NCBI RefSeq assembly: GCF_901827175.1
Contig: NZ_LR594662.1
Coordinates: 1,116,001-1,180,000, forward strand
Direction of reading: 5' to 3'
Source: Variovorax sp. RA8
GTDB lineage: Bacteria > Pseudomonadota > Gammaproteobacteria > Burkholderiales > Burkholderiaceae_C
Length of the DNA stretch: 64,000 nt
Made by a program: the position numbers and the translations under genes. This document shows positions 1 through 64,000 of the stretch, piece after piece. Under the pieces are notes generated by a model. That model had not been told where the DNA came from. It searched no databases and saw nothing but the letters and a program-made list of their open reading frames with translations. How positions within the stretch are numbered: the first letter of the stretch is position 1; each line of letters opens with the position of its first letter.

Positions 1-209
1 CGCTGATCATCACCGGCAACGGCGACGTGCTGGAGCCCGAGAACGGCATCATCGCGATCGGCTCCGGCGGCGCCTATGCCCAGGCCGCTGCCAAAGCGCT
101 GCTCGACCACACCGAGCTGAGCGCCGCCGACATCGTCAAGAAGTCGCTCGAGATCGCGGGCGAACTCTGCATTTACACCAACATGCATCACACCGTAGAG
201 ACCCTGTGA
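1..209 (+). CDS. hslV: HslV protease subunit, 3' end only
   Basis: This is the last 68 residues of the ClpQ/HslV threonine peptidase; the start lies left of the window and the first complete codon is at position 3. The visible part ([20 protein letters not shown], then an [19 protein letters not shown] segment) is the conserved C-terminal half of HslV, including the IGSGG turn. HslV forms the double hexameric proteolytic chamber capped by the HslU ATPase, whose gene starts 17 bp downstream, as in most proteobacteria. Identification is by sequence recall plus the hslU neighbour. Confidence 0.95.
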
Positions 210-226
210 GCCCAGCGAGTGACCCC

Positions 227-1549
227 ATGCCCATGACCCCACAGGAAATCGTCTCCGAGCTCGACAACCACATCGTCGGGCAACCCGATGCCAAACGCGC
301 CGTCGCCATCGCGCTGCGCAACCGCTGGCGCCGCCAGCAGGTCGACGAGAAGCTGCGCGCCGAGATCACGCCCAAGAACATCCTCATGATCGGCCCCACC
401 GGCGTGGGCAAGACCGAGATCGCGCGCCGGCTCGCGCGCCTGGCCGACGCGCCCTTCATCAAGGTCGAGGCCACCAAGTTCACCGAGGTGGGCTACGTGG
501 GCAAGGACGTCGACTCGATCGTGCGCGACCTGGCAGAGATGGCCGTCAAGCAGACGCGCGAGAGCGAGAGCGCCAAGGTGCGCATGCGTGCCGAGGACGG
601 CGCCGAGGAGCGCATCCTCGACGTGCTGCTGCCCCCGGCTCGCACGGCCGACGGCTCGAACGCCGAGAGCAGCAACGCCACCCGCCAGGCCTTCCGCAAG
701 AAGCTGCGTGAGCATCAGCTCGACGACAAAGAGATCGAGATCGAGCTCGCCGAGCAGCGCGCCCCGCTCGAGATCATGGGCCCCGCCGGCATGGAGGACA
801 TGACCGAGCAGCTGCGCGGCATGTTCGGCCAGCTGGCGCAGGGCCGGCGCAAGACGCGCAAGCTCAAGATCGGCGAGGCCATGCGCCTGCTGATCGAGGA
901 GGAGGCGACCAAGCTGGTCAACGAGGAAGAGATCCGCACCCAGGCGATTCACAACGCCGAGCAGAACGGCATCGTCTTCATCGACGAGATCGACAAGGTC
1001 GCCACCCGCAGCGAGGCGCAGGGCGCCGACGTGTCGCGCCAGGGCGTTCAGCGCGACCTGCTGCCGCTGGTGGAGGGCACCGCTGTGAGCACCAAGTACG
1101 GCGTGGTGCGCACCGACCACATCCTCTTCATCGCCAGCGGCGCCTTCCACCTGAGCAAGCCCAGCGACCTGATCCCCGAGCTGCAAGGCCGCTTCCCGAT
1201 CCGCGTCGAGCTGCAGTCGCTCTCGGTGGCTGATTTCGAGAGCATCCTGACCCAGACCCGGGCCTCGCTGGTCAAGCAGTACCAGGCGCTGCTGGCGACC
1301 GAAGGCGTGACGCTGGAGTTCACGGCGGATGGCATCACCAGGCTCGCCAGCATCGCCTACGAGGTCAACGAGCGCACCGAGAATATCGGCGCTCGGCGCC
1401 TCTCGACGGTCATGGAGCGCCTGCTCGACGAGGTGAGCTTCGATGCCGCCAAGCTTGAAGGCCAGACCGTGCGCATCGATGCCGCCTACGTGGACGCACG
1501 TCTGTCGGCACTAAGTCACGACGAAGACCTTTCCCGATTCATCCTCTGA
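227..1549 (+). CDS. hslU: HslU, ATPase subunit of the HslVU protease
   Basis: A 440-residue AAA+ unfoldase that feeds proteins into HslV in the cytoplasm. Visible motifs: Walker A GPTGVGKT at residues 56-63, pore loop GYVG at 89-92, a long intermediate (I) domain about 105-230, Walker B IVFIDEID at about 249-256, and the C-terminal tail SRFIL that docks into HslV. I chose the ATG at 227 (MPMTPQEIV); the frame is open back to a GTG at 206 that overlaps the hslV stop, but homologues begin near MTPQEIV. Length matches the family (about 440). No obvious terminator follows before mraZ. Confidence 0.96.
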
Positions 1550-1634
1550 TCGGGCTTTTGCACGAGCGCTGGCGCTTGCGGTTCACGCAACACATTCATT
1601 GCGCGAGCTAAGTGCTTCACCTGCAACGGAATTC

Positions 1635-1660
1635 GGTATTTTTGAGGCTTCAAAAACACC
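1635..1660. repeat. AT-rich inverted repeat upstream of the dcw promoter
   Basis: GGT-a-TTTTTGA, loop ggct, TCAAAAA-c-ACC: ten paired positions with one mismatch. It sits in a conspicuously AT-rich 60-bp stretch between hslU and the mraZ promoter. It could be an operator or an UP-type element; it lacks the GC stem plus T tract of an intrinsic terminator. Function unknown. Confidence 0.4.
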
Positions 1661-1704
1661 GCTAAGTTGTTGATTCCATTACAAAAAATAGCCGCGACAC
1701 CCAG

Positions 1705-1732
1705 TTGCGTGGTAGGTGTTTCCTGCTACAGT
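1705..1732 (+). promoter_or_regulatory. Candidate sigma70 promoter of the dcw cluster (PmraZ)
   Basis: TTGCGT (1705-1710), 16 bp, TACAGT (1727-1732) preceded by TGC, i.e. an extended -10. The start site would fall at about 1739, inside the GTG decamer repeats that MraZ should bind, giving an mRNA leader of about 80 nt before mraZ. Confidence 0.6.
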
Positions 1733-1765
1733 GCAAAAAAGTGCAGTTAAGTGGGAAAAAGTGTC
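1729..1765 (+). promoter_or_regulatory. MraZ operator: four GTG repeats with exact 10-bp period
   Basis: GTG occurs at 1731, 1741, 1751 and 1761, exactly 10 bp apart, the last three preceded by A-rich bases (aaGTG, aaGTGGG, aaGTG). MraZ proteins are known to bind arrays of such short direct repeats (TGGGN or AAAGTG type, about 10-bp period) and repress their own operon. The array overlaps the predicted transcription start, consistent with autorepression. Confidence 0.75.
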
Positions 1766-1819
1766 TGTTCGTGCCTCGCCGAGGTGCACGGCGCCTTTCC
1801 AGGACAGGGGTTCGCGGTC

Positions 1820-2248
1820 GTGTTTCAAGGGGCTTCATCGCTCAGTCTCGATGCCAAGGGGCGGCTTTCCGTGCCGACCCGGCATCGTGACGTCCTGAGC
1901 GCGACCGCCGGCGGCCAGCTCACGATCACCAAGCACCCCCACGGCTGCCTGATGGTGTTCCCGCGTCCGGAGTGGGAGAAATTCCGCGAGCGCATCGCGG
2001 CGCTCCCGATGTCGGCACAGTGGTGGAAGCGTGTCTTCCTGGGCAATGCGATGGACGTGGACATGGACGGCACCGGTCGCGTGCTGATCTCCCCCGAGTT
2101 GCGTGCGGCCGCCGGCATCACGCGCGACGCGCTGCTGCTCGGCATGGGCAACCACTTCGAGCTCTGGGACAAGGCCACCTACGACGCCAAGGAAGCCGAG
2201 GCCACCCAGGGAGAGATGCCCGATGTGTTCCAGGATTTCTCTTTCTGA
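1820..2248 (+). CDS. mraZ: MraZ, transcriptional regulator of the dcw operon
   Basis: A 142-residue protein with two SpoVT/AbrB-like domains (roughly residues 5-50 and 80-125), including [16 protein letters not shown] and the second [13 protein letters not shown]. MraZ forms ring oligomers and binds the repeats in front of its own gene. I chose the GTG at 1820 ([11 protein letters not shown]), where homologues begin; the frame is open upstream to 1751 but that would start inside the operator. It is the first gene of a 16-gene cell wall and division cluster and its stop is 9 bp before the rsmH start. Confidence 0.93.
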
Positions 2249-2256
2249 GGCCGGCA

Positions 2257-3180
2257 GTGCAAGCGCCATGGAGCCATACGACCGTGTTGTTGAAGGAGGC
2301 GGTGGAAGCCCTCCTTCCCGGCACCGCGCCCGGCTCCGGCACCTACGTGGATGCCACCTTCGGGCGCGGCGGCCATTCCCGGGCCATCCTGGAAAGACTG
2401 TCGGAGGCCGGCCGGCTGATTGCGTTCGACAAGGACGCGGAAGCGGTGGCCGAGGCAGCGCGCATCGAGGATGCGCGTTTTTCCATCCGGCACCAGAGCT
2501 TCGACCACCTGGGGGAGCTGCCGCCGCGCAGCGTCGCCGGCGTGCTGATGGACCTCGGCGTGAGCTCCCCCCAGATCGACAACCCCGTACGGGGTTTTTC
2601 TTTTCGTTTCGACGGCCCGCTCGACATGCGCATGGACACCACGCGCGGCCAGAGCGTGGCCGAGTGGCTGGCAACGGCCGAAGTGCAGCAGATGGCGGAG
2701 GTGATTCGTGACTATGGCGAGGAACGGTTTGCTGTTCAGATTGCAAAGGCGATTGCAGCTCGCCGACAAGAACGGGGCCCAATTTCAACCACCGCCGAGC
2801 TGGCCGAGCTCGTGGCTGGCACGGTCAAAACCCGCGAGCCGGGCCAGAACCCTGCAACGCGCACATTTCAGGCTCTTCGGATTTTCATCAACGCCGAGCT
2901 TGAAGAGCTGCAACAGGCGCTAGAGGCGAGTCTTTCCGTGCTGCAACCCCAGGGCCGGCTCGCGGTGATCAGCTTCCATTCGCTGGAAGACCGCATCGTG
3001 AAGCAGTTCATCGCCAGGCATTCGCGCGAGGTCTACGACCGCCGCGCACCCTTCGCCGCGCCCCGCGCGATGAAGCTGCGCGCCATCGGCCGCATCAAGC
3101 CGACGCAGGCCGAGGTGGATGCGAACCCCCGGGCCCGCAGCGCGATCCTGCGCGTGGCCGAACGCACCGAGGAACTTTGA
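2257..3180 (+). CDS. rsmH: RsmH, 16S rRNA m4C1402 methyltransferase
   Basis: A 307-residue SAM-dependent methyltransferase (MraW) that methylates N4 of C1402 in 16S rRNA. Motifs: [11 protein letters not shown] at 31-41 (SAM motif I), [11 protein letters not shown], the [14 protein letters not shown] block, and the C-terminal [13 protein letters not shown]. There is no ATG at the expected N-terminus; GTG 2257 ([16 protein letters not shown]) with TGAGG 8 bp upstream fits both length and Shine-Dalgarno spacing. The stop overlaps the TTG of ftsL. Confidence 0.94.
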
Positions 3181-3563
3181 GCGTGGTGCGCCTCAACCTT
3201 CTCCTGCTCATGGCCGTGATCGCCTCGGCGATCTACCTGGTGCACACGCAGTACCTGTCGCGCCAGCTGTTCACCGAGCTGCACCGGGTGCAGAGCGAGA
3301 CGCGCCGGCTGGAGCTCGAGCGCGACCGGCTGGAGGTGGAAAAGCGTGCCCAGGCCACGCCTTTGCGGGTCGAGCGCCTGGCCAAGGAGCAGCTCAAGAT
3401 GCGCACCACCACGCCGGCCATCACGCAGTACGTGCGCGCCGACGGCACGGTGATCCCGGCCGTCGTGGCGCCCGCAGTTGCGCCGGCCGTGCCCGCTGTC
3501 CGCCCCGGCGAGGCTGGCGCGCAGCGTTCCGCCGCCGCGCCGGCCCGGAGGAGCGCGCCATGA
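3177..3563 (+). CDS. ftsL: FtsL, divisome membrane protein
   Basis: A small bitopic division protein of up to 128 residues: a transmembrane segment at about residues 5-23 ([17 protein letters not shown]), a coiled coil about 30-65 ([26 protein letters not shown]), the [13 protein letters not shown] region, then an Ala/Pro/Val-rich tail about 35 residues longer than in E. coli FtsL. FtsL bridges FtsB and FtsQ and activates FtsWI. The start is uncertain: TTG 3177 overlaps the rsmH stop, while GTG 3183 or 3186 have better spacing from GAGGA at 3169-3173. The stop overlaps the ftsI ATG. Confidence 0.88.
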
Positions 3564-5308
3564 GCCGCCGCAGCGTCCAATACACGACCAGCCCTCTGCT
3601 GGCGAGCAAGACGCCGGTCTGGCGCAGCAAGTTCATCGTTGCCGCCATCGCCTTCGGCTTCCTGGTGCTGGCCGGCCGGGCGGCTTATGTGCAAGTGGTC
3701 GGCAACGCCTTCTTCCAGCGCCAGGGCGAGGTGCGCTTCGCCCGCACGCTGGAGCTGCCCGCCAATCGCGGCCGCATCCTGGACCGCAACGGCCTGCTGC
3801 TCGCCTCCAGCGTGGTGGCGCCCAGCATCTGGGCCATTCCCGAGGACATCGAGCGCGACGATCCGGAGGTCAAGGCCAAGCTGCGCCAGGTCGCGAAGCT
3901 GCTGGGCATGGCGCAGAAGGACTTCGACAAGAAGCTGGAGGACGAGGACAAGACCTTCGTCTGGATCCAGCGCCAGGTCGACGAGCCCATCGCCAAGCAG
4001 ATCGCCGCGCTCAACATCAAGGGCCTCTACCAGCGCAAGGAATACAAGCGCCAATACCCCGAGGGCGAGGCGGCCGCGCACGTGGTCGGCTTCACCGACG
4101 TCGAGGACAAGGGCCAGGAAGGCATCGAGCTCGCCTTCAACAAGGAGCTGGCGGGCAAGGCCGGCTCCAAGCGCGTGATCAAGGACCGCCTCGGCCGCGT
4201 GGTCGAGGGCATCGGCGAGGAGGTGCCGCCGCTGGACGGCCGGGACATCCAGCTCTCCGTTGACAGCAAGGTGCAGTTCTTCGCCTACCAGAAGCTGCGC
4301 GACGCGGTCACGGCCAACAAGGCCAAGGCCGGCAGCGTGGTGGTGCTGGACGCCGTCACCGGCGAAGTGCTGGCGTTGGCCAACTACCCGAGCTACGTGC
4401 CCGACAAGCGGCAGAACCTCACCGGCGAGCAGCTGCGCAACCGCGCGCTCACCGACACCTTCGAGCCCGGCTCGACCATGAAGCCCATCACGGTCGCGAT
4501 GGCGCTGGAGGCCGGGCGCATCAAGCCGCAGACGCCGGTCGACACCTCTCCCGGCCGCTACAGCATCGGCGGCTTCACCATCAGCGACACCCACAACTAC
4601 GGCCTGCTGACGGTCGAGGGCGTGATCCAGAAGTCCAGCAACGTGGGCGCGCTCAAGATCGCCCAGAAGATGACCCCGCACGAGATGTGGGACACCTACA
4701 CCGCGCTCGGCTACGGCCAGAAGCCGCAGCTCCGTTTCCCCGGCGCCGTGACCGGCCGGCTGCGCCCGTGGAAGAGCTGGAAGCCGGTCGAGCAGGCCAC
4801 CATGGCCTACGGCTACGGCCTCTCGGCCTCGCTCTTCCAGATGGCGCATTCGTACACCGCCTTCGCGCACGACGGCGCCATCATTCCCGCCACCATCCTC
4901 AAGAGCGAGGAGCCGGCCGTGGGCGTGAGAGTGTTCTCGGCGCAGAACGCGCTGGCGGTGCGCAAGATGCTGCAGATGGCGGCCGGTCCCGGCGGCACCG
5001 GCCAGCGCGCCCAGACCATCGGCTACTCGGTGGGCGGCAAGTCGGGCACCGCGCACAAGCAGGTCGGCAAGGGCTACGCCAGCAACAAGTACCGCTCCTG
5101 GTTCACCGGCATGGCGCCGATCGAGAAGCCGCGCATCATCGTGGCGGTGATGATCGACGAGCCGAGCGCCGGCCAGTACTTCGGTGGCCTGGTCGCGGCA
5201 CCTGTGTTCAGCGAGGTGGTGCAGCAGACGCTGCGCATGATGAACGTACCGCCTGACCTGGCAGTCAAACCGCTGGTCGTGACCAACGGCGTGGAGGAGA
5301 GCTTCTGA
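3560..5308 (+). CDS. ftsI: FtsI (PBP3), septal peptidoglycan transpeptidase
   Basis: A 582-residue class B penicillin-binding protein. A single N-terminal transmembrane segment at about 22-42 is followed by the pedestal domain (RGRILDRNG) and the transpeptidase domain. Active-site motifs are intact: STMK with Ser305, SSN at 359-361 and KSG at 494-496. It crosslinks peptidoglycan at the septum together with FtsW, encoded downstream. The ATG at 3560 overlaps the ftsL stop (ATGA), and its own stop overlaps the murE ATG (TGATG), indicating tight translational coupling. Confidence 0.96.
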   Translation: MSRRSVQYTTSPLLASKTPVWRSKFIVAAIAFGFLVLAGRAAYVQVVGNAFFQRQGEVRFARTLELPANRGRILDRNGLLLASSVVAPSIWAIPEDIERDDPEVKAKLRQVAKLLGMAQKDFDKKLEDEDKTFVWIQRQVDEPIAKQIAALNIKGLYQRKEYKRQYPEGEAAAHVVGFTDVEDKGQEGIELAFNKELAGKAGSKRVIKDRLGRVVEGIGEEVPPLDGRDIQLSVDSKVQFFAYQKLRDAVTANKAKAGSVVVLDAVTGEVLALANYPSYVPDKRQNLTGEQLRNRALTDTFEPGSTMKPITVAMALEAGRIKPQTPVDTSPGRYSIGGFTISDTHNYGLLTVEGVIQKSSNVGALKIAQKMTPHEMWDTYTALGYGQKPQLRFPGAVTGRLRPWKSWKPVEQATMAYGYGLSASLFQMAHSYTAFAHDGAIIPATILKSEEPAVGVRVFSAQNALAVRKMLQMAAGPGGTGQRAQTIGYSVGGKSGTAHKQVGKGYASNKYRSWFTGMAPIEKPRIIVAVMIDEPSAGQYFGGLVAAPVFSEVVQQTLRMMNVPPDLAVKPLVVTNGVEESF

Positions 5309-6810
5309 TGCTGGCTTTCCGCGATCCTCTCGATGCCGCGGGCTGGTTGGAGTCCCGCGTGCGCGGCGTGCTGCATGCCGACAGCCGCCCGGTCGGTGCG
5401 GGCGACGGCTTCGTCGCCTGGCCGGGCGCGGCCACCGACGGCCGGCGCCACGTCGCGGCTGCGCTGGCCCAGGGGGCGGTGGCCTGCCTGGTGGAGGCCG
5501 AGGGCGTCGAGTCCTTCGGCTTCGACGAGGGCGACGAGCGCATCGCGCGCTATGCCGGCCTGAAGGCCGCGACCGGGCCGATCGCCGCCGCCTTCCACGG
5601 CGATCCGTCGGCGCGCCTGGACCTGCTGGCCGTCACCGGCACCAACGGCAAGACCTCGACCGCGTGGTGGCTGGCGCAGGCGCTGGCTGCCCACGACGCC
5701 ACGCGGCCCTGCGCCGTGGTGGGCACGCTGGGCATCGGCGTGCCGCCCGACCTCACCTACACCGGCCTCACCACGCCCGACCCGGTGATGCTGCAGCGCG
5801 AGCTGCGCGCCTTTGCCGATCGCGGCTTCGGCGCCTGCGCGATCGAGGCCTCCTCGATCGGAATCGCCGAGCGCCGGCTCGACGGCACGCGCATCGCCGT
5901 CGCGGTGTTCACCAATTTCACCCAGGACCACCTGGACTACCACGGCAGCATGGATGCCTACTGGCAGGCCAAGGCCGAGCTGTTCCGCTGGCCCGGCCTG
6001 CGCGCCGCGGTGGTCAACATCGACGACGTTCACGGTGCCAGCCTCGTGGCCGGCCTGGTCGAGCGCGGCGAGGGCGCCCCGGAGGTCTGGACGGTCTCGG
6101 CCGCCGGCGCGCCGGCCCGGCTGACGGCGACGGACATCGGCTACGACGCCCAAGGCCTGCAGTTCACCGTGGTGGAGCAGGGCGCGGCGCCGCAGCGCAT
6201 GGAGACGCAGCTGATCGGCCAGTACAACGTGGCCAACCTGCTGGGCGTGCTCGGCACCCTGCGCGCGCTCGGCCTCACGCTCGCGCAGGCGGTGGCGGCC
6301 TGCGCGCGGCTGGACAGCGTGCCGGGCCGCATGGAGCGTGTGAGCGTGCCGGGCCGCCCGCTGGCCGTGGTCGACTACGCCCACACGCCCGACGCGCTCG
6401 ACAAGGCGCTGGCCGGCCTGCGGCCGCTGGCGCGCCAGCGCGGCGGGCGGCTCTGGTGCATGTTCGGTTGCGGCGGCGATCGCGACACCGCCAAGCGGCC
6501 GATGATGGCCGCGGTGGCCGAGAAGCAGGCCGATCGCGTGGTGCTGACCAGCGACAATCCGCGCAGCGAGAAGCCCAACGCGATCATCAGCCAGATCCTG
6601 CTCGGACTGGCGCGCCCCGAGGCGGCCCAGGTCGAGCCCGACCGCGCCGAAGCGATCCGCCAGACCCTGGCCCAGGCCGCGCCCGACGACGTGGTGCTGC
6701 TGGCCGGCCGCGGCCACGAAGCCTGGCAGGAGATCGCGGGCGAGCGCATCGCGTTCTCCGACCGGGCGCATGCCATCGATGCATTGACGCAAGCAAGGAG
6801 CGCAGGATGA
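5308..6810 (+). CDS. murE: MurE, UDP-MurNAc-tripeptide synthetase (meso-DAP adding)
   Basis: A 500-residue cytoplasmic Mur ligase that adds the third stem-peptide residue. The ATP loop TGTNGKT lies at 110-116, the central domain has NFTQDHLDYHG, and the C-terminal domain carries DNPR at 416-419, the motif of meso-diaminopimelate-adding MurE enzymes, so the peptidoglycan is predicted to be the usual Gram-negative mDAP type. Length matches the family. It overlaps ftsI at the start (TGATG) and murF at the end (ATGA). Confidence 0.96.
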   Translation: MLAFRDPLDAAGWLESRVRGVLHADSRPVGAGDGFVAWPGAATDGRRHVAAALAQGAVACLVEAEGVESFGFDEGDERIARYAGLKAATGPIAAAFHGDPSARLDLLAVTGTNGKTSTAWWLAQALAAHDATRPCAVVGTLGIGVPPDLTYTGLTTPDPVMLQRELRAFADRGFGACAIEASSIGIAERRLDGTRIAVAVFTNFTQDHLDYHGSMDAYWQAKAELFRWPGLRAAVVNIDDVHGASLVAGLVERGEGAPEVWTVSAAGAPARLTATDIGYDAQGLQFTVVEQGAAPQRMETQLIGQYNVANLLGVLGTLRALGLTLAQAVAACARLDSVPGRMERVSVPGRPLAVVDYAHTPDALDKALAGLRPLARQRGGRLWCMFGCGGDRDTAKRPMMAAVAEKQADRVVLTSDNPRSEKPNAIISQILLGLARPEAAQVEPDRAEAIRQTLAQAAPDDVVLLAGRGHEAWQEIAGERIAFSDRAHAIDALTQARSAG

Positions 6811-8252
6811 GCGCGCCGCAGGAAGACGCACCGATGATGACGCTAGCCAAGGCACTCGCCTGGCTTCCCGGCGCGCGCCTGGTCGGCGACCCGGAAGTGG
6901 CCGTCTCGCGCGTGCACACCGACACCCGCACGCTCGCGGCCGGCGACCTGTTCGTCGCGCTGAAGGGCGAGCGCTTCGACGCCAACGACTTCCTGGCCGA
7001 TGCGCGCGCGCGCGGCGCGGCCGCGGCCATCGCTCACCGCGGGCTGGAGGCGGCCGGGCTGCCCGGGCTCGAAGTGCCTGATACCCTGGCCGCGCTTGGC
7101 GCCCTGGCCGCGGGCTGGCGGGCCCAGTTCGATCTGCCGCTCGTTGCGGTCACCGGCAGCAACGGCAAGACGACTGTCACGCAGATGATCGCGTCGATCC
7201 TGCGGGCCGCCGGCGTGGACCGGGCGCTGGCCACCATCGGCAACCTCAACAACGAGATCGGCCTGCCGCTGACGCTGCTGCGCCTGCGCGAGCGGCACCA
7301 GCTGGCAGTGGTCGAACTGGGCATGAACCATCCGGGCGAGATCGCCCGGCTGGCGGCGATCGCGCGTCCCACCATCGGGCTGGTCAACAACGCGCAGCGC
7401 GAGCACCAGGAGTTCATGGCCACGGTCGAGGCGGTCGCGCGCGAGAACGGCGCGGTGTTCGCCGCGCTGCCGGACAACGGCACCGCCGTCTTCCCCTACG
7501 GCGACACCTTCACCCCGCTGTGGAACGAAATGGCGCACGAGGGCGCGCCGCGGCGCTGCCTGAGCTTCGGCGAGCAGGCCAACGCGGACATCGCGCTCGG
7601 CCGTGCCGAGTGGAAGCATGGCGCATGGCAGTTCGAGGCACGCACGCCGCTCGGCGAGATCTGCACCACCCTGCGCATCGCCGGGCGACACAACGTGGTG
7701 AACGCGCTGGCGGCCATCGCCTGCTCGCTGGCCTGCGGGGTGTCGGTCGACAAGATCGCCGAAGGCCTCGCCGCCTTCGAGCCGGTCAAGGGGCGCTCGC
7801 GAGCGAGCGAGTTGCTGCTGGCCGACGGCCGGGCGATCACCGTGGTCGACGACAGCTACAACGCCAACCCCGATTCCGTGCGCGCCGCGGTCGACGTGCT
7901 CAGCGGCTTGCCGGGCCCGCGCCTGCTGGTGCTGGGCGACATGGGCGAGGTCGGCGACCGCGGCCCGCAGTTCCATACCGAGGTCGGAGCCTGGGCGGCC
8001 GAGCGCGGCATCGAGTCGCTGTTCGCACTGGGTGAGGCATCGATCCACGCCACCACGGCCTATACGCGCGCCGGCGGCAGCGAGGCGCGCCACTTCGACG
8101 ACATCGACACGCTCAATGCCGCCGTGCTGGCGCAGCTGCCGCGCATCGCGAGCGTGCTGGTGAAGGGCTCGCGCTTCATGCGGATGGAGCGCGTGGTCCA
8201 GGCCCTTGCCTGCGCCTCAGGACAACAAGACAACAAGGAGGGCCGGCCATGA
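6807..8252 (+). CDS. murF: MurF, UDP-MurNAc-tripeptide:D-Ala-D-Ala ligase
   Basis: A 481-residue Mur ligase that attaches the D-Ala-D-Ala dipeptide supplied by Ddl (gene at 15339). Visible: N-terminal [23 protein letters not shown] loop GSNGKTT at 117-123, [10 protein letters not shown], and the C-terminal [12 protein letters not shown] motif typical of MurF. The ATG at 6807 overlaps the murE stop. The stop codon lies inside an ATGA whose ATG (8249) opens an 11-codon ORF leading to mraY. Confidence 0.95.
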
Positions 8253-8277
8253 TCCATGCGCCGCGCACGTTCGCAAC

Positions 8278-9456
8278 ATGCTGATGAGTCTCGCCCAATG
8301 GCTGCAGACGATCTCGCCGGATCTTGGTTTCCTGCGCGTCTTCCAATACCTCACCTTCCGCGCGCTGATGGCGGCGCTGAGCGCGCTGCTGCTCGGCCTC
8401 GGGGCCGGGCCCTACGTGATCCGCCGCCTGGCCGCGCTCAAGATCGGCCAGCCGGTGCGCGGCTACGCGATGGAAACGCACCTGAGCAAGAGCGGCACGC
8501 CAACCATGGGCGGCGTGCTGGTGCTGGTCTCGATCGCCTTCGCGACCTTGCTGTGGTTCGATCTCTCCAACCGCTTCGTCTGGATCGTGCTGTGGGTCAC
8601 ATTGGGCTTCGGCGCCATCGGCTGGGTCGATGACTGGCGCAAGGTGGTGCGCAAGGACCCCGAGGGCATGCGCTCGCGCGAGAAGTACTTCTGGCAGTCG
8701 GTGGTCGGCCTGGTCGCCGCCTTCTACCTGCTCTTCAGCATCTCGGAGAGCTCCAACTGGCGCGTGCTCGAGCTGTTCTACGCCTGGGTGGGCTCGGGCT
8801 TCGACCTGGACTTCCCGCCCAAGATCAACCTGCTGGTGCCCTTCTTCAAGGAAGTGAGTTATCCGCTCGGCGGCATCGGCTTCGTGATCCTGACCTACCT
8901 GGTGATCGTGGGCGCCAGCAACGCGGTCAACCTGACCGACGGCCTCGACGGCCTGGCGATCATGCCGGTAGTGATGGTCGGCTCCGCCCTGGGCGTCTTC
9001 GCCTACGTGACCGGCAGCGCGGTCTATTCGCGCTACCTGCTGTTCCCGCACATCCCGGGCTCGGGCGAACTGCTGGTGTTCTGCTCCGCCATGGCCGGCG
9101 CCGGCCTGGCCTTCCTCTGGTTCAACACCCACCCGGCGCAGGTCTTCATGGGCGACGTGGGCGCGCTCGCGCTGGGCGGCGCGCTGGGCACCATCGCGGT
9201 CATCGTGCGCCAGGAGATCGTGTTCTTCGTCATGGGCGGCATCTTCGTGGTCGAGGCGATCTCGGTGATGGCGCAGGTGGCCTACTTCAAGTACACCAAG
9301 AAGCGCTTCGGCGAAGGGCGCCGCGTGCTCAAGATGGCGCCGCTGCACCACCACTTCGAGAAGAGCGGCTGGCGCGAGACGCAGGTCGTGGTGCGCTTCT
9401 GGATCATCACCATGCTGCTGTGCCTGGTGGGCCTGTCGACCTTGAAGCTGAGGTGA
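8278..9456 (+). CDS. mraY: MraY, phospho-MurNAc-pentapeptide translocase
   Basis: A 392-residue polytopic inner membrane enzyme (about ten transmembrane helices) that transfers phospho-MurNAc-pentapeptide to undecaprenyl phosphate to make lipid I. Signature residues: DD in GWVDDWRKV, the [10 protein letters not shown] loop, [12 protein letters not shown] and the PLHHHFE cytoplasmic histidine loop. Two starts are possible: ATG 8278 (MLMSLAQWL) or ATG 8284 (MSLAQWL). The latter overlaps, as TGATG, the stop of a mini-ORF that begins in the murF stop codon behind a strong AAGGAGGG at 8235-8242. I annotate the longer form. Confidence 0.95.
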
Positions 9457-9461
9457 CGTCG

Positions 9462-11312
9462 ATGCGCCATCTTCAAGACCAACACGTGCTGATCCTGGGG
9501 CTGGGCGCCTCGGGCCTGGCAATGGCGCGCTGGTGCGCGCGCAACGGAGCGAAGCTCACGGTGGCTGACACCCGCGAGGCGCCGCCGCAGTTGGAAGCGC
9601 TGCGTACCGAGCTGCCCGATGCGGTTTTCATCGGCGGGCCCTTCTCGGCCGCGCTGATCGAAGGCACCGCGGTGCGCGCGGTGTACCGCTCGCCGGGCCT
9701 GTCGCCGGCCACGGTCGCGGCGGTGGTCGATGCGGCCAAGGCAGTCGGCTTGCCGGTCGGCGGCGAGCTGGACCTGTTTGCGCACGCGTTGGCGGACCTG
9801 CGGGTGGCCGAGCGCGTGGAGGAGCCAGCGCGGCCGGCCGAGCCGGAGGCGGAGTCGGCGCAGGAGCCGCTGCAGCCCGCCGATGCGCCGGAATCACCGG
9901 AGCTGCTGCCGGCGGAGGAAACCCCGGCTGCCAACGAGCCGCAGCTTGCGGCCGAGCCCCAGTCCGAGTCGGCGCCCGTGGAAGACGACGACGATGCCGA
10001 GGCCGCCGCGCCCGTGCCCATCCCCGTTCCGCCAGCGCCCAAGGGCTACGCGCCCGCGGTGCTCGCCGTGACCGGCACCAACGGCAAGACCACCGTCACC
10101 GCGCTTACCGGCCAGTTGGTCGCACGCGCCGGCAAGACGGTGGCCGTGGCCGGCAACATCGGCCCCACGCTGCTGGACACGCTCGCTGCGCACATCGATG
10201 CCGGTACGTTGCCCGACGTGTGGGTGCTCGAACTCTCGAGCTTCCAACTCGACGGCGTGCAGGGCTTCGAGCCGACCGCAGCCACCGTGCTCAACATCAC
10301 GCAGGATCACCTCGACTGGCACGGCGACATGGCGGCCTATGTCGCTGCCAAGGCGCGCATCTTCGGCACGAAAAGCATCATGGTGCTCAACCGCGAAGAC
10401 GATGCGGTGATGGCGATGAGCGGGGCCGGACCGTCCCAAGCCGCGAAGGCCCCCTCGGGGGGCAGCGACGACGCGTCGGCGCGCAGCGTGGGGGCCAGGC
10501 GTCCGGCCCCGGTCAAGCTGGCCAAGGGCCAGGCGCCCCGTTCGGTCGTGACCTTCGGTGCCGCCATGCCCCTGCGTCCCGGCGACTACGGCATCGAGCG
10601 CGTCCACGGCATGGCCTGGCTGGTGCGCGCCCTGGAAGCCGACGAGACGCAGAAGCGCAAGCGCGGCGCCGCGGTCGAGGAAGAAGAGATCCACATCCAG
10701 CGCCTGATCCCGGCCGATGCATTGCGCATCCGCGGCCGGCACAACGCGCTCAATGCCCTGGCGGCACTCGCGCTCGCCACCGCTGCGGGCTGCCAGCTCG
10801 GGCCCATGCTCTACGGCCTGCGCGAGTACCGCGGCGAGCCGCACCGCGTGGAGCCGGTCGCCATCGTGGACGAGGTCGAGTACTTCGACGACAGCAAGGG
10901 CACGAATGTCGGTGCTACCGTGGCGGCCCTGGGCGGCCTCGGCGAGGAGCGCCGCGTGGTGGTGATCCTCGGCGGCGAGGGCAAGGGCCAGGACTTCGCG
11001 CCGCTGGCCGCGCCGGTGCGGCAGCATGCACGCGCGGTGGTGCTGATCGGCCGCGACGCGCCGCTGATCGAGGCGGCGCTCGCCTCCACCGGCGTGCCGC
11101 TCCTGCACGCCGCCTCGATGGAAGAGGCGGTGAAGGCCGCGGCCGGCCGCGCGCATCCCGGCGATGCAGTGCTGCTGTCGCCGGCCTGCGCCAGCTTCGA
11201 CATGTTCAAGGACTACGCGCACCGCGCCGCGGTGTTCTGCGAGGCCGTGCAGGACTGGGCCGAGTCGCCGCGCGGCGTCGATGCGGGTCTGCCGGACGGA
11301 GACGGTGCATGA
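9462..11312 (+). CDS. murD: MurD, UDP-MurNAc-L-Ala:D-Glu ligase, with large insertions
   Basis: MurD adds D-glutamate to UDP-MurNAc-L-Ala. The core is intact: Rossmann LGLGASGLA (12-20), ATP loop TGTNGKTT (204-211), [24 protein letters not shown] and the C-terminal DSKGTN and LSPACAS. At 616 residues it is about 180 longer than E. coli MurD (438). Insert 1 (about 115-193) is an acidic Pro/Ala/Glu-rich linker between the N-terminal and ATP domains. Insert 2 (about 322-350) is translated from a palindromic repeat shared with mpl. A further charged segment (about 391-416) follows. The essential role and intact motifs argue that it is functional. ATG 9462 was chosen over in-frame upstream codons that lie within mraY. 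Confidence 0.94.
10425..10511 (-). repeat. Palindromic repeat (family A) inserted in frame in murD
   Basis: On the minus strand it reads TGGCCCCCACGCT, then GCTGCCCCCCGAGGGGGC, then GGCTTGGGACGG, closely matching the copy at 40684-40785 in mpl and more distantly 13730-13870 between murG and murC. The core CCCCTCGGGG is self-complementary. It encodes MurD residues 322-350 ([13 protein letters not shown]...SVGA), a segment absent from E. coli MurD. Same frame and sense as in mpl. Confidence 0.8.
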
Positions 11313-12607
11313 GTTCGACCACCGCCGCCGCGACGCCCAACAAGAGCCCCCGTTTCTGGGAGGGCTGGTTCAGCCGTGCCAAGAGCGGCATGGACGCCTT
11401 GCCCATGCACCTGCCGGTGCGCCTGGGCAGCGCCGGCATGACGCAGACCAAGGCCGCGCCGGTGCGCGTGCTGGGCTTCGACCAGGCGCTGGCCTGGGTC
11501 ACGGTCGCGCTTCTGGCCTGGGGGCTGGTGATGGTCTATTCGGCCTCCATCGCACTGCCCGACAACCCGCGCTTTGCGCGCGCCGGCTACGGGGCGAGCT
11601 ACTTCCTCACACGGCACATCGCCTCGATCGTGATCGCCTTCGTGGCGGCGCTGCTGGCCTTCCAGGTGCCGATGCGCACCTGGGAGCGCGGCGCGCCGTG
11701 GCTCTTCGTCGCCTCGCTGCTGCTGCTGATCGCGGTGTTAATCCCGCACGTCGGCATCAGCGTCAACGGTGCGCGCCGCTGGCTGCCGATGGGCTTCATG
11801 CGCTTCCAGCCTTCTGAACTGGCCAAGCTCGCGATGATCCTCTATGCCGCCAGCTACATGGTGCGCAAGATGGAGATCAAGGAGCGCTTCTTCCGCGCCG
11901 TGCTGCCCATGGGCGTGGCGGTGGTGGTGGTCGGCATGCTGGTGATGGCCGAGCCCGACATGGGCGCCTTCATGGTGATCGCGGTGATCGCGATGGGCAT
12001 CCTGTTCCTGGGCGGCGTCAACGCACGCATGTTCTTCCTGATCGCGGCGCTGGTGGTGGCGGCCTTCGCCACCATCGTGGCTTCCAGCCCGTGGCGGCGC
12101 GAGCGCATCTTTGCCTACCTCGACCCGTGGAGCGAGGAGCATGCGCTGGGCAAGGGCTACCAGCTTTCGCATTCGCTGATCGCCATCGGCCGCGGCGAGA
12201 TCTTCGGCGTCGGCCTGGGCGGCAGCGTCGAGAAGCTGCACTGGCTGCCCGAGGCGCACACCGATTTCCTGATGGCGGTGATCGGGGAGGAGTTCGGCCT
12301 GGTCGGCGTGCTGCTGGCCATCGGCCTGTTCCTCTGGCTCACCCGCCGCATCATGCACATCGGCCGCCAGGCCATCGCGCTCGACCGCGTGTTCGCCGGC
12401 CTGGTGGCGCAGGGCGTAGGCATCTGGATCGGTTTCCAGGCCTTCATCAACATGGGCGTGAACCTGGGCGCGCTGCCGACCAAGGGGCTGACGCTCCCAT
12501 TCATGAGCTTCGGCGGTTCGGCGATCCTGATGAACGTGGTGGCGATGGCCTTCGTGCTGCGCATCGACTACGAGAACCGCGTGTTGATGCGGGGAGGCCG
12601 CGTATGA
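11309..12607 (+). CDS. ftsW: FtsW, septal SEDS glycosyltransferase
   Basis: A 432-residue SEDS-family protein, about ten transmembrane helices after a roughly 50-residue cytoplasmic N-terminus, polymerising lipid II at the septum as the partner of FtsI. Visible: [43 protein letters not shown], the AEPDMG motif with the catalytic-type Asp, [19 protein letters not shown], and PFMSFGGSA near the C-terminus. The ATG overlaps the murD stop (ATGA). Its stop lies within the ATGA that begins the repeat-encoded mini-ORF at 12604. Confidence 0.95.
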
Positions 12608-12669
12608 GCCGCACGGCCGCTCCGAAGGCGAATAGCACCGCAGCGCATGGCGCGGAGGTTGCCGTATGA
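12604..12669 (+). repeat. Family B repeat: 21-codon ATGA-bounded mini-ORF between ftsW and murG
   Basis: The 66-bp segment begins at ATGA overlapping the ftsW stop and ends at ATGA overlapping the murG start. It is a fully open frame encoding 21 residues ([19 protein letters not shown]). A near-identical element lies at 56792-56857 on the minus strand, encoding MSRRAAPKANSTAA..AEVAL and again ending on the next start codon. GCGGAGGTTGCC at the 3' end gives the next gene a Shine-Dalgarno 7 nt from its ATG. It may be a translated relay peptide or simply a mobile repeat tolerated because it stays open. Confidence 0.75.
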
Positions 12670-13727
12670 GCCGCACGGCGCTCGTCATGGCAGGCGGCAC
12701 GGGAGGCCACATCTTCCCCGGCCTGGCCGTGGCCGAGGCCCTGCGCGAGCGCGGCTGGCGCGTGCACTGGCTCGGCGCCCCGGGCAGCATGGAAGAAAAG
12801 CTGGTGCCGCCGCGCGGCTTCGCCTTCGAGCCCGTGCAGTTCGGCGGCGTGCGCGGCAAGGGGCCGATCACCCTGGCCTTGCTGCCCATGCGACTGCTTC
12901 GCGCCTTCTGGCAAAGCCTGGCCGTGGTGCGCCGCGTGCGGCCCGACGTGGTGCTGGGCCTGGGCGGCTACATCACCTTCCCGGGCGGCATGATGAGCGT
13001 GCTGCTCAACAAGCCGCTGGTGCTGCACGAGCAGAACTCGGTGGCCGGGCTCGCCAACAAGATCCTGGCTGGCGTGGCCGACCGCGTCTTCACCGCCTTC
13101 CCTGACGTGATGAGGAAGGCGCAATGGATCGGCAATCCGCTGCGCGCGGCCTTCCTTTCGCAGCCCGACCCGGCCACGCGCTTCGCCGGCCGCAACGGAC
13201 CGCTCAAGTTGCTGGTGGTGGGCGGCAGCCTGGGCGCGAAGGCGCTCAACGCCGTGGTGCCGACGGCGCTGGCCCGCATCGCGCCGGAGCATCGCCCGAC
13301 GGTCACGCACCAGAGCGGCGCCAGGCAGATCGACGAGCTGCGCGCCAACTACGCCGCCGCCGGCGTCGAGGGCGAGCTCACCCCCTTCATCGAAGACACA
13401 GCGCGCGCCTATGCCGATGCCGACCTGATCGTCGCGCGCGCCGGCGCGAGCACCGTCACCGAGATCGCGGCCGTCGGCGCGGCTGCGCTGTTCGTGCCTT
13501 TCCCTTCCGCCGTGGACGACCACCAGACCACCAACGCCCGCTTCCTGGTCGACGCGGGCGGGGGCTGGCTCGTTCAGCAAACCGAATTGACTCCCGAATT
13601 GCTCGCCGATTTGCTACAGAAGACCGGGCGCCCCGCGCTCATGGAACGCGCCGTGAAGGCCAAGGCGATGCAGAAGACCGAGGCCGTCGAGGTCATGGTG
13701 CGCGCCTGCGAGGAGCTTGCGAAATGA
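12666..13727 (+). CDS. murG: MurG, lipid II-forming GlcNAc transferase
   Basis: A 353-residue GT28 glycosyltransferase that adds GlcNAc to lipid I on the inner face of the membrane. Motifs: [23 protein letters not shown] (GGTGGH at 10-15), the [12 protein letters not shown] acceptor loop, [10 protein letters not shown], and the donor site [15 protein letters not shown] followed by DDHQTTNA. The ATG at 12666 is supplied at the end of the family B repeat, with GGAGG 7 nt upstream. Its stop overlaps the ATG (13724) of another repeat-derived ORF leading to murC. Confidence 0.96.
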
Positions 13728-13873
13728 CGCCCACCCCCGTTGCTTGCTCACTTCGTGTAGCCGCCTCCCCCCTCAAGGGGGCGACACCAGCGGCCCGGCA
13801 AAGCCGGTTCCGCGGTGTCTCCCGAACGGGCTTCGCCTTGCTCGCCGCTCGCAAGAACGGAGGTCGCGTATGA
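13724..13873 (+). repeat. Family A repeat forming an ATGA-bounded 49-codon ORF between murG and murC
   Basis: The murG-murC spacer is a repeat-derived sequence: TTGCTTGCTCACTTCGTGT, a CCCCCCTCAAGGGGG palindrome, CGGCCCGGCAAAGCCGG, then AACGGAGGTCGCGTATGA. It is open throughout: ATG 13724 overlaps the murG stop and TGA 13871-13873 overlaps the murC ATG. The predicted peptide ([19 protein letters not shown]..., 49 aa) has no recognisable domain. The CTTCGTGT block and palindrome are shared with the insert in mpl at 40684-40785. Confidence 0.7.
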
Positions 13874-15342
13874 AGCATGCCATCCGTCATATCCATTTTG
13901 TCGGCGTGGGCGGCTCCGGCATGAGCGGCATCGCCGAGGTGCTGCTCAACCTGGGCTACAAGATCACGGGTTCGGACCTGGCCGACAGCGTCACGCTCAA
14001 GCGCCTCGGTGGCCTGGGCATCGGCACCTTCGTGGGCCACGACGCGGCCAACATCGCCGGCGCCGATGCGGTCGTCACCTCCACCGCCGTGCATGCCGGG
14101 AACCCCGAGGTGGTGGCCGCGCGCGAGAAGCGCATCCCGGTGGTGCCGCGCGCGCTGATGCTGGCCGAGCTGATGCGCCTCAAGCAGGGCATCGCCATCG
14201 CCGGCACGCACGGCAAGACCACCACCACGAGCCTCGTGGCCAGCGTGCTCGCCGCCGCCGGGCTGGACCCCACCTTCGTGATCGGCGGCCGCCTCAACAG
14301 CGCCGGCGCCAATGCGCAGCTGGGCAGCGGCGACTACATCGTGGTGGAGGCCGACGAGTCGGACGCCTCCTTCCTCAACCTGCTGCCGATCATGGCGGTG
14401 GTGACGAACATCGACGCCGACCACATGGAGACCTACGGGCACGACTTCGCGAAGCTCAAGAAGGCCTTCGTCGACTTCCTGCACCGCATGCCCTTCTACG
14501 GCGTGGCGATCCTGTGCACCGACGACCCGGCGGTGCGCGACATCGTGACCGAGGTCTCCTGCCCGGTCACCAGCTACGGCTTCGGCGAGGACGCGCAGGT
14601 GCGCGCCATCAACGTGCGCGCGGTCGGCCAGCAGATGCACTTCACCGCGCAGCGGCGCAACGGTGTCACGCTGCCCGACCTGGACATCGTGCTCAACCTG
14701 CCCGGCGAGCACAACGTGCGCAACGCGCTGGCGGTGATCGCAGTGGCGGTCGAACTCAGCGTGCCCGACGAGGCGGTGCAGCGCGGCCTGGCCGACTTCA
14801 AGGGCGTGGGCCGGCGCTTCCAGCGCTATGGCGACGTCAAGCTGCGCGGCGCCCAGGGCCTGGGCAGCTTCACGCTGATCGACGACTACGGCCATCACCC
14901 GGTCGAGATGGCGGCCACCATTGCCGCCGCGCGCGGCGCCTTCCCGGGCCGGCGCCTGGTGCTGGCCTTCCAGCCGCACCGCTACACCCGCACGCGCGAC
15001 TGCTTCGAGGACTTCGTCAAGGTCATCGGCGGCGCGGATGCGGTACTGCTGGGCGAGGTCTATGCCGCCGGCGAGCCGCCCATCGTGGCGGCAGACGGCC
15101 GCTCGCTGGCGCGCGCCCTGCGCGTGGCGGGCAAGGTCGAGCCGGTGTTCGTCGACGACATCGCGGCCATGCCGCAGGCCATCCTGGACAACGCGCGCGA
15201 CGGCGATGTCGTCATCTGCATGGGCGCGGGCTCCATCGGCGCCGTGCCGGGCAGGGTGGTCGAGCAGGGCGGCGCGGCGTCTTCTTCCATCACATCCGAG
15301 CGCACGTCCGAACACGCCATGCGCGAAGGGAGGTCCCTGTGA
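13870..15342 (+). CDS. murC: MurC, UDP-N-acetylmuramate:L-alanine ligase
   Basis: A 490-residue Mur ligase that commits UDP-MurNAc to peptide synthesis. Motifs: [17 protein letters not shown] at the N-terminus, ATP loop GTHGKTTT at 112-119, [26 protein letters not shown], and the C-terminal [13 protein letters not shown] and FQPHRYTRT. The frame is open upstream through the spacer, but [15 protein letters not shown] is the normal N-terminus, with GGAGG 7 nt before the ATG. The protein ends in a Ser-rich tail and overlaps ddl by GTGA. Confidence 0.96.
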
Positions 15343-16298
15343 ATCCGCAAGACTTCGGCAAGGTCGCGGTGCTGTTCGGCGGCACCTCGGCAGAGCGCGA
15401 GATTTCCATCATGTCGGGCACCGGCGTGCTCGAGGCGCTGCGTTCGCGTGGCGTCGACGCGCACGCCTTCGACCCGGCCGTGCGCGAGCTGGTCGAACTC
15501 AAGCACGAGGGCTTCGCGCGCTGCTTCGTGGTGCTGCATGGCCGCCACGGCGAGGACGGCACGGTGCAGGGCGCGCTGGAGCTGCTGGGCATTCCCTACA
15601 CCGGCTCCGGCGTCATGGCCTCGGCCGTGGCCATGGACAAGGTCATGACCAAGCGCATCTGGCAGGCCGACGGGCTGCCCACGCCGCGCTACGCGCGCCT
15701 GGCCTTCGACCAGCAGAGCCGCGAGCAGATCATGGCGGTCCCCGACGTGCTGGGCCTGCCGCTGATCGTGAAACCGCCGCGCGAGGGCTCCTCCATCGGC
15801 GTGACCAAGGTCCAGGGCTACTCGCAGATGCAGGACGCCGTCGCCCTGGCCGTGCGCTATGACACCGACGTCCTGTGCGAGGAGTTCATCGAGGGCGAGG
15901 AAGTCACCTGCGCCGTGCTGGGCAGCGGCCTGCACGCACAGGCGCTGCCGGTGGTGCGCATCGCCGCGCCCGAGGGCGCCTACGACTACCAGAACAAGTA
16001 CTTCACCGACGACGTGAAGTACCACTGCCCGAGCGGCCTGCCGGAGGCCGAGGAGCATGAGATCCGGCGCATCTCGCTGGCCGCCTACCACCAGCTCGGC
16101 TGCCGCGGCTGGGGCCGCGCCGACCTGATGATCCGCGCCAGCGACCGCAAGCCTTTCCTGCTGGAGATGAACACCTCGCCGGGCATGACCAGCCATTCGC
16201 TGGTGCCCATGTCTGCGCGCGCGGCGGGGATCTCCTATGAGGATCTCTGCTTGCGCGTGCTGGCTTCCGCCACGCTCGATTCGAAGGCGGAGGTCTGA
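15339..16298 (+). CDS. ddl: D-alanine:D-alanine ligase
   Basis: A 319-residue ATP-grasp enzyme making the D-Ala-D-Ala dipeptide used by MurF. Visible: [63 protein letters not shown], and [16 protein letters not shown] metal and ATP ligands. It starts with GTG overlapping the murC stop, behind GGGAGG. The length matches the DdlB type usually found in dcw clusters. Its stop overlaps the ftsQ ATG (TGATG). Confidence 0.95.
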
Positions 16299-17089
16299 TG
16301 GCCGAAAGCATCCCCGTGCCCTTCGACGTCAAGCTCATGAACGTGACCGCGACCCTGGTGTACGCGTTGTTCGCGCTCGTGCTGCTGGCGGCGGGTGCGT
16401 GGTGGGTGCTGCGCCAGCCCTTCTTCCCGCTCGCCGGCATCAAGGTCGACGGCGAGGTCACGCACAACAACGCGGTCACGCTGCGTGCCAACGTCACGCC
16501 GCAGCTGGCCGGGAACTTCTTCACCGTGGACCTGGCGAAGGCCCGCGCCGCCTTCGAGACCGTGCCCTGGGTGCGGAAGGCGGTGGTGCGGCGGGAGTTC
16601 CCCAACAAGCTGCGCGCGACGCTCACCGAGCATGTGCCGGTGGCGCACTGGGGCAACGAAGCGGATTCGCGCCTGATCAACGGATTCGGCGAAGTCTTCG
16701 ATGCCAATGTCGCCGAGGTCGACGATGAGCTGCCGCGTCTCGACGGTCCGCCCGAGCAGGCCGGCCAGGTGCTGGGCATGTACCGCGTGCTGCAGCCGCT
16801 GTTCGCGCCCTACGAATTGGTGATCGACCAACTCGCGCTGTCGCGCCGCGGCAGCTGGCGCGTGCTGCTGGACAGCGGCGCGGTGCTCGAACTCGGGCGC
16901 GGCCGCGCCGAGGAAGTGGCCGCGCGCACGCAGCGTTTCCTGACCACGGTGGCGCCGGTCGCCCGGCAGTACGGGCGCACCCTCACCTCGGTCGAGGGTG
17001 CCGACCTGCGGCACAACGAAGGCTATGCGCTGCGGTTGCGCGGCGTCACCACGGTCACGACAGAGCCGCCACCCCCCAGGAAGAAATAG
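16298..17089 (+). CDS. ftsQ: FtsQ, divisome assembly protein
   Basis: A 263-residue bitopic membrane protein: short cytoplasmic N-terminus, transmembrane segment about 13-35 (VTATLVYALFALVLLAAGAWWVL), a POTRA domain beginning FFPLAGIKVDGEVTHNNAVTL, then the FtsQ beta domain ending RHNEGYALRL. FtsQ forms the FtsQLB scaffold with FtsL (gene at 3177). It overlaps ddl at the start and is followed 17 bp later by ftsA. A charged, repeat-free C-terminus (TTEPPPPRKK) closes it. Confidence 0.93.
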   Translation: MAESIPVPFDVKLMNVTATLVYALFALVLLAAGAWWVLRQPFFPLAGIKVDGEVTHNNAVTLRANVTPQLAGNFFTVDLAKARAAFETVPWVRKAVVRREFPNKLRATLTEHVPVAHWGNEADSRLINGFGEVFDANVAEVDDELPRLDGPPEQAGQVLGMYRVLQPLFAPYELVIDQLALSRRGSWRVLLDSGAVLELGRGRAEEVAARTQRFLTTVAPVARQYGRTLTSVEGADLRHNEGYALRLRGVTTVTTEPPPPRKK

Positions 17090-17106
17090 AGAGAGCAGAG
17101 GAATTC

Positions 17107-18336
17107 ATGTCCAAGGAATACAAAGACCTGGTTGTCGGACTCGACATCGGCACCGCCAAGGTGATGGCAGTGGTGGCCGAGGTGCTGCCCACCGGCGAGC
17201 TCAAGCTGGCGGGGCTGGGCATCGCGCCCAGCAACGGGCTCAAGCGCGGCGTGGTGGTGAACATCGATGCCACGGTGCAGAGCATCCAGCAGGCGCTGAA
17301 GGAAGCGGAGCTGATGGCCGACTGCAAGATCAGCCGCGTCTACACCGGCATCACCGGCAGCCATATCCGCGGCATCAATTCGAGCGGCATGGTGGCGGTC
17401 AAGGACAAGGAAGTGACGCAGGCCGACGTGGCGCGCGTGGTGGAGACCGCGCGCGCGATCAACATCTCCAGCGACCAGCGCCTGCTGTTGGTGGAGCCGC
17501 AGGAGTTCGTGATCGACGGCCAGGATGTGAAGGAGCCGATCGGCATGAGCGGCATGCGCCTCGAAGCCAAGGTGCACATCGTCACCGGCGCGCAGAGCGC
17601 GGCCGAGAACATCATCAAGTGCGTGCGCCGCTGCGGGCTGGAGGTCGACCAGCTGATGCTGAACCCGCTGGCCTCCAGCCAGGCGGTGCTGACCGAGGAC
17701 GAGCGCGAGCTGGGCGTGGTGCTGGTGGACATCGGCGCCGGCACCACGGACGTGGCCATCTTCACCAACGGCGCGATCCGCCACACCGCGGTGATCCCGA
17801 TCGCCGGCGACCTCATCACCAGTGACATTGCGATGGCGCTGCGCACGCCCACCAAGGACGCCGAGGACATCAAGGTCGAGAACGGCTATGCCAAGCAGCT
17901 GCTGGCCGATCCCGAGACGCAGGTCGAGGTGCCCGGGCTCGGCGACCGCGGGCCGCGGATGCTCAGCAAGCAGGCGCTGGCCGGCGTGATCGAGCCGCGC
18001 GTGGAAGAGATCTTCTCGCTGGTGCAGCAGGTGGTGCGCGAGTCGGGCTACGAGGAGGTGCTGTCCTCCGGCGTCGTGCTGACCGGCGGCAGCGCGGTGA
18101 TGCCCGGCATGGTCGAGCTCGGCGAGGACATCTTCCTGAAGCCGGTGCGGCGCGGGATCCCGAAGTATTCGAGCGCGCTCTCGGACATGGTCGCGCAGCC
18201 GCGTGCCGCGACCGTGATGGGCCTGCTCGAGGAGGCGCGTTTTGCAAGGCTGCGCGGCTTCAAGGTCGCGCAGAAGAACGGCTCGGTGAAAACCGCGTTC
18301 GGCCGATTCAAGGATTTCATCGTGGGGAACTTCTGA
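17107..18336 (+). CDS. ftsA: FtsA, actin-like membrane tether of FtsZ
   Basis: A 409-residue actin-family ATPase that anchors FtsZ to the membrane and recruits later division proteins. Visible: phosphate loop LVVGLDIGTAKVMAVVAE, the 1C domain about residues 85-165, DIGAGTTDVAIFTNGAI, TGGSAVMPGM, and an amphipathic C-terminal helix (GSVKTAFGRFKDFIVGNF) that acts as the membrane targeting sequence. AGAGGAATTC before the ATG provides a good ribosome-binding site. A 154-bp spacer separates it from ftsZ. Confidence 0.96.
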   Translation: MSKEYKDLVVGLDIGTAKVMAVVAEVLPTGELKLAGLGIAPSNGLKRGVVVNIDATVQSIQQALKEAELMADCKISRVYTGITGSHIRGINSSGMVAVKDKEVTQADVARVVETARAINISSDQRLLLVEPQEFVIDGQDVKEPIGMSGMRLEAKVHIVTGAQSAAENIIKCVRRCGLEVDQLMLNPLASSQAVLTEDERELGVVLVDIGAGTTDVAIFTNGAIRHTAVIPIAGDLITSDIAMALRTPTKDAEDIKVENGYAKQLLADPETQVEVPGLGDRGPRMLSKQALAGVIEPRVEEIFSLVQQVVRESGYEEVLSSGVVLTGGSAVMPGMVELGEDIFLKPVRRGIPKYSSALSDMVAQPRAATVMGLLEEARFARLRGFKVAQKNGSVKTAFGRFKDFIVGNF

Positions 18337-18490
18337 CGATGACCAGCACACCACTTTGGCTCGCCATGAGCCCCCTTCGACATTTCAACGAGCGATGGCG
18401 GCGCACCGGTCCGCCAAAGGAGCGCAGACGGTGACCCTGAAAACAACCCATTCGTACAAACAAGGCAACTGCAATATCAAGGAGTCAGAA

Positions 18491-19696
18491 ATGGCCATCG
18501 AAATGATCGAGATCGAAGAATTCAACCAAGGCACCCAGATCAAGGTGATCGGCGTGGGCGGCGGGGGCGGCAATGCAGTCGCCCACATGATCGAGCGCCG
18601 CGTGCAGGGCGTGGAGTTCATCTGCGCCAACACGGACGCGCAGGCCCTCCAGCGCAGCAACGCGCACAAGACCATCCAGCTCGGCACCAATGGGCTGGGC
18701 GCGGGCAGCAAGCCCGAGAAGGGCCGCGATGCGGCCGAGGCGGCGGTGGACGACATCCGCGGCGCCATCAACGGCGCGCACATGCTGTTCATCACGGCCG
18801 GCATGGGCGGCGGCACCGGCACCGGTGCGGCGCCGGTGATCGCGCGCGTGGCCAAGGAGATGGGCATCCTCACGGTGGGCGTGGTGACCAAGCCCTTCGA
18901 CTGGGAAGGCGGCCGCCGCATGACCAATGCCGACAGCGGCCTGACCGAGCTGGAGGCGAACGTCGACTCGCTGATCGTGGTGCTCAACGAGAAGCTGCTC
19001 GACGTGCTGGGCGAGGACGTCACCCAGGACGAGGCCTTCGCGCACGCCAACGACGTGCTGAAGAACGCCGTCGGCGGCATCTCGGAGATCATCAACGAGT
19101 ACGGCGGCGTGAACGTCGACTTCGAGGACGTGCGCACCGTGATGGGCGAGCCCGGCAAGGCCATGATGGGCACGGCCGCGGCCTCCGGCCCGGATCGCGC
19201 GCGCATCGCGGCCGAACAGGCGGTGGCCTGCCCGCTGCTCGAGGGTATCGACCTCTCGGGCGCCAAGGGTGTGCTGGTGCTGGTGACGGCGTCGAAGAAT
19301 TCGCTGAAGCTGAGTGAATCGAAGCTGGCGATGACCACCATCCGCGCCTTCGCGGCGGAGGACGCGCACGTGATCTACGGCGCTGCCTACGACGAAAGCT
19401 TGGGCGACGAGATGCGCGTGACCGTGGTCGCCACCGGCCTGTCGCGCCAGGACGCACGCCGCCAGGCGCCGACGCTGGAAGTGATCCGCACCGGAACCGA
19501 CAACATCCCGTTCGGCGTCCCGACGCTCGGCGGCACGCTGCAGGGCCAGCCCGGCCAGCCCAACTACGACGGCATGGCCGTGCCCAGCGTGTGGCGCACC
19601 AACCGCACCATGGCGGCGGCCAAGGTGGATGCGCTGTCGACAGGTGGCATGGACGACATCGAGATCCCGGCCTTCCTGCGCCGCCAGGCCGATTGA
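18491..19696 (+). CDS. ftsZ: FtsZ, tubulin-like division ring GTPase
   Basis: A 401-residue cytoskeletal GTPase that builds the Z-ring. Visible: [13 protein letters not shown], tubulin signature GGGTGTG at about 106-112, the [12 protein letters not shown]7 loop, and a variable linker ending in the conserved C-terminal peptide [12 protein letters not shown] that binds FtsA and ZipA. The ATG at 18491 follows AAGGAG with good spacing; upstream in-frame codons fall in the ftsA-ftsZ spacer. The 154-bp spacer shows AT-richer sequence near 18440-18490 that may hold a promoter, but I cannot define one. Confidence 0.97.
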
Positions 19697-19827
19697 TGAC
19701 GCGCAAGGCGACTGCGCGGCCCGATCTTGCGACTGCGGTGCTCGCCGTACCCAGGTGCGGCTGCGCTCCTCCCCGCAACCTCGGGCCGCTCGCTACGCTT
19801 TTCGCGCCTTCAATCCGGGGTGCCTGA
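19696..19827 (+). repeat. Repeat-like ftsZ-lpxC spacer with a 43-codon ORF opening at TGATG
   Basis: An ATG at 19696 overlaps the ftsZ stop and opens 43 codons ([20 protein letters not shown]...). The DNA has inverted blocks (GCCGTACCCAGGTGCGGC at about 19746-19763) and the GC-rich, Arg/Ala/Pro-coding look of dispersed Comamonadaceae repeats. No second copy is identified in this window, so assignment as a repeat is tentative and the ORF is probably not a functional gene. The remaining spacer to 19898 holds only a possible lpxC promoter. Confidence 0.35.
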
Positions 19828-19898
19828 AGATGGAAGCTATCGCAGCCATTGCGAGGCGCACGGCGCGCCGGATGCCTCACGCTCCTAAAATCGCTGCC

Positions 19899-20822
19899 GT
19901 GCTCCAGCAACGAACCCTGAAATCCATCACCCGCGCCGTTGGCGTGGGGCTGCACAGCGGCCAGCGGGTCGAGCTCACGCTCAGGCCGGCGCCGATCGAT
20001 GCCGGCATCGTGTTCCGCCGCGTGGACCTGCCCGAGCCGGTCGAGATCCCGATGCGGGTCGAGGCCGTGACCGACACGCGCCTGGCGTCCACCGTGTCCA
20101 ACAACGGCGCCAAGGTGCAGACAGTGGAGCACCTGATGTCGGCCTGCGCGGGCCTGGGCATCGACAACCTGCTGATCGACATCACGGCCGACGAGGTGCC
20201 GATCCTCGACGGCTCCGCCTCGTCCTTCGTGTTCCTGCTGCAGAGCGCGGGCATCGAGTTGCAGAATGCGCCGCGCCGCTTCATCCGCGTCACCCGGCCG
20301 GTCGAGGTTCGGGAGGGCGAGGGGCATGACCTCAAGTGGGCGCGCCTCGTGCCTTACCACGGCTTCAAGCTGAGCTTCGAGATCGACTTCGACCACCGCG
20401 TTGTCAACGCCAGCGGCAAGCGCTTCGAGTTCGACCTGGGCTCGGGCTCCTACAGCCGCGACATCGCGCGCGCGCGCACCTTCGGCTTCACCAAGGAGGT
20501 CGAGTACATGCGCTCCAAGGGCTTGGCGCTGGGCGGCGGGCTCGACAACGCGATCGTGATGGACGACACCAAGGTGCTCAATGCCGGTGGGTTGCGCTAC
20601 GACGACGAGTTCGTCAAGCACAAGATCCTCGACGCCATGGGCGACCTCTACGTCATCGGCCGCCCGCTGCTCGCGGCCTACAGTGCCTTCCGCTCGGGCC
20701 ATGCGCTCAACAACAAGCTGCTGCGCGAGCTGCTGGCCCAGCCGGACGCCTACGAGATCGCCAGCTTCGACGACCAGCGGCAGGCGCCGGCCGGCTTCGC
20801 CGAGGTCGCGCGGGCCTGGTAG
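19899..20822 (+). CDS. lpxC: LpxC, UDP-3-O-acyl-GlcNAc deacetylase
   Basis: A 307-residue zinc amidase catalysing the committed step of lipid A synthesis in the cytoplasm. Zinc and catalytic motifs: VEHLMSA with His78, [10 protein letters not shown] and [14 protein letters not shown] chose GTG 19899 ([21 protein letters not shown]), where homologues start; an in-frame ATG at 19872 would add nine residues. TAAAAT at 19885-19890 lies 8 nt before the GTG, so the mRNA may be nearly leaderless. lpxC at the end of dcw is the standard proteobacterial order. Confidence 0.94.
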
Positions 20823-20835
20823 GCGTCGGAACACG

Positions 20836-21012
20836 ATGCTGCTGTTCCGCTGGGCCATCCTGCTGCTCCTGCTCGTGGCCGGCGTTTCCTTTGCCTTCTA
20901 TGCCGGCACCGGCCAGCCCAAGTACAAACGCTTCGGCTGGATTGTGCTCAAGTGGACCTTGCTGGCGGCCCTGGGCTTCTTCGCCGTGCTGATCGCGGAG
21001 CGCGTCGTCTAG
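20836..21012 (+). CDS. Small two-helix membrane protein downstream of lpxC
   Basis: A 58-residue hydrophobic protein with two predicted transmembrane helices (about 5-22, LFRWAILLLLLVAGVSFAF, and 38-56, WTLLAALGFFAVLIAERV) separated by a short basic loop (QPKYKRFGW). I do not recognise a named family. It begins 13 bp after lpxC and so is probably cotranscribed; it ends before the convergent CFA-like gene. The hydrophobic pattern and placement support a real gene, function unknown. Confidence 0.7.
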   Translation: MLLFRWAILLLLLVAGVSFAFYAGTGQPKYKRFGWIVLKWTLLAALGFFAVLIAERVV

Positions 21013-21054
21013 CCGAAGGTCCCGCTCCCCGCGCCGGGGCCGTCCGCGGGCGTC

Positions 21055-22332
21055 TCAAGGCCTGCCCGGGAAGCGCAGCCTGTACAGACCCACATCGACC
21101 CGCCCCGCACGGAAGCCGGCCTCGCAATAGCAGAGGTAGTACTCCCAGAGCCTGCGAAAGGACGTGTCGAAGCCGAGCTTCTCGATGGCAGGCCACGCGC
21201 GCAGGAAGCGCTCCCGCCATTGCACCAGCGTGGCCGCATAGCTTTCGCCAAAGGACAGCGCCTTTTCCATCACCATGCCGGCGCGTTCAACATGCGCGTG
21301 CAGTGCGGCTTCCGACGGCAGCATCCCGCCTGGAAAGATGAAGCGCTGGATGAAGTCCGCAGCGTCGCGGTAGCGAGCGAAGTGGGCGTCCGCGATGGTG
21401 ATCACCTGCAGCACGGCGACGCCATCGGGCTTCAGCCGGCGGCGAAGGATGTCGAAGTACAGCGGCCAGTAGTCCTCGCCGACGGCTTCGAGCATCTCGA
21501 TGGAGACGATGCGGTCGTACTGCCCTCCGATGTCGCGGTAGTCCTGCAGCCGCAGGTCCACCCGCGCTGCCACGCCCTCGTCCACGGCTCGCCGCCGCGC
21601 ATGCGCCAACTGCTCGACGGACAGCGTCAGGCCGGTCACTCGCGCACGATGGCGTCTTGCCATCGCCACTGCGAGCGCGCCCCAGCCGCAGCCGATCTCC
21701 AGCACCGAGGTATCGGTCTCGAGCGAGAGGAGATCCAGGATGCGGTCGAGCTTGGCCGCCTGCGCGACTTCGAGCGACTCGTCGCCGCGGGCGTAGAGGG
21801 CACTCGAGTAGATCAGCTCCTCGTCGAGCCACTGCGCATAGAAGTCGTTGCCAAGGTCGTAGTGGAAGGCGATGTTGTGGCGGCTGCCGCGACGCGTGTT
21901 GCGCCTTGCGAGGTGACGCAGCCGGTGCAGCCAGCGTGCCGGCAGGGCGGCGTCGAGCGATCCGGCCCAGCTTGGCTCGTTGCGCAGGCCCGACGCCAGC
22001 AGCGCGGCCAGGTCCGGGCTCGACCAATCGCCGTCACGATAGGAACAGGCCAGGCCGATGTCCCCCTGCAGCAGCAGACGAAGCAGCGGACGCCAGCGAT
22101 GCAGCACGACCGAGGCGTGCGGGCCCGGGGCCGCGCCGCGGGCTTCGAGGCGTTCGCCGTCCGGCAGCTCGATCGCGAGTATGCCGAATTGCAGGCCGCG
22201 CAGCAGGCGCGCCACCAGGTGGCGCAAAGGGCGCGCGGCCAAGGCTGACAGGGGCGCGATAGAGGGCTTGGTCGTCGCCATCGCGTCGAGCAGGCCCGAA
22301 GGGTCTTGCGGCGTGGGAGATGAAGTGCTCAT
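21055..22332 (-). CDS. CFA synthase-like fatty acid methyltransferase
   Basis: A 425-residue protein of the cyclopropane-fatty-acyl-phospholipid synthase family, methylating unsaturated membrane fatty acids with SAM. The C-terminal domain has YDLGNDFYAQWLD (158-170) and SAM loop EIGCGWG (212-218). Aligning from memory with E. coli CFA synthase, the bicarbonate-site residues C139 and H266 are replaced by Ser177 and Gln309, while E239 (Glu282) and Y317 (Tyr365) are kept. That makes ring-forming activity doubtful and methyl transfer without ring closure more likely, as in furan fatty acid pathways. It overlaps DUF1365 by ATGA and is the last gene of an operon divergent from the ECF sigma gene. 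Confidence 0.85.
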   Translation of the reverse strand: MSTSSPTPQDPSGLLDAMATTKPSIAPLSALAARPLRHLVARLLRGLQFGILAIELPDGERLEARGAAPGPHASVVLHRWRPLLRLLLQGDIGLACSYRDGDWSSPDLAALLASGLRNEPSWAGSLDAALPARWLHRLRHLARRNTRRGSRHNIAFHYDLGNDFYAQWLDEELIYSSALYARGDESLEVAQAAKLDRILDLLSLETDTSVLEIGCGWGALAVAMARRHRARVTGLTLSVEQLAHARRRAVDEGVAARVDLRLQDYRDIGGQYDRIVSIEMLEAVGEDYWPLYFDILRRRLKPDGVAVLQVITIADAHFARYRDAADFIQRFIFPGGMLPSEAALHAHVERAGMVMEKALSFGESYAATLVQWRERFLRAWPAIEKLGFDTSFRRLWEYYLCYCEAGFRAGRVDVGLYRLRFPGRP

Positions 22333-23123
22333 GGATGCTTGTTGTTGACGACGGTCACCGTCCGTTCGGGCGCGCCCGGACGCCGATGCAGCCGAAGGCC
22401 CTTGGCCCAGAGGCGCAAGGCTTCCCAGTGGATGGCCGTGATCACCTTCAGCGTGAGCAGCGGGCAGGCGATGAAGGCGCGCAGCAGCTGCAGGTCGTCG
22501 AGCGCCCGCCGCCGTGCATCGAAGCAGGCCGTGAGCACCGGACCCTCGGCGTCGCTGGCCGTGACGGCGATGCGCAGCCGTTCGTCTTCTGCACGCGGCG
22601 CCACGATGCCGAAACGGTAGTGCATGTCCAGCGCGAGGAAGGGCGAGACGTGGAAGCGTTTCGCGCACTGCTGGGTGAGCTCGCCCCCCTGGCGCTGCGC
22701 CTCGTCCACTGCGATGAGGTAGCTGTGCCGCTCGCCGAAGGTGTTGTTGACCTCGTAGAGGATGGCCTGGAGGCCGCCGTCCGGGTGGTGGCAGAAGTAG
22801 ACGCTCAAGGGATTGAAGGCGTAGCCCAGGATGCGCGGCATGGCCAGCAGGCGGATGGCGCCACCGGTGGCGAATCCTGCGGCGTGGAGCTGATGTTCGA
22901 CGTAGGGTCGCAGGCCCTGTTCGCCGCCAGCACCGTGGTCGCCCTGGTGCAGGCTGAAGAGATTGAACCGGTCGAGAGAGAAGAATCGCAGCCGGCGTGC
23001 CAGCCGAGGCAGCTCGTCGAGGTCGAGCAGCAGCGAGAACACGCGGTAGCGCAGGCGATGCGCCACTGGCCGCAGCCGCCGGTGCACGACGCTGCCGCTG
23101 TAGAGGGCCGAGTGTTCGCTCAT
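22329..23123 (-). CDS. DUF1365 family protein
   Basis: A 264-residue DUF1365 protein: SALYSGSVVHRRLRPVAHRLRYRVFSLLLDLDEL at the N-terminus, RILGYAFNPLSVYFC, YEVNNTFGERHSY and FHVSPFLALDMHYRF. No biochemical role is established, but the family is usually encoded between an FAD-dependent amine-oxidase-like protein and a CFA-like methyltransferase, and it is part of sigmaE/ChrR-controlled lipid modification clusters. Both of its gene junctions here are ATGA overlaps, so the three proteins are probably made together. Confidence 0.9.
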   Translation of the reverse strand: MSEHSALYSGSVVHRRLRPVAHRLRYRVFSLLLDLDELPRLARRLRFFSLDRFNLFSLHQGDHGAGGEQGLRPYVEHQLHAAGFATGGAIRLLAMPRILGYAFNPLSVYFCHHPDGGLQAILYEVNNTFGERHSYLIAVDEAQRQGGELTQQCAKRFHVSPFLALDMHYRFGIVAPRAEDERLRIAVTASDAEGPVLTACFDARRRALDDLQLLRAFIACPLLTLKVITAIHWEALRLWAKGLRLHRRPGAPERTVTVVNNKHP

Positions 23124-24487
23124 GAAGCGCGGGCCAGGATCGCATGCCGGTGGATGCGACCCGACTCGTCGGCGACCGTCCAGGGTCGGCGCACGCCGCC
23201 CAGCGCCTCGGCCACGGCGAGTCCGGCCTGCAGCCCGTCTTCGTGGAAGCCCGAGCCGAAGTAGGCGCCGCAGAACCAGACGCTGCGCCGGCCCTGCAGC
23301 GACCAGAGCTCGCGCTGGGCCCGAATGGCGGCGGCGTTGAAGAGGGGATGCTCGTAGACCTCGCTGTGGAGCACCTGTCCCGGCTCGTCCTTGGGATTCA
23401 GCGTGAGGAACAGCGCAGCGGCGCCGGGCAGCTGCTGCAGGCGGTTCATCCAGTAGCTCACGCGAGGCGCTTCCTCGACGCCTCGTGCGCCGGTGTAGTT
23501 CCAGCTCGACCATAGGCCCCGTCGCCGGGGCATCACGGCGATGTCGCCATGGAGCACGGCGTGGTTGCGGGTGTATCCGAAGGCGCCGAGCAGCCTGCGC
23601 TCTTCGGCGTCGGCATCGGCCAGCAGGCGCAGCGCCTGGTCGGCATGGGTCGCGATCACGACGTGGTCGAAACGCTCGGGCGTCGGCCGGTCCGCCGTCT
23701 GCACGAGCACGCCGCCCGCGCCGCCCTGCACCCGGACCACTGCGCTGCCCAGACGCAGGCGTCGTCCCAGCCCGTTCGTCAGGCGCTCGACATAGCGTCG
23801 GCTGCCGCCGCGCACCGTTCGCCACGCGGGGCGCCGGCCGAGTGCCAGCAGCTGGTGGTTCTCGCAGAAGCGCACGAAGGACTCGGTCGGATACTCGCCG
23901 ATGCGCGCCGGCGAGGTGGACCAGATCGCGGCAGCCATCGGATAGAGATGGTCCTCGCGAAAGGCGCGCCCGTAGCCGTGCAGGTCGAGGTAGGCGTCCA
24001 GCGGCATGAGGCCGAAGGACCCTGCATCCGCCGGCGCCCGGCGGTAGAAGCGCACGACGTCGCGCAGCATCGACCAGAAGCGCGGGCTGACCAGGTTGCG
24101 GCGCTGTGCGAAGAGGGCGCGCAGGTCGGTGCCGGCGTATTCCAGGGCGCCGCCGTCCAGGCTCACCGCGAACGACATGTCGGTGGGATCGGTCGCCACG
24201 CCGAGGTGTGCGAAAAGCGCGCTCAGGTTCGGGTAGGCCGACTCGTTGTAGACGATGAAGCCGGTATCGACCGCGACGGCGCCGGCCGGGCCGGGAAGCT
24301 CGACCGTGTGGCTGTGGCCGCCGGGCCGGCCATCGGCCTCGAACACCGTCACCTGGTGCCGCTGCCCCAGCAGCCACGCGGCCGACAGACCGGAGATCCC
24401 GCTGCCGATGACGGCGATGTCGAGCACGGGACCCTTCGGACCCACGGGCGGTGGCGGATGTTGTTCGATGCCGTTCGCGAGGCGCAT
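23120..24487 (-). CDS. FAD/NAD(P)-binding amine-oxidase-like oxidoreductase
   Basis: A 455-residue flavoprotein: dinucleotide fold DIAVIGSGISGLSAAWLLGQRHQVTVFEADGRPGGHSHTV near the N-terminus, FIVYNESAYPNLSALF, and the C-terminal FAD block [27 protein letters not shown]. Such proteins accompany DUF1365 and CFA-like enzymes and are proposed to oxidise or desaturate modified fatty acids. I chose ATG 24487; a GTG at 24538 is in frame but lies upstream of the start site predicted from the ECF-type promoter at 24524-24553. First gene of the operon. Confidence 0.88.
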   Translation of the reverse strand: MRLANGIEQHPPPPVGPKGPVLDIAVIGSGISGLSAAWLLGQRHQVTVFEADGRPGGHSHTVELPGPAGAVAVDTGFIVYNESAYPNLSALFAHLGVATDPTDMSFAVSLDGGALEYAGTDLRALFAQRRNLVSPRFWSMLRDVVRFYRRAPADAGSFGLMPLDAYLDLHGYGRAFREDHLYPMAAAIWSTSPARIGEYPTESFVRFCENHQLLALGRRPAWRTVRGGSRRYVERLTNGLGRRLRLGSAVVRVQGGAGGVLVQTADRPTPERFDHVVIATHADQALRLLADADAEERRLLGAFGYTRNHAVLHGDIAVMPRRRGLWSSWNYTGARGVEEAPRVSYWMNRLQQLPGAAALFLTLNPKDEPGQVLHSEVYEHPLFNAAAIRAQRELWSLQGRRSVWFCGAYFGSGFHEDGLQAGLAVAEALGGVRRPWTVADESGRIHRHAILARAS

Positions 24488-24523
24488 GGCTTGGCCTGTA
24501 GGGTGGTGGTTGAGGGGCTGGGA

Positions 24524-24553
24524 GTTGTACGTGCCCACGGCGCTTTTGGATCT
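24524..24553 (-). promoter_or_regulatory. Candidate ECF (sigmaE/ChrR-type) promoter of the lipid-modification operon
   Basis: On the minus strand: AGATCC, 18 bp, TACAAC. The -35 matches 5 of 6 positions of the TGATCC consensus known for ChrR-controlled sigma factors; the -10 is a weaker match to TAAGA. The start site would fall near 24517, giving a leader of about 30 nt before the ATG at 24487. Confidence 0.45.
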
Positions 24554-24570
24554 GATGCCGCAAAGCGGTG

Positions 24571-24600
24571 TGATCTAATGCCGCGCGCAACGCGTAAGAC
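24571..24600 (+). promoter_or_regulatory. Candidate autoregulated ECF promoter of the sigma/ChrR operon
   Basis: TGATCT (24571-24576), exactly 18 bp, TAAGAC (24595-24600). This is one mismatch from the TGATCC-N18-TAAGA pattern described for RpoE/ChrR-type (ECF11) promoters and lies directly upstream of the sigma gene. It implies that upstream in-frame ATGs (24578, 24605) are not, or hardly, transcribed. Confidence 0.7.
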
Positions 24601-24703
24601 CCGCATGCGCATCGCCCCACAATCAGAGATCGCCGCTTCCGGACCCGCCGGACTGCGAGCACCCTGGCTGTCGATCGTGACCAAGGAAGAGCGTCGAGGA
24701 TCC

Positions 24704-25264
24704 GTGCCGACCCCCGAGGAACTCAACGCATTGTTCAGAGCTGTGGCGCTTGCCGGCGACCGGCAGGCTTTCGCGGCCCTGTTCAAGCACTTCGCGCCGC
24801 GCGTCAAGGCATACCTGATGCTGTGCGGCACCGGCGAGGCCGTGGCCGAAGAGTTGACGCAGGAAACGATGGTCACCCTCTGGCGCAAGGCGGCCCTGTT
24901 CGACCCCGAACGGGCGGGGCTGTCCACCTGGATCTTCACCATCGCCCGCAACCTGCGGGTGGACCACCTGAGGCGCCCGGGCAACCGTACGGTCGCGGAC
25001 GAGGACGACCAGGCGAGCCAGATCCCCGATCCGCTGCCCGCGCTGGACGAGCAGGTGAGTGCCAGGCAGCGGGAGTCGCGCGTTCGCGCGGCGATGTCCC
25101 GCCTCTCGCAAGACCAGGCGCACATCCTGCGGTTGTCATTCTTCGAGGAGCATCCCCATGCCCGGATCGCGGAGGAGCTCGGGCTTCCGCTGGGCACGGT
25201 CAAGTCGCGCGTGCGCCTCGCGGTGAGCCACCTGCGCCGGATGCTCGAGGGGCTCGAACCATGA
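24704..25264 (+). CDS. rpoE: ECF sigma factor of the RpoE/ChrR (ECF11) type
   Basis: An ECF sigma factor of about 186 residues. Region 2 spans about 25-95 (AFAALFKHFAPRVKAYLM, ELTQETMVTLWRKAALFDPERAGLSTWIFTIARN) and region 4 about 125-180 (LSQDQAHILRLSFFEEHPHARIAEELGLPLGTVKSRVRLAVSHLRR). The LFDPxRAGxSTWIFTIARN block matches Rhodobacter RpoE. The start is uncertain: GTG 24704 gives an N-terminus like Rhodobacter RpoE and lies downstream of the predicted promoter; GTG 24677, ATG 24605 and ATG 24578 are alternatives. It overlaps its anti-sigma gene by ATGA. Expected signal: singlet oxygen or lipid peroxide type stress (inference from the family). Confidence 0.9.
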   Translation: MPTPEELNALFRAVALAGDRQAFAALFKHFAPRVKAYLMLCGTGEAVAEELTQETMVTLWRKAALFDPERAGLSTWIFTIARNLRVDHLRRPGNRTVADEDDQASQIPDPLPALDEQVSARQRESRVRAAMSRLSQDQAHILRLSFFEEHPHARIAEELGLPLGTVKSRVRLAVSHLRRMLEGLEP

Positions 25265-25917
25265 TCCGCCACCACCCGCCCGACGATCTGCTGCTGTCGA
25301 TGGCGGCCGGCACCTTGTCCGCAGGACCCGCGCTGGTCGTGGCCAGTCACCTCGAGACCTGCGCCGATTGCCGCAGCCGGTTGCGTTCGCTGGAGACCGC
25401 CGGCGGCGTGATGCTGGAGGCGTTGGCGCCCGAGATGCTCTCCTCCCAGGCGCTGGCGAGGACCCTGGCGGCCATCGATGCCCCGCCGCGTCGTGCGCCC
25501 GCACCGGCCGTTGCGCCAAGGGCGCGGCCGCCGCTGCCGCCCGGCATGGCCTGGCCGCGCGCGCTGGAGGCCTGCAGCGCGACCCCCTGGCGCTGGCTGG
25601 GCCCCGGCATGCGCTGGAGCCGGCTGGTGCTGCCGGCCGATCCGCAGGCCAAGCTGTTCCTGCTGCGCATTGGCGCGGGCATGAGCCTGGCCCCTCACAC
25701 GCACAGCGATTGCGAGCTCACGCAGGTGCTGCATGGCGCTTTCCATGACGGCCGCGACCTGTTCGGTGCGGGGGACTTCGATGCCGCCGACGACTCCGTC
25801 CACCACCAGCCGATGGTGCAGAACGGTGGCGACTGCATCTGCCTGGCCTCGGTCGAGGGCCGCATGCGCTTCGACAGCCGGCTGGCGCGAACGCTGGCCG
25901 CGCTGATCGGCATGTAG
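25261..25917 (+). CDS. chrR: ChrR-like zinc anti-sigma factor with cupin domain
   Basis: A 218-residue two-domain anti-sigma factor. The N-terminal zinc domain has His4/His5 and HxxxCxxC (His30, Cys34, Cys37), as in ChrR, and should hold the sigma factor inactive. The C-terminal cupin domain (about 130-200) contains PHTHSDCE with His146, His148 and Glu152, and HHQ at 181-183, the metal ligands needed in ChrR for the response to singlet oxygen. A Pro/Ala/Arg-rich linker of about 20 residues joins the domains. It is cotranscribed with the sigma gene. Confidence 0.93.
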   Translation: MIRHHPPDDLLLSMAAGTLSAGPALVVASHLETCADCRSRLRSLETAGGVMLEALAPEMLSSQALARTLAAIDAPPRRAPAPAVAPRARPPLPPGMAWPRALEACSATPWRWLGPGMRWSRLVLPADPQAKLFLLRIGAGMSLAPHTHSDCELTQVLHGAFHDGRDLFGAGDFDAADDSVHHQPMVQNGGDCICLASVEGRMRFDSRLARTLAALIGM

Positions 25918-25933
25918 TCGCCACCGCCCTGGC

Positions 25934-26353
25934 TCAGCGAGCCGGGCCGCCGAAAGCCAGCACCAGGCGGCAGCCCGCCGCCGCAGCGGCCGCCGTGACG
26001 ACGGCGCCCCAAGCCAGGTCGACCAGGGTCAGTCGCCAAGGCCAATCCCTGAGCGTGGCCTGGTTGGTGAGGTCGTAGGTCGCATAGGCGAACAGGCCGA
26101 GCAGGGCTCCCCGGCCCAGGGCCGACGTCCACGACCGGCTCTCCAGCGCCGGAGCCACCGCAAAGATCACGATGCCTGCGACATACAGCGTGTAGAAGAT
26201 CACGGCCGCCTTCACGTCGACGTCGGGCCGCATGAGGTGGCCGATTGCAGGGCGATACAGGCGGCCGGCCATCGTGGCCAGCCAGGTGGCGTCGATCGCC
26301 AGGAACACGAGGGCCGAGGTGGCATAGGCGATGAGGAACTGGCGGATGGACAT
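25934..26353 (-). CDS. DUF2177 family membrane protein
   Basis: A 139-residue protein with four predicted transmembrane helices: MSIRQFLIAYATSALVFLAIDATWL, VKAAVIFYTLYVAGIVIFAVAPAL, GALLGLFAYATYDLTNQATL and LVDLAWGAVVTAAAAAAGCRL. DUF2177 proteins are of unknown function and are often found in sigmaE/ChrR stress regulons. ATG 26353 follows GGAG. A good ECF-type promoter match lies 42-71 bp upstream, and the gene converges on chrR, so co-regulation with the module is likely. Confidence 0.85.
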   Translation of the reverse strand: MSIRQFLIAYATSALVFLAIDATWLATMAGRLYRPAIGHLMRPDVDVKAAVIFYTLYVAGIVIFAVAPALESRSWTSALGRGALLGLFAYATYDLTNQATLRDWPWRLTLVDLAWGAVVTAAAAAAGCRLVLAFGGPAR

Positions 26354-26394
26354 GGAGGCTCCTGGGGACCAAGGAGCCGACGCGGCCCCACGGC

Positions 26395-26424
26395 TCTCTA
26401 CGCTCGGGAGGCGTTCACAGATCA
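26395..26424 (-). promoter_or_regulatory. Candidate ECF promoter in front of the DUF2177 gene
   Basis: Minus strand: TGATCT, exactly 18 bp, TAGAGA. The -35 is identical to that of the sigma/chrR operon promoter at 24571 and the -10 is close to TAAGA. The predicted start near 26388 leaves a leader of about 35 nt before ATG 26353. Confidence 0.6.
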
Positions 26425-26464
26425 CGCCGGATGCCGACCCGGCCGCCCGCGCCCGCGGGTTTCA

Positions 26465-27259
26465 TCAACGCGCCCTGCGAGGCGGCGCCGGCACGAAAGC
26501 GCTGGTGCGAGCCATGTACTCGCGGTAGGCGGGCCGGCGTTCCCCGATATCCTTCTCGAGCAGGCGCACGCCCGAAACCTTGAGCAGCAGTCCCGTCATG
26601 AGCAACGGCGAGATCGCGCTCCACAAGCCTTGGAATCCCGATGCGCCAAGGGCCATCAACCAGAGGCCCCACCAGACGCAAGCTTCACCGAAGTAGTTGG
26701 GATGGCGGGTGTAACGCCACAGCCCCCGGTCCATGACTTCGCCGCGGTGTGCAGGATCAGCCCTGAAGCGCGCGAGCTGCGCGTCGCCGATGGCCTCGAA
26801 CGCGATGCCGAACGCGGCCAGGAAGGCGCCCGCGGCGTCGAGCCAGCCGGGCGGGCGCGTGGAGCCGGCTGCGGCGAGGAAGGGGGCCGAGACGATCCAG
26901 GCCAGGAGGGCCTGCAATCCGAAGACCAGGTACAGGCTCTTCCAGCCGAAGCCGGGCTCGTTGCGCTGCCGCATCTCGCGATAACGCCGGTCCTCTCCAT
27001 GCCCCCAGTTGCGCCAGCTGATGTAGATACCGAGCCGCAGCGCCCATGCCAGCCCGAGGGCCGCCATGAGCCAGGTGCGCGGGCCTGCGCCGGGCTGCAG
27101 CCCGAGGTAGAGCAGCGCCGGGCCTGCGATCAGGAAGGGCCAGGCCCGGTCGGCCAGACTCGCATCGCCGCGCACGAGGCTGGCGAGCCACGTGAGGAGG
27201 GCCAGGCCCATTGCGAGCGCCAGCCCCGCAAGTGCGAGCAGCAGCGGCGCAGCAGTCAT
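26465..27259 (-). CDS. DUF1295 (steroid 5-alpha-reductase-like) membrane protein
   Basis: A 264-residue polytopic protein of the DUF1295 / isoprenylcysteine methyltransferase-like superfamily. Visible: several hydrophobic helices, SWRNWGHGEDRRYREMRQ, and the conserved C-terminal GLWRYTRHPNYFGEACVWWGLWLMAL followed by EKDIGERRPAYREYMARTSAFVP. Related proteins act on lipids or sterol-like substrates using NADPH or SAM, but this one's substrate is unknown. It starts at ATG 27259 and is followed 111 bp later by DUF2177 on the same strand. It probably belongs to the stress-lipid module by position. Confidence 0.87.
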   Translation of the reverse strand: MTAAPLLLALAGLALAMGLALLTWLASLVRGDASLADRAWPFLIAGPALLYLGLQPGAGPRTWLMAALGLAWALRLGIYISWRNWGHGEDRRYREMRQRNEPGFGWKSLYLVFGLQALLAWIVSAPFLAAAGSTRPPGWLDAAGAFLAAFGIAFEAIGDAQLARFRADPAHRGEVMDRGLWRYTRHPNYFGEACVWWGLWLMALGASGFQGLWSAISPLLMTGLLLKVSGVRLLEKDIGERRPAYREYMARTSAFVPAPPRRAR

Positions 27260-27391
27260 CGCTTTCCCCCCAGCGCCATGCGCGCTTCTTGAAAAAATTG
27301 TGGAATGCGGGCCAGCGGCCGCATGCAAGGGTATACGTCGCGGCGGGCGGTCTGGATTGCTTGCGAAAAGCACATCGAGGGGGCGGTGCCC

Positions 27392-27940
27392 TCAGCGCGT
27401 GCGGCCTCCGCGGTACGCGCTGAGGGTGCCGCGCGTCAGCACTGCGGCCTGGCCGATCCGCGCCATCGAGTTGCCCACGTGCGCATGGGTGATCGCGATG
27501 CCCAGCGCGTCGGCGGCGTCGCTGCCCGGCACGCCGGGCAGTTGCAGCAGGCGCCGCACCATTTCCTGCACCTGCGGCTTGGCGGCGCGGCCATGGCCGG
27601 CCACAGCCTGCTTCATCTGCAGGGCGGTGTACTCGGCCACGGGCAGGGCGTTCGTCACCAGCGCAGTGATGCAGGCGCCGCGCGCCTGGCCGAGCAGCAG
27701 GGTGGATTGCGGATTGACGTTGACGAACACGATCTCCACCGCCGCCGCATCGGGCCGGTAGGTCGCCACGATCTCGCCGATGCCGTCGTACAGCACCTTG
27801 AGCCGCGCCGGCAGCTCGCCCTTGAGCACGCTGCGGGTGCTGATGGTGCCGCTGGCGACGTAGCGCAGCGCATGGCCGTCCATGTCCACCACGCCGAAGC
27901 CGGTGGTCTGCAGGCCGGGGTCGATGCCGAGGATGCGCAT
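27392..27940 (-). CDS. ruvC: RuvC, Holliday junction resolvase
   Basis: A 182-residue endonuclease that cleaves Holliday junctions with RuvAB. Visible: [18 protein letters not shown] with catalytic Asp7, [23 protein letters not shown], and the C-terminal [15 protein letters not shown] with two more acidic residues. Length and start (ATG 27940) match the family. ruvA and ruvB are not in the window. The stop lies about 130 bp from the DUF1295 start. Confidence 0.96.
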
Positions 27941-27945
27941 GCCCG

Positions 27946-29007
27946 CTAGGCGTCGAAGTACCAGCGCACCGAGTGGAAGAACACCGGGGCCGCGAAGCAC
28001 AGCGCATCGACGCGGTCCAGCAGGCCGTTGGCGCCCGTCACGCCCATGCCGCGCCCGCCCCAGCTGGGGATGCCGCGGTCGCGCTTGAGCGCCTTCATCA
28101 CCAGGTGACCCATGGAGCCGGCCACGCAGGCGAGCAGGGACACGGCCAGCGCCTGGCCGAAGCGGAAGGGCGTGATGAAGGAGAACATCGCGCCGACCAG
28201 GCTCGCGATCGCCATCCCGATGGCCCAGCCGCGCCAGTTGAAGCTGCTGCTCACGTGCGGCGCGGCCGGCGCGTCCCTGAAAAGCCAGTCGCCAGTACGC
28301 TTCAAAAAGCCTCGGGGAGCTTCGTCGCCGTCCACGCTGCCGGGCAGACCGGTGCGCCTCGCAATCAGGTGCTGCACCAGCACGCAGGTCTGCACCACGA
28401 AGACCAGGAAGAACACCAGGAAGGCGCTCTTGCCCTCGTAGCCCGGGAAGGAGAGCAGCAGCAGCGCCGGCACATGGCTCATGCCGTAGACGCAGACCAT
28501 GATGCCCCACTGCAGCTTGGCGTTGCGCTCGAGGAAGTGGTTCGGGTCATCGGCCAGCGCGCTCACCACCGCAATGGCGAGGAAGACGTAGACCGGGATG
28601 AACACGGTGAACAGGTCGAAGCGCGCCGTCGCGACCAGCCAGAACTGGATCGGCAGCACCACGAAGAAGGCGAGGATCAGGCTGCGGTGGTCGCCGCGCC
28701 GGGTGGGCGACAGCGTGATGAACTCGCGCAGCGCGAAGAAGGAGATCAGCGCGAACAGCACCGTGGCCACCGTCTCGCCCAGGGCCCAGCCGATCCAGAA
28801 GATCACCGCCATGAACCAGGTGGTGCCCAGCAGGCGGCGGAAGTGCGCAAGCTCGCGCTGCCAGCGCTCGTCGTGCTGCGGGTTGCGGCGCTCGCGGAAG
28901 GTCAGCAGGAAGGCCACGGTGCTCACCACCACGAGCAGGCCGAAGACGATGAAGAACAGGGCCGCGACCTGGTGGGTGGGCGAGAGCTGGCGGAGGTATT
29001 CGTTCAT
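27946..29007 (-). CDS. Phosphatidate cytidylyltransferase (CdsA family)
   Basis: A 353-residue membrane protein, about eight transmembrane helices, of the CTP transferase family that makes CDP-diacylglycerol. The C-terminal block [37 protein letters not shown] is the CdsA signature with its Asp residues. It is longer at the N-terminus than E. coli CdsA and resembles the YnbB subgroup, which is commonly encoded next to a PlsC-like acyltransferase, as here (9 bp from the next gene). It could therefore be a second, accessory enzyme. Confidence 0.9.
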
Positions 29008-29016
29008 CGATGTCGT

Positions 29017-29796
29017 CTACACGTACCGCAGCGCGATCACCGCCTCGCGCGCGCGGTCGAGGAAGGGGCGGCGCTCCTCGCCTTCCTCGAGGCGGATCGG
29101 CTCGCCGAAAGTCACCGAGCAGAGGATCGGCACCGGCACCACCTCGCCCTTGGGCATCACGCGCTGCACGTTGTCGATCCAGGCCGGCACCAGCACTGCG
29201 TCGGGGAACATCTGCGCCAGCGTGTAAAGGCCCGACTTGAACTTCTGCGGCTCGCCGGTGTGGCCGCGCGTGCCCTCGGGAAAGATGATGATCGAGTCGC
29301 CGCTGTGCAACGCGTCGATCAGCGGCTGCAGCGGCACCAGCGCTTCGGCGCTGCCCGGTTGCGGCGCGGGCGCGGGGTCGGCCGGCGGCGATGCCAGCGG
29401 CAGCTCTCCCTGCACCGTCTCGACCGGCTCGGAGACGATCGGCATCGCCTCTTCGAAAACGGGCTCGATGCGCTCGCGCGGCGCCGCGACAGGCGCGGGC
29501 GCAGGCACGGGTGCGCTGCCGCCGCGCTCCACGTAGATGGCGTTGAACACCTCGGTGGTGATCCAGCGCTTGAAGGGCGTCGTGGCCCAGTAGTCGCGCG
29601 CCGCGATCGGCCGCGTGATGCTGCGCAGTTCCTCGGGCAGCGCAGCCCAGATCATCACCAGGTCGAGATGGCTTTGGTGATTGGCGAAGTAGATGCGCTG
29701 CTCGGCCTTGGGCGGGCAGCCCCACCAGCGCGCCTGGGCACCGGTGAGGAGCCGGATCAGGCCCAGCAGCACCCACCCTGTGAACTTTGCAAGCAT
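29017..29796 (-). CDS. PlsC-like 1-acylglycerol-3-phosphate acyltransferase with a Pro/Ala-rich insert
   Basis: A 259-residue acyltransferase of the PlsC superfamily. HxxxxD motif NHQSHLD (His40, Asp45) and FPEGTRGH (172-179) are both present, with an N-terminal hydrophobic anchor. Between the motifs, about residues 93-150, sits a low-complexity insert rich in Pro, Ala and Glu that ordinary PlsC proteins lack. The pairing with the downstream CdsA-like gene suggests phosphatidate synthesis and its activation as CDP-diacylglycerol. The start ATG 29796 lies about 90 bp from the divergent tRNA gene. Confidence 0.9.
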   Translation of the reverse strand: MLAKFTGWVLLGLIRLLTGAQARWWGCPPKAEQRIYFANHQSHLDLVMIWAALPEELRSITRPIAARDYWATTPFKRWITTEVFNAIYVERGGSAPVPAPAPVAAPRERIEPVFEEAMPIVSEPVETVQGELPLASPPADPAPAPQPGSAEALVPLQPLIDALHSGDSIIIFPEGTRGHTGEPQKFKSGLYTLAQMFPDAVLVPAWIDNVQRVMPKGEVVPVPILCSVTFGEPIRLEEGEERRPFLDRAREAVIALRYV

Positions 29797-29887
29797 GGCG
29801 GCGATGATACGGGCGGCGCATGCATGTTTTTCTCGTGCCGCGGCCGAAGAGGGCTCGTGAATCCGCTATGATTCGCACCCTTCAAAC

Positions 29888-29963
29888 GCGGGAATAGCTC
29901 AGTTGGTAGAGCGCAACCTTGCCAAGGTTGAGGTCGAGAGTTCGAGACTCTTTTCCCGCTCCA
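29888..29963 (+). tRNA. glyT: tRNA-Gly (GCC)
   Basis: A 76-nt cloverleaf: acceptor GCGGGAA pairs with TTCCCGC at 29953-29959, discriminator T, encoded CCA at 29961-29963. D loop AGCTCAGTTGGTAGAGC, anticodon stem CAACC/GGTTG with loop TTGCCAA (anticodon GCC at 29921-29923), T arm GAGTTCGAGACTC. A TATGAT hexamer at 29867-29872 is a likely -10. The gene symbol is nominal. Confidence 0.96.
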
Positions 29964-30000
29964 GATTTCCCCTCGCCTGCGCCAGCGCTGCGCTGTCGGA

Positions 30001-30750
30001 TCAGGGCAGATCGGCCGAGGGCATGCGCGCCGCGATCGTGGCCGTGCGGCCTGCAAGATAGGCCGATTGGGTGCGCCGCTCGAAGAACTTCGGGCTCGGC
30101 AGCATCACCGCCAGCCGTGCCGCCTCCTGCGCGCCGAGCCGCGAGGCCGGCTTCCTGAAGTAATGCTGCGCGGCGGCCTCGGCACCGAAGATGCCTTCGC
30201 CCCACTCCACGCTGTTGAGGTAGATCTCGAGGATGCGCTGCTTGTCCAGCAGCAGCTCCAGCGTGACCGCGAGCAGCAGCTCCTGGCCCTTGCGAAGCAG
30301 CGTGCGCTCGCCAGACAGCAGCAGGTTCTTCGCAAGTTGCTGGGTGATGGTCGAGCCGCCTCGCAGCTGGACCGGTCGCGGCTCCTTACCGCGCGCGCGC
30401 ATCTGTGCCGCGCGACGCGCCGCGATCTGCTCGGCCCTGTCATTGCGCTGGCGCGCTCGCTCGATGGCCTCCCACTCCACGCCGTTGTGGTAGATGAATT
30501 CGCTGTCCTCGCTCGCGATCACGGCGCGCTTCAGGCTTTCGGCGATCTGGCCATAGGGCACCCATTCCTGTCTCCAGCTGCGATTGCCGTTACGTCGCCC
30601 TTCAGTCGTGAGCTGCCAGGCTTCGGAGCGCTGAAATGCGGTGGACTGCGGATCGATCACCGCCATCGCGGCGATGCGGCCGATGAAGAAGACCTCGAGC
30701 GCGACCGCTGCGAACAGCAGGCACAGCACCCAGCGCAGCAGGGCCTTCAC
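30001..30750 (-). CDS. mtgA: MtgA, monofunctional peptidoglycan glycosyltransferase
   Basis: A 249-residue GT51 enzyme that polymerises lipid II without a transpeptidase domain. One N-terminal transmembrane helix (LLRWVLCLLFAAVALEVFFIG) is followed by VIASEDSEFIYHNGVEWEAI (catalytic Glu), RGGSTITQQLAKNLLLSGERTL and EIYLNSVEWGEGIFGAEAAAQHYF. The length is typical. It overlaps the aroE stop by ATGA and is the last gene of the tonB-aroE-mtgA run, converging on the tRNA. Confidence 0.95.
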   Translation of the reverse strand: MKALLRWVLCLLFAAVALEVFFIGRIAAMAVIDPQSTAFQRSEAWQLTTEGRRNGNRSWRQEWVPYGQIAESLKRAVIASEDSEFIYHNGVEWEAIERARQRNDRAEQIAARRAAQMRARGKEPRPVQLRGGSTITQQLAKNLLLSGERTLLRKGQELLLAVTLELLLDKQRILEIYLNSVEWGEGIFGAEAAAQHYFRKPASRLGAQEAARLAVMLPSPKFFERRTQSAYLAGRTATIAARMPSADLP

Positions 30751-31589
30751 TTGCCGTCAACCACCGCGCGCAGCTCGGCCAGCACCTGCGCCGAGGGCGG
30801 CCGCACGCCGCGCCAGAAGGCGAAGGACTCGGCCGCCTGTTCGACCAGCATGCCCAGCCCGTCGCGCGGCACGGCGCCGTGTTCGCGGGCCCAGTCCAGG
30901 AAGCCGGCGGCCGCCGGCCCGTACATCATGTCGACCGCCAGTGCGCCGCGCCGCAGCACGCGGGCCGCCACCGGCACCTCGCCCCCGGCGAGGCTGGAGG
31001 CAGTGCCGTTCACCATGACGTCGAACTCGCCGGGCACGGACTGCAGGGCATGGGCCTCCAGCGTGATGCCATGCTGCAGCGCAAGTGCCGCGTGATGCCG
31101 CACCAGCGCGATGGCCTTGGACAGCGTGCGGTTCGCCACCACCACGCGGCGCGGGCCGGCTTCCAGCAGCGGGCCCAGCACGCCGGCCGCGGCGCCGCCG
31201 GCGCCCAGCAACAGCAGTTCGCTGCCCGCCAGCGTGACGCCGGCGTGCTGCGTGATGTCGGCGACGAGGCCGGCGCCGTCGGTGTTGTCGCCATGGATGC
31301 CGTCCACGTCGAAGCGCAGCGTGTTGACCGCGCGTGCCAGCATGGCGCGCGGGCTCAGGTGCTGCGCCAGCGCTGCGGCCTCGAACTTGAAGGGCACGGT
31401 GATGTTGCAGCCGCGCGCCGTGCCGGCCGTCTCGGCGCGAAAGGCCGCCACCGCGGCCTCGAAGCCGTCCAGCGGCACCAGGCGGCGACCGTAGTCCAGC
31501 ACCTGGCCGGTCAGCTCGGCGAAGCGCGTGTGAATCCAGGGCGAGCGGCTGTGCTCCACCGGGTTGCCCATCACGCAGTAAAGATCCAT
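30747..31589 (-). CDS. aroE: AroE, shikimate dehydrogenase
   Basis: A 280-residue NADP-dependent enzyme reducing 3-dehydroshikimate in the aromatic pathway. Motifs: MGNPVEHSRSPWIH, NITVPFKFEA with catalytic Lys, NTDGAGLVADI, the nucleotide fold LLLGAGGAAAGVLGPLL with VANRT, and GMLVEQAAESFAFWRGVRPP. I chose ATG 31589 with GAGG 6 nt upstream; an in-frame GTG at 31607 overlaps the preceding stop but lacks a ribosome-binding site. Confidence 0.95.
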   Translation of the reverse strand: MDLYCVMGNPVEHSRSPWIHTRFAELTGQVLDYGRRLVPLDGFEAAVAAFRAETAGTARGCNITVPFKFEAAALAQHLSPRAMLARAVNTLRFDVDGIHGDNTDGAGLVADITQHAGVTLAGSELLLLGAGGAAAGVLGPLLEAGPRRVVVANRTLSKAIALVRHHAALALQHGITLEAHALQSVPGEFDVMVNGTASSLAGGEVPVAARVLRRGALAVDMMYGPAAAGFLDWAREHGAVPRDGLGMLVEQAAESFAFWRGVRPPSAQVLAELRAVVDGK

Positions 31590-31603
31590 GGTGCCTCGCT
31601 CGC

Positions 31604-32467
31604 TCACTGCTTGGACGACGAGGAGACCTGCGCCTCGAGCGTCTCGTCGCGCGTGAACTTGAAGCGCGAGGGCAGCACGATCTGGTCGGTCTGCCGCCGC
31701 ATCGCGTCGGTGAACTTGCCGAAGTTGCCGATGCTGCGCACGATGGCCTGCGCGCGGCGGTCGAGCGTGGAATTGCCGGAGCCTTCGATGACCTCGGTGC
31801 CGAGGATCGCGCCGTCGAAGTTGACGGTCACCATCATCGTGAGCTCGCCATAGAGCTTCTTGCCCGCGAGCTCCGGGAAGTTCTCGGTGCCGCGTGCCTC
31901 GATCTTGCGGCGCAGCGCGTCGACATAGACGGCGTAGGTGGCCTCGCGCGTGGCCGGGCTCAGGTAGCGCTTCTTGGGCCGCGCGTTCTCCTCGTTCACC
32001 CGGCGCTCGATCTCGGCCAGGATCTTGATCAGCTGGCGGCGCTTTTCTTCGCGCGCCGCGGCCTCGCTGGGATTGCCCTGGTGGCGTGGGTCGGGCGCCG
32101 GCATCGTGGCGAGCTGTTCCTTGATCTGCGCCAGCAGTAGCATCTGCTGGGCCTGCATGGCCTCCACCTGGCGCTGGGCGTCTTCCATCGAGTCGCCGAT
32201 GGTGGTGAAGGTGGAGGGTGGCAGCGGACTGGTGGCGCGGCCGCGATCGAGGTCGCCGCCGCCGGCCAGCGAGCTTTGGGCGATGGCCATGGCCTTATCG
32301 GGCCGCTCGTTGGTCTTGGCGTTGACCAGGATGACTTCCAGCGGCGTCTCGGTGAAGACCCGGTTGAAGGACTCGGGGTCGGCAAAGCGGAACGCGAGCA
32401 GCAGGGCGTGCGCGGCGACGGAGATGCCGAGCGCGAGCTGCAGGCTGCTCAGGTCGCGCAGGTTCAT
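31604..32467 (-). CDS. TonB-like energy transducer
   Basis: A 287-residue protein with an N-terminal membrane anchor (LALGISVAAHALLLAFRF), a long helical, Gln/Ala/Met-rich periplasmic linker (about 60-180) and a C-terminal TonB domain (YVDALRRKIEARGTENFPELAGKKLYGELTMMVTVNFDGAILG). TonB proteins couple the proton motive force to outer-membrane transporters; no exbBD or receptor gene is in the window, so its partner is unclear. It may instead serve as a general envelope protein, since its neighbours are aroE and mtgA. Its start overlaps the upstream stop by ATGA. Confidence 0.85.
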   Translation of the reverse strand: MNLRDLSSLQLALGISVAAHALLLAFRFADPESFNRVFTETPLEVILVNAKTNERPDKAMAIAQSSLAGGGDLDRGRATSPLPPSTFTTIGDSMEDAQRQVEAMQAQQMLLLAQIKEQLATMPAPDPRHQGNPSEAAAREEKRRQLIKILAEIERRVNEENARPKKRYLSPATREATYAVYVDALRRKIEARGTENFPELAGKKLYGELTMMVTVNFDGAILGTEVIEGSGNSTLDRRAQAIVRSIGNFGKFTDAMRRQTDQIVLPSRFKFTRDETLEAQVSSSSKQ

Positions 32468-34524
32468 GCCGGGAGTTTCTCCGGGGGAGCGGCCTCGTCG
32501 CTGTCGGCCAGGTCGACCGCGATGGCAATCGGCCCGGCGACCTCCTCTTCGTCGCCTTCTTCTTCGGCAGCAGCTTCGGCCGGCGCGGCATCGAGGCGCT
32601 CGATGACAGTGCCGTGCACGTCGAGGGCGATCTCGTCGACCTCGCCGAGCTTGACGCGCACGCGGGCGCCGCGCGCGAGCCCCTGGGTGCCGGTGACCTG
32701 GAATACCAGCGGCAGCGCGTCGGCACGCGCCAGGGCGCCGTTGGCCACGTCCTTGATCAGCGTCGCCTCGAGCTCGGCGATGCCCTCCTGCTCCAGGTAC
32801 TTGAGCGTCCAGAAGCGCTCCATGGCGCCCTGGTGGGCGTTGTAGGCGCTGTAGGCGGCGTCGAAGCCCGAGAGGATGGAGAACAGGTCCGCGTCCTTGG
32901 GTTTGAACGGCGCTGCCAGCGCGGCAGTCTTGCCGTGGCGCGCGGCCGCGATGATCTGCCACTGGTTCACCAGATCGGTGTAGCGGCGCAGCGGAGAGGT
33001 GCTCCAGGCGTAGCTCTTCACGCCGAGGCCGGCGTGCGGAAGCGCCTTGGTGCCCATGCGCACCTTGATGCCCGGCGCCAGGCTGGCCTGGCTGCGGTAG
33101 AGCGCAGGCACGCCGAGTTCGCCGAGCCAGCCGCCCCAGCTGCTGTTGGCCAGGATCATCGCCTCGGACACGATCAGGTCCAGCGGCGCGCCGCGCTGGC
33201 GCGTCGTGATCTGCACCCGCTCGCCGCCGGTGGGCTCGCCGTGGGCGTCGGGCAGGCGGAAGTTGTAGTCGGGCCGGTTGAAGCTCTCGGGCTTGCCGCG
33301 CACCACTTCGCGCTGCGCCTTCAGCTGCTTGGCGAGGCGGAACAGGAAGGACAGCGGCTCGCGCAGCCGCGCGGCCACCTCGGGCGTGCCCGCGCTGTCG
33401 ACCGACGCGTCTTCGAGCCAGGCCTGGGTGATGAAGCCGTCGAGCTGGTCGTGCCGCAGGTTGGCCACGATAGGCACCCGTTCGAGCCGGGTCTCGGTGG
33501 CCTTCAGCGCCAGCGTGGCCTCGTCGAAATCGGCATAGAGCGAGACCGCCGGGCAGTCGCGACCCTCCTGCAGGGTGTAGGTCTCCACCACCTCGTCGGG
33601 CAGCATGGTGATCTTGTGGCCCGGCATGTAGACGGTGGACATGCGCGCGCGCGCCACCTGGTCGATCGGGCTGCCGGGCGCCAGCGCGAGGCCCGGCGCC
33701 GCGATGTGGATGCCGACGCGCACCGTGCCGCTGCCGAGCCCGGTGACCGAGAGCGCATCGTCGATCTCGGTGGTGTGCGAGTCATCGACCGAGAAGGCCT
33801 GCAGGTCAGCCCGCGGCAGCTCGTCGGCGATGGCCGGGGCCTTGAGCGCCGGGAAGCCGGTGCCCTTCGGGAAGTTCTCGAACAGGAAGCGGCGCCAGTG
33901 GAACTGGTAGGGCGAGTCGATCGCGCCGGCGCGCTGCAGCAGTTCGAGCGGCGGGCGCTGCGTGGCGCGCGCGGCCTCCACCACGGCCTTGTATTCGGGC
34001 GCGTTCTTGTCGGGCTTGAAGAGGATCTTGTAGAGCTGCTCGCGCACCGGGGCCGGGCACTCGCCGGCGCCGAGCTGCGTCGCCCATTCGGCGATCTGGG
34101 CCTGCACCTGCTTCTTCTTCTCGATGGCGGCGAGCGCCTGCTGCACGATCTCGGCCGGCGCCTTCTTGAAGCGGCCCTTGCCGGCGCGGCGGAAATAATG
34201 CGGCGCCTCGAACAGCGCCAGGAGCGAAGCGGCCTGCTGGGCCAGGGCCGGCTGGGCCTGGAAATAGTCGGAGGCCAGATCGGCAAAGCCGAATTCCCCA
34301 TCGGGTGCGAATTCCCAGGCCAGGTCGAGGTCCATGCCGGCGGCGAGCTCGCGCGCTTCGTCCAGCATCTGGGCCGGCGCGGGCTTTTCGAAGCGCAGCA
34401 CGATGTTGGCGGCCTTCACCTTGACGCGCTTGCCGGAATCGAGCTCCACCTGCGCCGATGACTCCGCCTCCGACAGCACGCGGCCGCCCAGGTACTTGCC
34501 GGCTTCTTCGAACAATACAAACAT
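32464..34524 (-). CDS. RNase II family exoribonuclease (RNB domain)
   Basis: A 686-residue protein with a central RNB catalytic domain: QAFSVDDSHTTEIDDALSV carries the Asp cluster that binds Mg in RNase II/R, followed by VGIHIAAPGLALAPGSPID, MPGHKITMLPD and STSPLRRYTDLVNQ. It should degrade RNA 3'-5'. The N-terminal part (to about 240) differs from E. coli RNase II and R, and the C-terminus ends in an acidic Glu/Asp-rich tail. ATG 34524 (MFVLFEEAGKYLGGRVL) starts the conserved part. Confidence 0.92.
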   Translation of the reverse strand: MFVLFEEAGKYLGGRVLSEAESSAQVELDSGKRVKVKAANIVLRFEKPAPAQMLDEARELAAGMDLDLAWEFAPDGEFGFADLASDYFQAQPALAQQAASLLALFEAPHYFRRAGKGRFKKAPAEIVQQALAAIEKKKQVQAQIAEWATQLGAGECPAPVREQLYKILFKPDKNAPEYKAVVEAARATQRPPLELLQRAGAIDSPYQFHWRRFLFENFPKGTGFPALKAPAIADELPRADLQAFSVDDSHTTEIDDALSVTGLGSGTVRVGIHIAAPGLALAPGSPIDQVARARMSTVYMPGHKITMLPDEVVETYTLQEGRDCPAVSLYADFDEATLALKATETRLERVPIVANLRHDQLDGFITQAWLEDASVDSAGTPEVAARLREPLSFLFRLAKQLKAQREVVRGKPESFNRPDYNFRLPDAHGEPTGGERVQITTRQRGAPLDLIVSEAMILANSSWGGWLGELGVPALYRSQASLAPGIKVRMGTKALPHAGLGVKSYAWSTSPLRRYTDLVNQWQIIAAARHGKTAALAAPFKPKDADLFSILSGFDAAYSAYNAHQGAMERFWTLKYLEQEGIAELEATLIKDVANGALARADALPLVFQVTGTQGLARGARVRVKLGEVDEIALDVHGTVIERLDAAPAEAAAEEEGDEEEVAGPIAIAVDLADSDEAAPPEKLPA

Positions 34525-34558
34525 GGGGCGGATTGTCCCATGCGTGCGGCGCCGCGCC

Positions 34559-35155
34559 TCAGGCTGGATCGACGAAGGCGAGCACCTCGTCCATGTGGTT
34601 GTGCTCGAAATCGGACAGCGCGTGGTCGCCGCCTTCAAGCAGTTTGATGCGGCTGCCGGGATAGCGGGCCGCCATCTCCCGCCAGTCCAGCAGCTCGTCG
34701 CCCTTGGCGATGATGGCGAAGACGCGTTCCGGACGGGCCAGCGGGCCCACGTCCAGCGCGCGCAGCTCGTCGATGTACTCGCGGCGGAAGTAGAAATGCT
34801 CGGCCGGGTCGTGCCAGGACGTCTGCTCGCCGATGTAGTTCGCCAGGTCGCGCGCCGGGTGGACGGCCGGGTTCAGCAGCACCGCGCGGCAGCGCATCAT
34901 GCCGGTCACGTAGGTGGCGTAGAAGCCGCCCAGCGAAGAGCCGACCACCGCGATGCTGTCGCGCGGCCACTGGGCAATGCCCCGCATGACCAGGTCGATG
35001 GCCTCGTGCGGCGAAGGCGGCAGCTGCGGGCACCACCAGTGCAGCTGCGGATGCCGCTCGCGGACACGCTGCGCCATCTGCCGCGCCTTGGTCGACTGCG
35101 GCGAGGAACGGAACCCGTGGAGGTACAGCAGGTGGGTGGTGGGCGCGAGCTTCAT
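34559..35155 (-). CDS. YqiA/YcfP-type alpha/beta hydrolase (UPF0227)
   Basis: A 198-residue hydrolase: LLYLHGFRSSPQSTKARQM oxyanion region, nucleophile elbow GSSLGGFYATY, and a C-terminal GGDHALSDFEHN carrying the catalytic His. YqiA-like proteins are esterases of unknown natural substrate. It is 34 bp downstream of the RNase II-like gene in the opposite genomic direction of rodA; the 79-bp gap to rodA must hold both divergent start signals. Confidence 0.9.
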   Translation of the reverse strand: MKLAPTTHLLYLHGFRSSPQSTKARQMAQRVRERHPQLHWWCPQLPPSPHEAIDLVMRGIAQWPRDSIAVVGSSLGGFYATYVTGMMRCRAVLLNPAVHPARDLANYIGEQTSWHDPAEHFYFRREYIDELRALDVGPLARPERVFAIIAKGDELLDWREMAARYPGSRIKLLEGGDHALSDFEHNHMDEVLAFVDPA

Positions 35156-35234
35156 GCCTTTGTCTTACTCGAGGGCCGACGGTGTTCGGCGATTGTCCGT
35201 GAAGCAACCGGCCGCGAGCGGATAATCCGCGCCC

Positions 35235-36389
35235 ATGTCCGCCGTGTTCCACCAGCCGTCCCTCGCGCGACGCATCGCGCCCGTGTTCCAGGGCTTCGAC
35301 GGCTTCCTCGCCTTCGCGGTGCTGCTGCTGGCCTGCGCGGGGCTGCTGACCATGTACTCATCCGGCTACGACCACGGCACGCGCTTCATGGACCACGGCC
35401 GGAACATGCTGCTGGCCGGCTTCATCATGTTCGTGGTGGCACAGGTGCCGCCGCAGCGGCTGATGTTCTTCGCCGTGCCGATCTATCTGCTGGGCGTGGG
35501 GCTGCTGATCGCAGTGGCGCTGTTCGGCATCACCAAGAAGGGCGCCACCCGCTGGATCAACATCGGCATGGTGATCCAGCCGAGCGAGATCCTGAAGATC
35601 GCCATGCCGCTGATGCTGGCCTGGTGGTTCCAGCGCCGCGAGGGGCAGTTGCGCCCCCTGGATTTCGTGGTCGCGACGGTGCTGCTGGCGGTGCCGGTGG
35701 GCCTGATCATGAAGCAGCCCGACCTCGGCACGGCGCTGCTGGTGCTGGCGGCCGGCCTGTCGGTGATCTTCTTTGCCGGCCTCTCGTGGAAGCTGATCGT
35801 GCCACCGGTGGTGATCGGGCTGATCGCCGTCTCGCTCATCGTGGGCTTCGAATCGCAGCTGTGCGCCGACGGCGTGGACTGGCGCGTGCTGCACGACTAC
35901 CAGAAGCAGCGCGTCTGCACGCTGCTCGACCCGACCAAGGACCCGCTGGGGAAGGGCTTCCATATCATTCAGGGCATGATCGCCATCGGCTCCGGCGGAG
36001 TCGGCGGCAAGGGCTTCATGCAGGGCACGCAGACGCACCTGGAGTTCATCCCCGAGCGAACCACCGACTTCATCTTCGCGGCCTATTCCGAGGAGTTCGG
36101 CCTGGCCGGCAACCTGGCGCTGATCGCGGGCTTCATCTTCCTGATCTTCCGCGGCCTGGCGATCGCGCTGGACGCGCCGACGCTGTTCTCGCGCCTCCTG
36201 GCCGGGGCGCTGACCATGATCTTCTTCACCTACGCATTCGTGAACATGGGCATGGTCAGCGGCATCCTGCCGGTGGTGGGCGTGCCCTTGCCCTTCATCA
36301 GCTATGGCGGCACCGCGATGGTGACGCTGGGCCTGGCGCTGGGGATCCTGATGTCGATCGCGCGGGCCAAGAGGCTGATGCAGAGCTGA
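35235..36389 (+). CDS. rodA: RodA, elongasome SEDS glycosyltransferase
   Basis: A 384-residue SEDS protein with about ten transmembrane helices that polymerises lipid II for lateral wall growth with PBP2. Visible: GATRWINIGMVIQPSEILKIAMPLML, MKQPDLGTALL with the catalytic-type Asp, KDPLGKGFHIIQGMIAIGSGGVGGKGFMQGTQTHLEFIPERTTDFIFA and PLPFISYGGTAMVTLGLALG. The paralogue FtsW is at 11309. mreBCD and mrdA are not adjacent here, so rodA stands alone between a hydrolase and tldD. Confidence 0.94.
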   Translation: MSAVFHQPSLARRIAPVFQGFDGFLAFAVLLLACAGLLTMYSSGYDHGTRFMDHGRNMLLAGFIMFVVAQVPPQRLMFFAVPIYLLGVGLLIAVALFGITKKGATRWINIGMVIQPSEILKIAMPLMLAWWFQRREGQLRPLDFVVATVLLAVPVGLIMKQPDLGTALLVLAAGLSVIFFAGLSWKLIVPPVVIGLIAVSLIVGFESQLCADGVDWRVLHDYQKQRVCTLLDPTKDPLGKGFHIIQGMIAIGSGGVGGKGFMQGTQTHLEFIPERTTDFIFAAYSEEFGLAGNLALIAGFIFLIFRGLAIALDAPTLFSRLLAGALTMIFFTYAFVNMGMVSGILPVVGVPLPFISYGGTAMVTLGLALGILMSIARAKRLMQS

Positions 36390-36432
36390 GAAGCTCATTC
36401 ACAGCTTCCGAGCGTCATCCAGGGGGCGCGCC

Positions 36433-36438
36433 TAGAAT
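36433..36438 (+). promoter_or_regulatory. -10-like TAGAAT immediately upstream of tldD
   Basis: TAGAAT lies 6 nt before the tldD ATG at 36445. If used, transcription would start at or beside the A of ATG, giving a leaderless mRNA. No clear -35 is visible, so confidence is low. Confidence 0.35.
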
Positions 36439-36444
36439 CCCTTG

Positions 36445-37905
36445 ATGATTTCCCGCGAACCCACCCTCGAGCGCCTCGCCACGGCGCAGCAGCTCCTGCT
36501 CACGCCCTTCGGCCTGGACGAATCGCATCTGCTGCGCGCCCTGGCCGAGATCACCGCCCACAAGGTGGACGATGCCGACCTCTATTTCCAGTACACCCGC
36601 AGCGAGGGCTGGAGCCTGGAGGAGGGAATCGTCAAGACCGGCAGCTTCAGCATCGACCAGGGCGTGGGCGTGCGCGCCGTCAGCGGCGAGAAGACGGCCT
36701 TCGCCTATTCGGACGACATCTCCGAGGCCTCGCTGCTCGATGCGGCGCGCACCGTCCGCACCATTTCCGCCGCCGGCCGCAACGCACGGGTGAAGGCGCC
36801 GACGCGCAAGGTCGCGTCCAGCCGTTCGCTGTATGGCGGCGTGGATCCGATCTCGACGCTCGACAGCGCCGCCAAGGTCGAGCTGCTGGGCAAGGTCGAG
36901 AAGCTCGCGCGCTCGCGCGATCCGCGGGTCGCGCAGGTGATGGCAGGCCTGGCGAGCGAATACGACGTGGTGCTGGTGGCGCGTGCCGACGGCACCCTGG
37001 CTGCCGACGTGCGGCCGCTGGTGCGCCTCTCGGTCACGGTGATTGCCGAGCAGAACGGCCGTCGCGAGGTGGGTTCGGGCGGCGGCGGCGGGCGCTTCGG
37101 CCTCGCCTACTTCGATGAGGCGCGCATCGCCGAGTTCGTCGACCAGGCGGTCCAGCAGGCGCTCGTCAACCTGGATTCGCGTCCGGCGCCCGCGGGCGAG
37201 ATGACCGTGGTGCTCGGCCCGGGCTGGCCCGGCATCCTGCTGCACGAGGCGATCGGCCATGGGCTGGAGGGCGACTTCAACCGCAAGGGGTCGAGCGCCT
37301 TCTCGGGCCGCATCGGCGAACGCGTGGCCGCCAAGGGCGTCACCGTGCTGGACGACGGCACCATCGCCGACCGCCGCGGCTCGCTCAACGTGGACGACGA
37401 GGGCAACGCCACGCAACGCAACGTGCTGATCGAGGACGGCATCCTCAAGGGTTACATCCAGGACTCCCTCAACGCGCGCCTGATGAAGGTCAAGCCCACC
37501 GGCAACGGCCGCCGCGAGAGCTATGCCCACGTGCCCATGCCGCGCATGACCAACACCTACATGCTCGGGGGCGACAAGGTGCCGCAGGAGATCGTCGCCA
37601 GCATCAAGAAGGGGCTCTACGCCACCAACTTCGGCGGCGGTCAGGTCGACATCACCAGCGGCAAGTTCGTGTTCTCGGCCAGCGAGGCCTATTGGGTGGA
37701 AAACGGCAAGATCCAGTACCCCGTGAAAGGCGCGACCCTCGTCGGCAACGGTCCGGACGCGCTGACGCGCGTCACCATGATCGGCAACGACATGGCGCTC
37801 GATTCCGGCGTGGGCACCTGCGGAAAGGAAGGCCAGAGCGTGCCGGTGGGCGTCGGACAGCCCACCTTGCGCATCGATGGCCTGACCGTCGGCGGCACGG
37901 CCTGA
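36445..37905 (+). CDS. tldD: TldD, metalloprotease subunit
   Basis: A 486-residue TldD/PmbA family protein that with TldE degrades unfolded peptides and matures some ribosomally made peptides. The zinc motif HEAIGHGLEGD is intact, flanked by GGGGGRFGLAYFDEARI and NTYMLGGDKVPQEIV. Length matches the family. TTG 36442 precedes ATG 36445 in frame; the ATG is preferred. The partner tldE (pmbA) is not in this window. No Shine-Dalgarno is visible, in line with a possible leaderless transcript. Confidence 0.95.
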   Translation: MISREPTLERLATAQQLLLTPFGLDESHLLRALAEITAHKVDDADLYFQYTRSEGWSLEEGIVKTGSFSIDQGVGVRAVSGEKTAFAYSDDISEASLLDAARTVRTISAAGRNARVKAPTRKVASSRSLYGGVDPISTLDSAAKVELLGKVEKLARSRDPRVAQVMAGLASEYDVVLVARADGTLAADVRPLVRLSVTVIAEQNGRREVGSGGGGGRFGLAYFDEARIAEFVDQAVQQALVNLDSRPAPAGEMTVVLGPGWPGILLHEAIGHGLEGDFNRKGSSAFSGRIGERVAAKGVTVLDDGTIADRRGSLNVDDEGNATQRNVLIEDGILKGYIQDSLNARLMKVKPTGNGRRESYAHVPMPRMTNTYMLGGDKVPQEIVASIKKGLYATNFGGGQVDITSGKFVFSASEAYWVENGKIQYPVKGATLVGNGPDALTRVTMIGNDMALDSGVGTCGKEGQSVPVGVGQPTLRIDGLTVGGTA

Positions 37906-37937
37906 GGCTTTTGCGCAACGGGCATTCCGCTTTCCTG

Positions 37938-37946
37938 TGCTACATT
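37938..37946 (+). promoter_or_regulatory. Extended -10 of the aroG leader transcript
   Basis: TGCTACATT (TG at 37938-37939, hexamer TACATT at 37941-37946). The start site would fall at about 37953, just before the leader-peptide ATG at 37955. No convincing -35 at 17 bp, so this relies on the extended -10. Confidence 0.45.
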
Positions 37947-37954
37947 GCGCCCCT

Positions 37955-38029
37955 ATGTCTTTGCGCGTCGCATTTTTCTTTTCGTACTTTTGGTTCCCGG
38001 ACTCCGGCGGACGAGAGGCGAGCGCGTAA
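37955..38029 (+). CDS. Aromatic leader peptide of the DAHP synthase gene
   Basis: A 24-codon ORF starting ATG 37955 and ending TAA 38027-38029. The peptide begins MSLRVAFFFSYFWFP: within eight codons (37973-37996) it has five Phe, one Tyr and one Trp. Such clusters of the pathway's end products are the hallmark of attenuator leader peptides like TrpL and PheL. A terminator hairpin with a T tract lies 24 nt beyond its stop and the DAHP synthase gene follows. No Shine-Dalgarno is seen, and the predicted mRNA start is almost at the ATG. Confidence 0.8.
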   Translation: MSLRVAFFFSYFWFPDSGGREASA

Positions 38030-38061
38030 AGCACACTGAATACCCCTCCCAGAACCGCCGG
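38004..38061 (+). promoter_or_regulatory. Predicted antiterminator of the aroG attenuator
   Basis: CCGGCGG at 38004-38010, inside the leader ORF, is identical to the 3' arm of the terminator and can instead pair with CCGCCGG at 38055-38061, the terminator's 5' arm. A ribosome stalled on the Phe/Tyr codons at about 37973-37987 would leave 38004-38010 free and favour this pairing; a ribosome that reaches the stop at 38027 would cover it. Confidence 0.65.
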
Positions 38062-38086
38062 CGCCTCGAGCCCCGGCGGTTTTTTT
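38053..38086 (+). terminator. Attenuator terminator upstream of aroG
   Basis: Stem AACCGCCGG (38053-38061) with CCGGCGGTT (38073-38081), 11-nt loop, followed by a run of seven T (38080-38086). It lies between the leader peptide and aroG, with the aroG ATG 37 bp downstream, so it should terminate transcription when aromatic amino acids are plentiful. Confidence 0.85.
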
Positions 38087-38123
38087 ATGCCCCGATGATT
38101 TCCATCCCTTGAAGGAACGAACC

Positions 38124-39242
38124 ATGAGCACGAGCAACGTCCCTGCTACCGAGAACTGGTATGCGAGCGTCGAGAAAACCAGCCGAACCGACGACGAACG
38201 CATCAAGGACATCACCGTGCTACCCCCTCCCGAACACCTGATCCGCTTCTTCCCGATCCGTGGCACGCCGGTCGAGACGCTGATCACCGGCACCCGGCGG
38301 GCCATCCACAACATCATGAGCGGCAAGGACGACCGGTTGCTGGTGGTGATGGGGCCCTGTTCGATCCACGACCCGGACGCCGCGCTCGAATATGCCAGGC
38401 GCCTGAAGACAGAGCGCGAGAAGTACGCCGGGACGCTGGAGATCGTGATGCGGGTCTACTTCGAGAAGCCGCGCACCACGGTGGGCTGGAAGGGGCTGAT
38501 CAACGACCCGTACCTCGACGAGAGCTTCCGCATCGACGAAGGGCTGCGCATCGCGCGCCAGCTGCTGATCGAGATCAACCGGCTCGGCCTGCCTGCCGGC
38601 AGCGAGTTCCTCGACGTGATCTCGCCGCAGTACATCGGCGACCTGATTTCCTGGGGCGCGATCGGCGCGCGGACGACCGAGAGCCAGGTGCACCGCGAGC
38701 TGGCCTCGGGGCTGTCGGCGCCCATCGGCTTCAAGAACGGCACCGACGGCAACATCCGCATCGCCACCGATGCGATCCAGGCGGCGGCGCGCGGCCATCA
38801 CTTCCTCTCGGTGCACAAGAATGGCCAGGTTGCGATCGTGCAGACCAACGGCAACAAGGACTGCCACGTCATCCTGCGCGGCGGCAGGACGCCCAACTAC
38901 GACGCCGGCAGCGTGGCTGCGGCCTGCAAGGACCTGGAGGCCGCCAAACTGCCGCCGACGTTGATGGTGGACTGCAGCCATGCCAACAGCAGCAAGCAGC
39001 ATCAGAAGCAGATCGAGGTGGCCCAGGACATCGCGGGCCAGATTGCGCATGGCGGCCGCAGCATCTTCGGCCTGATGGTCGAGAGCCATCTGAACGCCGG
39101 TGCCCAGAAATTCAGCGCTGGCAAGGACAGCGTCGCCAACCTCGAATACGGCAAGAGCATCACCGACGCCTGCCTGGGCTGGGATGATTCGGCGCAGGTG
39201 CTGGCGTTGCTGTCGCAGGCGGTCAAGGCGCGCCGGGGCTGA
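38124..39242 (+). CDS. aroG: 3-deoxy-7-phosphoheptulonate (DAHP) synthase, class I
   Basis: A 372-residue AroF/G/H-type DAHP synthase, the first enzyme of the shikimate pathway (PEP plus erythrose 4-phosphate). Visible: LLVVMGPCSIHDPDAALEYARRL, RVYFEKPRTTVGWKGLINDP, GARTTESQVHRELASGLSAPIGFKNGTDG, LRGGRTPNYD and VDCSHANSSKQ with metal ligands. The ATG at 38124 follows AAGGA. Regulation by the upstream attenuator is inferred; feedback by an aromatic amino acid is usual for the family but the specificity (Phe, Tyr or Trp) cannot be read with confidence. Confidence 0.95.
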   Translation: MSTSNVPATENWYASVEKTSRTDDERIKDITVLPPPEHLIRFFPIRGTPVETLITGTRRAIHNIMSGKDDRLLVVMGPCSIHDPDAALEYARRLKTEREKYAGTLEIVMRVYFEKPRTTVGWKGLINDPYLDESFRIDEGLRIARQLLIEINRLGLPAGSEFLDVISPQYIGDLISWGAIGARTTESQVHRELASGLSAPIGFKNGTDGNIRIATDAIQAAARGHHFLSVHKNGQVAIVQTNGNKDCHVILRGGRTPNYDAGSVAAACKDLEAAKLPPTLMVDCSHANSSKQHQKQIEVAQDIAGQIAHGGRSIFGLMVESHLNAGAQKFSAGKDSVANLEYGKSITDACLGWDDSAQVLALLSQAVKARRG

Positions 39243-39263
39243 AGAAAAATCCTCTTCGGCGCT

Positions 39264-39764
39264 TCAGATCAGCTCGGCCAGCGCCGGCCAGTGGTGGCGC
39301 AGCAGCGCCGCCTCGTCGCTGTCGGGCTGCATGAAGGAGAAGTCGTTGAAGTCGAAGCCGGGCCCGACGGTGCAATTGACCAGCGTGTAGTCGGCGCTGC
39401 CCGGCGTCACCAGCGGCTTCGCCGCCTGCCAGCGGCCGGCCGTCACCGTGTGCTGCGGATGGGTTCCGTGCACGTCGACGGGGCCGAGCCGGATATGCGC
39501 CGGCGGCGTTCGCAAGGCTGCGTCGCTGGTCCACAGCGCCAGCGGTGCCCCTTCGAGATGGACCCAGACCTCATCGGAGAGCACGCGGTGCCAGCGCGAA
39601 TGCTGCTGCGCCTCGAGCAGGAAATAGATGGTGGTGAGCGCCTGTCGCGGCGTGCGCCCGTCCGCCGGCGAGACCTGGGCCGCGGAGCGGAACACCTCGC
39701 GGTACCAGCCGCCCTCGGGGTGGGGCGCCAGCTTCAGGGTGTCGATCAGTTCCTGTGCGCGCAT
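39264..39764 (-). CDS. DUF985 cupin protein
   Basis: A 166-residue cupin of the DUF985 family: LIDTLKLAPHPEGGWYREVFRS, TTIYFLLEAQQHSRWHRVLSDEVWVHLEG, AGRWQAAKPL and YTLVNCTVGPGFDFNDFSF. These are RmlC-like beta barrels of unknown substrate. It converges on aroG and lies 4 bp downstream of mpl, with which it is probably cotranscribed. Confidence 0.9.
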   Translation of the reverse strand: MRAQELIDTLKLAPHPEGGWYREVFRSAAQVSPADGRTPRQALTTIYFLLEAQQHSRWHRVLSDEVWVHLEGAPLALWTSDAALRTPPAHIRLGPVDVHGTHPQHTVTAGRWQAAKPLVTPGSADYTLVNCTVGPGFDFNDFSFMQPDSDEAALLRHHWPALAELI

Positions 39765-39768
39765 CCGC

Positions 39769-41256
39769 TCATTCTGCCGCGCGCAGGGCCGAAAGGAGCT
39801 TTTCGTGCACGCCGCCGAAGCCGCCGTTGCTCATGCAGACGATATGGTCGCCCGGTTGCGCGGCGGCCACGATCTGCGCCACCAACGGCTCGATCGCGCC
39901 GGCAACACGGGCGCGTGCGCCCATCGGCGCGAGCGCGGCCGCGGCGTCCCATTCGAGCCCGCCGCTGTGGCAGAAGGCGAGATCGGCCTGCTCCAGGCTC
40001 CACGGCAGCTGGGCGGCCATGGTGCCCAGCTTCATGGTGTTGCTGCGCGGCTCGAAGGCCGCCAGGATGCGCTCGCCGCGATGGCCGTCGGCGTCGAGCT
40101 TGTTGCGAAGGCCCTCGAGCGTGGTGCGGATAGCGGTCGGGTGGTGGGCGAAATCGTCGTAGACCGTGATCGGCCCACCGGCCCGATCCACCGTGCCACG
40201 CAACTCCATGCGTCGACGCACGTTGCGAAAGCCCGCGAGCGCTGCGGCTGCCTCGGCCGGCGTCACGCCCACATGCTCCGCCGCAGCGATGGCGGCCAGC
40301 GCGTTCATCTGGTTGTGCAGCCCCGAAAGCGCCCACTCGACGCGGCCCACCTTCTCGCCTTGCCGAAGCACGTCGAAGGCATCGTGCGTCCCCCGCGCCT
40401 GCCATTCGCCGCCGGCACCGAAGCGGGCGAGCTCGCTCCAGCAGCCCTGGGCGAGCACGCGCTGCAGGCTGTCCTCCGTGGCGTTGACGACCACGCGGCC
40501 GCTGGCCGGCACCGTGCGCACCAGGTGGTGGAACTGCCGTTCGATCGCAGCCAGGTCGTCGAAGATGTCGGCGTGGTCGAACTCGAGATTGTTGAGGATC
40601 GCAGTGCGCGGGCGGTAATGGACGAACTTGCTGCGCTTGTCGAAGAAGGCGGTGTCGTACTCGTCCGCCTCGATCACGAACGTGGCCCCCACGCTTGCCA
40701 CTTCGTGTGCTGCGCTGCCCCCGGCGAGGGCGCTCGTTTGCTTGGGGCGGCCCGGCGCTGCGCTCGGGCTTGCGATGCCGCCTCCCAGCCGGGCGGAGAC
40801 GCCGAAATCCAGCGGGACCCCGCCCACCAGGAAGCCCGGCGCGCGACCGGCGCGCTCGAGGATCCAGGCCAGCATGGAGGTGGTGGTGGTCTTGCCGTGC
40901 GTGCCGGCCACGGCCAGCACATGTCGGCCCTGCAGCACGTTTTCCGCCAGCCACTGGGGGCCGCTGGTGTAGGGAGCGCCGGCGTCGAGGATCGCTTCCA
41001 TCAGCGGGAACTTGGGCGTTCCGTCGGCGAGCCGGATCCGCGACACCACGTTGCCGATGACGAAGACATCCGGCGCCAGCGCCATCTGGTCGGCGCCATA
41101 GCCTTCGATCAGCTCGATGCCGAGCGCGCGCAACTGGTCGCTCATCGGCGGATAGACGCCGGCATCGCAGCCGGTCACCCGGTGGCCGGCCTCGCGCGCC
41201 AGGGCGGCCAGACCGCCCATGAAAGTGCCGCAGATGCCGAGGATGTGAATGTGCAT
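39769..41256 (-). CDS. mpl: Mpl, murein tripeptide ligase, with a repeat-encoded insert
   Basis: A 495-residue Mur-ligase relative that joins recycled L-Ala-D-Glu-mDAP to UDP-MurNAc. Visible: MHIHILGICGTFMGGLAALAREAGH, ATP loop GTHGKTTT (118-125), FVIEADEYDTAFFDKRSKFVHY, NNLEFDHADIF, and DDFAHHPTAI. Between FGVSARL and FVIEADEYD, residues 158-191 are an extra segment (GRPKQTSALAGGS...SVGA) absent from E. coli Mpl and encoded by a palindromic repeat. AmpD (gene at 52993) should supply the tripeptide, so a recycling route is present. Confidence 0.95.
   Translation of the reverse strand: MHIHILGICGTFMGGLAALAREAGHRVTGCDAGVYPPMSDQLRALGIELIEGYGADQMALAPDVFVIGNVVSRIRLADGTPKFPLMEAILDAGAPYTSGPQWLAENVLQGRHVLAVAGTHGKTTTTSMLAWILERAGRAPGFLVGGVPLDFGVSARLGGGIASPSAAPGRPKQTSALAGGSAAHEVASVGATFVIEADEYDTAFFDKRSKFVHYRPRTAILNNLEFDHADIFDDLAAIERQFHHLVRTVPASGRVVVNATEDSLQRVLAQGCWSELARFGAGGEWQARGTHDAFDVLRQGEKVGRVEWALSGLHNQMNALAAIAAAEHVGVTPAEAAAALAGFRNVRRRMELRGTVDRAGGPITVYDDFAHHPTAIRTTLEGLRNKLDADGHRGERILAAFEPRSNTMKLGTMAAQLPWSLEQADLAFCHSGGLEWDAAAALAPMGARARVAGAIEPLVAQIVAAAQPGDHIVCMSNGGFGGVHEKLLSALRAAE
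40684..40785 (+). repeat. Palindromic repeat (family A) inserted in frame in mpl
   Basis: Plus strand: TGGCCCCCACGCTTGCCAC, TTCGTGT, GCTGCCCCCGGCGAGGGCG, GCTTGGGGCGGCCCGGC. The blocks match, in the same order, the reverse complement of murD 10425-10511, and the CTTCGTGT block matches 13740-13760. It encodes Mpl residues 158-191 on the minus strand, in the same frame as the murD copy. Confidence 0.8.
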
Positions 41257-41325
41257 CGGCCGATTCTAGGGATGCCCTGGGGAGCAGCTCTTCTGTGCGC
41301 GCCTTCCTTTGTGCAAAATGGGTCG

Positions 41326-41919
41326 ATGGACGTGCCCAAGCAGGAAATTGCCGCCGCCGCAGCCCGCCTCATCGTCGAGGAGGGGCTGGAGTACGGTCCG
41401 GCCAAGCGCCGCGCCCTGCGCGACCTGGGCCTGCCTGCGCGCACCCCGCTGCCCCACAACGACGAGGTCGAGGGCGAGGTGCGGGACTACATCCGGCTCT
41501 ATTGCGCCGACACGCAGCCCAAGGAGCTGCACGCCCTTCGCGTGCTGGCGCTCGAATGGATGGAGCACATGGCCCAATACCGCCCCCACATCGGGGGCGC
41601 CGTCTGGCATGGCACGGCGACGCGGCTGTCGGACATCTATATCCAGCTGTTCTGCGACGATCCGAAGTCGGCGGAGATCACGTTGATCGACCACCACGTG
41701 GATTACGAGCCGCGCATGGTCACGGGCTTCCATGGCGAGCAGGTCGAGGCCCTGAGCATCCATGTGGCCAGCCGCGCGCTCGGCGAGGAGATCGGCGTGC
41801 ATCTGCTGATCTATGACCTCGACGATCTGCGTGGCGCCCTCAAACCCGATGCCCAGGGGCGCGTGCCCCGCGGGAACATGGCTGCCTTGCGGCGGCTGAT
41901 TGAAAAGGAAAGCGGATGA
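41326..41919 (+). CDS. Conserved protein of unknown function
   Basis: A 197-residue soluble protein starting MDVPKQEIAAAAARLIVEEGLEYGPAKRRALRDLGL. The N-terminal 90 residues are helical; the rest is mixed (GAVWHGTATRLSDIYIQLFCDDPKSAEITLIDHHVDYEPRMVTGF). I do not recognise a characterised domain, although the WHGTATRxSDIxxQLF and ITLIDHxVDYE pattern looks like a nucleotidyltransferase-type strand arrangement; this is speculation. It is divergent from mpl and followed by the thioredoxin gene with a 4-bp overlap. Confidence 0.8.
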   Translation: MDVPKQEIAAAAARLIVEEGLEYGPAKRRALRDLGLPARTPLPHNDEVEGEVRDYIRLYCADTQPKELHALRVLALEWMEHMAQYRPHIGGAVWHGTATRLSDIYIQLFCDDPKSAEITLIDHHVDYEPRMVTGFHGEQVEALSIHVASRALGEEIGVHLLIYDLDDLRGALKPDAQGRVPRGNMAALRRLIEKESG

Positions 41920-42446
41920 ATTCGAGGCCCACGCGCCGCGGCTGGCTCTATGGGAGCGTTGCCGCGGCGGCGGCAATTGCCGGCATCGGCGGGGCGGTAT
42001 GGCACCGGCGCGCCGATGGTGGCGGGGAGCGGCTGGACGCCGCTTTCTGGGACCGGCGCTTCGAGCGACCGGAGGGCGGTGAGTTGGCTTTCGAGCAGCT
42101 TAGAGGCAAGCCCCTTCTCATCAACTTCTGGGCCACGTGGTGTCCGCCATGTGTCGAGGAGATGCCGATGATTGACACTTTCTTTCGCGAAAATGCCGGC
42201 AACGGCTGGCAAGTTGTGGGATTGGCCATCGATCAGCCCAGCGCGGTGCGCAAGTTCCTTGCCAAGACCCCGGTCAGCTATCCGATCGGACTGGCCGGTT
42301 TGCAAGGGACCGAACTGGTCAAGGCACTGGGCAACACGGCCGGCGGGCTGCCCTTCAGCTTGGTGGTGGACGGTGGAGGCGCAATTGCGGCGCGTAAAAT
42401 GGGCAAGATCGAGCCGGCCGACCTGCAGGCGTGGCGGCGGGCATAG
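41916..42446 (+). CDS. TlpA/ResA-like thioredoxin, exported
   Basis: A 176-residue thioredoxin-fold protein with an N-terminal signal anchor (RRGWLYGSVAAAAAIAGIGGAVW, with paired Arg that could be Tat-like) and the redox motif WCPPC at 75-79 in LLINFWATWCPPCVEEMPMI. Likely a periplasmic, membrane-tethered disulfide reductase. Its ATG overlaps the stop of the preceding gene (ATGA). A TAGAAT hexamer at 42454-42459, just past its stop, may be the accB promoter. Confidence 0.9.
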   Translation: MNSRPTRRGWLYGSVAAAAAIAGIGGAVWHRRADGGGERLDAAFWDRRFERPEGGELAFEQLRGKPLLINFWATWCPPCVEEMPMIDTFFRENAGNGWQVVGLAIDQPSAVRKFLAKTPVSYPIGLAGLQGTELVKALGNTAGGLPFSLVVDGGGAIAARKMGKIEPADLQAWRRA

Positions 42447-42533
42447 TTCACAGCTAGAATCAATCTCCCGAATCGGACAGTTGACGGCTGAACGCCGAAG
42501 TACACCGATTTTCTCGTGAGTTAAGTCCTCATG

Positions 42534-42548
42534 GCCGGCAAAGCCGGC
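42534..42548 (+). promoter_or_regulatory. Hairpin in the accB leader
   Basis: GCCGGC-AAA-GCCGGC, a perfect 6-bp stem ending 3 nt before the accB Shine-Dalgarno (CTGGAG at 42550-42555). It could modulate translation of accB; there is no T tract, so it is not a terminator. Confidence 0.4.
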
Positions 42549-42559
42549 GCTGGAGTCCC

Positions 42560-43030
42560 ATGGATCTGCGCAAGCTCAAGACACTGATCGATCTGGTGTC
42601 CGAATCGAATATTTCCGAACTGGAAATCACTGAAACCGAAGGCAAGGTCCGCATTGTGAAGGGCGGAATTGCGGCGCCCATCCAGTACGTGCAAACAGTG
42701 GCGGCCCCGCCAGCCCCGGCAGTGGCTGGCACTGGGCCGGTCGGCGCCATCGCGGCGCCCGCTCCGGCCGCCCCCGCCCCGGAGGCGGCCCCGGCCGGTC
42801 ATGTGGTCAAGTCCCCCATGGTCGGCACCTTCTATCGCTCTTCCAGTCCGGGCGCACCGGCCTTTGTCGAAGTCGGCAGCCAGGTCAAGGAAGGCGACAC
42901 GGTCTGCATCATCGAGGCGATGAAGATCCTCAACGAAATCGAGGCCGACAAGTCCGGCACCGTCACACAGATCCTCGGAGAAAACGGTCAGGCGGTCGAA
43001 TACGGGCAGCCGCTGTTCATCATCGAGTGA
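42560..43030 (+). CDS. accB: AccB, biotin carboxyl carrier protein
   Basis: A 156-residue carrier of acetyl-CoA carboxylase. N-terminal [31 protein letters not shown], an Ala/Pro-rich flexible linker at about 48-78, and the biotinyl domain with [15 protein letters not shown] (biotinylated Lys122). AccC, encoded 2 bp downstream, carboxylates this biotin. It is preceded by a 113-bp leader with a TAGAAT hexamer and a small hairpin. In several related genomes aroQ precedes accB; it is absent here. Confidence 0.96.
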
Positions 43031-43032
43031 CC

Positions 43033-44382
43033 ATGTTCAAGAAGATCCTGGTTGCTAATCGCGGCGAAATAGCCCTGCGCGTTCAGCGCGCTTGCAGCGA
43101 GCTCGGCATCAAAGCGGTAATGGTGTATTCAGAGGCCGACCGCGAAGCCAAGTATGTGAAGCTGGCCGAAGAGGCGGTGTGCATCGGCCCGGCGCCGTCC
43201 TCCCTGAGCTACCTGAACATGCCGGCGATCATCTCGGCCGCCGAGGTCACGGATTCCGAGGCCATCCACCCTGGCTACGGCTTCCTGAGCGAGAACGCCA
43301 ACTTCGCCGAGCGCGTCGAGCAGAGCGGCTTTCAGTTCATCGGCCCCACGCCCGAGTCGATCCGCATCATGGGCGACAAGGTCTCGGCCAAGCAGGCCAT
43401 GCTCAAGGCCGGCGTGCCCTGCGTGCCGGGCTCGGAGGGCGAACTGTCCGACGACGCCGCCATCAACAAGCGCATTGCGCGCGCCATCGGCTATCCGGTG
43501 ATCATCAAGGCGGCGGGCGGCGGCGGCGGGCGCGGCATGCGCGTGGTACACACCGAGGCGGCGCTGGTCAACGCCATCCAGATGACCAAGGCGGAGGCCG
43601 CCGCGGCCTTCAACAATCCCTCGGTCTACATGGAGAAGTTCCTCCAGAACCCGCGCCATATCGAGATCCAGGTGCTGGCCGACAAGCACAAGAACGCGGT
43701 CTACCTGGGCGAGCGCGACTGCTCGATGCAGCGGCGCCACCAGAAGGTGATCGAGGAATCGCCCGCGCCGGGCGTCCCGCGCAAGCTGCTCGAGAAGATC
43801 GGCGAGCGTTGCGCCATGGCCTGCAAGAAGATCGGCTACCGCGGCGCTGGCACCTTCGAGTTCCTCTACGAGAACGGGGAGTTCTATTTCATCGAGATGA
43901 ACACGCGCGTGCAGGTCGAGCACCCGGTCACCGAGTTCACCACCGGCATCGACATCGTGAAGACGCAGATCATGGTCGCGGCCGGCGAGCGGTTGCCGTT
44001 CACGCAGCGCCAGATCGAGATGCGGGGCCATGCCATCGAGTGCCGCATCAACGCCGAGGACCCGTACAAGTTCACGCCCTCGCCGGGCCGCATCACCATG
44101 TGGCATCCGCCGGGCGGGCCGGGAGTGCGGGTGGATTCCCACGTCTACACGAACTACTTCGTACCGCCCAACTATGACTCGATGATCGGCAAGATCATCG
44201 TGCACGGCGACACCCGAGAACAGGCGCTTGCGCGCATGCGCACCGCGCTGAACGAGACGGTGGTGGAAGGCATCCAGACCAACATCCCGCTGCACCGCGA
44301 GCTGATGGTCGACGCCAAGTTCATGAGCGGCGGCACCAACATCCATTACCTCGAAGAGTGGCTCGCGGCCCACAAGCGCTGA
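43033..44382 (+). CDS. accC: AccC, biotin carboxylase
   Basis: A 449-residue ATP-grasp enzyme that carboxylates the AccB biotin for malonyl-CoA synthesis. Visible: [95 protein letters not shown], and [12 protein letters not shown]. The ATG at 43033 is the normal start; a GTG at 43027 overlaps the accB stop. prmA follows 13 bp later. Confidence 0.97.
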
Positions 44383-44395
44383 GCGGGGTCGCCCC

Positions 44396-45280
44396 ATGTT
44401 CGAACTTCGCCTGCTCGTCCCGGAAGACCGTGTCGAGACCCTCAGCGACGCGCTCGAGGCGCTGGATGCGCTGAGCGTCTCGGTCGAGGACGCGGACGCC
44501 CAGACCGATGCCGAGCAGGCGCTCTTCGGCGAGCCGGGCATGCCGCCGCCGAAGGAGGGTTGGCAGCGCTCACGCGTGATCGCTCTCTTCGCCGGCGAGG
44601 CGCAGGCGCGCGAAGCGGCGACCGTGCTGGCGGCGCAGGACTTCTTCGACGGTTGCCAGCTGCTGGACCTGGTCGACGTGCCCGAGCAGGACTGGGTGCG
44701 GCTCACGCAATCGCAGTTCGCGCCGGTCGAGATCACGCCGGAGTTCTGGATCGTGCCCACCTGGCACGAGCCGCCGGCGGGAGCGCGGCAGGTGATCCGG
44801 CTGGACCCGGGGCTGGCCTTCGGCACCGGCACGCATCCGACCACGCGCATGTGCCTGCGCTGGATCGCCTCGCACGCCGAGATGGGCGGCAAGCGCGTGC
44901 TGGACTACGGCTGCGGCTCCGGCATCCTCGCGATCGGCGCGGCGAAGTTCGGCGCCTCGGAAATCGATGCCGTCGACATCGACGAGGCCGCGGTCGACTC
45001 GACCCGCCTCAATGCCGAGGCCAATGGCGTGCATCTGAAGGCCGGCCTGAGCGAGCTCGCCCGGGGGCGCTACGACATCGTGCTCGCGAACATCCTCGCC
45101 ACCCCGCTCAAGGTGCTGGCGCCGCTCCTGTGCGAGCACGTGGCGCCCGGCGGCTCGCTGGTGCTGGCCGGCATTCTCGAGCGCCAGGCCGATGAACTGA
45201 AGCTGGCCTATGCGCCCTATGCCTCGCTGGAAGTGAGCGACGCCGAGGACGGCTGGATCCTGATGACCTCAAGCTTCTGA
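44396..45280 (+). CDS. prmA: PrmA, ribosomal protein L11 methyltransferase
   Basis: A 294-residue SAM-dependent methyltransferase for ribosomal protein L11. Visible: MFELRLLVPEDRVETLSDALEALDALSVSVEDAD (substrate domain), LDPGLAFGTGTHPTTRMCLRWI, SAM loop VLDYGCGSGILAIGAAKFGA, VDIDEAAVDSTRLNA and NILATPL. accC-prmA adjacency is standard in betaproteobacteria. Confidence 0.96.
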   Translation: MFELRLLVPEDRVETLSDALEALDALSVSVEDADAQTDAEQALFGEPGMPPPKEGWQRSRVIALFAGEAQAREAATVLAAQDFFDGCQLLDLVDVPEQDWVRLTQSQFAPVEITPEFWIVPTWHEPPAGARQVIRLDPGLAFGTGTHPTTRMCLRWIASHAEMGGKRVLDYGCGSGILAIGAAKFGASEIDAVDIDEAAVDSTRLNAEANGVHLKAGLSELARGRYDIVLANILATPLKVLAPLLCEHVAPGGSLVLAGILERQADELKLAYAPYASLEVSDAEDGWILMTSSF

Positions 45281-45319
45281 GCTCGCCAGCCTTGGGGGCC
45301 CCAATACAATCGGCGCCTC

Positions 45320-46639
45320 ATGAGCCTGGTCACCCGCTGCCCTGCCTGCGGCACCACCTTCAAGGTGGTGAGGGACCAGCTTCGCATCTCCGAGGGCTGG
45401 GTGCGCTGCGGCCGCTGCAGCGAGGTCTTCGATGCAACGCTCGACCTGCACGAAGCACCCGACCCGGCCCCCGCGTCCAAGGTGCCCGCGCCGCTCGACG
45501 ACACAGCGGCGAGCGCGCCGCCTCCAGCAGCCGCACCGGCTCCGGCCTTGCCCGCGCAGGAGGAGGCCGAGCCGCCTGGAGAGGAACTAGGACGGCACGT
45601 CGAGGAGACGGACTTCCTCGATGACGAGCACGAGACCGAGCCGCCGCTCGCCGGGCCACCAGTCGCCGACGCGCCGGCATCTGAAGCGCCGGGGAAGCCC
45701 GAGGCGCCGGTGCAGAAATCCGGTCCTCAGTCCTTCACCGGCGTCGTCGCCGACGAACCCTGGGAGATGGCGGCGCCAATGGTCGAAGCGGACCCGCATG
45801 TGGTGCCGCCGTACCCTTCCTTTCCGCCCTTCCCGAACATCGACCTCAACCTCCCGGCCCAGCCGCCCATCGGCCGCGAGGCGCGTCCAGCGGAGCCGGC
45901 GCCGCCCGAGGCGAAGGCAGTGCGTGCGAACGCCGCCGAGGAGGACGCCGCCAATGTGCAGTTGCAGAAAGCCCTGCGCCGCGCGCGTGCCAAGTCCGCC
46001 AAGATCGCCCGCGCGAAGGCGCGAGGCGAAGAGCGGGCCGCGCGCGAGTCGGCGCCCGTGGTGCTGGCGGCCAGCGAGCCCGGGCCTGTGCTCGACAACC
46101 CGCGGCGCCTGCCCCGCTTCGCGGCGGCGGCGGCTGGCGGTGCGGCATTCTGGCAGCGCACGGGCGCGCGTCGCGCCTTGGTGGGCGTGGCCTTGTTCGC
46201 GGCCGTCCTCCTGGTCGTGCAGGTGCTGCATCAGGAGCGCGACCTGATCGCGGCGCGGCAGCCTTCGCTGCGCCCGGCGCTCGCGGCCTTGTGCGGGCTC
46301 ACGGGCTGCGAGCTCTCGGCCCCGAAGCAGATCGGCGACATCACCATCGATGGCGCCTCCTTCGCGCGCGAGAAGAGCGGCGACGCCTACAGGCTGAACT
46401 TCACCTTGCGCAATGGCGCGCCGCTGCCGCTCGCGATGCCGGCCATCGAGCTGTCGCTGCTCGACACCCAGGAGCGGGCGGTGGTGCGGCGCGTCCTCAT
46501 GCCCGCGGAGTTCGGTGCGCCGTCCGTGCTGCCGGCGCGCGCCGAGCGCGCGGCCTCGCTGCCGCTCGTGCTCACCGGCCCCGAGGCCGCGGGGCTGCCG
46601 CCGGTCGCCGGCTTCCATCTGCTGGCCTTCTATCCCTGA
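45320..46639 (+). CDS. Zinc-ribbon DUF3426 membrane protein
   Basis: A 439-residue protein. The N-terminus is a zinc ribbon of the MJ0042 type (Cys7, Cys10, Cys30, Cys33 in TRCPACGTTFKVV...RCGRCSEVFDA). A long Pro/Ala/Glu-rich disordered region runs to about residue 290, one transmembrane helix follows (RALVGVALFAAVLLVVQVLH), and the C-terminal periplasmic domain is DUF3426 (GCELSAPKQIGDITIDGASF, LRNGAPLPLAMPAIELSLLDTQE). The role is unknown. TACAAT at 45305-45310 lies 9 nt before the ATG. Confidence 0.88.
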   Translation: MSLVTRCPACGTTFKVVRDQLRISEGWVRCGRCSEVFDATLDLHEAPDPAPASKVPAPLDDTAASAPPPAAAPAPALPAQEEAEPPGEELGRHVEETDFLDDEHETEPPLAGPPVADAPASEAPGKPEAPVQKSGPQSFTGVVADEPWEMAAPMVEADPHVVPPYPSFPPFPNIDLNLPAQPPIGREARPAEPAPPEAKAVRANAAEEDAANVQLQKALRRARAKSAKIARAKARGEERAARESAPVVLAASEPGPVLDNPRRLPRFAAAAAGGAAFWQRTGARRALVGVALFAAVLLVVQVLHQERDLIAARQPSLRPALAALCGLTGCELSAPKQIGDITIDGASFAREKSGDAYRLNFTLRNGAPLPLAMPAIELSLLDTQERAVVRRVLMPAEFGAPSVLPARAERAASLPLVLTGPEAAGLPPVAGFHLLAFYP

Positions 46640-46691
46640 AGACGGCGCCTTTTCTTCTTTTTCTTCCTCAACCCAACCGGTGGTTTCATAC

Positions 46692-47594
46692 ATGGCAGCA
46701 GTGATTTGCGGTTCTCTTGCGTTCGACACGATCATGACCTTCGAGGGCCGGTTCGCCGATCAGATCCTTCCTGATCAGCTGCACATCCTCAACGTGTCTT
46801 TCCTGGTTCCCGGCCTGCGGCGCGATTTCGGTGGCTGCGCCGGCAACATCGCCTACAGCCTCAACGCGCTGGGTGGCAGGGCGTTGCCGATGGCCACGGT
46901 CGGCAGCGATGGCGGCGACTACCTGGAGCGGCTGCGCTCGCTCGGCATCAGCACGGAGTTCGTGCGGCAGGTGGACGACAGCTTCACCGCGCAGGCGATG
47001 ATCATGAACGACCGCGACAACAACCAGATCACGGCCTTCCATCCGGGGGCCATGCAGCAGGCGCACATCACGAAGGTGACGGCGCGCGACGACATCCGCC
47101 TCGGCATCGTGGCCCCCGACGGACGCGAGGCGATGCTGCAGCACGCCGAGCAGTTCAACGCGGCCAACATTCCGTTCGTCTTCGATCCCGGCCAGGGCCT
47201 GCCGATGTTCGACGGCGAGGCGCTGCGGCATTTCGTGGAGTTGGCGAGCTGGGTGGTGGTCAACGACTACGAGGGAAAGATGCTCTCGCAGCGCACGGGT
47301 TGGAGCTTCGCCGAGATTTCCGAACGCGTGCAGGGCTTGGTCGTCACCCTCGCGGCCGAGGGCTGCGAGGTGTGGACCCGGGGCGAGCGCGAGCATGTGC
47401 TGGCCGTCAAGCCCACCGCCGTGGTCGAGCCCACGGGTTGCGGCGATGCCTGGCGCGGCGCGCTGCTGTACGGCCTGGAGCAGGGCTGGCCGCTCTCGCG
47501 CTGTGCTGCTCTGGGCAACCGCCTTGGCGCGCTCAAGATCGCGCAGCGCGGCCCGCAGAACTACCAGGTGGATCGCCAGGCGCTTGGACTCTGA
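46692..47594 (+). CDS. PfkB family sugar or nucleoside kinase
   Basis: A 300-residue ribokinase-family enzyme. Visible: [36 protein letters not shown] (substrate glycines), SFLVPG, and the C-terminal catalytic motif [22 protein letters not shown]. The usual GAGD anion hole is GCGD here with the catalytic Asp252 retained. Many betaproteobacterial relatives are annotated as adenosine or carbohydrate kinases; the substrate cannot be assigned. A strong bidirectional terminator follows. Confidence 0.9.
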
Positions 47595-47612
47595 GCCTCG
47601 GTCTGCAATAAA

Positions 47613-47642
47613 AAAAGCCCGGCACCGAAGTGCCGGGCTTTT
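47613..47642. terminator. Bidirectional intrinsic terminator
   Basis: AAAAGCCCGGCAC (47613-47625), loop CGAA, GTGCCGGGCTTTT (47630-47642). The perfect 13-bp stem has A runs on the left and T runs on the right, so it can stop both the PfkB-kinase transcript (+) and the H1-like transcript (-). Confidence 0.95.
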
Positions 47643-47664
47643 GCCTTCAAGGCTGCTGAGCGAC

Positions 47665-48147
47665 TCAGGGCTTGCTGGCCGTCGGGAACGGCCAGGCTGC
47701 CTGTGGGTTCAGCGTCGTTTGCGCCGCAGGCGCAGGCGTGACGGCGGCCTTGGCAGGCGCCTTCGCGGCCTTCTTGGCAGCAGGCTTCTTCGCTGCTTTC
47801 TTGGCGGCGGGCTTCTTGGCTGCGGCCTTCTTCGCAGGCGCCTTCTTCGCCGGCGCCTTTTTCGCTGCGGCCTTCTTCGCCGGCGCCTTCTTGGCTGCCG
47901 CCTTCTTGGCAGGAGCCTTCTTCGCTGCGGCCTTCTTCGCCGGCGCCTTCTTGGCCGCTACCTTCTTGGCAGGAGCCTTCTTCGCTGCGGCCTTCTTCGC
48001 CGGCGCCTTCTTGGCCGCTACCTTCTTGGCAGGAGCCTTCTTCGCTGCGACCTTCTTGGCCGGTGCCTTCTTTGCAGCAGCGACCTTCTTGGCCGGAGCC
48101 TTCTTTGCAGCGGCTTTTTTCGCCGGCGCTTTCTTTGCAGTTGCCAT
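47665..48147 (-). CDS. Histone H1-like Lys/Ala-rich DNA-binding protein
   Basis: A 160-residue, strongly basic, low-complexity protein made almost entirely of [11 protein letters not shown] and [11 protein letters not shown] units, like eukaryotic histone H1 tails and the BpH1/AlgP-like proteins of betaproteobacteria. The C-terminus [17 protein letters not shown] breaks the pattern and is typical of the family. It probably binds DNA in the nucleoid. I chose ATG 48147 ([11 protein letters not shown]) with AAGGAGAAAAGAGAA upstream; seven further codons are open. The coding DNA contains 60-bp tandem repeats, so length likely varies among strains. Confidence 0.9.
47881..48060 (-). repeat. Three tandem 60-bp repeats within the H1-like gene
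   Basis: 47881-47940, 47941-48000 and 48001-48060 are near-identical 60-bp units (each reads CGGCGCCTTCTTGG... and contains GGCAGGAGCCTTCTTCGCTG), each encoding 20 residues. 47821-47880 is a degenerate further unit. High identity suggests recent expansion by slippage or recombination, not divergence. Confidence 0.9.
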
Positions 48148-48222
48148 TTCTCTTTTCTCCTTGATCAAGTTGAAAAAATCAACCTTTGAAGCACTCCACG
48201 CATGTTGGTCATCGTGAAGCGA

Positions 48223-48256
48223 TTCATGGCGTTGGATCGAGCTCCAGCGCCATGAA
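48223..48256. repeat. Large inverted repeat between nrdB and the H1-like gene
   Basis: TTCATGGCG-t-TGGA, 6-nt loop, TCCA-g-CGCCATGAA: 13 paired positions with one mismatch. No T tract follows on either strand. It lies 3' of nrdB and 5' of the H1-like gene, and could be an mRNA-end hairpin or operator. The rest of the 195-bp gap (48148-48342) shows no gene. Confidence 0.6.
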
Positions 48257-48342
48257 CACCTGCGCCTTCACCGCCGCCGCACTCTCCGGTGCGTGTCGAC
48301 GGTGATGGCTATTCTTGAATGCATTTTTCTTGTCGGAACAAT

Positions 48343-49572
48343 TCAATCCCAGGAGAGCGCACCACCCGATTGATACTCGATCACCCGGGTCTCGAAGAAA
48401 TTGCGCTCCTTCTTCAGGTCAATCATTTCGCTCATCCAGGGGAAGGGGTTTTCCTCGTTCGGGAAGAGCGTTTCCAGGCCGATCTGCTGCGCCCGCCGGT
48501 TGGCGATGTAGCGCAGGTAGCCCTTGAACATGGAGGCATTCATGCCGAGCACGCCGCGAGGCATGGTGTCTTCGGCGTAGCGGTACTCGAGCTCCACGGC
48601 CTTCAGGAAGAGGGCCTTGATCTCCGCCTTGAACTCCGCGGTCCAGAGGTGGGGGTTCTCGAGCTTCAGCTGGTTGATCAGGTCGATGCCGAAATTGCAG
48701 TGCATCGATTCGTCGCGCAAGATGTACTGGTACTGCTCGGCGGCACCGGTCATCTTGTTCTGGCGGCCCAGCGCGAGGATCTGCGTGAAGCCTACATAGA
48801 AGAACAGGCCTTCCATCAGGCAGGCGAAGACGATCAGCGACTTGAGCAGCGTCTGGTCGTTCTCGTGCGTGCCGGTGTGGAAGTTGGGGTCGCTGATGGC
48901 GTCGATGAAGGGGATGAGGAACTGGTCCTTCTCGCGGATCGACGGCACCTCGTTGTAGGCGTTGAAGATCTCGCTCTCGTCCAGGCCCAGCGACTCGACG
49001 ATGTACTGGTAGGCGTGGGTGTGGATCGCTTCCTCGAAGGCCTGGCGCAGCAGGAACTGGCGGCATTCGGGCGCCGTGATGTGGCGGTAGGTGCCCAGCA
49101 CGATGTTGTTGGCGGCCAGCGAGTCGGCCGTCACGAAGAAGCCGAGGTTGCGCTTGACGATGCGGCGCTCGTCCTCGCTCAGGCCGTTCGGGTCTTTCCA
49201 GAGCGCGATGTCGCGCGTCATGTTCACTTCCTGCGGCATCCAGTGGTTGGCGCAGGTGGCGAGGTACTTCTCCCACGCCCACTTGTACTTGAACGGCACC
49301 AGCTGGTTGACGTCGGTCTGGCCGTTGATGATGCGCTTGTCGGCCGCCTTGACGCGGCGCGCGGCCGGCATCGCGGGCGCGGGCTGCTGCGGTGCGCGCG
49401 CGACGGCGCCGTCATCGAGCTTGCGCGGAATGGGGGCGAGGGCGGGCGCTGTTTGCGAAGTCGGATGCTCCAGCGAGCGGCTGGCTTGCGCGTCGCTGTT
49501 CGATGGTTGCCGCATGCCTTGTTGCAGATCCTTTGGCAAGGAGGGCTTGACTTCTTCGTCCCAGGTCAACAT
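48343..49572 (-). CDS. nrdB: NrdB, class Ia ribonucleotide reductase small subunit
   Basis: A 409-residue diiron protein generating the tyrosyl radical for Nrd[14 protein letters not shown] contains the Glu-x2-His-x3-Tyr arrangement of metal ligands and radical Tyr, and [15 protein letters not shown] carries the later Glu and His ligands. The first 80 residues are a variable Pro/Ala/Gln-rich extension. ATG 49572 ([18 protein letters not shown]) was chosen over an in-frame TTG at 49584. It lies 149 bp downstream of nrdA on the same strand. Confidence 0.95.
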
Positions 49573-49721
49573 AGAAAAATCCAATGCTCAAATTATGTGA
49601 GCAACGATGTGAGTTGCAAAGTGCTCTTCACATCGCGCTCTATTTATGTTGCCGTTATGTTGTTCGCATGCATCGCCATTTGTCGGGCGATGCCGCGAAT
49701 CGCTGCATCTTCACGCCGACA

Positions 49722-52643
49722 TCACTGACATGCTTCGCAAGTCGGATCGTCCACGCCGCAGAAGGCGATGTCGGTCGCGGGCATCGCGCTGAGCTGCGCC
49801 TGCGCAGCCGCTGCGGCCGCTTCGAGCGCGCTCATGCCTGACGAAGGCGCATCGTTCGAGCCCGAGGACACCGCGTTGAGCCGGCCCGACTGCACCGTGG
49901 ACTTCTCGGCGTGCGTGGCGCTCTGCGTGCGCAGGTAGTAGGTGGTCTTCAGGCCGCGCAGCCACGCGAGCTTGTAGGTGTCGTCGAGCTTCTTGCCCGA
50001 GGCGCCGGCCATGTAGATGTTCAGCGACTGCGCCTGGTCGATCCACTTCTGGCGGCGCGCGGCGGCCTCGACCAGCCAGGTGGTCTCGATCTCGAACGCG
50101 GTCGCGTAGAGCGCCTTCACGTCCTGCGGCACGCGGTCGATCGGGCGCAGCGAGCCGTCGAAATGCTTGAGGTCCATCACCATCACGTCGTCCCACAGGC
50201 CCAGGCGCTTGAGGTCGCGCACCAGGTAGTGATTGATCACGGTGAACTCGCCGGAGAGGTTGGACTTGACCGAGAGATTGCCGAAGCAGGGCTCGATCGA
50301 GGCGTCCACGCCGATGATGTTGGAGATGGTGGCGGTCGGCGCGATGGCGACGCAATTGGAGTTGCGCATGCCGTCGGTCTTGATCTTCTGGCGCAGCGCG
50401 TCCCAGTCGAGCGTGGACGAGCGGTCGACCTCGACGTAGCCGCCGCGCGCCTTCTCGAGCAGCTCCAGCGTGTCGGGCGGCAACACGCCCTTGTCCCACA
50501 GCGAGCCCTTGTAGCTGGAATAACGGCCGCGCTCGCGGGCCAGTTCGGTCGAGGCCCAGTAGGCGTGGTAGCAGATCGCTTCCATCGATTCGTCGGCGAA
50601 CTGCACGGCCTCCTGCGAGGCGTAGGGGATGCGCAGTTCGTACAGCGCGTCCTGGAAGCCCATCAGGCCCAGGCCGACCGGGCGGTGGCGCAGGTTGGAG
50701 TCGCGCGCCTTCTTGACCGCGTAGTAGTTGATGTCGATCACGTTGTCGAGCATGCGCATCGCCGTCGAGACCGTGCGTTGCAGCTTCTCCTGGTCGACCT
50801 TGCCGTCCTTCAGGTGCTGCAGCAGGTTGACCGAGCCCAGGTTGCAGACGGCAGTTTCGGTGTCGCTGGTGTTGAGCGTGATCTCGGTGCAGAGGTTGGA
50901 CGAGTGGACCACGCCGGCGTGCTGCTGGGGCGAGCGCACGTTGCAGGCGTCCTTGAAGGTGATCCAGGGATGGCCGGTCTCGAACAGCATCGTGAGCATC
51001 TTGCGCCAGAGGTCGGTGGCCTGGACCGTGCGGCTGGGCTTGATCTCGCCGCGCGCGGCCTTCTCTTCATAGGCGACGTAGGCGGCCTCGAAGTCGGCGC
51101 CGAACTTGTCGTGCAGGTCAGGCACGTTGGAGGGCGAGAACAGCGTCCAGTTGCCCTTTTCCATCACGCGGCGCATGAACAGGTCGGGAATCCAGTTCGC
51201 CGTGTTCATGTCGTGCGTGCGGCGACGGTCGTCGCCGGTGTTCTTGCGCAGCTCCAGGAACTCCTCGATGTCGAGGTGCCAGCTTTCGAGGTAGGTGCAG
51301 ACTGCACCCTTGCGCTTGCCGCCCTGGTTGACCGCGACGGCGGTGTCGTTCACGACCTTCAGGAAGGGCACCACGCCCTGCGACTCGCCGTTGGTGCCCT
51401 TGATGTGGCTGCCCAGCGCGCGCACGCGCGTCCAGTCGTTGCCCAGGCCGCCCGCGAACTTGGAGAGCAGGGCGTTTTCCTTGATGGACTCGTAGATGCC
51501 GTCCAGGTCGTCGGGCACGGTGGTCAGGTAGCAGCTGGAGAGCTGCGAGCGCAGCGTGCCGCTGTTGAACAGCGTGGGCGTGCTGGACATGAAGTCGAAG
51601 GAGGACAGCACCTCGTAGAACTCGATCGCGCGTGCTTCGCGGTCGATTTCGTTCAGCGCCAGGCCCATCGCCACGCGCATGAAGAAGGCCTGCGGCAGCT
51701 CGATGCGGGTCTTGCGCACGTGCAGGAAGTAGCGGTCGTACAGGGTCTGCAGGCCGAGGTAGTCGAACTGCAGATCGCGCTCGGGCTTGAGCGCGGCGCC
51801 CAGGCGGGCCAGGTCGTACTGCAGCAGCTTCTCGTCGAGCAGCTCGTTGTCCACGCCCTTCTTGATGAACAGCGGGAAGTTGTCGGCATAGGCCTGGGCA
51901 CGCTCGGCGGCCGGCACTTCGCGGCCGACCACTTCCTTGAAGATCGTGTGCAGCAGCAGGCGTGCGGTGGCGAAGGTGTAGTCGGGGTCCTTCTCGATCA
52001 GGGTGCGGGCGGCGAGGATGGAAGCCTTGTAGACCTCGTCGAGCGGCACGCCGTCGTAGAGGTTGCGCATGGTCTCGGCCACGATCGGGCCGCCGGTGAT
52101 GCTGTCGCCCAGGCCGGCGCAGGCGGATTCGATCAGGCCCTTGAGCTCGTTGAGGTCGAGCGCCACGCGCTCGCCGCGGTCGAGGACGTGCAGCGTCGAG
52201 ACGGCGACGGGGGCGTCCTGCTCGCCCTGCCTGGAGCGCTCCTGCGCGCGACGCTCGCGGTACAGCACGTAGGCGCGAGCGATCTCGTGGTGGCCGCCGC
52301 GCATCAGGCCGAGCTCGACCTGGTCCTGCACATCCTCGATGTGGAAGGTGCCGCCGCCGGGGCGCGAGCGCAGCATGGCGCGCACCACGCCCTGGGTCAG
52401 GGTGTCGACTGTCTCTCGCACGCTGGCGGAGGCCGCGCCCTGGGTGCCGTGCACCGCGAGGAAGGCCTTCATCATCGCGATCGCGATCTTGTTGGGCTCG
52501 AAGGGAACGACCGCGCCGTTGCGGCGGATGATCTGGTAGTTGGCAAGCGCATTGCCGGCGGGTGAGCCGGCTTTGTCACGGGCTTGTTGCGGCGTCGAGG
52601 GAACGGCGCGGGACGTGACGGGATGGTTCTGGGCAGTTTGCAT
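49722..52643 (-). CDS. nrdA: NrdA, class Ia ribonucleotide reductase large subunit
   Basis: A 973-residue catalytic subunit that reduces ribonucleoside diphosphates. An ATP-cone allosteric domain lies at about 35-135 (YQIIRRNGAVVPFEPNKIAIAMMKAF). Active-site elements: NSGTLRSQLSSCYLTTV, SNLCTEITLN with catalytic Asn-Cys-Glu, TAVCNLGSVNL, and PTATISNIIGVDASIEPCF. The C-terminal tail CGVDDPTCEACQ holds the redox Cys pair. At over 950 residues it is the long, ATP-cone type. Upstream are two NrdR boxes. Confidence 0.96.
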   Translation of the reverse strand: MQTAQNHPVTSRAVPSTPQQARDKAGSPAGNALANYQIIRRNGAVVPFEPNKIAIAMMKAFLAVHGTQGAASASVRETVDTLTQGVVRAMLRSRPGGGTFHIEDVQDQVELGLMRGGHHEIARAYVLYRERRAQERSRQGEQDAPVAVSTLHVLDRGERVALDLNELKGLIESACAGLGDSITGGPIVAETMRNLYDGVPLDEVYKASILAARTLIEKDPDYTFATARLLLHTIFKEVVGREVPAAERAQAYADNFPLFIKKGVDNELLDEKLLQYDLARLGAALKPERDLQFDYLGLQTLYDRYFLHVRKTRIELPQAFFMRVAMGLALNEIDREARAIEFYEVLSSFDFMSSTPTLFNSGTLRSQLSSCYLTTVPDDLDGIYESIKENALLSKFAGGLGNDWTRVRALGSHIKGTNGESQGVVPFLKVVNDTAVAVNQGGKRKGAVCTYLESWHLDIEEFLELRKNTGDDRRRTHDMNTANWIPDLFMRRVMEKGNWTLFSPSNVPDLHDKFGADFEAAYVAYEEKAARGEIKPSRTVQATDLWRKMLTMLFETGHPWITFKDACNVRSPQQHAGVVHSSNLCTEITLNTSDTETAVCNLGSVNLLQHLKDGKVDQEKLQRTVSTAMRMLDNVIDINYYAVKKARDSNLRHRPVGLGLMGFQDALYELRIPYASQEAVQFADESMEAICYHAYWASTELARERGRYSSYKGSLWDKGVLPPDTLELLEKARGGYVEVDRSSTLDWDALRQKIKTDGMRNSNCVAIAPTATISNIIGVDASIEPCFGNLSVKSNLSGEFTVINHYLVRDLKRLGLWDDVMVMDLKHFDGSLRPIDRVPQDVKALYATAFEIETTWLVEAAARRQKWIDQAQSLNIYMAGASGKKLDDTYKLAWLRGLKTTYYLRTQSATHAEKSTVQSGRLNAVSSGSNDAPSSGMSALEAAAAAAQAQLSAMPATDIAFCGVDDPTCEACQ

Positions 52644-52723
52644 TCAGTCCTCTGTAGGCAATTCTTGTTGGGGCGGCCGTGCCGCGTCTGGCCGGTTGCT
52701 CGGCGTGAAGCACGGGGCAGGGC

Positions 52724-52739
52724 ACACTATATCTGGGGT
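52724..52739 (-). promoter_or_regulatory. NrdR box 1 (promoter-proximal)
   Basis: ACACTATATCTGGGGT on the plus strand, a good match to the 16-bp NrdR palindrome. It covers the predicted -10 (TATAGT on the minus strand). Centre-to-centre spacing from the second box is 32 bp, about three helical turns, as is usual for NrdR. Confidence 0.8.
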
Positions 52740-52754
52740 CTCAGAGGGCCACAA
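52726..52754 (-). promoter_or_regulatory. nrdAB promoter
   Basis: Minus strand: TTGTGG (52754-52749), 17 bp, TATAGT (52731-52726). The start at about 52719 gives a leader of some 75 nt before the nrdA ATG at 52643. The -10 is inside NrdR box 1 and the -35 adjoins box 2, fitting repression by NrdR. Confidence 0.7.
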
Positions 52755-52755
52755 C

Positions 52756-52771
52756 CCACTAGATGTAGTGT
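52756..52771 (-). promoter_or_regulatory. NrdR box 2 (distal)
   Basis: CCACTAGATGTAGTGT on the plus strand (ACACTACATCTAGTGG on the minus strand), a near-palindromic match to the NrdR consensus. It pairs with box 1 at 32-bp centre spacing on the same face of the helix. Confidence 0.8.
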
Positions 52772-52992
52772 TTTCCTTGTAGTTCAATGGCATGCATCCC
52801 CGTGAAAGCGGGCCTCGATGGGGAGTTATTCCGCATCGTTGCTGCACGACCTTAGCGCGTACCGCTCTCCATGCGCCCTGCGCACGCATTTGGGCTTGGA
52901 AGGCGCATGGTTGCTGAGTGGCCGCGGGCGAGGGCGGCGGTGGCGGCAACGTGGCGCCGGTGCATCAGGGCCGAGGTGAAGATTGAAAAAAT

Positions 52993-53601
52993 TCAGCGCG
53001 CCATGACGGTGTCGGGAAACATCGTGCGCTGCCAGCCCAGCTGCTGTTGCAGGAGCACCCAGTCGAAGCCGCTGCCGGGGTCCGCCTTCCGGCCCGGCGC
53101 GATGTGCTCGTGGCCCGCGACGAAGGCGATGGCGTAGCGCTGCGCGATGGCGGGACAGAGGCTGGCCAGGGTTTCGTATTGGGCGAACTCGAAGCGCTCG
53201 CCCTCCAGGCCTTCGAGCTCGATGCCGATCGAATCGTCGTTGCAGTTGGCGCGGCCGCGCCAGCGCGAGGGCCCGGCATGCCAGGCGCGGTCGTCGCAGC
53301 TCACGAACTGCCAGAGCTCGCCGTTGCGGCGCACATAGAAATGGGCCGAGACCTCGAGGCCGCGGATGCTGTCGAAGTAGGGGTGCGCCTCCCAGTCCAA
53401 CTGGTTCATGAAGAGCTGCTGCACTTCGTCGCCGCCATAGCGGCCGGGCGGAAGGCTGATGGAGTGCAGCACGATCAGGTCGATCTGCGCGCCGGCCGGG
53501 CGTGGCCCGAAGTTCGGGGAGCGCAGCGATCTGGCGAATCGGTACCAGCCCTCCTGCCAGAGCTCGGCGCTCGGGCCCTCAGTCGTCGGCGCCGCTGCCA
53601 T
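52993..53601 (-). CDS. ampD: AmpD, anhydro-muropeptide amidase
   Basis: A 202-residue cytoplasmic zinc amidase that cleaves the peptide from 1,6-anhydro-MurNAc during wall recycling. Ligands by comparison with E. coli: His46 in LIVLHSISLP, His164 in AGHEHIAPG and Asp174 in KADPG. SPNFGPRP near the N-terminus is family-typical. I chose ATG 53601, which overlaps the pilR coding end by 23 bp; nine more codons are open upstream. Together with mpl it supports a recycling pathway; loss of AmpD commonly derepresses AmpC-type beta-lactamases. Confidence 0.93.
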   Translation of the reverse strand: MAAAPTTEGPSAELWQEGWYRFARSLRSPNFGPRPAGAQIDLIVLHSISLPPGRYGGDEVQQLFMNQLDWEAHPYFDSIRGLEVSAHFYVRRNGELWQFVSCDDRAWHAGPSRWRGRANCNDDSIGIELEGLEGERFEFAQYETLASLCPAIAQRYAIAFVAGHEHIAPGRKADPGSGFDWVLLQQQLGWQRTMFPDTVMAR

Positions 53602-55096
53602 TGTTGTCGTCGCCGCCAGGCGTCGCAATTCCCAGGCGCGCGATGCGATAGCGGATCTGCCGCAGACTCAGGCCCAGCCGCGCCGCGGCCGCGGTGCGGT
53701 TGAAGCCGCTTTCCTGCAGTGCGCGCACGAGGATCTCGCGTTCCTGCTGGTCCAGATAGCTTTGCAGGTCGCTCGGGACCGCGACGGGTGGCTTAGCCGC
53801 AACCGCCGCGGCCTGCGGCTGTTCGACTGCTGCCGGCGCCGCTGTCTGGGGTGTTGTACTCGCCGGCTCGAGCGGCGCCGCGGGACTCGAAACATCGATG
53901 TGCAGCACATCGCCGTCGCTCAGGGCAACCGCACGGTGCAGCAGGTTCTCGAGCTCGCGCACGTTGCCGTTGAGCGGATGCTGCGACAGACGCTGCAGCA
54001 CCTCGGGCGACAGCGCGGGGATCGGCATGCCGGCGTCGCGCGCGATCCGGGCCAGCAGCGCCTCGCAGAGCGCCGGCAGATCCTCGCGGCGCTCGCGCAG
54101 CGCCGGCACCGCGATCTCGATCACGTTGAGCCGGTAGAACAGATCCTGGCGGAAACGGCCGGCCTGCACCTCGGCCTGCAGGTCCTTGTGCGTGGCGCTC
54201 ACGATGCGCACGTCGACGGCGTCTTCCTGCGTCGAGCCGATCGGCCGCACGCTGCGTTCCTGGATCGCGCGCAGCAGCTTGGACTGCATCGCCAGCGGGA
54301 GGTCGCCGATTTCATCGAGGAAGAGCGTGCCGCCGCGTGCGGCCTGGAAGTAGCCGTCGCGGTCTTGCGAGGAGCCGGTGTAGGAGCCTTTCCGCGCGCC
54401 GAAGAACTCGGCCTCGAGCAGGTTCTCGGGAATGGCACCGCAATTGACCGCGACGAAGGGCCCATCGCTGCGCTGGCTGCACGCATGCACCGCGCGCGCC
54501 GCCAGTTCCTTGCCAGTGCCGGACTCTCCGCGCACCAGCACCGGCGCCATGCCGCGCGCCACCTTGGCGATGCGCGACTTGACCAGGCGCATCGGCTCGG
54601 AATTTCCGACCAGCCTTTCGAGGGCCGCCGTGCCGGCGTTGCTGACGGTCGCGGCCAGCTTGCTGCCGTTGCCCTCCGCCTGGCGCACCGGCCGCGCGGG
54701 CGCGGCCTGCGCCTGCACTGCCGAAGCCACGACGGTACGGAACTGCTTCAGGTCCACCGGCTTGGTCAGGTAGTCGAAGGCGCCCGCCTTGAGGGCCTCG
54801 ACCGCATTCTCGGCCGAGCCGTAGGCCGTCATGACCACGCAACGCTCGCTGCGCTGCTCCTGCTGGATGCGCTGCAGGATCTCCATGCCCAACCCGTCGG
54901 GCAAGCGCATGTCGGTGATCACGGCATCGAAGCGGCCCGCGTCCAGATGCTCGCTCGCCTCCGACACGCTGCCGGCCGCCTCGACGCGGTAGCCCTCGCG
55001 CAGCAGCGTGAGCTCGTAGAGCGTGCGCAGGTCGGGCTCGTCGTCGACGACCAGGATCTGGGCGGGGCGTGGCGCGGAAGGATTGGGGCTGCTCAC
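53579..55096 (-). CDS. pilR: PilR-type sigma54 response regulator
   Basis: A 505-residue NtrC-family activator: receiver domain with phospho-acceptor Asp62 (DAVITDMRLPD), AAA+ domain with Walker A GESGTGKE (190-197), the sigma54 contact loop GSYTGS (237-242) as in PilR rather than GAFTGA, GGTLFLDEIGDLPLAMQ, and a Fis-type helix-turn-helix at the C-terminus (GFNRTAAAARLGLSLRQIRYRIARLG). It should activate sigma54 promoters such as pilA. The sensor gene lies 4 bp upstream. Confidence 0.93.
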   Translation of the reverse strand: MSSPNPSAPRPAQILVVDDEPDLRTLYELTLLREGYRVEAAGSVSEASEHLDAGRFDAVITDMRLPDGLGMEILQRIQQEQRSERCVVMTAYGSAENAVEALKAGAFDYLTKPVDLKQFRTVVASAVQAQAAPARPVRQAEGNGSKLAATVSNAGTAALERLVGNSEPMRLVKSRIAKVARGMAPVLVRGESGTGKELAARAVHACSQRSDGPFVAVNCGAIPENLLEAEFFGARKGSYTGSSQDRDGYFQAARGGTLFLDEIGDLPLAMQSKLLRAIQERSVRPIGSTQEDAVDVRIVSATHKDLQAEVQAGRFRQDLFYRLNVIEIAVPALRERREDLPALCEALLARIARDAGMPIPALSPEVLQRLSQHPLNGNVRELENLLHRAVALSDGDVLHIDVSSPAAPLEPASTTPQTAAPAAVEQPQAAAVAAKPPVAVPSDLQSYLDQQEREILVRALQESGFNRTAAAARLGLSLRQIRYRIARLGIATPGGDDNNGSGADD

Positions 55097-55100
55097 GGCG

Positions 55101-56795
55101 CTATTGTGTCAGCCCGCCTTCGCCCGGCATGAAGACGACGGCGAATTCATTGCCCTCCGGCCCGCCTGCCGGCAAGGCACGGCGCTCGTAGCCGATGGTG
55201 GCGCCGTGGCGTTCGCACAACTCGCGGCACAGGTAGAGGCCTAGGCCGCTGGAGCGGCTCTCGGACGAGAAGAAGGGCTCGAACAGATGGCGCTGCACCG
55301 CGGGCTCGAGCGGTGCGCCGTCGCTCCACACCTGAAGGCTGGCGCGGCCGGCGGCGTTCAGCCGGGTCGTCACCTGGATCGAGCCGTCGCGCGCACCCGC
55401 GTAGCGCGCGGCGTTGTCGAGCAGGTTCACGAGGATGCGCCGCAGGTGCTCGATGTCGAAGCGCACCACGCTGCCGGGCGCCTCCAGCACCAGCAGCACG
55501 CCCTGGCGCTGCGTTTGCCGCACCCATTCTTCGGCCAGCGTGCGCACGGTGGGATCGAGCACCAGCTGCTCGCCGAGCGGCAGCACGCGCTGCTGGCGGG
55601 CGCGGGCGACGTCGAGCACGTCGTCGACGATGCGCGACAGCCGCTGCGCATTCTGCTGGACCATCGTCGTCAGTCGCCGGTGGCCGGGATCGACCAGGTC
55701 CTCGCCCAGCAGTGCGCTGGCCTGGGCGATTGCGGCAAGCGGGTTGCGGATCTCGTGCGCGACCGCGGCCGACATGCGCCCCATGGCCGCGAGCTTCTCG
55801 GTGCGGATGCGTGCCTCGAGCTCGCGCAGATCCTGCAGGAACATCACGCACAGGCTCTCGATGCCACGCTCGGCGGCGCGGGTGAGCCGAGTGCGCACGC
55901 GCACCTCGCGCGGCGCGCCCTGGGCCTGCGCGATCGGGATCTCGCGCGACTGCGACGTGCGTCGCGCGAACGTGTTGCGCGCGATCGCGGCCAGCGGCAT
56001 CCAGGCCGGGTGCGCGCCAAGCGCGAAAGGCAGCTCGAGCTGTGCCAGTCCCTGCCCGAGAATCGCGTCGGCCGCGGGGTTGGCCGCGTGCACCTGCCCC
56101 TTGGCGTCGATCACCAGCACACCTTCGCTGAGCGTCTCGATCACCAGGTCGTTCACCAGGGCATGCATCTGCGCCGTGCCCCGGTTGCGCTGCGCCAGCG
56201 CCTCCTCGCGTATCAGCCGCCGAGCCAGCTCATGCGCCAGCAGCGCCACCACGAACAGGCCGGTGCCGGTCAGCGCAGCCTGCACGAAGCGCGCCGATGG
56301 CTCGGCCTGCTGCTGCAGCCAATACCAGCCGGCATGCGCCAGCAGCAGCAGCGTGACCACGGCCGTGGTGCCCAGGCCGACGGCGCCGCTGCCCAACACG
56401 GCGCCCATCAGCACCGGCAGGGCGAACAGCGGCGTGTAGTTGATGCTGCCCACCTGCAGAAGCTGCAGCGCGCTGAAGACCACCAGGTCGACGCCGATGG
56501 TCGACAGCCAGGCCGTGCCGAAGCGCCGCACCGGTGGTTGAAAGAGCGCATAGCGCGCGACCAGCAGGGTGGCAAGCAGGTAGCCGCCCGCCAGCGCGAG
56601 GACGATCGGCTGCACGGCCTGCCCGAGCGCGAAGACCAGCGCCTGGAGCAGCAGCAGCACGACGGCGACGAAGCTGCGCGCGGTCATGAAGCCGCGCCAC
56701 AGGCGCAGCAGGGCGGAGCTTTCACGGCCGGCCGCCTGGTCGAGCGGCGTCCAGTCGGTCCCGGGCTCGGCACGCGACCAGAGGAAGGTGCTCAT
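55101..56795 (-). CDS. pilS: PilS-type sensor histidine kinase
   Basis: A 564-residue membrane histidine kinase. About six transmembrane helices (residues 38-200), a PAS-like region (NDLVIETLSEGVLVIDAKGQVHAANPAADAILG), a dimerisation helix with AVAHEIRNPLAAI (His347 phosphorylated), N box LVNLLDNAARYAG and G box SGLGLYLCRELCERHG. The pairing with the PilR-type regulator indicates control of type IV pili. Its ATG at 56795 sits at the end of the family B repeat, with GGAGG 7 nt upstream. Confidence 0.92.
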   Translation of the reverse strand: MSTFLWSRAEPGTDWTPLDQAAGRESSALLRLWRGFMTARSFVAVVLLLLQALVFALGQAVQPIVLALAGGYLLATLLVARYALFQPPVRRFGTAWLSTIGVDLVVFSALQLLQVGSINYTPLFALPVLMGAVLGSGAVGLGTTAVVTLLLLAHAGWYWLQQQAEPSARFVQAALTGTGLFVVALLAHELARRLIREEALAQRNRGTAQMHALVNDLVIETLSEGVLVIDAKGQVHAANPAADAILGQGLAQLELPFALGAHPAWMPLAAIARNTFARRTSQSREIPIAQAQGAPREVRVRTRLTRAAERGIESLCVMFLQDLRELEARIRTEKLAAMGRMSAAVAHEIRNPLAAIAQASALLGEDLVDPGHRRLTTMVQQNAQRLSRIVDDVLDVARARQQRVLPLGEQLVLDPTVRTLAEEWVRQTQRQGVLLVLEAPGSVVRFDIEHLRRILVNLLDNAARYAGARDGSIQVTTRLNAAGRASLQVWSDGAPLEPAVQRHLFEPFFSSESRSSGLGLYLCRELCERHGATIGYERRALPAGGPEGNEFAVVFMPGEGGLTQ

Positions 56796-56857
56796 AAGGC
56801 AACCTCCGCCCTGCGGGCTGCGGTGCTGTTGGCCTTGGGAGCGGCCCGGCGGCTCAT
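56792..56857 (-). repeat. Family B repeat: 21-codon mini-ORF ahead of pilS
   Basis: Second copy of the element at 12604-12669, here on the minus strand. It encodes 21 residues (MSRRAAPKANSTAA..AEVAL), ends with TGA overlapping the pilS ATG and carries GGGCGGAGGTTGCC as the ribosome-binding site. It begins 14 bp after the stop of the PP0621 family gene. DNA identity with the first copy is high over the whole 66 bp. Confidence 0.75.
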
Positions 56858-56871
56858 CGGGGGCGCCTCGT

Positions 56872-57120
56872 TCAGTGCGTCGCGGCCCGGCGGTGCGCCG
56901 CGCTGCAATACGCCGTGCCGTCGGCACCACGCACCGCGTCCGAGGCCGGCAGGTGCAGCCCGCAGTGCGCGCAGCGCAGCATGGCTTGCGGAGGCCCGAT
57001 GCTGCGCGGTGCAGGCGGAGGAGGGGGCGGCGGCGTGCGCGACTGCAACTCTTCGCGCCGGGCCTTGCGCCAGAGCCAGACCGCCACCAGGATGATCGCG
57101 AGCACCAGCAGGTATTTCAT
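56872..57120 (-). CDS. PP0621 family small membrane protein
   Basis: An 82-residue protein with an N-terminal transmembrane helix (MKYLLVLAIILVAVWLWRKARR), a PPPPPPP run at about 34-40, and a C-terminal CAHCGLHLPASDAV...YCSAAHR segment with Cys/His residues resembling a small zinc finger. The PP0621 family has no known function. It overlaps the ccsA-like gene by ATGA, and the pilS mini-ORF follows. The polyproline run would need EF-P for efficient translation. Confidence 0.88.
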   Translation of the reverse strand: MKYLLVLAIILVAVWLWRKARREELQSRTPPPPPPPAPRSIGPPQAMLRCAHCGLHLPASDAVRGADGTAYCSAAHRRAATH

Positions 57121-57926
57121 GTCGCTGCGCGCCCCAGCACCACCTCGAGCACGAAACGCGAGCCCACATAGGCCAGCAGCAGCAGGGCCGCGCCGGCGTA
57201 GAGCACGCGCCGCGCGGTGCGGCCGCGCCAGCCAAAGCGCGCCCGCCCGACCAGCAGCACCGCGAAGCTGATCCAGGCCAGCACCGAGAACACGGTCTTG
57301 TGGTCCCATTTCCAGCCGCGCGCATTGGCGCCGTACAGCTGCTCGCTGAACAGCAGGCCGGCGAGCAGCGTGGCCGACAGCAGCACGAAGCCGGCGGTCA
57401 CGAAGCGAAAGGTCAGCCGCTCCATCGTGAGCAGAGGCACGCCGGCCTGCGGTTCGGCCGCCAGCCGGATCTGCTTCTCGGCGCGGGTCATGAGCCAGGC
57501 ATGGACCACGGCTGCGCCGAACAGGCCGTAGGAGGCGATGCCCAGCGCCAGGTGCAGCGGCAGCCAGGGCGAGGCCGAGACGTGCAGCGGCGTGCCCGGA
57601 AAGACCATCGCGAGCAGCACGGCCGCCGCGCCGAGCGCCGCGAGCACTCGCCGAATCTTGAGCTGCGGATACAGGCGGCTCTCGATCGCGTAGATGGTCA
57701 TCACCAGCCAGGCGGTGACCGACAGCGCCGGCGCGAAGCCGAAGTGCGGGTCGCCGCCGGCCAGCGACCAGGCGAGCACGCAGGCGTGCAGCACCCAGGC
57801 CAGGCCCAGCATCCATTGCGTGGAAGGCCGCCCGAGCCAGGAAGAGGCTGCGGCAGTCGCGCCGTAGGCCGCGGCGGTGGCGATGCCCAGCGCCACGCCG
57901 AGTGGGGAGGGGATCGCTAAAATCAT
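57117..57926 (-). CDS. CcsA/HemX-like cytochrome c assembly membrane protein
   Basis: A 269-residue polytopic protein with about eight helices of the cytochrome c assembly (CcsA/YpjD) family: FAPALSVTAWLVMTIYAIESRLYP, LHLALGIASYGLFGAAVVHAWLM, ERLTFRFVTAGFVLLSATLLAG and GWKWDHKTVFSVLAWISFAVLL. The full WWD haem-handling motif is not evident, so it is closer to HemX/YpjD-type proteins than to true CcsA. It is divergent from ffh across 88 bp; a TAAAAT lies at 57917-57922. Confidence 0.88.
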   Translation of the reverse strand: MILAIPSPLGVALGIATAAAYGATAAASSWLGRPSTQWMLGLAWVLHACVLAWSLAGGDPHFGFAPALSVTAWLVMTIYAIESRLYPQLKIRRVLAALGAAAVLLAMVFPGTPLHVSASPWLPLHLALGIASYGLFGAAVVHAWLMTRAEKQIRLAAEPQAGVPLLTMERLTFRFVTAGFVLLSATLLAGLLFSEQLYGANARGWKWDHKTVFSVLAWISFAVLLVGRARFGWRGRTARRVLYAGAALLLLAYVGSRFVLEVVLGRAAT

Positions 57927-58014
57927 CGACCGGAGTTTAGCGTCTCGCCTTTGCGTGATCCCTCGCGAAGACGCCCTCGCTCCCCACCTACCGATCCCGC
58001 CCGCGGGAAACACC

Positions 58015-59400
58015 ATGGCCAGCGCCCTCACCGAAAAATTCTCACGCCTCGTCAAACAGGTCAGCGGGCAGGCCCGCATCACCGAAAGCAATGTGCAGGA
58101 CATGCTGCGCGAGGTGCGCATGGCCCTGCTGGAGGCCGACGTCGCGCTGCCCGTGGTGCGCGACTTCGTGGCCCGCGTCAAGGAAAAGGCGATGGGCCAG
58201 GAGGTGCTGGGCTCGCTCAAGCCCGGCCAGGCGCTGGTGGGCATCGTCAACCGCGAGCTCGCTGCGACCATGGGCGAAGGCGTGGCCGACATCAACCTGG
58301 TGGCGCAGCCGCCCGCTGTGATCCTGATGGCGGGTTTGCAGGGCGCCGGCAAGACCACCACCACCGCCAAGCTGGCCAAGCACCTGATCGAGAAGCGCAA
58401 GAAGAAGGTGCTCACCGTCTCGGGCGACGTCTACCGGCCGGCGGCCATCGAGCAGCTCAAGACCGTCACGAAGCAGGCCGGGGCCGAGTGGTTCCCGAGC
58501 ACGCCGGACCAGAAGCCGCTGGACATCGCCCGCGCCGCGCTCGATCACGCCAAGCGCCATTTCTTCGATGTGCTGCTGGTCGACACGGCCGGCCGCCTCG
58601 CCATCGACGAGGTGCTGATGAACGAGATCCAGCAGCTGCACGCGGCGCTGAACCCGGTCGAGACGCTGTTCGTGGTCGATGCCATGCAGGGCCAGGACGC
58701 GATCAATACCGCCAAGGCCTTCAAGGAAGCGCTGCCGCTGACCGGCATCGTCCTCACCAAGACCGACGGCGACTCGCGCGGCGGCGCCGCGCTGTCGGTA
58801 CGGCAGGTGACGGGCGTGCCGATCAAGTTCGCCGGTGTCAGCGAGAAGATCGACGGCCTGGAGGTGTTCGACACCGAGCGCCATGCCGGCCGCATCCTCG
58901 GCATGGGCGACATCGTGGCGCTGGTCGAGCAGGTCACGGCCGGCGTCGATGTGGCGGCGGCACAGAAGCTGGCGGCCAAGGTCAAGAGCGGCGCGGGCTT
59001 CGATCTCAACGATTTTCTCGGCCAACTGCAGCAGATGAAGCAGATGGGCGGGCTGTCCAGCATCATGGACAAGCTGCCGCAGCAGCTCGCCGCCAAGGCC
59101 ACCGATGCCGACATGAACCGCGCGGAGCGCGACATCCGCCGCAAGGAGGGCATCATCAACAGCATGACGCCGCTGGAGCGGCGCAAGCCGGAGCTGCTCA
59201 AGGCCACCCGCAAGCGCCGCATCGCCGCCGGCGCGGGGGTGCAGGTTCAGGAAGTGAACCGGCTGCTCAACGAATTCGAGCAGATGCAGCAGATGATGAA
59301 GAAGATGAAGGGCGGCGGGCTCATGAAGATGATGAAGCGCATGGGCGGCATGAAGGGCCTGCCCGGCATGGGTGGAGGCGGCGGCATGCCGCGCTTCTGA
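58015..59400 (+). CDS. ffh: Ffh, signal recognition particle GTPase
   Basis: A 461-residue SRP54 homologue that targets membrane proteins cotranslationally with 4.5S RNA. N domain about 1-95; G domain with AGLQGAGKTTTTAKLAKHL, DTAGRLAIDEVLMNEI, TKTDGDSRGGAAL; methionine-rich M domain at the C-terminus (QMQQMMKKMKGGGLMKMMKRMGGMKG). ATG 58015 starts the conserved MASALTEKFSRLVKQVSGQARITE. An intrinsic terminator follows within 40 bp. The 4.5S RNA gene is not seen here. Confidence 0.97.
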   Translation: MASALTEKFSRLVKQVSGQARITESNVQDMLREVRMALLEADVALPVVRDFVARVKEKAMGQEVLGSLKPGQALVGIVNRELAATMGEGVADINLVAQPPAVILMAGLQGAGKTTTTAKLAKHLIEKRKKKVLTVSGDVYRPAAIEQLKTVTKQAGAEWFPSTPDQKPLDIARAALDHAKRHFFDVLLVDTAGRLAIDEVLMNEIQQLHAALNPVETLFVVDAMQGQDAINTAKAFKEALPLTGIVLTKTDGDSRGGAALSVRQVTGVPIKFAGVSEKIDGLEVFDTERHAGRILGMGDIVALVEQVTAGVDVAAAQKLAAKVKSGAGFDLNDFLGQLQQMKQMGGLSSIMDKLPQQLAAKATDADMNRAERDIRRKEGIINSMTPLERRKPELLKATRKRRIAAGAGVQVQEVNRLLNEFEQMQQMMKKMKGGGLMKMMKRMGGMKGLPGMGGGGGMPRF

Positions 59401-59406
59401 GCAAAG

Positions 59407-59435
59407 AAAAAGCCCGCTCGTCGAGCGGGCTTTTT
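59407..59435. terminator. Bidirectional terminator between ffh and opgH
   Basis: AAAAAGCCCGCTC, loop GTC, GAGCGGGCTTTTT. A perfect stem with A run left and T run right that can end both the ffh (+) and opgH (-) transcripts, which converge here. Confidence 0.95.
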
Positions 59436-59451
59436 CCTGGGCAGCGAACCG

Positions 59452-61446
59452 TCAGGCGCGCGCCAGCCGCACCGCGTGCATCCACGCCCTGCGCAGCACC
59501 GCCGGCGAACGCGACTCTTCCGGAATCACCAGGAAGCCCCGGTCGCGCATTGCGTTGCCCAGCGCGATCTGGCTGGTCAGAACGGTCAGAGGGATCGCCA
59601 GCAGCAGCGGGAGGCCCACGGGCATCAGCCAGGCCAGCGCGCTGGCGTCGATCAGCGCAATACCCACCGCCAGCGCCGCGATGACCAGCGACATCGGCGC
59701 CAGCTGGGTGAAGGCGATGCGCCACGGCACGGCAGCGGCTTCCCGCGGCGGGGACTTCCAGTCCAGCTTGATGCCGGTGAGCGCCACCACCACGAACAGC
59801 GAGTGGGCCAGCATGCGCACGGGTGCCTGCACGATGGCCAGCGCGCTTTCGAGCGCGGCGCTCTTGAGCAGGCCGCCGACACCGCCGTACTGGCGTTGCT
59901 CGCGGCGCATCACCACGGCGGCAATGCCCAGCATGCGCGGCAGGAACAGCAGGCACAACGTCCACAGCCAGAGGCCGGCCAGTTCCATCGGCATCGCGAG
60001 CCAATGCGCGACCACGCTCGAGCCGGTGAGCCACAGGGCCGTGCCCAGCGTCAGGAAGGCGAGCCACATCGGCGCCGAGGCATAAGCCATTGTGCCGGTG
60101 ACGAACATCGCGCGGTGCACCGGATGCAGGCCGGGCTCGGCCATCAGGCGGGCGTTCTGCAGGTTGCCCTGGCACCAGCGGCGGTCGCGCTGCAGCTCGG
60201 CCAGCAGGTCCGGCGGTTGCTGCTCGTAGCTGCCGACCAGGTCGGCGACCAGCCACACGTGGTAGCCGGCGCGGCGCATCAGCGCGGCCTCGACGAAGTC
60301 GTGCGACATGATGCCGCCCGACATGCCGCCGGTGCCCTTGATCGGCGCCAGCGCGCAGTGCTGCATGAAGGGCTCGATGCGGATGATCGCGTTGTGGCCC
60401 CAGTAGTGCGACTCGCCGAGCTGCCAGAACTGCATGCCCAGAGTGAACAGGCGGCCCGTCACGCGCGAGGCGAACTGCTGGGCGCGCGCGTGCAGGGTGA
60501 CGTGGCCGATGGCCTGCGTCGCGGTCTGGATGATGCCGGCCGTCGGATTGGCTTCCATCAGCTTGACCATCGAGGTCAGGCAGTCGCCGCTCATCACGCT
60601 GTCGGCATCGAGCACCACCATGTAGCGGTAGTCCTTACCCCAGCGGCGGCAGAAGTCGGCCACGTTGCCGGCCTTGCGGTGGGTGCGGCGCTTGCGCAGG
60701 CGGTAGTACACCTCGACCTGCGGCTGGTTCGGGCTGTCCGCCAGTGCGGCGCGCAGATCTTCCCAGGCGGCGCGCTCGGCGGCGGCGACCTCGGGCGTGT
60801 AGCTGTCGGACAGCACGAAGACGTCGAACTGCCTCGCATGGCCGGTCGCGGCCACTGATTCGCAGGTCGCGCGCAGGCCTGCAAAGACCGTCGCCACGTC
60901 CTCGTTGCAGATCGGCATGACGATCGCCGTGCGCGCTTCCGGATTCATCGGATGGTCAGCCACCTGTTTGGCCGACAGCGCGTGCTTGTCCCCGCGCACC
61001 GAGACATAGAAGCCCATGAGCGCGGTCACGAAGCCGGTCACCACCCAGCCCGAGAGCAGGCCGTAGAGCGCGATCTGGCTGTATTCGAGCCAGAGGTTGT
61101 CGTAGTCGGGCTGCACGCGGGCAAACAACGTCGAGGCGACGACCGTGCTGAACACGGTGAGCGCCATGAAGGCGAGGCGGCGCTGCTGGGCCGCGCGTTC
61201 CCAGGCCTGGGAACGCTGCGGTGCGCGCGACGCGCTGGCCGCGGCCTTGCCGCCGGCGCCGAGCTTGACCAGCAGTGCCGTGCCGATGCTGTTCCAGAAG
61301 CCGCGCCAGGGGCGGGGCGTCATCGAGCCACGGTTGATCGGCGGCGCCGTCACCGAGTTGGGATGGCGTTCTTCACGCAGCGTGCTGCGGCGGGAGAAAT
61401 CCGCTTCGGTGAGAACGTTGAGCTGGGAGAAGTCGTTGGGCTTCAT
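59452..61446 (-). CDS. opgH: OpgH (MdoH), osmoregulated periplasmic glucan glucosyltransferase
   Basis: A 664-residue GT2 membrane enzyme that builds the beta-glucan backbone of periplasmic glucans from UDP-glucose. Helices flank a cytoplasmic catalytic domain: TAIVMPICNEDVATVFAGLRATCES, VVLDADSVMSGDCLTSMVKLME, QTATQAIGHVTLHARAQQF, MSHDFVEAALMRRAGY and DRRWCQGNLQN (the Q/RxxRW motif). ATG 61446 starts MKPNDFSQLNVL. In E. coli opgH follows opgG; no opgG lies upstream here. It converges on ffh. Confidence 0.93.
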   Translation of the reverse strand: MKPNDFSQLNVLTEADFSRRSTLREERHPNSVTAPPINRGSMTPRPWRGFWNSIGTALLVKLGAGGKAAASASRAPQRSQAWERAAQQRRLAFMALTVFSTVVASTLFARVQPDYDNLWLEYSQIALYGLLSGWVVTGFVTALMGFYVSVRGDKHALSAKQVADHPMNPEARTAIVMPICNEDVATVFAGLRATCESVAATGHARQFDVFVLSDSYTPEVAAAERAAWEDLRAALADSPNQPQVEVYYRLRKRRTHRKAGNVADFCRRWGKDYRYMVVLDADSVMSGDCLTSMVKLMEANPTAGIIQTATQAIGHVTLHARAQQFASRVTGRLFTLGMQFWQLGESHYWGHNAIIRIEPFMQHCALAPIKGTGGMSGGIMSHDFVEAALMRRAGYHVWLVADLVGSYEQQPPDLLAELQRDRRWCQGNLQNARLMAEPGLHPVHRAMFVTGTMAYASAPMWLAFLTLGTALWLTGSSVVAHWLAMPMELAGLWLWTLCLLFLPRMLGIAAVVMRREQRQYGGVGGLLKSAALESALAIVQAPVRMLAHSLFVVVALTGIKLDWKSPPREAAAVPWRIAFTQLAPMSLVIAALAVGIALIDASALAWLMPVGLPLLLAIPLTVLTSQIALGNAMRDRGFLVIPEESRSPAVLRRAWMHAVRLARA

Positions 61447-61838
61447 GTGCGACTCACCACCGTTGCTTGTCGGCGGAAGGCGTGTCGCCAATAGCCGGAA
61501 GACGCTTGAAGACGCAGTCCGGTGCCGCACCGCCGGCGCTTGCCAGGCCGGCCGGCGGATGACCCGCGGCGCGGGACCGCGAGAGGGAAAACTGCTTTTG
61601 ACGCAGGCCGTCGCGCTGCGGACGCAGTGCGAAAGATGGGCTGGTAAGGGCTGTCATGCCCTTCTAAGGGCAATCCCTGTGCCAGCCAGGAATAACGCTT
61701 TCAGATCAACGAGTTAGCGCGGTCTGCGACTCTTGAGGCCCGGTTTTGAAACCAAAAGGCCACCAAAAACCCTGAATTTGTCGCCGTAGCCCGACAGCGC
61801 AAGTGAACTCTGGACGAACTCTCAATGAAATCAAGTAC
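61447..61838. other. 392-bp gap between glrR and opgH
   Basis: No convincing gene. It should contain the glrR transcript end and the opgH promoter and leader (both on the minus strand). The 61700-61840 part is AT-richer than its surroundings and holds a GGTTT-TG-AAACC inverted repeat (61742-61753) flanked by GGCC on both sides (61737-61740 and 61758-61761), a possible operator. I cannot place a -35/-10 pair with confidence. Confidence 0.6.
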
Positions 61839-63269
61839 TTAGGAGCGTCGCTCGTCAGCGACAGTGTCGCCGCCCGGCGGCACGGCATCCGATTTGAAGT
61901 GCCCGGCGGTGAGCCCGTGCTTCTGCAGCAGCCGGTAGAACTCCGTCCGGTTGCGATCCGCCAGACGCGCCGCGTCGGCCACGTTGCCGTCGGTCAATTT
62001 GAGCAGGCCGACCAGGTACTCGCGCTCGAAGCGCTGCTTGGCCTCGGCATAGGTCTGGACCTCGACGCTGGGCGAGCGCAGCGCCCGCTGCACCAGCGCC
62101 AGCGGGATCAGCGGCGAGCTGGACAGGGCGCAGACCTGCTCGACCACGTTGAACAACTGGCGCACGTTGCCCGGCCAGGGCGCCATGGTCAGCGCTTTCA
62201 GCGCCTCCGGCGCGAAGCCCGACAGGCGCTTGCCGTACTTGCTCGAGAGCCGGTTGAGGAAATGGTTGGCCAGGAGCGGGATGTCCTCGCGCCGCGCCGA
62301 CAGCGGCGGCAGGTGCAGCGTCACGACATTGAGGCGGTAGTAGAGGTCCTCCCGGAACTGCCCGGCCTCCATGGCGGCATCGAGGTCGCGATGGGTGGCG
62401 GAGATGATCCGCACATCGACCTCGATGGACTGGGTCGAGCCCACCGGCCGCACCGCGTGCTCCTGCAGCACCCGCAGCAGCTTGACCTGCAGGGCCGGCG
62501 GCATGTCGCCGATCTCATCGAGCAGCAGGGTGCCGCCGTCCGCTTGCTGGAACAGGCCCTTGTGATTGGCCACCGCGTCGGTGAAGGCGCCCTTCACATG
62601 GCCGAACAGCTCCGACTCCAGCAGCGCCTCCGGAATGGCGCCGCAGTTGACCGCCACGAAGGGCTTCTCCGCGCGCGTGCTGGCCCGGTGGATCGCTCGG
62701 GCCAGAAGTTCCTTGCCGGCGCCGCTGTCGCCGCGCAGCAGCACGCTGGCGTCGGACTTGGCAACCATCCGGGCTTCGGCCAGCAGCTCGGCCATGCGGT
62801 TGCTGCGGCTCACGATCTCCGAGCGCCAGCTCTCGTCGACGCCCTTGCCGCCGCTGGGCGCGGGCGCGCCGAGCGCCAGGGCCTGCGCGATCTTGTCGAG
62901 CAGCTCGCGGGCGTCGTAGGGCTTGGTGAGATAGGTGAAGACGCCGCGGGCCGTGGCCTCGACCGCGTCGGGAATGGTGCCGTGGGCGGTCAGCAGGATC
63001 ACCGGCAGCGTGGGGTGGCGCTTGCGGATCTCGTCGAACAGCTGCAGGCCGTCGCGGCCCGGCAGCCGCACGTCGCTCAGCACCAATTGGGGATGCTCGA
63101 TCTCGAGCTGCGTCAATGCCGACTCGGCCGAGGTCACGGCGGTGACCTGGTAGCCGGCGCCCGTGAGCCGCATCGACAGCAGGCGCAGCATGTCCGCGTC
63201 GTCGTCCACCACCAGCAGGCGGGCGCCGGGCGGGCTGGCGGATTCCTTCGCGGAGCCGGTGTTGTTCAT
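61839..63269 (-). CDS. glrR: GlrR (QseF/YfhA)-type sigma54 response regulator
   Basis: A 476-residue NtrC-family activator. Receiver domain with Asp66 (QLVLSDVRLPG), Walker A GDSGAGKE (180-187), GGTLLLDEIGDMPPALQVKLLRVLQEHAVRPVGS, and a C-terminal HTH (DGNVADAARLADRNRTEFYRLLQKHGL) very like E. coli GlrR. The sigma54-contact loop reads GAFTDA (227-232) where most NtrC-family proteins have GAFTGA. The gene overlaps the lipoprotein gene by ATGA, and the kinase gene precedes that: the glrK-qseG-glrR order of enterobacteria. Confidence 0.93.
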   Translation of the reverse strand: MNNTGSAKESASPPGARLLVVDDDADMLRLLSMRLTGAGYQVTAVTSAESALTQLEIEHPQLVLSDVRLPGRDGLQLFDEIRKRHPTLPVILLTAHGTIPDAVEATARGVFTYLTKPYDARELLDKIAQALALGAPAPSGGKGVDESWRSEIVSRSNRMAELLAEARMVAKSDASVLLRGDSGAGKELLARAIHRASTRAEKPFVAVNCGAIPEALLESELFGHVKGAFTDAVANHKGLFQQADGGTLLLDEIGDMPPALQVKLLRVLQEHAVRPVGSTQSIEVDVRIISATHRDLDAAMEAGQFREDLYYRLNVVTLHLPPLSARREDIPLLANHFLNRLSSKYGKRLSGFAPEALKALTMAPWPGNVRQLFNVVEQVCALSSSPLIPLALVQRALRSPSVEVQTYAEAKQRFEREYLVGLLKLTDGNVADAARLADRNRTEFYRLLQKHGLTAGHFKSDAVPPGGDTVADERRS

Positions 63270-63928
63270 GGTGCGGGCTTTGGAGCCGCCGGTGCGATCG
63301 GTGGTGGCGGGCTGTTGGGACGCGAGAAGCTGCGCTCGATGGCACGCAGCGCCTCGATGCGATCGCTCAGCTGGTCGATACGCCGCTGGCTGTCGCGCAC
63401 CTGCTGCGCCTGGCGGTCGCGCTCGTCCTCGACGCGGCGCTGTTCCTGGTAGCGCGCGGCCAGCAGCCGGGCGAGCGGGTGCAGCGCCTGGGCCTCGCTC
63501 GCCGGGTTGGCGATCACGCGCTGCACCAGGCCGAGGGCGCGCGCGAGATCGGCGGGGGCGCGCGTTTGCGCGAGCAGCAGTGCCAGCTGCATCTGCACCA
63601 GGGGCTGCTCGCCGGGCTCGCCCAGGCGTGAGATCTCATTGGCGAGCTCGTTGCCGCCCAGCGGGCGCACCTTGTCGGCGTAACCGAGCAGGGCGGCCAC
63701 CGGGCCTTGCGTGAGCTGCGCGAAGACCAGCGCCGGCTGCGTGGCTGGCGCCATCGGCTCGGCCTCGACGGGCTGCACCGGCGGTGGCGGGGGAGGCGGT
63801 GGCGGCGGCTGCACGGCCACCGGCTGGGGCGGCGGTTCGGGCGGCGCGGCGCATGCAGCGAGCAGCAGCGGCATGACGAGGACGGTCATGGCAAAGGCGG
63901 ATCTGCGAGCGATCGAACTGAAGAGCAT
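63266..63928 (-). CDS. QseG-like lipoprotein of the GlrK/GlrR system
   Basis: A 220-residue lipoprotein: signal peptide with lipobox LLAAC (acylated Cys26), then a Pro-rich stretch with ten consecutive Pro at about 41-50, a helical region (LAQTRAPADLARALGLVQRVI) and a C-terminal coiled coil (RRVEDERDRQAQQVRDSQRRIDQLSDRIEAL). Its position between sensor and regulator matches QseG/YfhG, an outer membrane lipoprotein that activates GlrK in enterobacteria. Sequence similarity to QseG is weak by eye, so the link is mainly positional. Confidence 0.8.
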   Translation of the reverse strand: MLFSSIARRSAFAMTVLVMPLLLAACAAPPEPPPQPVAVQPPPPPPPPPPVQPVEAEPMAPATQPALVFAQLTQGPVAALLGYADKVRPLGGNELANEISRLGEPGEQPLVQMQLALLLAQTRAPADLARALGLVQRVIANPASEAQALHPLARLLAARYQEQRRVEDERDRQAQQVRDSQRRIDQLSDRIEALRAIERSFSRPNSPPPPIAPAAPKPAP

Positions 63929-63962
63929 GGGTCGGAGAAAACGCTTGAGGCGGGGGCGGTGG

Positions 63963-64000
63963 TCAGGTGGAGCGCGGCAGCTCGATGCGGAAGCGCGCCC
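63963..64000 (-). CDS. glrK: GlrK-type sensor kinase, 3' end only
   Basis: Only the last 12 codons are in the window (ARFRIELPRST then TGA). FRIELP followed by a short tail is a typical histidine-kinase C-terminus, and position upstream of the lipoprotein and GlrR-type regulator supports GlrK. The identity is inferred from context. Confidence 0.6.
   Translation of the reverse strand, partial: ARFRIELPRST

Follow-up and report, generated by a model that had tools for sequence, protein, structure and literature searches.

The spacer between tldD and a DAHP synthase gene in Variovorax sp. RA8 contains a short open reading frame (ORF) packed with aromatic codons and, behind it, a hairpin followed by a T run. 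The question raised by this locus is whether these parts form a transcription attenuator that controls the DAHP synthase gene and which amino acids it would sense. The window, i.e., the whole stretch of DNA analysed, is 64,000 nucleotides long, and the parts of the locus are listed in Table 1. The original prediction had proposed a leader ORF, three pairing arms, a T run and a downstream aroG gene. Direct reading showed that the coordinates of the ORF, the arms, the T run and the gene were all right, base for base, and that Phe-Phe-Phe-Ser-Tyr-Phe-Trp-Phe indeed occupies eight codons (37973-37996). Folding of the window sequence showed that the terminator stem begins at 38051, and the T run is 37 bp from the ATG of the DAHP synthase gene (38124).

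Table 1. Parts of the putative attenuator and its neighbouring genes (positions within the window).
Feature	Position	Strand	Basis or remark
Upstream neighbour tldD	36448..37905	+	NF008006 match over cut-off; context only
Extended -10 promoter element TGTGCTACATT	37936..37946	+	Hexamer 37941-37946, ends 8 nt before leader ATG
Predicted transcription start, at the leader ATG or immediately upstream of it	37952..37955	+	Inferred from distance to -10 hexamer
Leader ORF, 24 codons, MSLRVAFFFSYFWFPDSGGREASA, ATG 37955, stop TAA 38027-38029	37955..38029	+	Direct reading and conservation
Regulatory codon run FFFSYFWF, codons 7-14	37973..37996	+	Direct reading and conserved aromatic columns
Arm 2, CCGGCGG, 5' half of antiterminator core	38004..38010	+	Exact GGCGG in 136/140 loci
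Purine-rich extension of arm 2, GAGAGG	38013..38018	+	Co-variation with segment before arm 3
Pyrimidine-rich partner of GAGAGG, CCTCCC	38045..38050	+	Duplex prediction and permutation test
Arm 3, CCGCCGG, common to antiterminator and terminator	38055..38061	+	Reading, fold and co-variation
Arm 4, CCGGCGG, 3' half of terminator	38073..38079	+	Reading, fold and co-variation
Run of seven T of the intrinsic terminator	38080..38086	+	Direct reading
DAHP synthase gene (AroF/G/H family), presumed target	38124..39242	+	TIGR00034 over cut-off

The gene name aroG was upheld in part. The enzyme scored 532 bits with the family model TIGR00034 (aroFGH; cut-off 173), which confirms a DAHP synthase. The AroG-specific model NF006723 gave 543, under its cut-off of 568, so 'aroG' is a loose label here. 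An intrinsic terminator lies between the leader ORF and the DAHP synthase gene in the window and in its relatives. A simple terminator scan of the region did not list the leader terminator and listed no sigma-70 site, probably because the scan allows loops of 3-8 only and demands a -35 hexamer. Rfam 15 gave no family match at the leader region at gathering level. At E values up to 10 it returned five chance-level matches, none of them to an amino-acid leader (including Phe_leader and Trp_leader).

Conservation was assessed in 111 loci, comprising the upstream regions of a 31-locus set, for which 30 of the matches of a search were taken, and those of the best 80 of 581 relatives. The genera in the best 80 of 581 were Variovorax, Acidovorax, Polaromonas, Ramlibacter, Curvibacter, Hydrogenophaga, Rhizobacter and others, and the nearest among them was Variovorax paradoxus ISL-3, with an enzyme identity of 94%. 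A leader ORF with an aromatic run was present in 107/111 loci, a figure that leans to near relatives because the best 80 of 581 and 30 of the further matches were used. One hundred of the 107 leader loci were distinct, and 61 representatives were aligned. The aromatic codons and all three arms, whose conservation had been predicted, were conserved in the window's family. The four remaining loci were L002, L023, L087 and L110. The second DAHP synthase of Variovorax sp. RA8 (L002) has no aromatic leader upstream, no leader was found within the 31 bp present at L087, and none was seen in the 178 bp of L110. At L023, a one-base shift in the aromatic run puts the leader out of frame, with the arms and the promoter intact; this shift may be a sequencing error or a recent loss.

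A detector demanding a leader with at least 5 aromatics in 10 residues plus a terminator was positive in all 61 representatives, which had been chosen as leader-bearing. It was positive in only 2/610 first-order Markov shuffles of the representatives, none with at least 7 aromatics, and in 0/61 reverse strands. The coincidence of a chance ORF with a chance terminator is ruled out by these shuffles and by the conservation in 107/111 loci. A related explanation would see in the hairpin no more than a constitutive terminator, or a read-through buffer, that follows tldD and has a leader ORF in front of it by chance. Stems of this type do act as plain terminators at other places; in genome G155, for example, one lies downstream of a different gene. 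This explanation does not suit the in-frame aromatic run, the promoter situated between tldD and the terminator, the conservation of three arms or the rarity of such an arrangement in shuffled sequences, and we consider its probability negligible.

The aromatic run appears to be kept at the level of the amino acids that its codons specify. The alignment of the 61 representatives has seven aromatic columns, in which 149 codon cells departed from the commonest codon; 115 of these still encoded F, Y or W. For comparison, a single-base change in TTT or TAC yields another F, Y or W codon in 2/9 cases under the standard code. Such conservation of codons supports translation of the leader. The interchange of F, Y and W bears on the idea of a TnaC-like nascent-peptide arrest, in which the hydrophobic aromatic peptide (with a free amino acid or ligand), and not a scarcity of charged tRNA, would stall the ribosome. 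The run is certainly hydrophobic, FWF-like words recur, and YFWF is very common in the window's family. The free exchange of F, Y and W in the run, together with a later peptide that varies, is read in other frames or stops early, suits a reading by codons better, and arm 2 would be freed wherever in the run the ribosome stalled. Peptide arrest is thus improbable, and stalling for want of charged tRNA is the preferred reading.

The bases that follow the run are constrained as RNA. In Acidovorax and its kin, CGA has become the stop codon TGA within the otherwise conserved GGCGGAnGAGAGG, and Rhizobacter and some Ramlibacter carry identical post-run bases in another reading frame. Over 140 loci, the GGCGG core of arm 2 stands in frame 0 in 101, in frame 2 in 33 and in frame 1 in 6. 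Because all three frames are used while the aromatic codons stay in frame, the constraint on arm 2 acts on the RNA. The spacing is also narrow: in 133/140 loci, GGCGG and the last aromatic codon are 10-15 nt apart, measured from the first base of that codon. The arm 2 finder favoured distances of approximately 13, a preference that made no choice among exact matches, since exact GGCGG occurs as one copy in 136/140 loci and as a second copy in none.

The original prediction had suggested looking for compensatory changes in the arms, and co-variation was found across families, both in the terminator stem and in the antiterminator flanks. In 37 diverse sequences, 94.6% of the cells of the terminator stem pair, and two-sided changes occur at 4/11 pairs; one pair is A-U in 17 sequences and G-C in 17. 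The covariation score of the stem was 0.168, compared with 0.113 (sd 0.008) for shuffled and at most 0.086 for slid alignments, and 0/500 shuffles scored as high. Counted by pair types, the stem did not exceed the shuffles (500/500). The base adjacent to the core in arms 2-3-4 is C-G-C in 98 of the 140 loci, T-A-T in 14 and another combination in 28. On the enzyme protein tree, arms 3 and 4 change jointly on 4 branches and arm 2 joins on 2; the variable base of arm 2 changes 11 times, mostly without arms 3 and 4.

The antiterminator exceeds the seven-base core, since purines after arm 2 pair with pyrimidines before arm 3. The mean energy of the flank pairing was -7.38 kcal/mol for a locus's own segments and -6.33 kcal/mol for swapped ones, with 0/3000 permutations as good. 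Swapping within families gave -6.84 kcal/mol, again with 0/3000 permutations as good, and control segments (reversed, downstream and upstream) had no effect. The permutation and shuffle tests remove relatedness only in part. The purine-rich extension can also be viewed as a Shine-Dalgarno-like site at which a ribosome would pause or re-initiate, instead of or besides its part in the antiterminator. Most families do have such a purine-rich word directly after GGCGG (GGCGG+5). The co-variation of GAGAGG with the segment before arm 3 and the varying distances of the stop codons speak for a pairing role, so that we regard the Shine-Dalgarno-like function as unlikely, although it is the least unlikely of the alternatives considered here.

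The folds agree with the co-variation in supporting the predicted competition, in which arm 3 pairs either with arm 2 or with arm 4; sequence and co-variation support an alternative antiterminator that has arm 3 in common with the terminator. For the folding model, the ribosome was given a footprint of constant size, and the transcript was folded before synthesis of arm 4. In the window, the antiterminator probability was 0.93-1.00 for A-site positions F7-F12 and fell to 0.77 at W13, 0.39 at F14 and 0 from P15 on. The profile over relatives used 99 of 101 loci, two with a distance below 8 being left out. The antiterminator exceeded 0.5 in 92 of these loci with the A site at the last aromatic codon, in 38 at one codon beyond, in 3 at two codons and in 1 at three codons. 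The switch point of the fold therefore lies one to two codons beyond the last aromatic codon: in the fixed-footprint model, a ribosome on an aromatic codon leaves arm 2 exposed, whereas one slightly further along covers it, a result that partly restates the spacing of the arms.

When the ribosome was omitted, the antiterminator exceeded 0.5 in 44/99 loci and was 0.00 in the window. The outcome without translation thus differs among species, and a 1:2 pause hairpin is not general. For the full RNA of the window at equilibrium, the terminator was favoured at every ribosome position. Since the terminator always wins at equilibrium once arm 4 has been made, the switch must be kinetic, like that of other attenuators.

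An extended -10 element (TGnTAnA(T/G)T) ends 6-8 nt before the leader ATG in 61/61 representatives; the pattern was chosen after the sequences had been inspected. No conserved -35 element was found in the 61 representatives, and information is near zero upstream of the -10. The arrangement TGTGCTACATT-N5-9-ATG has a single occurrence in the 7.4 Mb genome. A -10 so placed occurs in 82/101 loci, compared with 1.2% at shifted places. By family, it was found in f1 (65/65), f13 (4/4), f23 (4/4), f44 (3/3), f12 (1/1) and f40 (1/1), in part of f4 (2/3) and f10 (2/4), and before no leader ATG of f3, f8, f11, f20 and f32 among the 101 loci. So short a distance between the -10 and the ATG makes a leaderless mRNA probable in the window's family, and leaderless translation of the leader is predicted for the families with a -10 so placed. 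The promoter with the probably leaderless mRNA, the longer antiterminator and the occurrence in many families go beyond what had originally been predicted.

Each termination would free a leaderless mRNA of approximately 130 nt, and such an RNA or its peptide, acting in trans, could be the main product of the locus, with the effect on DAHP synthase secondary. In passages of PMC7298713, rnTrpL/peTrpL of Sinorhizobium are reported to act in trans, and this attenuator RNA likewise begins with its ATG. Attenuation in cis accounts for everything that is conserved at the present locus, and the peptide ends vary. We therefore judge a main function in trans to be very improbable and retain cis attenuation, to which a further role in trans may be added.

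The anatomy, conservation, co-variation and spacing of the parts are read directly from the DNA, and from them we infer the start at the promoter, translation, stalling, termination and the response to each amino acid. RNA polymerase would start from the extended -10 promoter, at or adjacent to the leader ATG, and a ribosome would load on the probably leaderless mRNA and translate FFFSYFWF. When charged aromatic tRNAs are scarce, the ribosome would stall in this run. Arm 2 (CCGGCGG and GAGAGG) would then be free to pair with the nascent arm 3 and the pyrimidines preceding it, and the antiterminator, kinetically trapped, would let transcription enter the DAHP synthase gene. When charged tRNAs are plentiful, the ribosome would advance one or two codons and cover arm 2, arms 3 and 4 would pair, and transcription would terminate at approximately 38086. 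On this sequence evidence, the DAHP synthase gene is very likely controlled by ribosome-mediated transcription attenuation. The best explanation of the leaders is attenuation that would be driven mainly by Phe and Tyr codons, plus Trp in the window's family.

Among 140 leaders, Phe is present in 140, Tyr in 137 and Trp in 122. Leaders of the window's family type contain Trp in 99/100 cases and those of other families in 23/40. The leader is likely to sense all three amino acids; the weight of Trp is doubtful, since Trp is mostly single per leader. The genome of the window has no aromatic leader in the 600 bp before trpE (L331), before the TrpE-like genes L332 and L333, or before pheA (L334); a stretch of 600 bp would not extend to a leader situated further up, ahead of an earlier gene in the operon. 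One ORF with two Trp and no terminator in the trpE region was not counted. TTT is used at 3 of the 5 Phe codons of the window's run. In the leaders of the 101 loci, 276/451 Phe codons are TTT, compared with 1/51 in rodA, tldD and the enzyme gene. The preference for TTT perhaps slows the ribosome in the leaders.

The distribution of the leader was surveyed in 180 evenly sampled genomes of the order Burkholderiales. The enzyme was found in 139, and 120 upstream regions were examined (the window's own genome being among the rest). A leader with a terminator was present in 40/120 genomes and 13/36 families. By family, it was present in f1 (4/4), f3 (5/5), f13 (4/4), f20 (3/3) and f23 (4/4), and 23 families had none. 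Because 80/120 genomes lack it, the leader is not a general feature of the order. A covariance model trained only on the 61 sequences of the window's family type matched 28/120 genomes of the order, 25 of these 28 outside the window's family. Among the 30 matches listed, 28 sit directly before a DAHP synthase gene; the remaining two are a leucine leader and a bare terminator.

In 143 genomes of the class, the model matched 7: two of the window's family, G227 and four with the terminator half only. G227 lies outside the order and has a full-length match before DAHP synthase, with the leader VNTPCARFYRWYYFPKPPAEEGVRAF and a terminator (L259, L310). Its enzyme groups with those of family f4 (support 0.966), which suggests transfer of the gene together with its leader. 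No leader was found in the 28 other upstream regions outside the order (0/28; 81 class genomes had an enzyme match). On an enzyme tree of 106 sequences, 49 of them with a leader, presence required 11 changes; when the labels were shuffled 300 times, at least 28 were needed, and 35.3 on average. Three branches of the DAHP synthase family retain the leader.

Two further arrangements were observed in the survey. L218 (G165, f44) has the usual terminator stem before DAHP synthase and no aromatic leader was found there, a GTG ORF with four aromatics not being counted as a leader; three f44 relatives do have the leader. The f32 genomes G194 (L165/L145) and G155 (L161/L240) each encode two DAHP synthases, and in both the leader stands on one copy only, of a different enzyme type from that of the window.

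A comparable arrangement for leucine was seen in the genome of the window. The leuA gene (L242/L258, C1:3998515-3998646, minus strand) is preceded by a leader for leucine, MNKISLALLLIPHGRRR. The same CTGTGCTACATT box stands 10 nt ahead of its ATG, and the locus also has an arm GGGCGG and a terminator CGGCCCG/CGGGCCG-T. CTA serves for two of the Leu codons in this leader. In G085, MSNFSISLLLDVRHGQVW stands before another LeuA-like gene.

The aromatic leader suggests that the flow into Phe, Tyr and Trp is set at the first gene of the pathway, where a ribosome would read aromatic codons. The group concerned is large and includes the soil- and plant-associated genera Variovorax, Acidovorax and Polaromonas. 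We speculate that entry into the pathway is controlled by a single leaderless leader working as a Phe/Tyr/Trp OR-gate, and that this leader, as an RNA cassette usable in any frame and spread over 13/36 families, can move with its gene to another order; we hold this combined reading tentatively, at somewhat under an even chance. The covariance model is an annotation tool that finds the element by sequence. The collected leaders are material for comparing single- with multi-amino-acid attenuators, and they offer natural variants for the rules of attenuation: leaderless or not, with or without Trp, and with the stop before or after arm 2.

No description of such a DAHP synthase leader in Burkholderiales was found in a literature search without most subscription journals. 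A 2004 comparative study of proteobacterial attenuators, and also Neshat 2014, may already list the element. The main text of a premature terminator survey (PMC2965389) and that of a study of Burkholderia start sites (PMC4603805) contain neither aroG nor DAHP. The mechanism is of a known kind, represented by trpL and pheL and, at the same enzyme step, by AroR-aroF, and its occurrence in this lineage is apparently undescribed.

The pheL-pheA and trpL-trp systems of enteric bacteria are leader-peptide attenuators for one amino acid each, as summarised in PMC11802643. They share with the present locus a leader ORF with regulatory codons and the competition of an antiterminator with a terminator. 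They differ in their target genes; the present locus has no match to the Rfam Phe or Trp leaders and no conserved 1:2 hairpin. A leader mRNA that starts at or near the ATG, without a ribosome binding site, is described in passages on trpL of Sinorhizobium meliloti (PMC7298713) and ilvBNC of Corynebacterium (PMC11857589; Morbach et al. 2000, by title). These precedents concern other amino acids, genes and lineages, whereas leaderlessness is predicted here, and in some families only.

The closest likeness in gene and enzyme step is the AroR leader peptide, which precedes aroF, encoding DAHP synthase, in Corynebacterium glutamicum (Neshat et al. 2014, as cited in parts of PMC11802643 and PMC4046766). 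According to the relevant passage of PMC11802643, this leader (Phe-Tyr-Phe) responds to Phe limitation, and Tyr availability is irrelevant. As far as these passages go, the DAHP synthase gene is preceded in both systems by a leader peptide rich in or containing aromatic residues, for attenuation at the entry of the pathway. They belong to different phyla, and the three aromatics of the Corynebacterium leader, Phe-Tyr-Phe, contrast with seven in eight codons, including Trp, in Variovorax.
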